Origin: a virus
DNA length: 28,588 nucleotides
Virus record (IMG/VR): IMGVR_UViG_3300005264_000047
Span: 1 to 28,588 of that record
Direction: 5' to 3' (one strand)
The notes below the pieces were generated by a model. It saw nothing but the letters and a program-made list of their open reading frames with translations. It was not told the origin of the DNA and made no database searches. This document shows positions 1 to 28,588 of this stretch, piece by piece (position 1 is the stretch's first letter; each line of letters opens with the position of its first letter). A program made the translations under genes and the position numbers.

Positions 1-181
1 TTGCTATATTATTTGTTATAATAAGGGCCATTGAACGCGAAAGATAATATATTAACTAGGGCCCTTTATTACTAGGGCCATTATTACTAGGGCCCTTTAT
101 TACTAGGGCCTATTATTACTAGGGCCCTTTATTACTAGAGATGCCATATAGAAGAATATAAAAAAGATTATATTTTTTAAA
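1..181. repeat. Left copy of terminal direct repeat 'C' with 16-bp iterons
   Basis: This stretch matches 28315-28492 apart from a few substitutions and a different iteron number. It begins with the spacer and -10 box (TATAAT, 17-22) of a promoter whose -35 would lie before base 1. It then carries tandem ACTAGGGCC units at 55, 71, 86, 102 and 118 (15-16 bp steps), a degenerate ACTAGAG at 134, and an extra GGGCC at 25. Where the unit reads GGGCCC its centre is palindromic. The right-hand copy has three full units. Regular short repeats just downstream of a promoter suggest protein-binding operators or replication iterons; which of these applies cannot be decided here. Confidence 0.85.
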
Positions 182-242
182 TAAAATTATAATTTAATAT
201 AAATAAGAATAAGAAATAACATCCATGGTTATTTCTCCTTAG

Positions 243-284
243 AAAAAAAGTGACCTTTTTCCATAATTTTAGGTCACTTTTTTT
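243..284. terminator. Bidirectional intrinsic terminator before the packaging genes
   Basis: A perfect 14-bp inverted repeat (AAAAAAAGTGACCT at 243-256 and its complement at 271-284) surrounds a 14-nt loop. On each strand the stem is followed by a run of U, so it can stop transcription from either side. It insulates terS from the promoter and iterons at 1-181. A rightward transcript starting near base 29 would end here as an RNA of roughly 250 nt unless terminator read-through occurs. A further 9-bp hairpin (212-220 with 228-236) lies just upstream, and a long polypyrimidine tract (about 278-330) lies downstream. Confidence 0.8.
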
Positions 285-330
285 TTCTTTTTTTTTCTTT
301 TCTTCTATTTTTTTTTCTTTTCTTTTATTT

Positions 331-429
331 TATCAATAATATATTAATATTTTTAAACAAATTTAACATTTAATTATATTAATATAAATAATATTAAATT
401 TGTAAAAATATTTGATATAGAGGACATTT
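331..429 (+). promoter_or_regulatory. Probable promoter/operator region of the virion operon
   Basis: Nearly pure A+T sequence between the terminator and terS. A perfect 10-bp inverted repeat (ACAAATTTAA at 357-366 and TTAAATTTGT at 394-403) flanks 27 bp rich in TATA-like hexamers (for example TATAAA at 383-388). This is the layout of an operator around a promoter. The A+T content makes any exact -35/-10 assignment unreliable. The terS ribosome binding site AGAGGA follows at about 418-423. Confidence 0.4.
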
Positions 430-912
430 ATGACTAAACATAAAAAAAGAGAATTTCATTGTATTGTTTGCGGATTAACTAAGCCATCTAAAGCATTTAG
501 AAATGATAAAAGAGTAAAGTCTGGTAAAAGAAATACGTGTATGGTATGTGAAAATCTGGTAATTCGTGAAAATAAACAAAGAAAAAAAGAAGCATTAAAG
601 GTCATTCGTAAAAAAGAAAAAGTTTTAAAACAAATGATGACTTTAAATGATGACACATCAAAAAAATCAGTAGATACAAGATTAAAAGAAGCACTTAAAG
701 TTGTATTTGGTGATAATCTTGAACATATTGTTAATGAACTACAAAATCTTATATACAGTGATGAAACAAAAGATGCAGTTAAACTATCTGCTATTAATGC
801 AGTTATTGATAGAGTCATTGGTAAACCTTCTCAACATCAAATAATAGAACAAAAAACTGTTAATGTTGTAATTAATAAACCTGATCTTAATAATGTTATT
901 GATATACCTTAA
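430..912 (+). CDS. Small terminase subunit (zinc-finger type), probable
   Basis: A 160-aa protein immediately ahead of the large terminase, where the DNA-recognition subunit of the packaging motor normally sits. The N-terminus has a CxxC-x22-CxxC zinc-binding pattern (C11, C14, C37, C40) followed by a very basic helix (about 47-70), suited to DNA binding. The C-terminal part, roughly 84-150, ends with DRVIGKPSQ and then a hydrophobic strand. That ending is typical of small terminases that carry a conserved 'DR..GKP' tail. The start is fixed by AGAGGA seven bases upstream of ATG. Assignment rests on position plus the C-terminal motif. A zinc-finger regulator is the alternative. Confidence 0.6.
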   Translation: MTKHKKREFHCIVCGLTKPSKAFRNDKRVKSGKRNTCMVCENLVIRENKQRKKEALKVIRKKEKVLKQMMTLNDDTSKKSVDTRLKEALKVVFGDNLEHIVNELQNLIYSDETKDAVKLSAINAVIDRVIGKPSQHQIIEQKTVNVVINKPDLNNVIDIP

Positions 913-940
913 ATTATAACTACTTGATTTTATTGATATT

Positions 941-1120
941 GTATCATATTGTACTCGGCAAATGGTCTTTATCAAAAAACCCAAGTATTTGATATTATTA
1001 GATAAACAAGTTTTTTGTAAATTTTTATCAAATTTATTGGATATGTAAAAAACTCAAAGTATTGGAATCATTGAATAAAATGAATTTAGTATCATATTGT
1101 ACTCGGCAAATGGTCTTTAT
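941..1120 (+). repeat. 32-bp exact direct repeat pair between terS and terL
   Basis: Two identical 32-bp copies lie at 941-972 and 1089-1120, 148 bp apart. Each contains GTACTCGGCAAATGG followed by TCTTTAT, which is unusually G+C-rich for the intergenic DNA here. Sequence between the copies is weakly duplicated too: GTATTTGATATTATTAGATA near 985 resembles GTATTGGAATCATTGAATA near 1058. No open frame runs through both. Their place between the terminase genes makes a packaging (pac/cos) site or a regulatory RNA element plausible, but nothing in the sequence proves either. Confidence 0.75.
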
Positions 1121-1141
1121 AAAAATTTAAAATGGTGAATT

Positions 1142-1273
1142 ATGGATGTAGAGAAAATATATTATGATAAAGTGAAAGATAATGGTAAAGTGTGGGTAGT
1201 ATGTAAAAGAAGAAAGATTATGATAAAGTATCAATTGAAAAGAAAATTAAAGAGAGTTAAATTATGGATGTAA
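1142..1273 (+). CDS. Small basic protein overlapping the start of terL
   Basis: A 43-codon frame (MDVEKIYYDK... ending VKLWM) rich in lysine and arginine. It stops ten bases inside terL, so its translation could be coupled to terL. A modest GGTGA site lies just before the ATG. No family is recognised. It may be a small DNA-binding or packaging accessory protein, or only an upstream coupling frame. Its first four residues (MDVE) resemble the terL start (MDVK), and ATTATGGATGTA precedes both, so a local duplication of the translation start region is also possible. Confidence 0.4.
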   Translation: MDVEKIYYDKVKDNGKVWVVCKRRKIMIKYQLKRKLKRVKLWM

Positions 1274-2469
1274 AGATAGATCTTAGTAATATACTTGAAG
1301 TGATGAATTCTCATTTTCATTGGTTATTAAAAAACAAATCTAGAAATGTGGTAATGCGTGGTGGTGCTGGTTCTGGTAAATCGTATTCAGTGATACAGAA
1401 ATTATTATTTGATATATTGGTAAATTATGATAAGTCACCAGTTAATTATCTTTTATTAAGAAAGACGTTGCCAGCTGCTAAGAAGTCAATTATACCCTTA
1501 TTAAAACATATAATGAAAGAATGGGGTCTTACGTCAGATATAGTTATTGAGAATAAGAGTGATCATACTTTTACATTTTCTAATGGATCAGTGATACAAA
1601 TTGATTCTTTAGATGATCCTGAGAAGATTAAATCTATTTTTAATATTAGTAAAATAATGTTAGAAGAGTCTAATGAATTCACACTTGAAGATTATTTACA
1701 GCTTAATTTAAGATTAAGAGGTAATATTAATATTAATTATCAAATTTTCATATTATTCAATCCAGTATCAAAAGTGTCTTGGTTATATGATCATTTTTAT
1801 ATGAATGATCAAAGAAATACGATATTGCATCATTCCACATATAAAAATAATAAATTTCTTGATAACGAATATATTATACAGCTTGAAGATTTAATAAACA
1901 AAGATGAGCAATTTTATAAAATTTATGCTTTAGGAGAATGGGGTTCACTTGAAGGTTTAGTGTATAATAATTGGTCTGTCAAAGAATGGCCTGAAGAGAT
2001 TAAATATGAAGTATATGCATGTGATTTTGGTTATACAAATCCAACTGCATTAGTAAGAGTAGCAGTTCAAGATAATGATATTTATGTAGATGAGATTTTG
2101 TATAAAACAAAATGGACTAATAGTCAGCTTATTAAATTTATTAAGAGCAATTTAAAACCTAGTGTAATTTATTGTGATAGTGCTGAACCTAATCGTATAA
2201 AAGAGATGAGAAATAATGATATAAATGCGAGAAAGTCTAAAAAAGAAATTAAAGATGGAATTGATTTTGTAAAGAGACATCATATGTATATTACACCAAG
2301 AAGTAATAACATTCAAACTGAATTAAATACTTATTCTTGGTCTAATTCGAAAGATGGTAAAAATGATAAAGATGTTCCAATTGATTTTATGAATCATGCA
2401 TGTGATGCAATAAGATATGGTGTATATACAAAGTGGGGTAGAAAACAATCATTTGGTGTAATAACCTAA
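1264..2469 (+). CDS. terL: Large terminase subunit (ATPase and nuclease)
   Basis: The 401-aa packaging motor protein drives DNA into the prohead with ATP and cuts the concatemer. The N-terminal ATPase has Walker A GGAGSGKS (33-40), Walker B IMLEE (131-135) and the coupling motif FNP (165-167). The C-terminal RNase H-like nuclease keeps its acidic residues: D254 in YACDFGYTNP, D305 in VIYCDSAEP and D381 in NHACDAIRYG. Length and motif order match the PBSX/SPP1-like terminase group. The ATG follows an AGAGAG site and overlaps the previous small frame. It should act with the upstream zinc-finger protein and the portal encoded next. Confidence 0.96.
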   Translation: MDVKIDLSNILEVMNSHFHWLLKNKSRNVVMRGGAGSGKSYSVIQKLLFDILVNYDKSPVNYLLLRKTLPAAKKSIIPLLKHIMKEWGLTSDIVIENKSDHTFTFSNGSVIQIDSLDDPEKIKSIFNISKIMLEESNEFTLEDYLQLNLRLRGNININYQIFILFNPVSKVSWLYDHFYMNDQRNTILHHSTYKNNKFLDNEYIIQLEDLINKDEQFYKIYALGEWGSLEGLVYNNWSVKEWPEEIKYEVYACDFGYTNPTALVRVAVQDNDIYVDEILYKTKWTNSQLIKFIKSNLKPSVIYCDSAEPNRIKEMRNNDINARKSKKEIKDGIDFVKRHHMYITPRSNNIQTELNTYSWSNSKDGKNDKDVPIDFMNHACDAIRYGVYTKWGRKQSFGVIT

Positions 2470-2556
2470 TTATAATAAATATAACATAAATATAACTGAT
2501 TGAAAAAATTATACAATGTGGAGTTGTCATCTTTTCAATATAAAGGAAATAATAAT

Positions 2557-4530
2557 ATGAGTTTAGTATTGAGTAGGGGCGTCTGGGTTGATGAATCAAC
2601 CATACAGGAACCAACATCTACAAAATCTTATCAAGATATTTTATACTCTGTTAAAAATAATCGTTTAGAAAGTTGGGAAGTAAATAGTCAAGAATCCTTT
2701 TCGACAAATTATACAGTTCATAGAGCAATATCTCTTATAGCATCTAATGTGGCTTCTGTACCATTACGCTTTTACAAATCTAATGGTGATTTACTACCAA
2801 ATGATAATCAAATTTCAAAATTATTTAATAGGCCAAATGTATCCACTTCAAATTTTGAATTATGGGAACAAAGTATTATAAATTTATTGGTATATGGTGA
2901 ATGTATATGGTATTTTAATACTAATGATTATAATAGAGTAACTGAAATTTTTGTTGTATCACCTAAGTTTATGAAACATTATATTGATAAAGAAACTGGC
3001 CAAATAGATCGTTGGGTATTTAATAATAAAATTCCAATGGATGCAAAAGATATATGTTTTCTTAAACTTCCTGGTTTATCTGGTGTAAGAGGTATGTCAC
3101 CAATTGATACTATTCTTACTGAATTACAAACAGATAAAGAAGCTGCTAAATTTAATCAATCATATTTTAAAAATAGTGCTCAAATTGGTGGTGTATTATA
3201 TACTGATAAAGATGCTGAAATATCTATTGAAGAATTAAAAAAAGTTGTTACTGAATGGAACAATAGTCATCAAGGTAGTAATAAAGCATATAAAGTAGCT
3301 GGATTGTTAGGTGGTATGCAATATAAAGAAATTACTGCATCAATGAAAGATATACAATTTCTTGATTCAGTTAAAGATTTTCGTGATAAAATTATATCAT
3401 TACTTGGTGTTAATAAAACCGTTATGGGTATTAGTGATGATGTTAATCTTGCAAATTCTCAAATGGGTATGAGACAATTTATTGAACTAACAGTTATACC
3501 ACATTTAACAAGATTTCAACAGAAATTAAATGCAACTTTATTTTCAATTTTTTATCCTGAAATATTTTGTAAGTTTGACATTAAATCAATAGAATCATTA
3601 AAGGCAGATTTTAAAAAACAACTTGAATCAGCAAAAGAATTATTAATGATGGGTTATACAAGAAATGAAATTAATGAAAGACTTGATCTTAATATGCCTG
3701 ATACAGATGATAATGATGATTTATTACCAATGAATTTGGTTCAAAGAGGTGTTACTAATTTATTACATACACCTGTTGTACCTGAAAAATCAGTTAAATT
3801 AGAAGTTATTGAAAAATTACCAGATATTGAAAATAAACAATCTTCTTATAGAGATGATTATTTAATGTCACAACAAAGTCAAGAAATACCATTTCATAAA
3901 AAAATGAAGTCTTATTTTTATAAACAAAGAAGTAAAGTATTAAAAATAATGTCTGATGCTAAGAATGTTCATAATATAACAAATGCTCTTGGTTCATTAA
4001 TTGATAGTGAAAATATAAGATTGAAAACTGCTTTAACTCCATTATATGAAAATGTAGTTGAAGCTGGACAAAATTTAGCACTTAAAACACTTAATGAAAA
4101 AATGATTTTAAAAGAGCTTATATCATATGATGCAATGTATAATAGATTAAATAAAATTGTTGGTATAAATCAAACAACTTTTAATCAAATTAAGATGGAA
4201 TTATATGAAGGTGCTAATGAAGGTGAATCAATTGAAAAAATGGCTAAAAGAATTAGGGGTGTCTATAATCTTGCTGAAAAAAGAAGTTTGATTATTGCAA
4301 GAACTGAAACTGCCACATTAATAAGTGAAACTACATTTGATGTATATAAATCTAAAGGTGTTAAAAAGAAACAATGGATTAGCACTAAAGATAGTAAAAC
4401 AAGACAAACACATATACAAAATGATAATGATGGTATAATCGCAATGAATAAAACATTTAGTGGGACTGGTGAATTATTTCCTGGTGAAGTAAATTGCCGT
4501 TGTTGTATCAGTCCAATAATTGAATTGTAG
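2557..4530 (+). CDS. Portal protein fused to a C-terminal MuF domain
   Basis: About 657 aa. The first ~400 residues look like a phage portal, the dodecameric ring through which DNA enters and leaves: VHRAISLIASNVASVPLRF near the start, then LKLPGLSGVRGMSPIDT, a glycine-rich region and a long helical stretch. The last ~100 residues are a SPP1 gp7/Mu F domain, with ARTETA, then WISTKDSKTRQTH and FPGEVNCRCC. MuF proteins are usually encoded separately next to the portal, so here the two are joined. I chose ATG 2557 because AAAGGAAA sits just upstream. An in-frame TTG at 2500 would add 19 residues but has no ribosome site. Confidence 0.92.
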   Translation: MSLVLSRGVWVDESTIQEPTSTKSYQDILYSVKNNRLESWEVNSQESFSTNYTVHRAISLIASNVASVPLRFYKSNGDLLPNDNQISKLFNRPNVSTSNFELWEQSIINLLVYGECIWYFNTNDYNRVTEIFVVSPKFMKHYIDKETGQIDRWVFNNKIPMDAKDICFLKLPGLSGVRGMSPIDTILTELQTDKEAAKFNQSYFKNSAQIGGVLYTDKDAEISIEELKKVVTEWNNSHQGSNKAYKVAGLLGGMQYKEITASMKDIQFLDSVKDFRDKIISLLGVNKTVMGISDDVNLANSQMGMRQFIELTVIPHLTRFQQKLNATLFSIFYPEIFCKFDIKSIESLKADFKKQLESAKELLMMGYTRNEINERLDLNMPDTDDNDDLLPMNLVQRGVTNLLHTPVVPEKSVKLEVIEKLPDIENKQSSYRDDYLMSQQSQEIPFHKKMKSYFYKQRSKVLKIMSDAKNVHNITNALGSLIDSENIRLKTALTPLYENVVEAGQNLALKTLNEKMILKELISYDAMYNRLNKIVGINQTTFNQIKMELYEGANEGESIEKMAKRIRGVYNLAEKRSLIIARTETATLISETTFDVYKSKGVKKKQWISTKDSKTRQTHIQNDNDGIIAMNKTFSGTGELFPGEVNCRCCISPIIEL

Positions 4531-4665
4531 AAAACCTCAATTTTATAACATATTGAAATTATAAATGGTTTTATCATTTTATCATAGATAAATGGTCAAA
4601 TAATTTTTAATAAGTTGATGAAAAACTAAATTATTGACATCAAAATTGATGAAAAGGAAAATATA

Positions 4666-5385
4666 ATGAAACAAAAAATAATAAAATACTCTACTGAGAA
4701 GGCACAAAAGACAGAAGATGATAGAGTTTTAAGATTTATAGGTAGTGATAAGAAAATAGATAGAGATGGTGATATAGTTGATGGTTGGAAGTTGACAGAA
4801 TATAAGAAAAATCCTGTAGTTCTTTTTTCTCATAATTATTATGAAGCACCTGTAGCCAAAACTAAGAAAGTTTTTATGAAAGATGATATATTATATTTTG
4901 ATATTGAATTTCCAGAAGCATCGGTTTCTGCAATTGGTGATTCATTATATAAATTATATAAAGGTGGTTTTATGAACGCCACATCAATTGGTTTCATACC
5001 TGATTATGATAAGATTGAATATCCAAGAACTAAAGGTGGCCCGAGCAGAATAATGAAGGATGTTAATTTACTTGAAATTTCATTAGTGTCTGTACCTGCC
5101 AATCCAAGAGCATTACTTCAATCTAAATCTATTGATGAAGCAAAAAGATTAAAAATAGTTGATGACTTGGAACTTGAACAAATTGCAAAGTGGTTAGTAG
5201 AAGATGATAATACAGATAAGGCTGATGTGAAAGATACTGATTATGATACCCTTCTTAAAGAAGTTAAACAAGATATAGAAAATGATAAAAAAGAAAATTA
5301 CTTCTATAAACTATTTGAAATTTATAAAGATACTGTAGAAAATGAAGATAATATATATCAAGAAATGATTAATGAATTATCATAA
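4666..5385 (+). CDS. HK97-family prohead protease
   Basis: A 239-aa serine protease that matures the capsid by cleaving the coat protein's N-terminal scaffold. The catalytic domain covers about 1-155. It shows DRDGDIVDGW, the catalytic histidine in LFSHNYYEAPVA (H56), and the serine motif LLEISLVSVPANP (S139, preceded by E137), as in peptidase family U35. Residues 155-239 are acidic and helical and are probably a scaffold or delivery tail. ATG follows AAAAGGAAAA. It lies directly upstream of the capsid gene, whose N-terminal region is its likely substrate. The 135-bp gap before it contains copies of an AAATGGT motif also found at 960 and 1108. Confidence 0.93.
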   Translation: MKQKIIKYSTEKAQKTEDDRVLRFIGSDKKIDRDGDIVDGWKLTEYKKNPVVLFSHNYYEAPVAKTKKVFMKDDILYFDIEFPEASVSAIGDSLYKLYKGGFMNATSIGFIPDYDKIEYPRTKGGPSRIMKDVNLLEISLVSVPANPRALLQSKSIDEAKRLKIVDDLELEQIAKWLVEDDNTDKADVKDTDYDTLLKEVKQDIENDKKENYFYKLFEIYKDTVENEDNIYQEMINELS

Positions 5386-5453
5386 TAAAAAAAATATCAC
5401 AATTAGTATAAATAATAATGAATAGATTCATAAGAATCAAAATATAAAAATTG

Positions 5454-5501
5454 ATATAAGGTGTCAGGGTTGAAATAAACCTTACTGACCATCACTTATA
5501 T
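5454..5501 (+). promoter_or_regulatory. Folded RNA leader ahead of the major capsid gene
   Basis: A nested inverted repeat lies 43 bp before the capsid ATG. ATATAA (5454-5459) pairs with TTATAT (5496-5501), GTG (5461-5463) with CAC (5493-5495), TCAG (5464-5467) with CTGA (5485-5488), and GGTT (5468-5471) with AACC (5478-5481), closed by a GAAATA loop. Small bulges separate the helices. The most highly expressed gene of the phage follows, so an mRNA-stabilising or processing hairpin is a reasonable role. Confidence 0.55.
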
Positions 5502-5544
5502 TTAATATATTTAATAAAATAAAATAAAATATGAGGTAATAAAA

Positions 5545-6705
5545 ATGGATAAAAAATCAGAATTAAAAGGTTTATTGAAAGAATTGATGGATGAAGAACT
5601 TGCAAAGAAAGAACTTGCAAAGAAAGAAGAAGCCTATGCTAAACTTCTTGAAGAAAATAAAGATTTAAAAGAAGCAGAAGAAAAAAGAAAAAACGCTAAA
5701 GGTAAAAATATTAAACTTGAAACACCTGAAGGTGAAAAAGTTGATTTCATTTATAAAGGTTATGATTTAAGAAATCAATGTGCCGATATTACTATAGCCA
5801 GTGATGAAACAAAAGATGAAATTGCTAAATTTTCTATTGATATGATTTCAAAAGCATCTTTAAATGAAGGTAACACTGGTGCATATCTTGTTCCCGATAG
5901 TTATGAAAATACTATTATGGCACTTGCAAGATTGCAATCAATAGCTCTTCAAGAATGTCGAATTTTCAATATATCTAGAGATGTATTAAAAATACCTGTT
6001 GAATCAACTAATACTGGTGTGAATGCTGCTGCATTTGGAACAGCTAATAATGAGAGTGATCCTGTATTGGCACAAATTACACTTGATATGAAAAGAATTG
6101 GTAATTATTCAGAAATTTATAATGATTTACTTGAAGATTCAGTATTTGATATTTCTAGTTGGTTGGCATCTATGGGTGCTGAAGCCATCGGTCAAGAAAT
6201 TGATAATAATGTTCTTGGTTCAGGAACAGGTTTTACTGGTAATGCATTGACTGATGCAGGTTCAACAATAACAGTTGGTACATCAGCTTCTACTATTGCT
6301 GATATTTCTTATAATCATTTTTCATTGGCTGTTGCTGGTTTAAGTGAAAATCAAATTAATGGTGCTAAATTCTATATGAATAAACTTGGTGCTCATTATG
6401 TAAGAACACAAAAAGATGATAATAATAGACCTATTTATCAGTTACCTACTGCAGATAATGCAGGACAACTTTATGGTTATGATGTAAGATTAACTGATAA
6501 AATTACTGGTGCACCTACTACTACAGTACCATTTGTACTTTTTGGTAATTTGAAACATTATGCTCTTGGTATTAGAAAAGGTATGGAATTTCAAATTAAC
6601 CCTTATATTAAAATGAAAGAAGGTATTTCTCAATTTATTTTACATGCAAGAGTTGATGGTGATGCACTTATGGATAATTCATTTGTAAATATTGCCATTG
6701 GATAA
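5545..6705 (+). CDS. Major capsid protein, HK97 fold
   Basis: A 386-aa coat protein. Residues 1-60 are a charged, lysine/glutamate-rich coiled coil including a near-duplicate ELAKKELAKKE, which resembles the delta/scaffold domain removed by the prohead protease. From about residue 60 the sequence follows the HK97 coat pattern: DMISKASLNEGNTGAYLVP, then RISRD-like and NESDPVLAQITLDMKRIG segments, a central ISSWLASMGAEAIGQEID helix, and the C-terminal FGNLKHYALGIRKGMEF and FILHARVDGD. GAGGT upstream fits ATG 5545. An intrinsic terminator follows the gene, which may cap a high-abundance head transcript. Confidence 0.95.
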   Translation: MDKKSELKGLLKELMDEELAKKELAKKEEAYAKLLEENKDLKEAEEKRKNAKGKNIKLETPEGEKVDFIYKGYDLRNQCADITIASDETKDEIAKFSIDMISKASLNEGNTGAYLVPDSYENTIMALARLQSIALQECRIFNISRDVLKIPVESTNTGVNAAAFGTANNESDPVLAQITLDMKRIGNYSEIYNDLLEDSVFDISSWLASMGAEAIGQEIDNNVLGSGTGFTGNALTDAGSTITVGTSASTIADISYNHFSLAVAGLSENQINGAKFYMNKLGAHYVRTQKDDNNRPIYQLPTADNAGQLYGYDVRLTDKITGAPTTTVPFVLFGNLKHYALGIRKGMEFQINPYIKMKEGISQFILHARVDGDALMDNSFVNIAIG

Positions 6706-6716
6706 TTGGATAATTT

Positions 6717-6748
6717 ATCAATAAGCTCATTAAGTTGAGCTTATTGAT
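6717..6748 (+). terminator. Hairpin after the capsid gene
   Basis: A perfect 13-bp stem (ATCAATAAGCTCA at 6717-6729 with its complement at 6736-6748) and a 6-nt loop, followed by TTTTGATTT. It could partly terminate transcription or protect the 3' end of capsid mRNA. Downstream genes are still in the same orientation and close by, so complete termination is unlikely. Confidence 0.65.
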
Positions 6749-6769
6749 TTTGATTTAGAGGGAATAACA

Positions 6770-6946
6770 ATGATGAAACAAAGTGAAGATAAAAGATTTG
6801 GTGTGAGAATTGATAAAGATGAAATAATTAATAAAGTATGGGTATGTTTATCTTGTTATAGATATAAAATACAAGTTAATAAACCAAATGATTGTATTTG
6901 CCATAATCCAATGTTTGTTATAGACTTAAATAAGAGAGCAAATTAA
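6770..6946 (+). CDS. Small zinc-ribbon protein between capsid and connector genes
   Basis: A 58-aa frame with a good GAGGGAA site before the ATG and a stop one base before the next gene's ATG. Four cysteines and one histidine are arranged as CxxC (C26, C29) and CxCH (C42, C44, H45), a likely zinc knuckle or ribbon. The ends are charged. Position between the coat and the head-tail connector suggests a head-associated or regulatory role. I recognise no family, and it may be non-structural. Confidence 0.7.
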   Translation: MMKQSEDKRFGVRIDKDEIINKVWVCLSCYRYKIQVNKPNDCICHNPMFVIDLNKRAN

Positions 6947-6947
6947 T

Positions 6948-7526
6948 ATGACTTTATCACAATATAGTTTAATAACACTTAATGATGTTAAATCATATCT
7001 TAGTATATCAGGATCAAATACTGATACTGATGATGTTATTGCATCATTAATCAATAGTGTATCAGTTCTATTTGAAAATTATTGCAATAAGAAAATTATG
7101 TCAAGAACGTTTACTGATGAAAAATATAATGGTGATAATAGTAATAGATTATTTACTAAACAATATCCTATTATATCAATAATTTCTATTTACGATGATA
7201 CTAATTGGAATTTTGAAGCTGATACACTTATATCAGCAGATAATTATATGATACATCCTGATATGAATAATGTTTATTTTAAAAATAATATACTTAGTAT
7301 TGGTATTGGTAATATTAAAATTACTTATAATGCTGGTTATGAAAGTGTTCCAACTGATATTAAACATTCTTGTATTCTTGAAGTTATTAGACGTTTTAAA
7401 CATAAAACTGATCCAGACGTATTAAGTAAAACTTTAAGTGATGGTTCAGTTGCTTTTGATACTAATTCATTATTAAAAGAAACCAAAATGATATTGAATA
7501 AATATAAAAGATTTGGTGTTGTATAA
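6948..7526 (+). CDS. Head-tail connector (HK97 gp6-like)
   Basis: A 192-aa protein starting LITLNDVKSYL and then a helical region ending FENYCNKKI, the standard opening of the gp6/gp15-like adaptor family that forms a ring under the portal. The central part is mixed strand and the C-terminus is helical (IKHSCILEVIRRFKHK), as in the family. The length is at the high end for the group. An AGAGAG site precedes ATG, and the stop overlaps the next start as TAATG, which indicates coupled translation with the neck genes. Confidence 0.85.
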   Translation: MTLSQYSLITLNDVKSYLSISGSNTDTDDVIASLINSVSVLFENYCNKKIMSRTFTDEKYNGDNSNRLFTKQYPIISIISIYDDTNWNFEADTLISADNYMIHPDMNNVYFKNNILSIGIGNIKITYNAGYESVPTDIKHSCILEVIRRFKHKTDPDVLSKTLSDGSVAFDTNSLLKETKMILNKYKRFGVV

Positions 7527-7954
7527 TGGCTTTTGCAGAAGTAACATATAAATCTAAAAATGTTGTTAAAAATTTATCTGGTAAATTTAAAACAGGTTTT
7601 TATAAAGGTATTAGTGATGCAATGCTTTATGCTGAAAATAAGTCTAAAGAAAGTATTGGAACATCAGGTAAACCAGGTGTTATAACAGGACATTTAAGAC
7701 GAAGTATTCAAGGTAGAAGTGTTAAAGATAAAGGCATCTTATCAAGTGATGTCATTTATTCAGCAATACATGAATATGGTGGTATTATAGTTCCAGTTAA
7801 AGCAAATGCTTTAAAATTTAAAATTGGTGAAAACTGGATTACTACACAAAAAGTTGTTATGCCAAAAAGACCTTTTTTAAAACCTGCACTTGAAGATAAT
7901 ATGAAAGATCTTGAAACTATTATTAAAAATGAAGTAATGAAGGGAATGTCATAA
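7526..7954 (+). CDS. HK97 gp10-like head-tail joining protein
   Basis: A 142-aa neck protein. Diagnostic pieces are a helical N-terminus with AENKSKESI, GVITGHLRRSIQGR, then YSAIHEYGGIIVP, and PKRPFLKPALEDN near the end. That order is the signature of the HK97 gp10/minor tail completion family. Its start and stop both overlap neighbours as TAATG, so it belongs to a tightly coupled connector-neck-terminator cluster. Confidence 0.88.
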   Translation: MAFAEVTYKSKNVVKNLSGKFKTGFYKGISDAMLYAENKSKESIGTSGKPGVITGHLRRSIQGRSVKDKGILSSDVIYSAIHEYGGIIVPVKANALKFKIGENWITTQKVVMPKRPFLKPALEDNMKDLETIIKNEVMKGMS

Positions 7955-8400
7955 TGGATCAAAGAAATACATATCTATATCAAATTGAAAATGATTTAAA
8001 AGAAAAACTTACCGTAGTTAATGGATATGATTTTACACCAGTAAGTATTAAAAGAGGTATTTATAATTTTCAAGATTTTGAAGGTTTAATGCCAGCAATT
8101 TGTTTTACTTTTATTAGTGAATCACCATTTGAAAGTGATAATTATCAAATGACATATGATGACATTGATACTAAATCAATAATATTAATGTTTTATGGTT
8201 ATGCACAAACTGATGGATACGGTAAAAGTGATTTGATTTATCAAATGACTGCAAATATAGAAACATTTTTAAAAAGTAGTGATATGACATATAATGAAGA
8301 TGTTATAATAAATAATATAGAAATAAAAGAAGGTGGTGTAACAGATCCTATTACATCTTTTTTAATGGAAACACAAATTATATACAAATATAAGGAGTAA
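7954..8400 (+). CDS. Tail terminator / tail completion protein, probable
   Basis: A 148-aa protein directly between the gp10-like gene and the tube gene, where siphophages encode the ring that caps the tail. It begins with a helix (NTYLYQIENDLKEKL), then alternating strands and a mid helix (DLIYQMTANIETFLK), and ends with a strand METQIIYKYKE. The pattern of N-terminal helix, beta sheet and a helix packed across matches tail terminators, but sequence motifs are weak. The function is mainly positional. Confidence 0.6.
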   Translation: MDQRNTYLYQIENDLKEKLTVVNGYDFTPVSIKRGIYNFQDFEGLMPAICFTFISESPFESDNYQMTYDDIDTKSIILMFYGYAQTDGYGKSDLIYQMTANIETFLKSSDMTYNEDVIINNIEIKEGGVTDPITSFLMETQIIYKYKE

Positions 8401-8404
8401 GAAT

Positions 8405-9418
8405 ATGAGTAATTCTGAAAGAGGCAAAATACAATTTGAATCAGGACAATCAGCAAATGATTATGCTGTTATGACTGATAGTGGTGATCATAAAATATAT
8501 ACAATTTCTGGTGGTACTATATTTAGTGGTAAATCTGGATTTGAGGCAGTAGTAAGACCTAATGGTATTGTAATTGGTAGAAATATTTTATCAACTAATA
8601 CAACTAATGATACAATTTCTGTAGCAGGTTTTACAGCTTATAGTAAAGGTATTGCATATGAAGTATCTGCAACTACATTAACAATAACAAGACCAACAGA
8701 AGAATATCAGATTTATTCTGTAGCTATGAATGATTCTGGTGTCGTGTCTATAATTGAAGGTTTAGAACATGCAAGTGCTCTTACAACAACAAGAGCTGTT
8801 AGTGGTGGTCCTCCTGAAATACCTGTAGATTCAGTAGAGATTGGACAAATTAAAGTAACATCATCTACACCTGCAGTAATTGATGCTGATGAAATTTTTC
8901 AAACCGTTGGTACACATACTGAAAGATTTGACTTTCCTACATGGGAGGTAAATACAATTGGTGATGGTGATAGTGCATCAGTATCAGCAAAGAAAAATTC
9001 ATATGTAGAATTTGCATCAGAATTAGATGCCATTCATACAGGAGCAACATATAAACAAGTATATATTAGTTATTATACACCTATTTTTGCAGAAGCATCA
9101 AAAGCACTTGACTTTGTTCCTATTGAAAATAGTCATTCAGTAAGCTCTACACAATATTATAATGGAACTATTGCCAGTGTGTCTTCTACTTTAGGACAAG
9201 GTAAATTTACAGCATTATTAACTGATGGGGTAACTGATTCTTTGGTTACAAATAAAGATGAAATTCTTACTATTAAATTTTATCCTGATAGAAATAAGAC
9301 ACCTTATATCTTATCACAAGGTAAAATTGGACTTAGTAGAACATATCCTGTAGCTGGCCAAAATAAGGCATCTGTAACAATTAGTTCAGAAATAGCTTCA
9401 GCAGATTTTTCATCATAA
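8405..9418 (+). CDS. Major tail tube protein, probable
   Basis: A 337-aa, serine/threonine/glycine-rich, all-beta protein with a strong AAGGAGTAAG site before the ATG, consistent with high expression. It lies between the tail terminator and the tail assembly chaperone, the usual slot of the tube gene. No cysteine, signal or membrane segment is seen. It is longer than many tube proteins, so it may carry an extra surface domain. The N-terminal ~110 residues (ISGGTIFSGKSGFEAVV onward) could be such a module. Identity rests on order, composition and ribosome site. Confidence 0.65.
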   Translation: MSNSERGKIQFESGQSANDYAVMTDSGDHKIYTISGGTIFSGKSGFEAVVRPNGIVIGRNILSTNTTNDTISVAGFTAYSKGIAYEVSATTLTITRPTEEYQIYSVAMNDSGVVSIIEGLEHASALTTTRAVSGGPPEIPVDSVEIGQIKVTSSTPAVIDADEIFQTVGTHTERFDFPTWEVNTIGDGDSASVSAKKNSYVEFASELDAIHTGATYKQVYISYYTPIFAEASKALDFVPIENSHSVSSTQYYNGTIASVSSTLGQGKFTALLTDGVTDSLVTNKDEILTIKFYPDRNKTPYILSQGKIGLSRTYPVAGQNKASVTISSEIASADFSS

Positions 9419-9448
9419 CATATTAATAAAAACTGAGGGAATAAAAAT

Positions 9449-9883
9449 ATGGGTTTTGATATAAGTAAATTTGATACAGCTTCATTTGAAAATAGAACCG
9501 CAACAATAAAAGTTCCAGAACTTCATAATTTTTTTGATGAAGAAGATAAAAAAGAATGGATTGTAAGAGGTTTAAATGCAGATGAATTGGCTATTATAAA
9601 TGAGGCTGTATCAACTAATAAAAATATTGAGGGTGTTATTAGTGCTATAACAAGTAATGTTAGTTCAGATAAAGTAAATGCAGTAAAAGAAATTATAGGT
9701 ATTCAAACTGACACTGTTCCAGATGATCTAGTAAGAAGATTTGAAATGTTAACTAGAGGTAGTGTAGAACCCAAAATTGATCATAATATATCAGTAAAAT
9801 TAGGAAAAAGTTTTCCTACTACACTTTTTAAATTAACTAATAAAATTATAGAATTAACAGGACAAGGTCAATTGGGAAAATAA
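9449..9883 (+). CDS. Tail assembly chaperone, short form (gpG-like)
   Basis: A 144-aa protein just upstream of the tape measure gene. Its body is helical and polar (LNADELAIINEAVSTNKN, DDLVRRFEMLTRG, LFKLTNKIIELTGQ), matching the role of chaperones that coat the tape measure during tail assembly. It ends at a canonical slippery heptamer GGGAAAA followed at once by UAA. This indicates that a fraction of ribosomes shift to -1 and continue into a second domain. ATG follows a GAGGGAA site. Confidence 0.85.
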   Translation: MGFDISKFDTASFENRTATIKVPELHNFFDEEDKKEWIVRGLNADELAIINEAVSTNKNIEGVISAITSNVSSDKVNAVKEIIGIQTDTVPDDLVRRFEMLTRGSVEPKIDHNISVKLGKSFPTTLFKLTNKIIELTGQGQLGK

Positions 9884-10056
9884 ATGCCCTGTGGAATTCA
9901 ACTAATATTCAAATAGCATTATCATTATGTAACAAAAATAATAAATTTTTATTTGAAGTTATACCTGATGTGTTTCCGCAGGGCAGATTAACAGAATTGG
10001 AAATTAGTCTTTGGGATAGATTTATAACAGATAGGAATAATAAAAATGGCAAATAA
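9449..10056 (+). CDS. Tail assembly chaperone, -1 frameshift fusion (gpGT-like)
   Basis: After residue 144 a -1 slip on GGGAAAA (9874-9880) re-reads base 9880 and continues through 58 more codons (INALWNSTNIQ... to DRNNKNGK), stopping at TAA 10054-10056. The product would be 202 aa. This second frame has no start of its own, fills the otherwise empty gap of about 160 bp, and ends 11 bp inside the tape measure gene. It thus has the same geometry as the lambda G/T pair. The T-like part contains LTELEISLWDRFITDRN, a plausible tape-measure-binding helix. The frame, slippery site and stem are visible. Actual frameshifting is inferred. Confidence 0.85.
9874..9985 (+). promoter_or_regulatory. Programmed -1 frameshift signal with long-range stem
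   Basis: The heptamer G GGA AAA is in the correct zero-frame phase (GGA 9875-9877, AAA 9878-9880). Four bases later TGCCCTGTGGAA (9885-9896) can pair with TTCCGCAGGGCA (9974-9985) over 12 bp with a single U-G wobble. These GC-rich arms stand out in an A+T-rich gene and enclose 77 nt. Slippery site, short spacer and stable downstream stem are the three parts of a stimulated frameshift element. Confidence 0.85.
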
Positions 10057-12739
10057 TGTTGTAGAAATTATTTTCAAAGGCAATGATGAAGTTACTTCAA
10101 CATTAAACGAAATATCATCTAATGTTGATAGTTTTAGTAATGATTTAGGATCAATAGCAGACCCTATAGCAAATGTTACTGAAATGGTGGTAAAACTTGA
10201 AACAGCACTAGCAGCAATGGCAGTTGGTGGTTTGACATATGCTACTGTTGAAGCTGGTAAATTTTCATCTTCAATGAATGAAATTAATACATTACTTGAT
10301 ATATCTAGTGATGATTTTAATGGTTTATCTGATGATGTTCTCAATTATTCAAAAAGCTCAACTGCATCATTAGAAGATATACAAAACTCTATGTATAATC
10401 TTATATCTCTTGGTGTTGATTATAAAGATAGTATAGAAACTTTAAACACAATTGAAAAATTGTCAGTTGCAACAAAATCATCATTGAACGATACAACTAA
10501 TACTTTAATCGGTACAATGAATGCCTATGGTGCAGGTATAGATGAAGCATCAGATTATAGTGATATCTTTTTTACTATAATTAAAGACGGTAAAACTACT
10601 TTACCTGAATTATCAACATCAATTGCAAATGTTACAAGTATAGCAGCAACCGCTGATATACCATTCGAAACACTCGGTGCATCAATTGCCGCTCTTACAG
10701 CATCCGGTGCAACTACCAGTGCTGCTATTACACAAATTAAGGCAGCCATTCAAGCAATCATCAAACCTACAGAAGAAGCATCTAAACTTGCTCAAGAATT
10801 CGGTGTTGATATGTCAGCATCAGCCATAGAATCAAAAGGTTTCGAAGTAGTATTAAAAGAAATCTATGATGCAACTAATGGTAATATAGAAGTTATAAGT
10901 AAAATGATTCCATCTGTAGAAGGGTTAAATGCAGTTACCGTTCTTGGTGCAGATTCATCTGGTATATTTGCCAAAACATTAACTGATATGGGTAATAATG
11001 CAGGTGCTACTACAGAAGCATTTGATAAAATGTCTCAAAATCTCGATTTGTTATGGACTGAACTTGTTAATAACTTTAATGCAATATTCATTGAACTTGG
11101 TTTATCTTTTGAAGACGAAATAGCAGACCTATTACAATCCTTTTCAAATTTCTTTGGGTCAATAAGTGATGAATTTGATAAAGGAACATTTGATGAAATT
11201 GAAAATTTTATTAAAGAAACAATTAATAACATAACAGATTTTATGAATGGGTCAGCAGAAGATATATCAGCAGCATTAAATGATGTAGAATTTAGTGAAT
11301 TTGTAGATTCAATTGATGGTGTCTTATCTTCTCTTGGTGGGTTATTTGAAGATATGGATTTAACAACACCAGAAGGACTAGCAAAAGCATTTCAAAGAAT
11401 AATTGATAGTATTACATCATTACAAACAGTTATAAAAGATATAATAGATTATATAAAACCATTAATTGATGCAGGTGTTAGTTTAATTGATATATTTAAT
11501 AATTTGGATACAGATACACAAGCATTAATTGGAACTGTATTAGCTTTTGGTACTGCATTATCTGGTATAGCTGTTACCGTTGGTGTTGGTGGGGTATTAC
11601 TTAGTGGGCTTAGTACATTATCTGGTATGTTTGGTGGACTTATTACTATATTATCTGGTCCAGTTGGATTAACAATTGCAGTTGGTGCATTAGCAGTTGG
11701 TTTCATTACATTACTTGAAAATATTGGCCTATGGTCATCTGGTGATCTAGAAGCTTCTGAAGCAGCTTTAAGAAATTATGAAAATCAAAATATAAAACTT
11801 GGTGAATTACTAGATAAAATTGGTGAATTACCTGAATCTGTTTCTGTGTCAGCAGTATTTGATTTGATTAATGAAGGTAAATTGGATGAAGCAAATGAAA
11901 TAGTTGATCAATTAACAGCAGAACAAAAGGAAATAGCCCTTAAAGCAGAACTTGATCAAGCAGAAGTTTATGAATTTACTGAAAATTGGGATGAAATATC
12001 TAATAATCCAAATACATCTTTAGCATTACAGGCAGCAATTGAAGAAGGTGATATTGAAAAAATTGAATCTATTTTATCTGGTGACTATGAAGTAGGTGTT
12101 GATGTTGATACTACTAATATAGAAAAAACTAAAAAAGAAATTGAAGATATACCTACTGATAAAAAATTAGATGTTAAAGTAGAAGATCAAAAAATAAAAG
12201 ATATAAAAAAAGAAATAAAAGAAATACCAAGTGAAAAATTACTAGAAATATCTTTACAAGGTGATATTGATATAAAATTGGAAAGTATAAAAGCATCAAG
12301 TGAAATTATGCAAACCCAATTTGAATGGCAAGCAAAACTTGATATTGAAGAAATCCAATCTCAAACAGAAATAGTTAGCACTATGTTTGAAACTCTTGGT
12401 GAATCTATATCTGCAGTAACATCAACTACATCTAGTATGTTTGATTCATTAATTAATGGCATGAGTGACCTTAGTCTGTCTGAACAATGGGAATTTATGG
12501 ATATATTTGAACAACAACAACAAGATCAAACTAATTTAATTAATGCCCAAATTGATCTTATGCAAAAACAAAGTGACTATTATAACGAAAAAACTGATTC
12601 ATTAAATTCAGGTGATTCAATAATAACTATAGATTCATCTGGACTTGAACCTGCATTAGAAATGATCATGTGGGAAATATTAGAAAAAGTTCAAGTAAAA
12701 GCAAATGAATCTGGTTCAGAAATGCTATTAGGTATTTAA
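10046..12739 (+). CDS. Tape measure protein
   Basis: An 897-aa protein that sets tail length and passes into the host envelope during DNA ejection. Residues about 60-280 match the TP901-type minor tail/tape measure core (AGKFSSSMNEINTLLDIS, LGVDYKDSIETLNTIEKLS, ALTASGATTSAAITQIKAA). A strongly hydrophobic, glycine-rich stretch occupies about 491-556. Charged, lysine/glutamate-rich helices follow (about 690-800). There is no lysozyme or peptidase motif. With the usual ~0.15 nm per residue, the tail would be near 135 nm, so this is a siphovirus. Start ATG follows AGGAAT and overlaps the chaperone fusion by 11 bp. Confidence 0.93.
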   Translation: MANNVVEIIFKGNDEVTSTLNEISSNVDSFSNDLGSIADPIANVTEMVVKLETALAAMAVGGLTYATVEAGKFSSSMNEINTLLDISSDDFNGLSDDVLNYSKSSTASLEDIQNSMYNLISLGVDYKDSIETLNTIEKLSVATKSSLNDTTNTLIGTMNAYGAGIDEASDYSDIFFTIIKDGKTTLPELSTSIANVTSIAATADIPFETLGASIAALTASGATTSAAITQIKAAIQAIIKPTEEASKLAQEFGVDMSASAIESKGFEVVLKEIYDATNGNIEVISKMIPSVEGLNAVTVLGADSSGIFAKTLTDMGNNAGATTEAFDKMSQNLDLLWTELVNNFNAIFIELGLSFEDEIADLLQSFSNFFGSISDEFDKGTFDEIENFIKETINNITDFMNGSAEDISAALNDVEFSEFVDSIDGVLSSLGGLFEDMDLTTPEGLAKAFQRIIDSITSLQTVIKDIIDYIKPLIDAGVSLIDIFNNLDTDTQALIGTVLAFGTALSGIAVTVGVGGVLLSGLSTLSGMFGGLITILSGPVGLTIAVGALAVGFITLLENIGLWSSGDLEASEAALRNYENQNIKLGELLDKIGELPESVSVSAVFDLINEGKLDEANEIVDQLTAEQKEIALKAELDQAEVYEFTENWDEISNNPNTSLALQAAIEEGDIEKIESILSGDYEVGVDVDTTNIEKTKKEIEDIPTDKKLDVKVEDQKIKDIKKEIKEIPSEKLLEISLQGDIDIKLESIKASSEIMQTQFEWQAKLDIEEIQSQTEIVSTMFETLGESISAVTSTTSSMFDSLINGMSDLSLSEQWEFMDIFEQQQQDQTNLINAQIDLMQKQSDYYNEKTDSLNSGDSIITIDSSGLEPALEMIMWEILEKVQVKANESGSEMLLGI

Positions 12740-12754
12740 TAAAGGAATTATATT

Positions 12755-13102
12755 ATGATATCAATTTCATCAATTTCAATTGATAATAATGATTATGGTA
12801 ATGTTATTATCAAAGATTATATTGATAATAGAGAAAATCAGTCAAGATTAAATAGATATTCAACTTTAGACGGTGGTACCGTTATTACTCACAGTGGCGT
12901 TACTGAAGGTGATAGAATAATAAAAATTAATTCATCTATTGATAAATCCGATTCAAATAAATTGTGGGATATGTTTAAAACTGAAACATTTTTTTTGATA
13001 AGTATACCTGATGGGGTGTTTTTATCATCAATAAAATCATTAAAATTAGAACCAGGTATTGTAAAAGCAACTATCTATATTAAAAATAAGGAGAGTGAAT
13101 AA
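12755..13102 (+). CDS. Small tail protein after the tape measure, unknown
   Basis: A 115-aa mainly beta protein, with AAAGGAAT before ATG and a stop touching the next ATG. It alternates polar and hydrophobic strands (YGNVIIKDYI, DGGTVITHSG, FFLISIPDGVFLSSI). It lies where siphophages encode distal-tail or baseplate adaptor proteins. I do not recognise a family. A distal tail connector is the most natural guess from its place. Confidence 0.55.
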   Translation: MISISSISIDNNDYGNVIIKDYIDNRENQSRLNRYSTLDGGTVITHSGVTEGDRIIKINSSIDKSDSNKLWDMFKTETFFLISIPDGVFLSSIKSLKLEPGIVKATIYIKNKESE

Positions 13103-13534
13103 ATGGCTATTATAAGCACTTTATCAAATCATTATAAAAAACAATTAGCAGAGGGAAATATAAACTTTTCATCTAATGTATATAAAATAATTCTTACGGA
13201 TACTTCATTCACATTTGATAAAGATTTACATGCAACATTAGCAGATGTTACATCAAATCAATTATCAACTGGAAACGGTTATACTCAAAATAATAAAACT
13301 CTTGCTAATGTGTCAATTACAGAAGACGATACTAACGATAAAGCATCAATTACTTGGGATAATGTTACATGGACAGCTTCTGGTGGGTCTATTGGTGGAA
13401 CTGGTGCAGCTTGTATATATGACGATACTACTTCCGATGATACTATAATCGGTTGCATTGATTTTGGGTCAGATTTTACTATTGAAGATGGAGTAAGTTT
13501 TCAGTTACAAAACATTCAAATAGATTTGAGTTAA
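13103..13534 (+). CDS. Phage structural protein of the small beta-rich type
   Basis: A 143-aa protein with the pattern YKIILTDTSFTFDKDLHATLADV, then LSTGNGYTQNNKTLANVSI, then WDNVTWTASGGSIGG and a closing LQNIQIDLS. This arrangement is familiar from many phage tail/fibre clusters, where it is annotated only as a hypothetical structural protein. The fold is probably a beta sandwich. It starts immediately after the preceding stop with GGAGAG upstream. Function may be a tail decoration or receptor-binding accessory. That is inference from place. Confidence 0.6.
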   Translation: MAIISTLSNHYKKQLAEGNINFSSNVYKIILTDTSFTFDKDLHATLADVTSNQLSTGNGYTQNNKTLANVSITEDDTNDKASITWDNVTWTASGGSIGGTGAACIYDDTTSDDTIIGCIDFGSDFTIEDGVSFQLQNIQIDLS

Positions 13535-13545
13535 GGTAAACTAAA

Positions 13546-15684
13546 ATGAGTATAACAGCTAAATCAGTTATATTTGATATTGCAAATGATTATGGTGGGT
13601 CATATACTGGTGTCAGATCAATAGATTTCTATCTTGATGGGTCTCTTATTGATATGCCTTATGGAGATTATACAGCATATGGTACATCAACTTACGGTGC
13701 ATATCAACCATATCACGCTTTTAATACAGACGAACCTAAAACTGGATCATCTTGGGACCCTGATTTGTGCGTATGGTTAAGCTCTTCATCATCTCCAAGA
13801 TTAGTAATTGTATTTGATAGTGAACAAACTTTCGATGAAATAGTTGTTAATAATTACCATAATGAAGGTGGTGCTACTAATAATGGTATTAAAGATGTAG
13901 TAATATCAATATCTCCTGATACAATAACTAGCACTACTTATAATGCCAATATATCAAATGGATACCAAATTTTTGACGGATCATTTGATGAACATGTATC
14001 ATCAGATGTACTAGATTCACAATCTTATTTGTTTTCTTGGTCTTTATCTTTTGTTAATTATACTGGGTCTATGTCTCCATCAGCACAACTTAACGATTCA
14101 AGAAACGATATTTTTCTTAATACTGATGGGTCTAAATTGTATATACAATCATATTATGATTCTGGTAATGTATATCAATATTCTTTATCTACTGATTGGG
14201 ATATATCTACAGCATCTTATGCAAGTAAATCATTAGATCTATCAAACGAAAGTACAACAAATCATGGTTTCTTTATGTCACCTGATGGGTCTAAATTGTA
14301 TAGTGTTAGCTCAGGCGATAATAAAATATATCAATATTCTTTATCTACTGATTGGGACTTATCTACTGCATCTTATGCAAGTAAATATTTCTTGACATCA
14401 AGTTATTTATCTACACCAGTTGGTATGTTTATAAATTCTGATGGAACAAAATTATACATTCAAGGACAATATGGGTCTTGTTACCAATTTACTTTATCTA
14501 CTGCTTGGGATATATCTACAGCATCTTCTGATAGTAAATCTTTTACATTAGGTGGGTATGATGATGTGTTTTGGGATTTATCAGGTAAAACTTTATTTGG
14601 TTGTGGTGGTAATAATGTTTACGAATATCCAGTATCTACTGCTTGGGATATATCTACTGCAGGTTCAGTAGCAAATACATATAATACAAATTCATATACT
14701 GGCGGTAGTAATCAGGGTATGTTTATTAAACCAGATGGTAATGTTTTATATGTAACTGGATCAAATAAATTAATTACACAATATAATATGGTTACACCAA
14801 CCGTTGTTATTGCATCAACATTTGAAACTATTACTTCTTTATCTATATCAGATATACCAATAATACAAGCACCAGCATTTGAAAATATCACTGATCTATC
14901 TACTGATCTATCATTTAATATTAACACTATAGCATTTGATAATGTTAATACTTTAGATGCATCAATTTTTATTGGAGTGAATTTGTCAGCACCAGCATTT
15001 GAAAATATCACTGATTTATCTACTGATATATCTCTTAATATTAACACTACAGCATTTAATAATGTTAATACTTTATCTGGTGATATGATTTATTCAATTA
15101 TATCTACAACATTCGAAAATGTTAATACTTTATCTCTTAATTCAATTAATAACTTTAAATTAAAATTTTCTGATGTGTATTATATTTTTACATTAACTGG
15201 TGCAGCTAATGGAACTACTGATATAGAAATACCAATAACATCTTTTCAATGTAGTATGAGAAATGATAATCCAACATTTTTACAAGTAGTCGTACCATCA
15301 ATGGATTATGCAGACGAAATTACTAATAGATCAGATGGAACTATTAAAATTGATATGGCATATAAAAAAGATAATAACTTTATTTTAAGAGAAACTATAG
15401 TTGAAGCAGATCTTGAAGATATAATTCAATATAAAGGTATGTCAAGTCAATCAATAGCATTAAACGGTTATAAAACAGAAACTTATAGTAATAAATCTAT
15501 TACTTTACCTTCATCAAATTATAGATCAATAGAAAACGGTAAATATAGACATAGATTATCTCAACCTAATATATCATTAAGACCTGGCGACACTGTTACT
15601 ATCTCTGGCGATACATTTGTGGCAAATGTAATAACTTATTATATTAGTGTCGAAAATAAAACAATGGAAATAAGTGAAGAATAA
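13546..15684 (+). CDS. Distal tail protein with discoidin-like, propeller and hub-like parts
   Basis: A 712-aa mosaic. Residues ~5-130 resemble a coagulation-factor 5/8 C-type (discoidin) sandwich, with SWDPDLCVWLSS, PRLVIVFDSEQTFDEIVV and then DVVISISPD. Residues ~160-420 hold at least five propeller repeats of DGSKLY followed by YQYSLSTDWDISTA. From ~424 to ~535 a 19-21-residue repeat FENITDLS/FDNVNTL appears six times. The C-terminal ~175 residues look like a tail hub/baseplate domain (LRPGDTVTISGDTFVANV). Probably a baseplate or receptor-contact protein. The two FENITDLSTD copies are also near-identical at DNA level, 120 bp apart. Confidence 0.6.
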   Translation: MSITAKSVIFDIANDYGGSYTGVRSIDFYLDGSLIDMPYGDYTAYGTSTYGAYQPYHAFNTDEPKTGSSWDPDLCVWLSSSSSPRLVIVFDSEQTFDEIVVNNYHNEGGATNNGIKDVVISISPDTITSTTYNANISNGYQIFDGSFDEHVSSDVLDSQSYLFSWSLSFVNYTGSMSPSAQLNDSRNDIFLNTDGSKLYIQSYYDSGNVYQYSLSTDWDISTASYASKSLDLSNESTTNHGFFMSPDGSKLYSVSSGDNKIYQYSLSTDWDLSTASYASKYFLTSSYLSTPVGMFINSDGTKLYIQGQYGSCYQFTLSTAWDISTASSDSKSFTLGGYDDVFWDLSGKTLFGCGGNNVYEYPVSTAWDISTAGSVANTYNTNSYTGGSNQGMFIKPDGNVLYVTGSNKLITQYNMVTPTVVIASTFETITSLSISDIPIIQAPAFENITDLSTDLSFNINTIAFDNVNTLDASIFIGVNLSAPAFENITDLSTDISLNINTTAFNNVNTLSGDMIYSIISTTFENVNTLSLNSINNFKLKFSDVYYIFTLTGAANGTTDIEIPITSFQCSMRNDNPTFLQVVVPSMDYADEITNRSDGTIKIDMAYKKDNNFILRETIVEADLEDIIQYKGMSSQSIALNGYKTETYSNKSITLPSSNYRSIENGKYRHRLSQPNISLRPGDTVTISGDTFVANVITYYISVENKTMEISEE

Positions 15685-17120
15685 TGGGCAAAGGTACTAT
15701 CATATCAGGCGGAACTAATGGTAATTATATCATTCAGGTTAATTATAATCAGTCTAGATATAATAATCAAATAAATACACTTAATAATAATATTAATTGG
15801 TGTGATGATGAAATTATAAAAATTAATAATGATACTACTCTATCTCTAACAGAAAAAGAAGAAAAAATAAAAGAAATTAATCTACAAAAAACATCTTTTA
15901 ATTTAAGAAAAAAAACTCTGGAAAATTCATTTAAAGAAGATTATACTGTGTCTGCTTGGTGTGCAGACCTATCAGAAGAATTATCTGGTGAAGTAGGAAC
16001 AATAGAAATACCTGGTGAAGTCGGCGATGTGATGATAAAACCTGGATATATAAATGCTAATTGGACAAGTGATGATGGACAATTAATGAGCACTTCTTCA
16101 ATGAATTCAGCTCAAGCTTATTATAACTTAGCCATAATGCCTTATTGGCAAAAATGGAAACCTACTTATAGATATGCTACAATATCTAATGTCACTGATA
16201 CTACAGCAACTATAACTCTTGAACCAGCATCTTCAAGCCAACAAAATCTTAATATAAATAAACAAACTACATTCTCTAATGTAGAAATAGATTATATGGA
16301 TTGCAATGGTCAGGCATTTACATCAGGAGATCAAGTATTAGTTCAATTTTTAAATAACCCTGATACACCAAAAATTATAGGATTTAAAGATAATCCAAAA
16401 CCTTGCGAAATGACATATATCGGAACTTGGTCTGAATATGTCTTAGTAGAAGGCGTTTATGTAAAAAAATACTGGGTAATTGATCTTAAAACAGAATTGT
16501 TAGTCGATTTACCAAATGTAGGAAATCCATTTATAGCTAATGATATATGGGGACATCCAACTGCAAGCCCTAATGAAATGGCAACTTTACTAGAATCTGA
16601 ATTAAATCTGAATTCTGTTTATGCTCCTAATTATGGTCTAGAAACTCGCATAGAAAGTGATCCTTATAGTTGGGATACTGATAATTATGTTAATATACCT
16701 ACAGGCAATTATTTATTAGAAAATGAAATGACTAAAATTCGCAGTTGGGAAGTAATACCTGGATGGGGCAATACTTGGAGTGTTGATGTATATGATATTA
16801 ATAACATTATTAGATTATCACATCATTACGTTAATTTTGGTAATACATTAGCAAATACAAGCGTTGGATTTCTCGGTTATGTTAATACTGATACTGGTGA
16901 TGCATATTGGAGAGAAAAAGGTATGGTTTCAGTATGGACAGGTAGTGGAACTCTTAGTATAGAATATACAGAAGTATATTGGCAACTAAATACTGGAACT
17001 ACACCATTAGTTTTACAAATGAGCAATATGACTAAATGGTCAACTATGAAAACATCTGTTAATTATACAGAAGGCACTTGGACTTCTGGCGATATAGGAC
17101 ATTTTATCATATTAAAATAA
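15684..17120 (+). CDS. Minor tail protein with N-terminal coiled coil
   Basis: A 478-aa protein, starting in a TAATG overlap with its upstream neighbour. After MGKGTIISGG and GNYIIQVNYNQ, residues ~20-85 form a coiled coil (LTEKEEKIKEINLQ). A beta-rich part follows with EVGDVMIKPGY and VLVQFLNNPDTPKIIGFKD. The layout of a short strand domain, a coiled coil and an OB-like 'dVlVqF...P.iiGF' domain is common in phage tail-spike attachment or baseplate proteins. The rest, tryptophan-rich and all-beta, may bind a surface ligand. The exact role is not known. Confidence 0.6.
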   Translation: MGKGTIISGGTNGNYIIQVNYNQSRYNNQINTLNNNINWCDDEIIKINNDTTLSLTEKEEKIKEINLQKTSFNLRKKTLENSFKEDYTVSAWCADLSEELSGEVGTIEIPGEVGDVMIKPGYINANWTSDDGQLMSTSSMNSAQAYYNLAIMPYWQKWKPTYRYATISNVTDTTATITLEPASSSQQNLNINKQTTFSNVEIDYMDCNGQAFTSGDQVLVQFLNNPDTPKIIGFKDNPKPCEMTYIGTWSEYVLVEGVYVKKYWVIDLKTELLVDLPNVGNPFIANDIWGHPTASPNEMATLLESELNLNSVYAPNYGLETRIESDPYSWDTDNYVNIPTGNYLLENEMTKIRSWEVIPGWGNTWSVDVYDINNIIRLSHHYVNFGNTLANTSVGFLGYVNTDTGDAYWREKGMVSVWTGSGTLSIEYTEVYWQLNTGTTPLVLQMSNMTKWSTMKTSVNYTEGTWTSGDIGHFIILK

Positions 17121-17132
17121 AGGAGTAATATA

Positions 17133-19787
17133 ATGGCAGGAATAACTTTAACATATGTAAATCCAACTACTTTTACAGTTATGATGGATAGAACTGATGA
17201 ATTCCAAGTTGGCAGAAGAGTTAAATTTGATAGTGATATATCACCTTACGAAAGATATGGAACTATTTTAACTTCAACTTATTCATCTTTAACTACTGTC
17301 GTATTAACTGATGATAGTGATGATTTACATTCAACCAGTGACGAAGTTTGGTATGGCATTATTAGTGCCAGTGAATCTTCTAGCTCAATTCCTATTCATA
17401 CACATGACGGCGATGAAGGTAGTGGCGGTACACTTAATCATACAATTGCAAGTCATTCTGATACAACAGCCACTGGATCAGAACTAAATGAATTAACAGA
17501 TGGAAGTAATACTACTTTACATGGTCACTCAAATTATGAACCAGTTGATACAACAATTTTAAGACAGGCAGATGTAGATGATACACCTGTAAATGATGAT
17601 ACAATAGCACCTATTAGCTCAAATTGGGCATTTGATCATACTGCAAATAGTGACGCACATCATAGTGAAAGTCATACAATTGCAAGTCATTCTGATACAA
17701 CAGCCACTGGATCAGAACTAAATGAATTAACAGATGGAAGTGATACTACTTTACATGGTCATTCAAATGATAGAAATAGAACAAATCATACTGGAACACA
17801 AACAGCATCAACTATCAGTGATTTTGATACTGAGGTTTCAAATAATTCCAGTGTTGTTGCTAATACAGCAAAAATAACTAATGCTACACATACAGGTGAA
17901 GTAACAGGTGATGGTGCTTTAACAATAACAGATAATGTGGTTGATGAAGCCAATCTGAAACTTGATGAAGGACCAACTAATGACTATGTATTGACAGCAG
18001 ATTCAACTAAATCAGGTGGTATGAAATGGGCAGCCGGTGGAAGTTCATCACCTTTGACAACAAAAGGTGATATAATTGTATATACAACAGAAGATGCTAG
18101 ACTACCAATTGGAACTGATAATTTTGTATTGACAGCAGATTCAAGTGAATCAACAGGTATGAAATGGGCATCAGGTTCAAGTGCATCATCACCTTTGACA
18201 ACAAAAGGTGATATTTATATTTATGGGACAGATGATGATAGATTACCAATTGGAACTAATGATCAAGTATTGACAGCAGATTCAAGTGAATCAACAGGTA
18301 TGAAATGGGCAGATGCTTCTGGTGGTGGTGGTTCTACATTAGACCCAATTCCAGATACAGACCTAACAGGTTCAGGTGATATAGTTGAAATGACAGTTAC
18401 AACAAATGATGTTGGTATAGGTTGTGCATTATCAATGGATTCAAATGGAAATTATATCGAATCAGTATCAAGTTCAATTCCTTGTATGGCATTAGCAAAT
18501 GAAACAGGAACAGGAACTAAAGAAGTTCTTTTGAGAGGTTTTATGAGAAATGATGCATGGGATTGGGATGCAATAGGACAACCAATTTATGTATCATCTA
18601 CATCTGGTAATTTAACACAATCAAAACCTTTTGATGATATGGTTCAACAAGTTGGAATTGTTACACATGCTGATAGAATATGGTTCAATCCAAATTATAG
18701 AATGGAAGAACCAGCAGTTGAGGGTTTATTTGTTTTTGGTGGTTCAACATATGATTTTGATGTTACTTATTGTCAAAATCCAGATGTTTGTAGTTTGACA
18801 GATGATAAAGTTGTTATGATTTATTCTGATGGTATTGATGGTATAAATGTAAAAGTAGGTGATATAAATCATACAAATATTACTTGGAGTAGTGAATCTG
18901 TTGTAGCAACACATACAGGTGCGACAAGGATTCAAACCATTTGTAAATTAAACAATAGAATGGCTGTATGTGTTTATATTAATAGCAGTGGTGCTGGTGA
19001 AGCAAAAGTTATTGAAATAGATGGAACAACCATTAACCAAGGAACAGGTGTTAGTTTTGGAACAATAAATTCATTAACATTAAGATGTTGTCGTGTAGAT
19101 GGAACACATATTGTTATTATGTATAGACTTGGTACAGGTAAAGCTTATTGTCGTGTGGCATCCATATCAGGAACAACTTTAACTTTTGGGTCAGCTGTTG
19201 AAGTCTCATCAACAAGTGTAGTGAATTATTTTGATATTTCTTGTTTGAATAATTCTAAAATTATTATAGGATATAGTGATCCAACTAGTGGTGCTTACAA
19301 TGGTAAATGTGTTTTAGGGTCTATATCAGGAACAACTTTAACTCTTGGATCAGCTGTTGAGTTTGAAAGTAATGTAATACTTGATATGAAAATAAGTAAT
19401 TTGAGTAGAAGTAAGTTTTTCATATCATATAATGATGAAACTGATGTTGTTGGTAAATGTGTTGTTGGTGAAGTAGTTGGAACAGTTATATCTTTTGGAA
19501 CTGCTGTTACTTTCAATACAACTGATACAGACGAAATTGCCGCATCAGTTGTTACATTAAATGATGATACAGTTTGTATCACATTTAGAGATACTGATTC
19601 TGATGGGACCACTTTAATTGCTAAAATAGTTGGAACAAACATCACAATAGGAACTGAATATGAGTTTAGAAATGCTGATATACAAGAACAATTAATAGGA
19701 ACAACATTATGTGGTAAAAATAAAATATGTTATGTTTGGGTAGAATATAATGATATTGGTAGTTCAGTAATTGGATATATTGAATAA
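17133..19787 (+). CDS. Tail fibre with histidine-rich repeats and a C-terminal propeller
   Basis: An 884-aa protein with a strong AAAGGAGTAATA site. The N-terminal ~95 residues form a small beta domain. Two near-identical 32-residue units (starting HTIASHSDTTATGSELNEL at ~103 and ~181) then end in TTLHGHS, a trimeric-fibre type motif. Next come two copies of SPLTTKGDI...RLPIGT...VLTADSSESTGMKWA (~305 and ~353) and a partial one before them. These are widespread in phage fibres. From ~530 to the end, about six ~50-residue blocks of 'DDKVVMIYSD ... SISGTTLTFGSAV' look like beta-propeller blades. Likely function: host recognition. Confidence 0.75.
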   Translation: MAGITLTYVNPTTFTVMMDRTDEFQVGRRVKFDSDISPYERYGTILTSTYSSLTTVVLTDDSDDLHSTSDEVWYGIISASESSSSIPIHTHDGDEGSGGTLNHTIASHSDTTATGSELNELTDGSNTTLHGHSNYEPVDTTILRQADVDDTPVNDDTIAPISSNWAFDHTANSDAHHSESHTIASHSDTTATGSELNELTDGSDTTLHGHSNDRNRTNHTGTQTASTISDFDTEVSNNSSVVANTAKITNATHTGEVTGDGALTITDNVVDEANLKLDEGPTNDYVLTADSTKSGGMKWAAGGSSSPLTTKGDIIVYTTEDARLPIGTDNFVLTADSSESTGMKWASGSSASSPLTTKGDIYIYGTDDDRLPIGTNDQVLTADSSESTGMKWADASGGGGSTLDPIPDTDLTGSGDIVEMTVTTNDVGIGCALSMDSNGNYIESVSSSIPCMALANETGTGTKEVLLRGFMRNDAWDWDAIGQPIYVSSTSGNLTQSKPFDDMVQQVGIVTHADRIWFNPNYRMEEPAVEGLFVFGGSTYDFDVTYCQNPDVCSLTDDKVVMIYSDGIDGINVKVGDINHTNITWSSESVVATHTGATRIQTICKLNNRMAVCVYINSSGAGEAKVIEIDGTTINQGTGVSFGTINSLTLRCCRVDGTHIVIMYRLGTGKAYCRVASISGTTLTFGSAVEVSSTSVVNYFDISCLNNSKIIIGYSDPTSGAYNGKCVLGSISGTTLTLGSAVEFESNVILDMKISNLSRSKFFISYNDETDVVGKCVVGEVVGTVISFGTAVTFNTTDTDEIAASVVTLNDDTVCITFRDTDSDGTTLIAKIVGTNITIGTEYEFRNADIQEQLIGTTLCGKNKICYVWVEYNDIGSSVIGYIE
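17439..17768 (+). repeat. 96-bp near-identical repeat pair inside the fibre gene
   Basis: Bases 17439-17534 and 17673-17768 match over 96 bp with only two differences (AGTAAT/AGTGAT and CAC/CAT). The repeat encodes the HTIASHSDTTATG... unit. Such conservation at the DNA level points to a recent duplication or gene conversion within the fibre shaft. Confidence 0.9.
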
Positions 19788-19810
19788 TAATCTATAAAGG
19801 ATTTTAACTG

Positions 19811-22756
19811 ATGATACAATGGACAGGTGAAGGTTTTTATCAAGAAAAACAGCCAGAGTGGATTACTGAAAGTCAATTAGAGTGGTCTCCGGTTGAATTA
19901 AGTAATGAAATTACTGATGGTATAACTGCGATTGATTCTGTTATTATAGAAAATGTTTTAAATTTTTCAATTACTGATGGTATTTCCTTTAATGATTTAA
20001 TTAGTATAACAGGCAATATTTTCAATAATGAAATTACTGATGGTATTTCTTTTAATGATTTGATCAGTATAACAGCAAATATAGTATCAACTTTACAAGA
20101 TCAATTTAATATTAATGATAGTATTATTGTATCAAATATATTAACTAATGCTATAACTGATGCTATATCATTGGGTGATAATATATCTGGTGGTAATCTT
20201 ATTATTAAAACTATTCAAGATGGTGTTCAAATTAGTGATGATTTGCTTGTTACTATACTTGTTAATACTAATTCTATTGATGGTTTTTCTATTCAAGAAT
20301 TATCAATTAATAATGTAACAATTAATAATACCATAACTGATGGTTTATCATTAACTGAAACACTTACCTCCATTCAAATAGTTAATACATCATTAACTGA
20401 AAATGTTACTATTAATGATACATTAACAAATACCATTGAATCATTTTATACTATAACTGATGATTTATCATTAAATGAAACTGCTATATTAGATATTTCA
20501 TTTGGTTTATCATTAACTGAAAATGTTACTATCAATGATACATTACCTAATAATTCATTTGATATGATAATACCTACTACTGATATGTTTGAAACTAATA
20601 GTACATCATATCCAAAAATTGTATCACTTGGTTCAAATAAAGCAGTAGTTCTTTATACTGATTCAAGTAAATTATATGTTAAATTAATTGATATAAATGG
20701 TTATACTTTAACTTATTATACTAAAGTTCAAGTAAATGGACAATCAATTAATACAAAAATAGTTAAATTAAATGATACAACTATGGTTGTATATTATAAT
20801 GATATTGATAATTCAAGTCATGCTACTTTTAAAGTAATTTCTTTATCAGGTAATACATTATCAGTAGGTAGTTCTTTTACAATTGGATCTACGGCACAAT
20901 GGGAAATGTGTGAATTAGATAAAAATCATTGTTATATTTGTCAATATGCTTTATCTGGTGGTAGAAAAGTTTTATCTGTATCAGGAACCACTTTATCTAT
21001 TGTATCAACTAGTGTATATTCTGAAACACATGATGAAGTTAGATTGGCAAGGATTTCAGATAATTTAATAATTGAAACTTTTGATGGGTCATCTGATTAT
21101 ATAAAAGGTCAACAAATATCATTTAATGAATCTTATACAATTAGTGAAACAGCTTTTTCAACACTAATATCACCAACTATTAGTATAACAGATTATCAAA
21201 TATGTAAATTAACAGATAGTAAATTACTGATAGTATATAAAGATGATGATACATATGGTAAAGTAAAAGTTCTTGATTTAATTGGTAGTAGTATATCAGA
21301 AGGGTCTGAATATACATTCAATTCATCAACAACAAGTAATATAACAATAGATTCTTTATCGTCTAATAGAGCAATTGTATCATATGATGATACAAATAAT
21401 TATACTATACTTGATGTATCTGGTACGGTAATAACATCAACTACTATTGATGGGTCATTATCAAAGACATATCCATCAATATCTAATCTTAGTAATACTA
21501 AAGCAATTGTATCATATAGATATAATACTAAAGGTTATATTGACATACTTGAAACAGGTAATTCTTTATTCAATTTTAACGTAGAAAATAATGAAGCAGT
21601 AACAATTTCAGAAACCATATTTGCTGATTTAGATGGTGTATTTAATGAAATTGTTACAGATGGTTTATCTATACAAGAATCGAAAGATGATATAATAACA
21701 TTTAGTCCAGTTATTATAGATGGTATTATTATAGATGAAACTATTTTAGTTAATAATATTCTTAATAAAGTAGTTACAGATGGTATTGTTATAGGTGATA
21801 TAGTATCGTTTGGTAGTATTTTTCTTGATACAATTATTGATGGTATAACGATTACTGATGATATTTTAGTTAATAATATTCTTAATAAAGTAGTTACTGA
21901 TAATGTATTAATTAATGATACCTCATTAACAATTGTTGATTTTTCAAATATAGTAAATGATAATGTATTAATTAATGATACCTCATTAACAACTGTTGAT
22001 TTTTCAAATATAGTAAATGACAATTTTGTAATTAATGATATAGTATCATTTAATAATATTTATTTTGATACAATTATTGATGGTATAATGGCTAATGAGT
22101 CTATATCAACAAATATAATTATTAACAAATCAATCACTGATAATGTAACTATCAGTGACTTAACTTTAATAAGTTTATCATTATCAGTTACAATGATTGA
22201 TAATGTAGTAATCAATGATGGCCTATCTATTGAAAATGTAATAACAAATGATATACAAGAAAATATAACAATAGGTGACAACTCCATATATCAATTATCA
22301 ATAGATAGGTTTATCACTGATGCCTTTAATATTAATGATACTGAAAGTAATGTAATAGTTTTTAATACTAACACCACTGATGGTTTATGGATTGGTGAAG
22401 TATTAGATGAAAATGTTTTATTTGTAACAAATGTTTTAGATGGTACATCATATGGTGATATAATAATAAATAAATTATCATTTGATTATAGTTTAATTGA
22501 TGGAATTGTATTAGCAGATGAAACTTCAAAAGATTTAATATTTAATATAAATATAACTGATAATGCTTTAATTAATGATATAGTAACAAATATTATATTA
22601 TTTGCAGAAACCATAACTGATGATATAAATGTTAATGATATAATATTAGATTCATCACCTGATGAAATTGCAATTAAAATTAATTTTGAAGCAAAAAATA
22701 AAAAATATAATTTTTATGTTTATAATAAAACATATAATTTTACAATAAAGGAGTAA
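19811..22756 (+). CDS. Large tail adhesin with two arrays of 20-residue repeats
   Basis: A 981-aa protein. Residues 34-254 contain 11 repeats and residues 616-955 contain 17 repeats of the form (I/T)(T/I)DG-h-x-h-N/x-D/E-x-h, nearly all exactly 20 residues long (one is 21), consistent with a beta-solenoid or stacked strand shaft. Between them, ~255-600, lies a propeller-like region (SLGSNKAVVLYTDSSKLYV, LNDTTMVVYYND, LSSNRAIVSYDDTNN) related to that of the preceding gene. A short lysine-rich tail KYNFYVYNKTYNFTIKE ends it. No signal or lipobox is seen. As the largest gene of the fibre cluster it is probably the receptor-binding fibre or a fibre tip. Confidence 0.7.
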   Translation: MIQWTGEGFYQEKQPEWITESQLEWSPVELSNEITDGITAIDSVIIENVLNFSITDGISFNDLISITGNIFNNEITDGISFNDLISITANIVSTLQDQFNINDSIIVSNILTNAITDAISLGDNISGGNLIIKTIQDGVQISDDLLVTILVNTNSIDGFSIQELSINNVTINNTITDGLSLTETLTSIQIVNTSLTENVTINDTLTNTIESFYTITDDLSLNETAILDISFGLSLTENVTINDTLPNNSFDMIIPTTDMFETNSTSYPKIVSLGSNKAVVLYTDSSKLYVKLIDINGYTLTYYTKVQVNGQSINTKIVKLNDTTMVVYYNDIDNSSHATFKVISLSGNTLSVGSSFTIGSTAQWEMCELDKNHCYICQYALSGGRKVLSVSGTTLSIVSTSVYSETHDEVRLARISDNLIIETFDGSSDYIKGQQISFNESYTISETAFSTLISPTISITDYQICKLTDSKLLIVYKDDDTYGKVKVLDLIGSSISEGSEYTFNSSTTSNITIDSLSSNRAIVSYDDTNNYTILDVSGTVITSTTIDGSLSKTYPSISNLSNTKAIVSYRYNTKGYIDILETGNSLFNFNVENNEAVTISETIFADLDGVFNEIVTDGLSIQESKDDIITFSPVIIDGIIIDETILVNNILNKVVTDGIVIGDIVSFGSIFLDTIIDGITITDDILVNNILNKVVTDNVLINDTSLTIVDFSNIVNDNVLINDTSLTTVDFSNIVNDNFVINDIVSFNNIYFDTIIDGIMANESISTNIIINKSITDNVTISDLTLISLSLSVTMIDNVVINDGLSIENVITNDIQENITIGDNSIYQLSIDRFITDAFNINDTESNVIVFNTNTTDGLWIGEVLDENVLFVTNVLDGTSYGDIIINKLSFDYSLIDGIVLADETSKDLIFNINITDNALINDIVTNIILFAETITDDINVNDIILDSSPDEIAIKINFEAKNKKYNFYVYNKTYNFTIKE
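19910..20572 (+). repeat. Tandem 60-bp coding repeats, array 1
   Basis: Eleven consecutive units starting at ATTACTGATGG (19910). All are 60 bp except the second, which is 63 bp. The best conserved part is ATTACTGATGGT plus a downstream AATGAT about 20 bp later, while the rest of the unit has diverged. The reading frame stays open through all units. Confidence 0.9.
21656..22675 (+). repeat. Tandem 60-bp coding repeats, array 2
   Basis: Seventeen units of exactly 60 bp, each opening with a (T/I/N)D(G/N) codon triplet. Two adjacent units (21901-21960 and 21961-22020) differ at only a few bases. Another segment (21745-21779 and 21865-21899) is identical two units apart. These identities show that copy number changes by recombination between repeats. 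Confidence 0.92.
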
Positions 22757-22762
22757 TAAAAA

Positions 22763-23308
22763 ATGAATACAAAAATGACAACAACTGATAAAGTTAATAG
22801 TCAATTAGAAGCAAATACGGATAATATAGAATCAATGAAACTTGGTGGTATATATAAGTTTGAATGTTTTGATAAAAATGGTGATTTAAAATGGACAGAA
22901 GAAGGTCATAATCTTGTAGTTGATACTGGTTTAAATTCTCTTCTTGATGTTTATTTTCATGCAGCAACTCAAATTACAACTTGGTATATTGGTTTGAAAG
23001 GTGCTGGTTCAATTGCAGTTGGTGATACTTTGGCATCTCATTCAGGATGGTCAGAAATTACCGATTATACTGATAATAGAAAAGAATATGTTGAAACAGC
23101 AGCTTCATCTAAATCTATTACTAATTCTGCATCACCTGCATCTTTTTCAATTAATGGTACAGCTACCGTTGCTGGAGCTTTTCTTTGTTCTGTAGCTTCT
23201 ACTACTTCTGGAACTTTATTTTCAGCTATTGATTTCTCTGCATCTAGAAGTGTTGCATCCGGTGATACTTTAAATGTAACTTATACATTTACTTCTGCTG
23301 ACGCTTAA
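22763..23308 (+). CDS. Conserved phage structural protein, tail-fibre associated
   Basis: A 181-aa protein with AAAGGAGTAATA before ATG. After a short polar lead it shows GGIYKFECFDKNGDLKW, GHNLVVDTGLNSLLDVYF, TTWYIGLKGAG, SHSGWSEITDYTDNRKEY and ends with RSVASGDTLNVTYTFTSADA. This is a widespread family of phage and prophage proteins next to tail fibre and lysis genes, generally of unknown function. It is predicted to be all-beta. It may be a head or tail decoration protein. A terminator-like hairpin follows directly after the stop. Confidence 0.8.
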   Translation: MNTKMTTTDKVNSQLEANTDNIESMKLGGIYKFECFDKNGDLKWTEEGHNLVVDTGLNSLLDVYFHAATQITTWYIGLKGAGSIAVGDTLASHSGWSEITDYTDNRKEYVETAASSKSITNSASPASFSINGTATVAGAFLCSVASTTSGTLFSAIDFSASRSVASGDTLNVTYTFTSADA

Positions 23309-23315
23309 TAAATTT

Positions 23316-23341
23316 ATTGCCCTATATTAGTATAGGGCAAT
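23316..23341 (+). terminator. Intrinsic terminator-like hairpin
   Basis: A perfect 11-bp stem (ATTGCCCTATA at 23316-23326 with its complement at 23331-23341) closed by TTAG. It lies eight bases after a stop codon. Only a short T-run follows (TTT), and the next gene starts 16 bases later, so it may attenuate rather than stop transcription. Confidence 0.65.
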
Positions 23342-23356
23342 TTAAAGGATATATAA

Positions 23357-23725
23357 ATGCCTTCATTTGAATCAAATAAAAATGTAGTATTACAACCACT
23401 AGATGAAAATGTTTATATTAATTATAGATTTTCAACTTGTTCAACATCTGCATCGAATGATGGTTATTTGCCTTTTGGTGCAACTATTACATCAACTACA
23501 TTAACAGCAACAAAATTTGCAGATGAAAATAATAGAACAATATCACCTATTACTGATATTGAATTAGCATCTTTATCAAATTTATCAAACAATATCATTA
23601 CAATAAGATTTAATTATCCATCTACTAACGGTAATGGATATTATAAGATAAGAATGAAAAATACTTTATCAAATGGAACAATATTAGAAGCTGATTTTAA
23701 TAGAATTATAGCTAAAGATATATAA
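23357..23725 (+). CDS. Small beta-rich tail-associated protein
   Basis: A 122-aa protein with AAAGGAT before ATG. Opening KNVVLQPLDENVYINYRFS, then GATITSTTLTATK, ITIRFNYPST and GNGYYKIRMKNTLSNG, ending EADFNRIIAKDI. This 'ditS..t...V.l.yp...G.Y.l...l.l.sG...e.df..i.A' pattern is common in phages next to the preceding family, and probably forms an immunoglobulin-like domain. Function is unknown. A fibre or baseplate accessory is likely from the context. Confidence 0.65.
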   Translation: MPSFESNKNVVLQPLDENVYINYRFSTCSTSASNDGYLPFGATITSTTLTATKFADENNRTISPITDIELASLSNLSNNIITIRFNYPSTNGNGYYKIRMKNTLSNGTILEADFNRIIAKDI

Positions 23726-23732
23726 AAAAAAG

Positions 23733-24182
23733 ATGGGGTCAAAGATGGGAATGAAGAAATCTTTAAATAGACGAATGACAGATACATTTGAAAATATGAC
23801 TGACCATGATATATTGATATCTCATAATGTAAAAATTGATAATATATGCAATCTGATAAGAGAAAATAATAAAAAACTAGATAATTATATTGATAAATTA
23901 GATAATAGATGTATAATAAATCATACTAAAATTAATGATCAAATTGATGAAAACATAACAAAAAATACCATTAAATGGGGTATTGGTATTGTTTTTATTA
24001 TATTTGTTGGTATTATATCAACTATTAGTATTAATCAAATATTAATATCTAAACATACAACTATGATTCAAAATAATAAAGATAATGTTATTAAAGTTGA
24101 ACAAGAACTAGAAAAAAATAAAATCTTTATGAAATCTAATTATAAATCTCTTATTCATTTAAAAGAAATTATAGAGCAATAA
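23733..24182 (+). CDS. One-TM coiled-coil protein, candidate holin (XhlA-like)
   Basis: About 149 aa, the last gene of the virion operon. A polar coiled-coil region (~25-78, NICNLIRENNKKLDNYIDKL) is followed by one membrane segment (~82-104, GIGIVFIIFVGIISTISI) and a second helical tail. Small proteins with a coiled coil next to one TM at the end of tail genes are often XhlA-type lysis helpers or holin-like. No endolysin is next to it here, which weakens the call. An alternative start at 23745 has GGGG six bases upstream and would be better placed for ribosome binding. Confidence 0.5.
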   Translation: MGSKMGMKKSLNRRMTDTFENMTDHDILISHNVKIDNICNLIRENNKKLDNYIDKLDNRCIINHTKINDQIDENITKNTIKWGIGIVFIIFVGIISTISINQILISKHTTMIQNNKDNVIKVEQELEKNKIFMKSNYKSLIHLKEIIEQ

Positions 24183-24194
24183 TTGTTCTGTAAT

Positions 24195-24240
24195 GTGTGC
24201 TACTAATTCAATTCCCTCAATTAGTAGCACACTTTTTTAT
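24195..24240 (+). terminator. Strong intrinsic terminator of the virion operon
   Basis: A perfect 14-bp stem (GTGTGCTACTAATT at 24195-24208 with its complement at 24219-24232), 10-nt loop, then TTTTTTATTT. It sits 13 bases after the last plus-strand stop and overlaps by a few bases the end of the minus-strand gene, so it separates the two convergent operons. No U tract follows on the minus strand. Confidence 0.92.
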
Positions 24241-24557
24241 TTCTTACTATATATATTATAACTACCTGTATAATAAATTTCATCATTTACTTTTATCTTT
24301 AATACATTTTCAAATCTAGTCTGATAAAAATTCACTTTTGACCATAATTTCAAAACCTTAAATTCACCAGATTTCAATTTTAATAAAGTGAAAATAGCAG
24401 CCTTTCTTTCATTCTTCCCATTAAAATGAAGCAATCTAATTATATCATTAACATTATACGATATACAACAAGTCTCTGTCATTACAACACCAGATTTGGC
24501 AAAAGATATGCCAGACATTATTATCAATATCAATATTACCATAATAAATTTCTTCAT
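24237..24557 (-). CDS. Small secreted protein of unknown function
   Basis: A 106-aa protein with a clear Sec signal: MKK, a hydrophobic core (FIMVILILIIMSGI) and an SFA-KS cleavage-like site near residue 20. The mature part is about 85 aa with adjacent cysteines (CC ~30) and basic beta segments (GEFKVLKLWSKVNFYQ). There is no lipobox and no second membrane segment. Its ATG overlaps the upstream stop as ATGA, so the two are translated together. Possible roles are envelope modification, superinfection exclusion or lysis. None is shown by the sequence. Confidence 0.65.
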   Translation of the reverse strand: MKKFIMVILILIIMSGISFAKSGVVMTETCCISYNVNDIIRLLHFNGKNERKAAIFTLLKLKSGEFKVLKLWSKVNFYQTRFENVLKIKVNDEIYYTGSYNIYSKK

Positions 24558-24670
24558 TCTTCATCATCTCCATCAAAATAACCATTTTTAATTAATTCAT
24601 CAGTTATTTTATTATAAATGATGTATGATAAGTCTTCTGCAATTTCTACTTCTGTCTTTTCTGTTTCCAT
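24554..24670 (-). CDS. Very small acidic protein coupled to the secreted protein
   Basis: A 38-aa frame (METEKTEVEIAEDLSYIIYN... ending DGDDEE) with a textbook AAGGAG site ten bases upstream of ATG. It stops in an ATGA overlap with the next gene. It is acidic, with one amphipathic helix. The strong ribosome site and the coupling make it a real gene. No family is recognised. A 7-bp hairpin and a weak promoter-like pair lie just upstream (24693-24719). Confidence 0.65.
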   Translation of the reverse strand: METEKTEVEIAEDLSYIIYNKITDELIKNGYFDGDDEE

Positions 24671-24692
24671 AATTTATTCTCCTTTTTTGTTA

Positions 24693-24719
24693 ATGTTATA
24701 AAAATAATAACATAGATCA
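24693..24719 (-). promoter_or_regulatory. Candidate promoter with hairpin for the small secreted-protein operon
   Basis: Read on the minus strand, TTGATC and TAACAT lie 16 bases apart, each four of six to consensus. A 7-bp inverted repeat (ATGTTAT at 24693-24699, ATAACAT at 24707-24713) overlaps the same segment. It lies between the endonuclease gene and the 38-aa gene and could give these two genes separate expression. Evidence is weak because such matches are common in A+T-rich DNA. Confidence 0.3.
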
Positions 24720-24724
24720 ATACA

Positions 24725-25423
24725 TTAATCAAGAAAATTTTTAATCATATTTTTTGTATTAGTCTTATTATCTTGCCAATCGTCTTGCCATATTTCTAAT
24801 AAGTCAATACCTTTAATTATACATAAATCTCTTTTTAATTTATCTCTTACTCTAGTTCGTTTCTCTTTATGATAATATCCTTGTATTTCTATAGCCTTAT
24901 TCATCGATCCAATAAATATATCAAGTTCTAGTGACCTATTGGTTTCTGGATTTTTTATTTGTGATATATCATTATATGACATTAACTCTTTATCAAAAAT
25001 AGATTCAATCCAATTTCTTACTTCAACTTCAAATACACTATCTTTACCTTGCTCTTTCATAAAACAATGTGCACATCGTCTACCTCTTAACCAATTAGCT
25101 ACTGATATAGTAAACTCATTCTTACATTGTAAACAATAACACAACATTATCTTATGTGAATTAATATATTCTTTCTCAAGTAATATTACATCTTCTTTAA
25201 AAAATAGTTCTTTTATATCATTAAATTCTTTCTTGTAATTACCTATACATCTTGGACAATCAAATCCAGAATTTATATTATTCCAATTCCGATTAACTAT
25301 ATGATCACCTTTCCTACAATATAATTTCATATTAATCTTTGAATTAATATAATCATCACTTAATAAATCATAACCATGTTTATCTAATTTCTCTATCATC
25401 TCTTCTCTATTATACTTTCTCAT
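24725..25423 (-). CDS. Zinc-ribbon, PD-(D/E)XK-like homing-type endonuclease, probable
   Basis: A 232-aa protein. The N-terminal half has zinc-binding cysteines: C36 with C56/C59 (CPRC), and C97/C100 with C117/C120 (CAHC), with WNNINSGF and SVANWLRGRR typical of repeated DNA-reading zinc modules. The C-terminal half looks like a Vsr/PD-(D/E)XK nuclease: E134 in FEVEVRNW, D168 in LELDIFI, E179-x-Q181 in KAIEIQGYYH, and KRDLCIIKGIDLLEIWQDDW. Proteins with this layout are usually free-standing mobile endonucleases in phage genomes. A GGGGA site precedes ATG. The lysine of the core motif is replaced by Q181. Confidence 0.7.
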   Translation of the reverse strand: MRKYNREEMIEKLDKHGYDLLSDDYINSKINMKLYCRKGDHIVNRNWNNINSGFDCPRCIGNYKKEFNDIKELFFKEDVILLEKEYINSHKIMLCYCLQCKNEFTISVANWLRGRRCAHCFMKEQGKDSVFEVEVRNWIESIFDKELMSYNDISQIKNPETNRSLELDIFIGSMNKAIEIQGYYHKEKRTRVRDKLKRDLCIIKGIDLLEIWQDDWQDNKTNTKNMIKNFLD

Positions 25424-25451
25424 ATCAACATATCCCCAAATTCCATAATTT

Positions 25452-25835
25452 TTAATATATCTTATCCATTATTAAATTAATATGATAATTATAAATATCA
25501 ATATATCTCCCATTATCCCATAATTCAACAAAAGGCTGTAACACTATATACTTCCCATCTTTTACACTACCAAAAATATATACCATGTTTTTACTCTTTA
25601 ACTCTTTAAAACCTTTATAAAAATCCATACCTATAACTCTATCTAAATAACTCTTCTTATACTTCATTATTACTTCATCAGTCTCTATAATATGACCTAC
25701 TATTAATAATAATATCTTTATCGATGATCTATATAACTTTAAATCTTTAATCATATTATATAATATCATCGGAATAGGATAATCTTCACTCATTATTATA
25801 TTATCTAAAATATTTAATTCTACAAATTTGTTCAT
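25452..25835 (-). CDS. Winged-helix protein, RepL-like
   Basis: A 127-aa protein. Helices at ~20-60 (YRSSIKILLLIVGHIIE) lead to a recognition-helix-like segment FYKGFKELKSKNMVYIFG and a wing (KDGKYIVLQPFVELWDNG). This helix-turn-helix plus 'Y.lqP...w..G' ending resembles the RepL plasmid replication initiators of low-GC bacteria. It starts one base after the previous stop with no strong ribosome site, so translation is probably coupled. It could be the replication initiator or a regulator. Confidence 0.5.
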   Translation of the reverse strand: MNKFVELNILDNIIMSEDYPIPMILYNMIKDLKLYRSSIKILLLIVGHIIETDEVIMKYKKSYLDRVIGMDFYKGFKELKSKNMVYIFGSVKDGKYIVLQPFVELWDNGRYIDIYNYHINLIMDKIY

Positions 25836-25836
25836 T

Positions 25837-26103
25837 TTAATAATTTATATCTGACGAAAACTTTATTTCAAGAATATCACCTACATTTATTTTGAAATCT
25901 TCATTAAATATCTTCTTCATTATTTCTTCTTCTTCACTATTATATAAAGATGCCCTCTTTAATTTGAAATCAGACCTGGATTTAAAAGAACAATATACAT
26001 CACTTTTAATATTTCTAGGTACAACATTATCAATATACGTTATATTATCAATCTTTATCATATCATTTATTAATACATAACTCCCAATCTTTTTGTTTAT
26101 CAT
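25837..26103 (-). CDS. Unknown 88-aa protein in the replication operon
   Basis: Begins in an ATGA overlap with the 192-aa gene and ends one base before the next ATG, so it is an integral part of the operon. The sequence is basic in the middle (RSDFKLKRASLYN), then acidic (SEEEEIMKK), and ends with an INVGDILEIKFSS strand. It is probably a small alpha/beta protein. No motif gives a function. Location between two winged-helix proteins suggests a replication or control accessory. Confidence 0.55.
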   Translation of the reverse strand: MINKKIGSYVLINDMIKIDNITYIDNVVPRNIKSDVYCSFKSRSDFKLKRASLYNSEEEEIMKKIFNEDFKINVGDILEIKFSSDINY

Positions 26104-26678
26104 ATCTTTATACCTCTATTATAATGTAAATTCATTAATTCTAAAAAATTAATCATACCACTATTATCAATCTTATCCTCTTTAATCTTATCTAACGTTA
26201 CTTTAATAATGTCTAATATTATATTTTTCAATATGTCTCCATCTTCTAATCGAAATACCCTTTTATACATTGAAATTATGTTCTTGGCATTCCCTATAAA
26301 TCGATCCCTATAATACCCTTCTAATCGAAATACTTTTAATCGATAACTAGACTCTTCAATCTCTTTCTCTATATCTTTTAATATTCCTTTCTCTATCATC
26401 CAATGAGTACAAGGCTGCATATATAAATCTCTACCATCTTTCTCTATTATCTGTAAATCTACCAATCTCTTCTTATATGATATACTGGTTGACTTAGATA
26501 TATCACTAAAATTCGCAAGATATTTTAACGTATATCTATAAATAAATGTATCACTATCTTTATCAAAAATACTCATATTATACATATTATGTATGAACTT
26601 ACCTAAATTCCTATTAAAAAAACCAATCTCTATTAAATAATTTATACCAATTCGCATATCTTCTATATCTTCTACCAT
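26100..26678 (-). CDS. Winged-helix protein, replication operon
   Basis: A 192-aa protein with AAGGGAGA nine bases before ATG. The winged helix spans roughly 42-110: RYTLKYLANFSDIS, then SISYKKRLVDLQIIEKDGRDLYMQP. The same 'Y.QP' ending is seen in the 127-aa protein two genes downstream. The C-terminal ~80 residues form a separate helical part (SYRLKVFRLEGYYRD and an isoleucine-rich helix) that could mediate dimerisation. Likely DNA-binding, either initiator or regulator. Confidence 0.5.
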   Translation of the reverse strand: MVEDIEDMRIGINYLIEIGFFNRNLGKFIHNMYNMSIFDKDSDTFIYRYTLKYLANFSDISKSTSISYKKRLVDLQIIEKDGRDLYMQPCTHWMIEKGILKDIEKEIEESSYRLKVFRLEGYYRDRFIGNAKNIISMYKRVFRLEDGDILKNIILDIIKVTLDKIKEDKIDNSGMINFLELMNLHYNRGIKI

Positions 26679-26696
26679 AATTATATCTCCCTTAAT

Positions 26697-27317
26697 TTAC
26701 ATCAATCTCATATTCTTCAATTTTTTATAACTCTTTAACTTTATTATGTCTTCTTGCGTTCGTTTGATATCTCTCTCTTTAGAATCTATTATATTATTCT
26801 CTATCTTATATTTCTTTATCAACTCTTTATTAAAATTTCTCTTTCTCTTCTCTACAGTAAATTGATACTCTTTCTCCTCTCCTAATATCATCCATTTCTT
26901 ATCCATTATACCATCAGATATATACTTGTTATTTAATTTTCTCGCAACTATCAAAGGTAATACCCAATCCTCTATATCATTTAATACTAATTTATATGAT
27001 ATGTTCTTAACTAATTTGTTATATCCTGACCTCTTGTTTATCATCTCTTCATCTCTTCCACATACTTTCTCTTTCCTTAATACCTTCATCTCTATCATTT
27101 TATTAAGACTTCTATAATACGACTTTCTTGGATAATTATACTCCTTTATAAATTGTGTCGGCATATACGATATCTGATAAGAATGCCACTTCTTAAAATG
27201 AAATATTATATTAATAAAAAATTCCTTCTCACTTAACGTAAAATTAGAATGATTCTTAACATCCATATATAACTGAGAAATCTTACTATATCCAAATGTG
27301 TGATAATTATTATCCAT
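26697..27317 (-). CDS. Winged-helix replication-initiator-like protein
   Basis: A 206-aa basic protein opening the rep operon after the RHH gene's terminator. Residues ~28-85 form a winged helix: FTLSEKEFFINIIFHFKKWH, then YNYPRKSYYRSLNKMIEMKV and LRKEKVCGRDEEMI. The C-terminal ~60 residues are very lysine/arginine-rich coiled coil. The size, basic tail and position next to iteron-like sites suit a plasmid-type initiator, but no Rep catalytic (HUH) motif is present. A GAAGGT site precedes ATG. It is the best candidate for binding the control-region repeats. Confidence 0.5.
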   Translation of the reverse strand: MDNNYHTFGYSKISQLYMDVKNHSNFTLSEKEFFINIIFHFKKWHSYQISYMPTQFIKEYNYPRKSYYRSLNKMIEMKVLRKEKVCGRDEEMINKRSGYNKLVKNISYKLVLNDIEDWVLPLIVARKLNNKYISDGIMDKKWMILGEEKEYQFTVEKRKRNFNKELIKKYKIENNIIDSKERDIKRTQEDIIKLKSYKKLKNMRLM

Positions 27318-27367
27318 ATTCTACCTTCTCTTTACTACTAAATAAGTGTGGGTGTGGTAATATTCAA

Positions 27368-27391
27368 AAGGCAGTATTCACGTACTGCCTT
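27368..27391 (-). terminator. Intrinsic terminator after the RHH gene
   Basis: A perfect 9-bp stem (AAGGCAGTA at 27368-27376 with its complement at 27383-27391) and 6-nt loop. Read on the minus strand, TTTTGAATATT follows. It lies six bases after the RHH stop, so most transcripts starting upstream should end here. The rep genes would then need read-through or their own promoter in the 50 bp before 27317. Confidence 0.8.
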
Positions 27392-27396
27392 ATCTT

Positions 27397-27573
27397 TTAC
27401 TCAATCTTGTAATTATTAATCCATTGAAGAATTATAAACCTTATTAAGCCAGATATCGTCGAACCTTCTATCTTACATATATCTTCAATACGCTTAACAT
27501 CTTCCTTTAAAAACATTACTCCAATTACCTTACCATTATCACATAACTTCTTTTTACCTTTAAATTTGTTCAT
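27397..27573 (-). CDS. Ribbon-helix-helix (CopG/Arc-type) DNA-binding protein
   Basis: A 58-aa protein. GKVIGVMFLKEDVKRIEDI supplies the beta strand and first helix, and EGSTISGLIRFIILQWINN the turn and second helix, which is the complete RHH fold. Such proteins bind tandem operators as dimers and typically repress replication genes or their own promoter. ATG 27573 has AGAGGA at the right distance. An in-frame ATG at 27582 would abut the ribosome site. It lies 150 bp downstream, in its transcription direction, of five palindromic sites that could be its operators. Confidence 0.8.
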   Translation of the reverse strand: MNKFKGKKKLCDNGKVIGVMFLKEDVKRIEDICKIEGSTISGLIRFIILQWINNYKIE

Positions 27574-27723
27574 ATCATACATCCTCTTTAAATTGTTTTA
27601 CTAAAAATCCTCTTCTTCAATTCTATTTAGCATATTTTTTAATTTTTTTGTTTTTATTTTGTTTTTATTTTATAAGTCCAATTACATATAAAAATTACAC
27701 CTAAATTAAATCACTCAAAAAAA

Positions 27724-27842
27724 TGTCAGGGTGACGCACTTTTCCAGAATCTGCGTCATGGTGACATTTTTCTAGTGTCAGGGTGACGCACTCAAAAATA
27801 AAACTGCGTCATGGTGACACAAAAAAATGTCAGGGTGACGCA
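27724..27842. repeat. Five alternating palindromic sites / possible attenuator
   Basis: TGTCAGGGTGACGCA occurs at 27724, 27776 and 27828 (exactly 52 bp apart). The opposite-orientation relative TGCGTCATGGTGACA occurs at 27752 and 27805. Each site has an 11-bp GTCA-N3-TGAC palindrome at its core. As DNA they look like operators or iterons. As minus-strand RNA, neighbouring sites can pair. The last pair (27752 with 27724) makes a 7+5-bp stem followed by seven U's, a terminator shape in the leader of the RHH/rep operon. Confidence 0.85.
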
Positions 27843-27994
27843 CTCACTATAATATATCTTTAATGATTTCACAAACTTCCAGACAATGAATAATACTATA
27901 ACTAAACTTATTTCTTTTTTAACTATATCTCAAAACTAAACTTAATTAACAATACTGGAACCAAGTTAAATTTAAAAAAAATTAAACCAAGTAA

Positions 27995-28290
27995 AAAATT
28001 AAACCATGTGATATAAATTAAAATACCTTACTGGTGCAAAAATTTACTATTAAATTTTCACTTATATACATTTTGTATACTACACTATCAATTCTAAATA
28101 CTTTAAATCTAATCTAATCATGTGATATAAATCTAATCTAATCATGTAAAATTAAACCATGTGATATAAATTAAAATACCTTACTGGTGCAAAAATTTAC
28201 TATTAAATTTTCACTTATATACATTTTGTATACTACACTATCAATTCTAAATTAAACTACTTTAAATCTAATCTAATCATGTGATATAAA
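27995..28290. repeat. Tandem copies B1 and B2 of a ~135-bp element
   Basis: B1 (27995-28131) and B2 (28148-28290) are identical for 105 bp (27995-28099 and 28148-28252), then stay similar after a short insertion in B2. Each holds a CATGTGATATAAA motif on both sides (28005, 28119, 28158, 28278), an AAAATTT/AAATTTT inverted repeat (28039-28045 and 28052-28058 in B1), and TATAC-N5-GTATA (28065-28079 in B1). A third, shorter copy is at 28492-28588. Confidence 0.93.
28063..28091 (-). promoter_or_regulatory. Leftward promoter in element B1 (also in B2 and B3)
   Basis: On the minus strand TTGATA (28086-28091) and TATATA (28063-28068) are 17 bp apart, a good sigma70-like spacing. The palindrome TATAC-N5-GTATA lies between the boxes, and a second inverted repeat covers the expected start point, as in repressible promoters. 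It faces the RHH and rep genes. The same sequence recurs at 28216-28244 and 28539-28567. Confidence 0.55.
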
Positions 28291-28307
28291 ATTTATTTTT
28301 TTTTTAG

Positions 28308-28336
28308 TTGACTTTTGCTATATTATTTGTTATAAT
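28308..28336 (+). promoter_or_regulatory. Near-consensus rightward sigma70 promoter
   Basis: TTGACT (28308-28313), a 17-bp spacer, and perfect TATAAT (28331-28336). It points right, into the AGGGCC iterons (28369 onward), so the repeats lie in the initially transcribed region. The -10 box and spacer are repeated at 1-22. This is the strongest promoter match in the window. Confidence 0.75.
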
Positions 28337-28492
28337 AAGGGCCATTAAACGCGGAAGATAATATATTAACTAGGGCCATTATTACTAGGGCCCTTTATTA
28401 CTAGGGCCCTTTATTACTAGAGATGCCATATAGAAGAATATAAAAATATAAGAATATAAGAAGAATATAAAAAAGATTATATTTTAAATGAA
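28315..28492. repeat. Right copy of terminal repeat 'C' with iterons
   Basis: Corresponds base for base to the window start at an offset of 28314 for the first part, with small changes (GCGGAAG here, GCGAAAG there). It carries ACTAGGGCC at 28369, 28384 and 28400 and the degenerate ACTAGAG at 28416. It then continues to the same GATGCCATATAGAAG segment as the left copy. Two fewer iterons than the left copy, plus substitutions, show that these are two diverged copies and not simply one assembly overlap. Confidence 0.9.
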
Positions 28493-28588
28493 ATTAAAAT
28501 ACCTTACTGGTGCAAAAATTTACTATTAAATTTTCACTTATATACATTTTGTATACTACACTATCAATTCTAAATTAAATTACTTTAA
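28492..28588. repeat. Third, terminal copy B3 of the leftward-promoter element
   Basis: Matches B1 from ATTAAAATACC onward (offset about 476) and follows B2 in its last bases (ATTAAATTACTTTAA against ATTAAACTACTTTAA). The window ends inside it. In B2 the equivalent sequence runs on for about 50 bp to the C repeat, so if the molecule is circular, B3 should join the C copy at base 1 in the same way. Confidence 0.88.

Follow-up and report, generated by a model that had tools for sequence, protein, structure and literature searches.

CopG auto-represses copG-repB (PMC5717011), and ORF56 of plasmid pRN1 has been proposed to bind its own promoter (PMC3869888). PrpA, an antitoxin of the ribbon-helix-helix (RHH) type, binds iterons located beside an 89% AT element and limits the replication of pMBL6842 (PMC7848731). 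In pIP501, the repR leader brings together a DNA-binding repressor and a terminator, whereby attenuation is induced by an antisense RNA (PMC4981023).

The locus described here belongs to a phage and lies towards one end of the virus record IMGVR_UViG_3300005264_000047, whose 28,588 nucleotides were analyzed as a single stretch, hereafter the window. Its arrangement is reminiscent of the CopG-RepB system of pMV158, in that dyad sites lie upstream of a gene block that begins with a small RHH-like gene and continues with a candidate replication gene. In pMV158 there is one operator, which overlaps the promoter, whereas the present locus has five spaced sites over 119 bp and a hairpin between the two genes, and no homology to CopG or RepB has been demonstrated. 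A second likeness is to the ORF56-ORF904 pair of pRN1, since the RHH protein matches ORF56 best, if weakly, in both sequence and fold; pRN1, however, is a plasmid of archaea, and the likeness is that of the RHH protein, none having been shown for its partner. With pMBL6842 the locus shares an AT-rich region combined with repeats, where in the case of PrpA an RHH protein acts; the iterons of that plasmid are nevertheless short GTGTAG/TTTGTA repeats, and no toxin gene was identified here. Finally, the repR leader of pIP501 is a precedent for the model put forward in an earlier, sequence-only reading of this DNA, in which a repressor and a terminator in the leader of a rep gene would act in combination. 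The antisense RNA of pIP501 sets the two apart, as no antisense (plus-strand) promoter above chance was found across 27583-27960, and antisense-RNA attenuation was dropped from consideration for this reason. By analogy with CopG, ORF56 and PrpA, the array of sites would most likely control the leftward genes or an origin.

The five-site array

The sequence TGTCANNNTGACGCA is present in five exact copies (0 mismatches) of alternating orientation at 27724-27842 (119 bp), and no further exact one turns up elsewhere in the phage record of 28,588 bases. Sites 1 (27724-27738, dyad centre 27730), 3 (27776-27790, dyad centre 27782) and 5 (27828-27842, dyad centre 27834) read TGTCAGGGTGACGCA on the plus strand, while sites 2 (27752-27766, dyad centre 27760) and 4 (27805-27819, dyad centre 27813) read TGTCACCATGACGCA on the minus strand. 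The starts of sites 1, 3 and 5 follow a period of exactly 52 bp, and a distance of 53 bp separates site 2 from site 4; the placement of the five sites and the exact 52-bp period, both given by the sequence-only reading, are thus confirmed. When up to two mismatches are allowed, six matches to TGTCANNNTGACGCA are obtained against 1.17 expected, a number reached by none of 100 shuffles. The clustering of the five sites is not due to chance.

Each site is a dyad, and the plus strand reads GTCAKGGTGAC in all five. This 11-bp core, with its asymmetric (G/T)GG centre, is in the same orientation throughout the array, and what alternates is the outer extension only: sites 1, 3 and 5 have CGCA on their right, and sites 2 and 4 have TGCG on their left. 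The core dyad GTCANNNTGAC occurs five times in the window compared to 0.17 expected, all within the array. The dyad centres are spaced by 30, 22, 31 and 21 bp, corresponding to about 2.9, 2.1, 3.0 and 2.0 helical turns, and the five dyads are therefore located on one face of the helix. Their phase coherence amounts to R = 0.95-0.96 at 10.4-10.5 bp per turn, with P of about 0.0015 (0.15%) for four free spacings and 0.016 (1.6%) on the assumption that the second pair arose by duplication of the first; the result depends on the dyad as the point of reference, the centres of the 15-mers being less phased (R 0.68).

The sites and the DNA between them differ in their constraint. All 15 positions of the sites, including the central triplet, are invariant within each orientation class, whereas the paired spacers are no more alike than shuffled ones, of which 33% and 97%, respectively, score as well. 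The spacers measure 13 and 9, then 14 and 8 bases, such that the one-base changes compensate one another and the sites stay near phase. Should the array have arisen through duplication of a 52-bp unit, all similarity between its spacers has since disappeared.

On this evidence, the five sites probably represent a DNA-level binding array, namely a clustered operator, possibly serving also as replication-origin iterons, for the phage's own repressor or initiator. Each site is a pseudo-palindrome, GTCA-KGG-TGAC, with a one-sided CGCA extension that alternates between neighbors. A small protein acting as a homodimer, for which the adjacent RHH protein is the most likely candidate, may bind the five same-face dyads cooperatively and would thereby exert an autoregulatory repression of the leftward genes and/or compete at an origin with the phage initiator. 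The binding protein, the repression and any role at an origin are what we infer.

Folding of the minus-strand RNA

The sequence-only reading had seen in the five sites a possible RNA attenuator, along with equally good DNA operators. In the form of the attenuator considered here, the sites would lie in the leader RNA of the leftward operon and form mutually exclusive hairpins, with 2:1 (and 5:4) as terminators and 3:2 and 4:3 as antiterminators. The pairings 5:4, 4:3, 3:2 and 2:1 are indeed all possible in the minus-strand RNA, each folding at about -13 to -21 kcal/mol, and the 2:1 hairpin has the stem of 7+5 bp that had been described, around a 3x3 internal loop and followed by UUUUUUU. A U-rich tail, GUUUUAUUUUU, likewise comes after the 5:4 hairpin and also after site 4 alone; it would be the first terminator to be encountered in transcription. 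A plus-strand terminator role for 1:2 was considered and dropped, as its tail consists of T5 only.

The minus strand folds at -53 kcal/mol, far more stably than its shuffles (z -6.1), and this is owing to the sites themselves: when the 15-mers are kept and only the spacers shuffled, the RNA is equally or more stable in 14% of the cases, such that the spacers contribute nothing significant to the folding, a point against an attenuator. An array with all five sites turned one way still reaches -45.1 kcal/mol, because each site is a dyad. Moreover, every possible pair of sites contains an identical 3x3 central mismatch, CCC versus CCA. With 300 random sets of centres, 96-98% of the minus-strand RNAs fold more stably than the native one and 0-1.3% less stably, and fully complementary centres yield -80.6 kcal/mol compared to -52.0 for the native RNA; at its centre triplets, the minus-strand RNA therefore comes close to the minimum of pairing. 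In the same test on the plus strand, the native centres are ordinary. The result for the centre triplets speaks against selection for attenuation. A further point against the attenuator is that the remaining terminator-like hairpins inspected in the phage have perfect stems of 9-16 bp.

A further objection concerns the U-tracts. The U7 behind 2:1 corresponds to the A7 in front of site 1 on the plus strand, and the same tract is found in front of site 5, where it can form only a loop; the tract belongs to the repeat copy. Stretches with 6 T in 8 begin at 6.7% of the positions of this AT-rich noncoding DNA. The best candidate minus-strand promoter, TTGTGA-17-TATAGT at 27846-27874, implies a start at about 27839, inside site 5, and is equaled by 44% of shuffles; since its score is at chance, it shows the sites neither to lie in a leader nor to be placed as operators. 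Only one promoter of the noncoding region clearly exceeds chance, the very strong plus-strand TTGACT-17-TATAAT at 28308-28336, which scores above all 200 shuffles. It reads towards the end of the window, whose first bases repeat that region from just past the -35 box.

The predicted ensemble shifts with the start of the RNA, a point in favor of an attenuator: a start at about 27839 gives 4:3 plus mostly 2:1, while the full RNA, starting at 27842, prefers 5:2 enclosing 4:3 and leaves site 1 free. The latter fold departs from the cascade between neighboring sites that had been proposed. This fold, the second U-rich tail, the constant orientation of the dyad cores and the common central mismatch were all overlooked in the sequence-only reading. 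The locus has no match in Rfam (nor among tRNAs), no sensor was seen, and the one relative found is without such sites; the helical phasing, furthermore, would be left unexplained by an attenuator. In view of the pairing energies and the two tails on the one side, and of these observations on the other, we regard attenuation as unlikely, and the fact that the RNA can form hairpins is best read as a by-product of inverted dyad sites.

Both functions could be combined, with DNA operators bound by a repressor and, in addition, RNA attenuation. Nothing in the sequence forbids this combination, as hairpins and candidate U-tracts exist, yet it is subject to the same objections as the attenuator, and no feature requires an RNA role. 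It is thus somewhat less likely still; the operator half of the combined control proposed earlier is supported by the phasing, the constraint on the sites compared to the free spacers and their loss together with the neighboring genes in the relative, and the attenuator half is not. A more elaborate version, in which the same elements would act twice, as phased DNA operators for the RHH repressor and, after transcription, as a hairpin relay of five arms, its fold being set by the start (27839 versus 27842) or by operator occupancy, appears to us very unlikely.

A resemblance by chance to a REP-like or other mobile hairpin element was also considered. A scan of 84,980 genomes uncovered three loci in the Cytophagales with two facing TGTCANNNTGACGCA arms, and IMG/VR contained no facing-site pattern. 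Each of the Cytophagales loci is a single hairpin whose centres are complementary, TGTCAGGC...GCCTGACA and TGTCATGC...GCATGACA, on unrelated chromosomes, as opposed to the mismatched five-site array of the phage, and a REP-like repeat, being highly improbable, was dropped. These three hairpins, which are perfect, with TGTCANNCTGACGCA arms and a REP-like look, lie in chromosomes of Hymenobacter and Spirosoma (L009 6975-7014, L010 4953-5002 and L011 1011-1053).

Neighboring genes

The gene adjoining the array, at 27397-27582 on the minus strand, codes for a 61-residue CopG/ORF56-like protein, and its probable start, read from the sequence, is the third ATG, at 27573, 9 nt after AGAGG. The protein matches phrog_876, a transcriptional repressor, in PHROGs (E 4e-4), while no match was obtained in Pfam or NCBIfam. 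Its best sequence match in the PDB is ORF56 of pRN1 (E 0.79, weak), and ORF56 and CopG rank at the top of the Foldseek matches, all of them weak (E at least 0.48) and obtained with a low-confidence model, AlphaFold without an alignment having given a pLDDT of 61. No relatives of this protein were found in the plasmids or phages searched. Its assignment as ribbon-helix-helix-like is therefore a weak one.

The next gene, at 26697-27317 on the minus strand, codes for a 206-residue protein, for which no family was matched and no relative found in IMG/VR, plasmids or phages, and for which the AlphaFold model without an alignment was unusable. The protein is a candidate initiator or regulator by inference only. 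The name rep, applied to this gene in the sequence-only reading, is unproven and amounts to a guess from position, as no family is matched and a perfect hairpin at 27368-27391, terminator-like on the plus strand, separates the two genes.

Another strong and perfect hairpin (z about -6) is located upstream of the putative small terminase gene, both in the window (241-287) and in the relative (L006 7073-7118). Its loop, CCATAATTTTA, is conserved in the two phages, and its stem is changed yet complementary (GTGACC/GGTCAC versus GGTGACT/AGTCACC). This hairpin may be a terminator or an antitermination point before the late genes.

A possible origin of replication

The sites may alternatively be iterons of a replication origin, bound by the phage initiator, perhaps the 206-residue protein, with the RHH gene being incidental. 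The position of the array is intergenic, no polymerase, helicase or initiator gene was recognized among the early phage proteins examined, and tandem repeats of another kind occupy the corresponding place in the relative. The identical repeats are clustered beside an AT-rich stretch at 27628-27717, with 15.6% G+C (11.7% in 27640-27699) as opposed to 45% in the array, which could serve for DNA unwinding. Iterons are usually direct repeats; here, the 11-bp core is direct and helically phased, but the outer CGCA extension alternates. The 206-residue protein is without a recognized homologue, and no exact TTATNCACA DnaA box is present near the array, only copies with one mismatch. The origin role is guesswork for want of a full-consensus DnaA box, although not every iteron origin needs one. 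In addition, the nearby 16-bp GGGCCC repeats are a competing candidate, and the arrays at 28364-28420 and 27995-28575 could equally be the origin. We consider the iteron explanation possible but doubtful; it is a sub-case of the DNA-level binding array, with which its probability overlaps.

Repeats of other types are found in the window. Tandem repeats of 16 bp, of the type TTTATTACTAGGGCCC, occur near both ends of the record (56-140 and 28364-28420) and are a candidate for another iteron array or for an assembly overlap of a circular genome. The noncoding DNA at 27995-28575 contains three copies of a 105-nt AT-rich repeat, the second and third being 100% and 89% identical to the first.

The related contig

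Searches of IMG/VR with the terminase, capsid, portal, p192 and p127 proteins all returned one contig, IMGVR_UViG_3300005264_000218, which was compared over 20,924 of its 22,287 bases. A search of genomes with the capsid gave no match, and the DNA at 25400-28588 showed no similarity to phages. The relative and the window have in common the late genes, the HNH endonuclease, p192 and p127, in the same order across the end of the window, an order that points to a map which is circular or circularly permuted. The terminase region of the relative (L006 10001-13560) looks rearranged, with a shortened terminase, several methyltransferase-like genes and a second terminase fragment.

The relative shares the genes that flank the locus on both sides, while the RHH gene, the 206-residue gene and any copy of GTCANNNTGAC are all absent. 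The corresponding place is occupied by a 132-residue gene without similarity, by 24-bp tandem repeats, GGACCTAATTTCTGGCCAGGACCC, at L006 6543-6626, and by ATCATATGAT dyads spaced at about 50 bp. The sites and the two genes are thus gained or lost jointly, which is what one expects if a cognate protein reads the sites, although this is one comparison and a single event. Conservation of the hairpin arms, which the sequence-only reading had proposed as a check, is not seen in this sole relative, from which the sites are missing along with the two genes.

Conclusions

The present work describes a probable operator or iteron array for a phage lineage to which the searched collections of phages and plasmids contained no close relative. 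It also provides a sequence-based way to separate operator arrays from RNA switches, by means of the phasing of the dyads, the centre triplets that do not pair and the U-tracts that accompany the repeat. Binding of the RHH protein here, if real, would extend CopG-like control to a phage with very few recognized replication genes.
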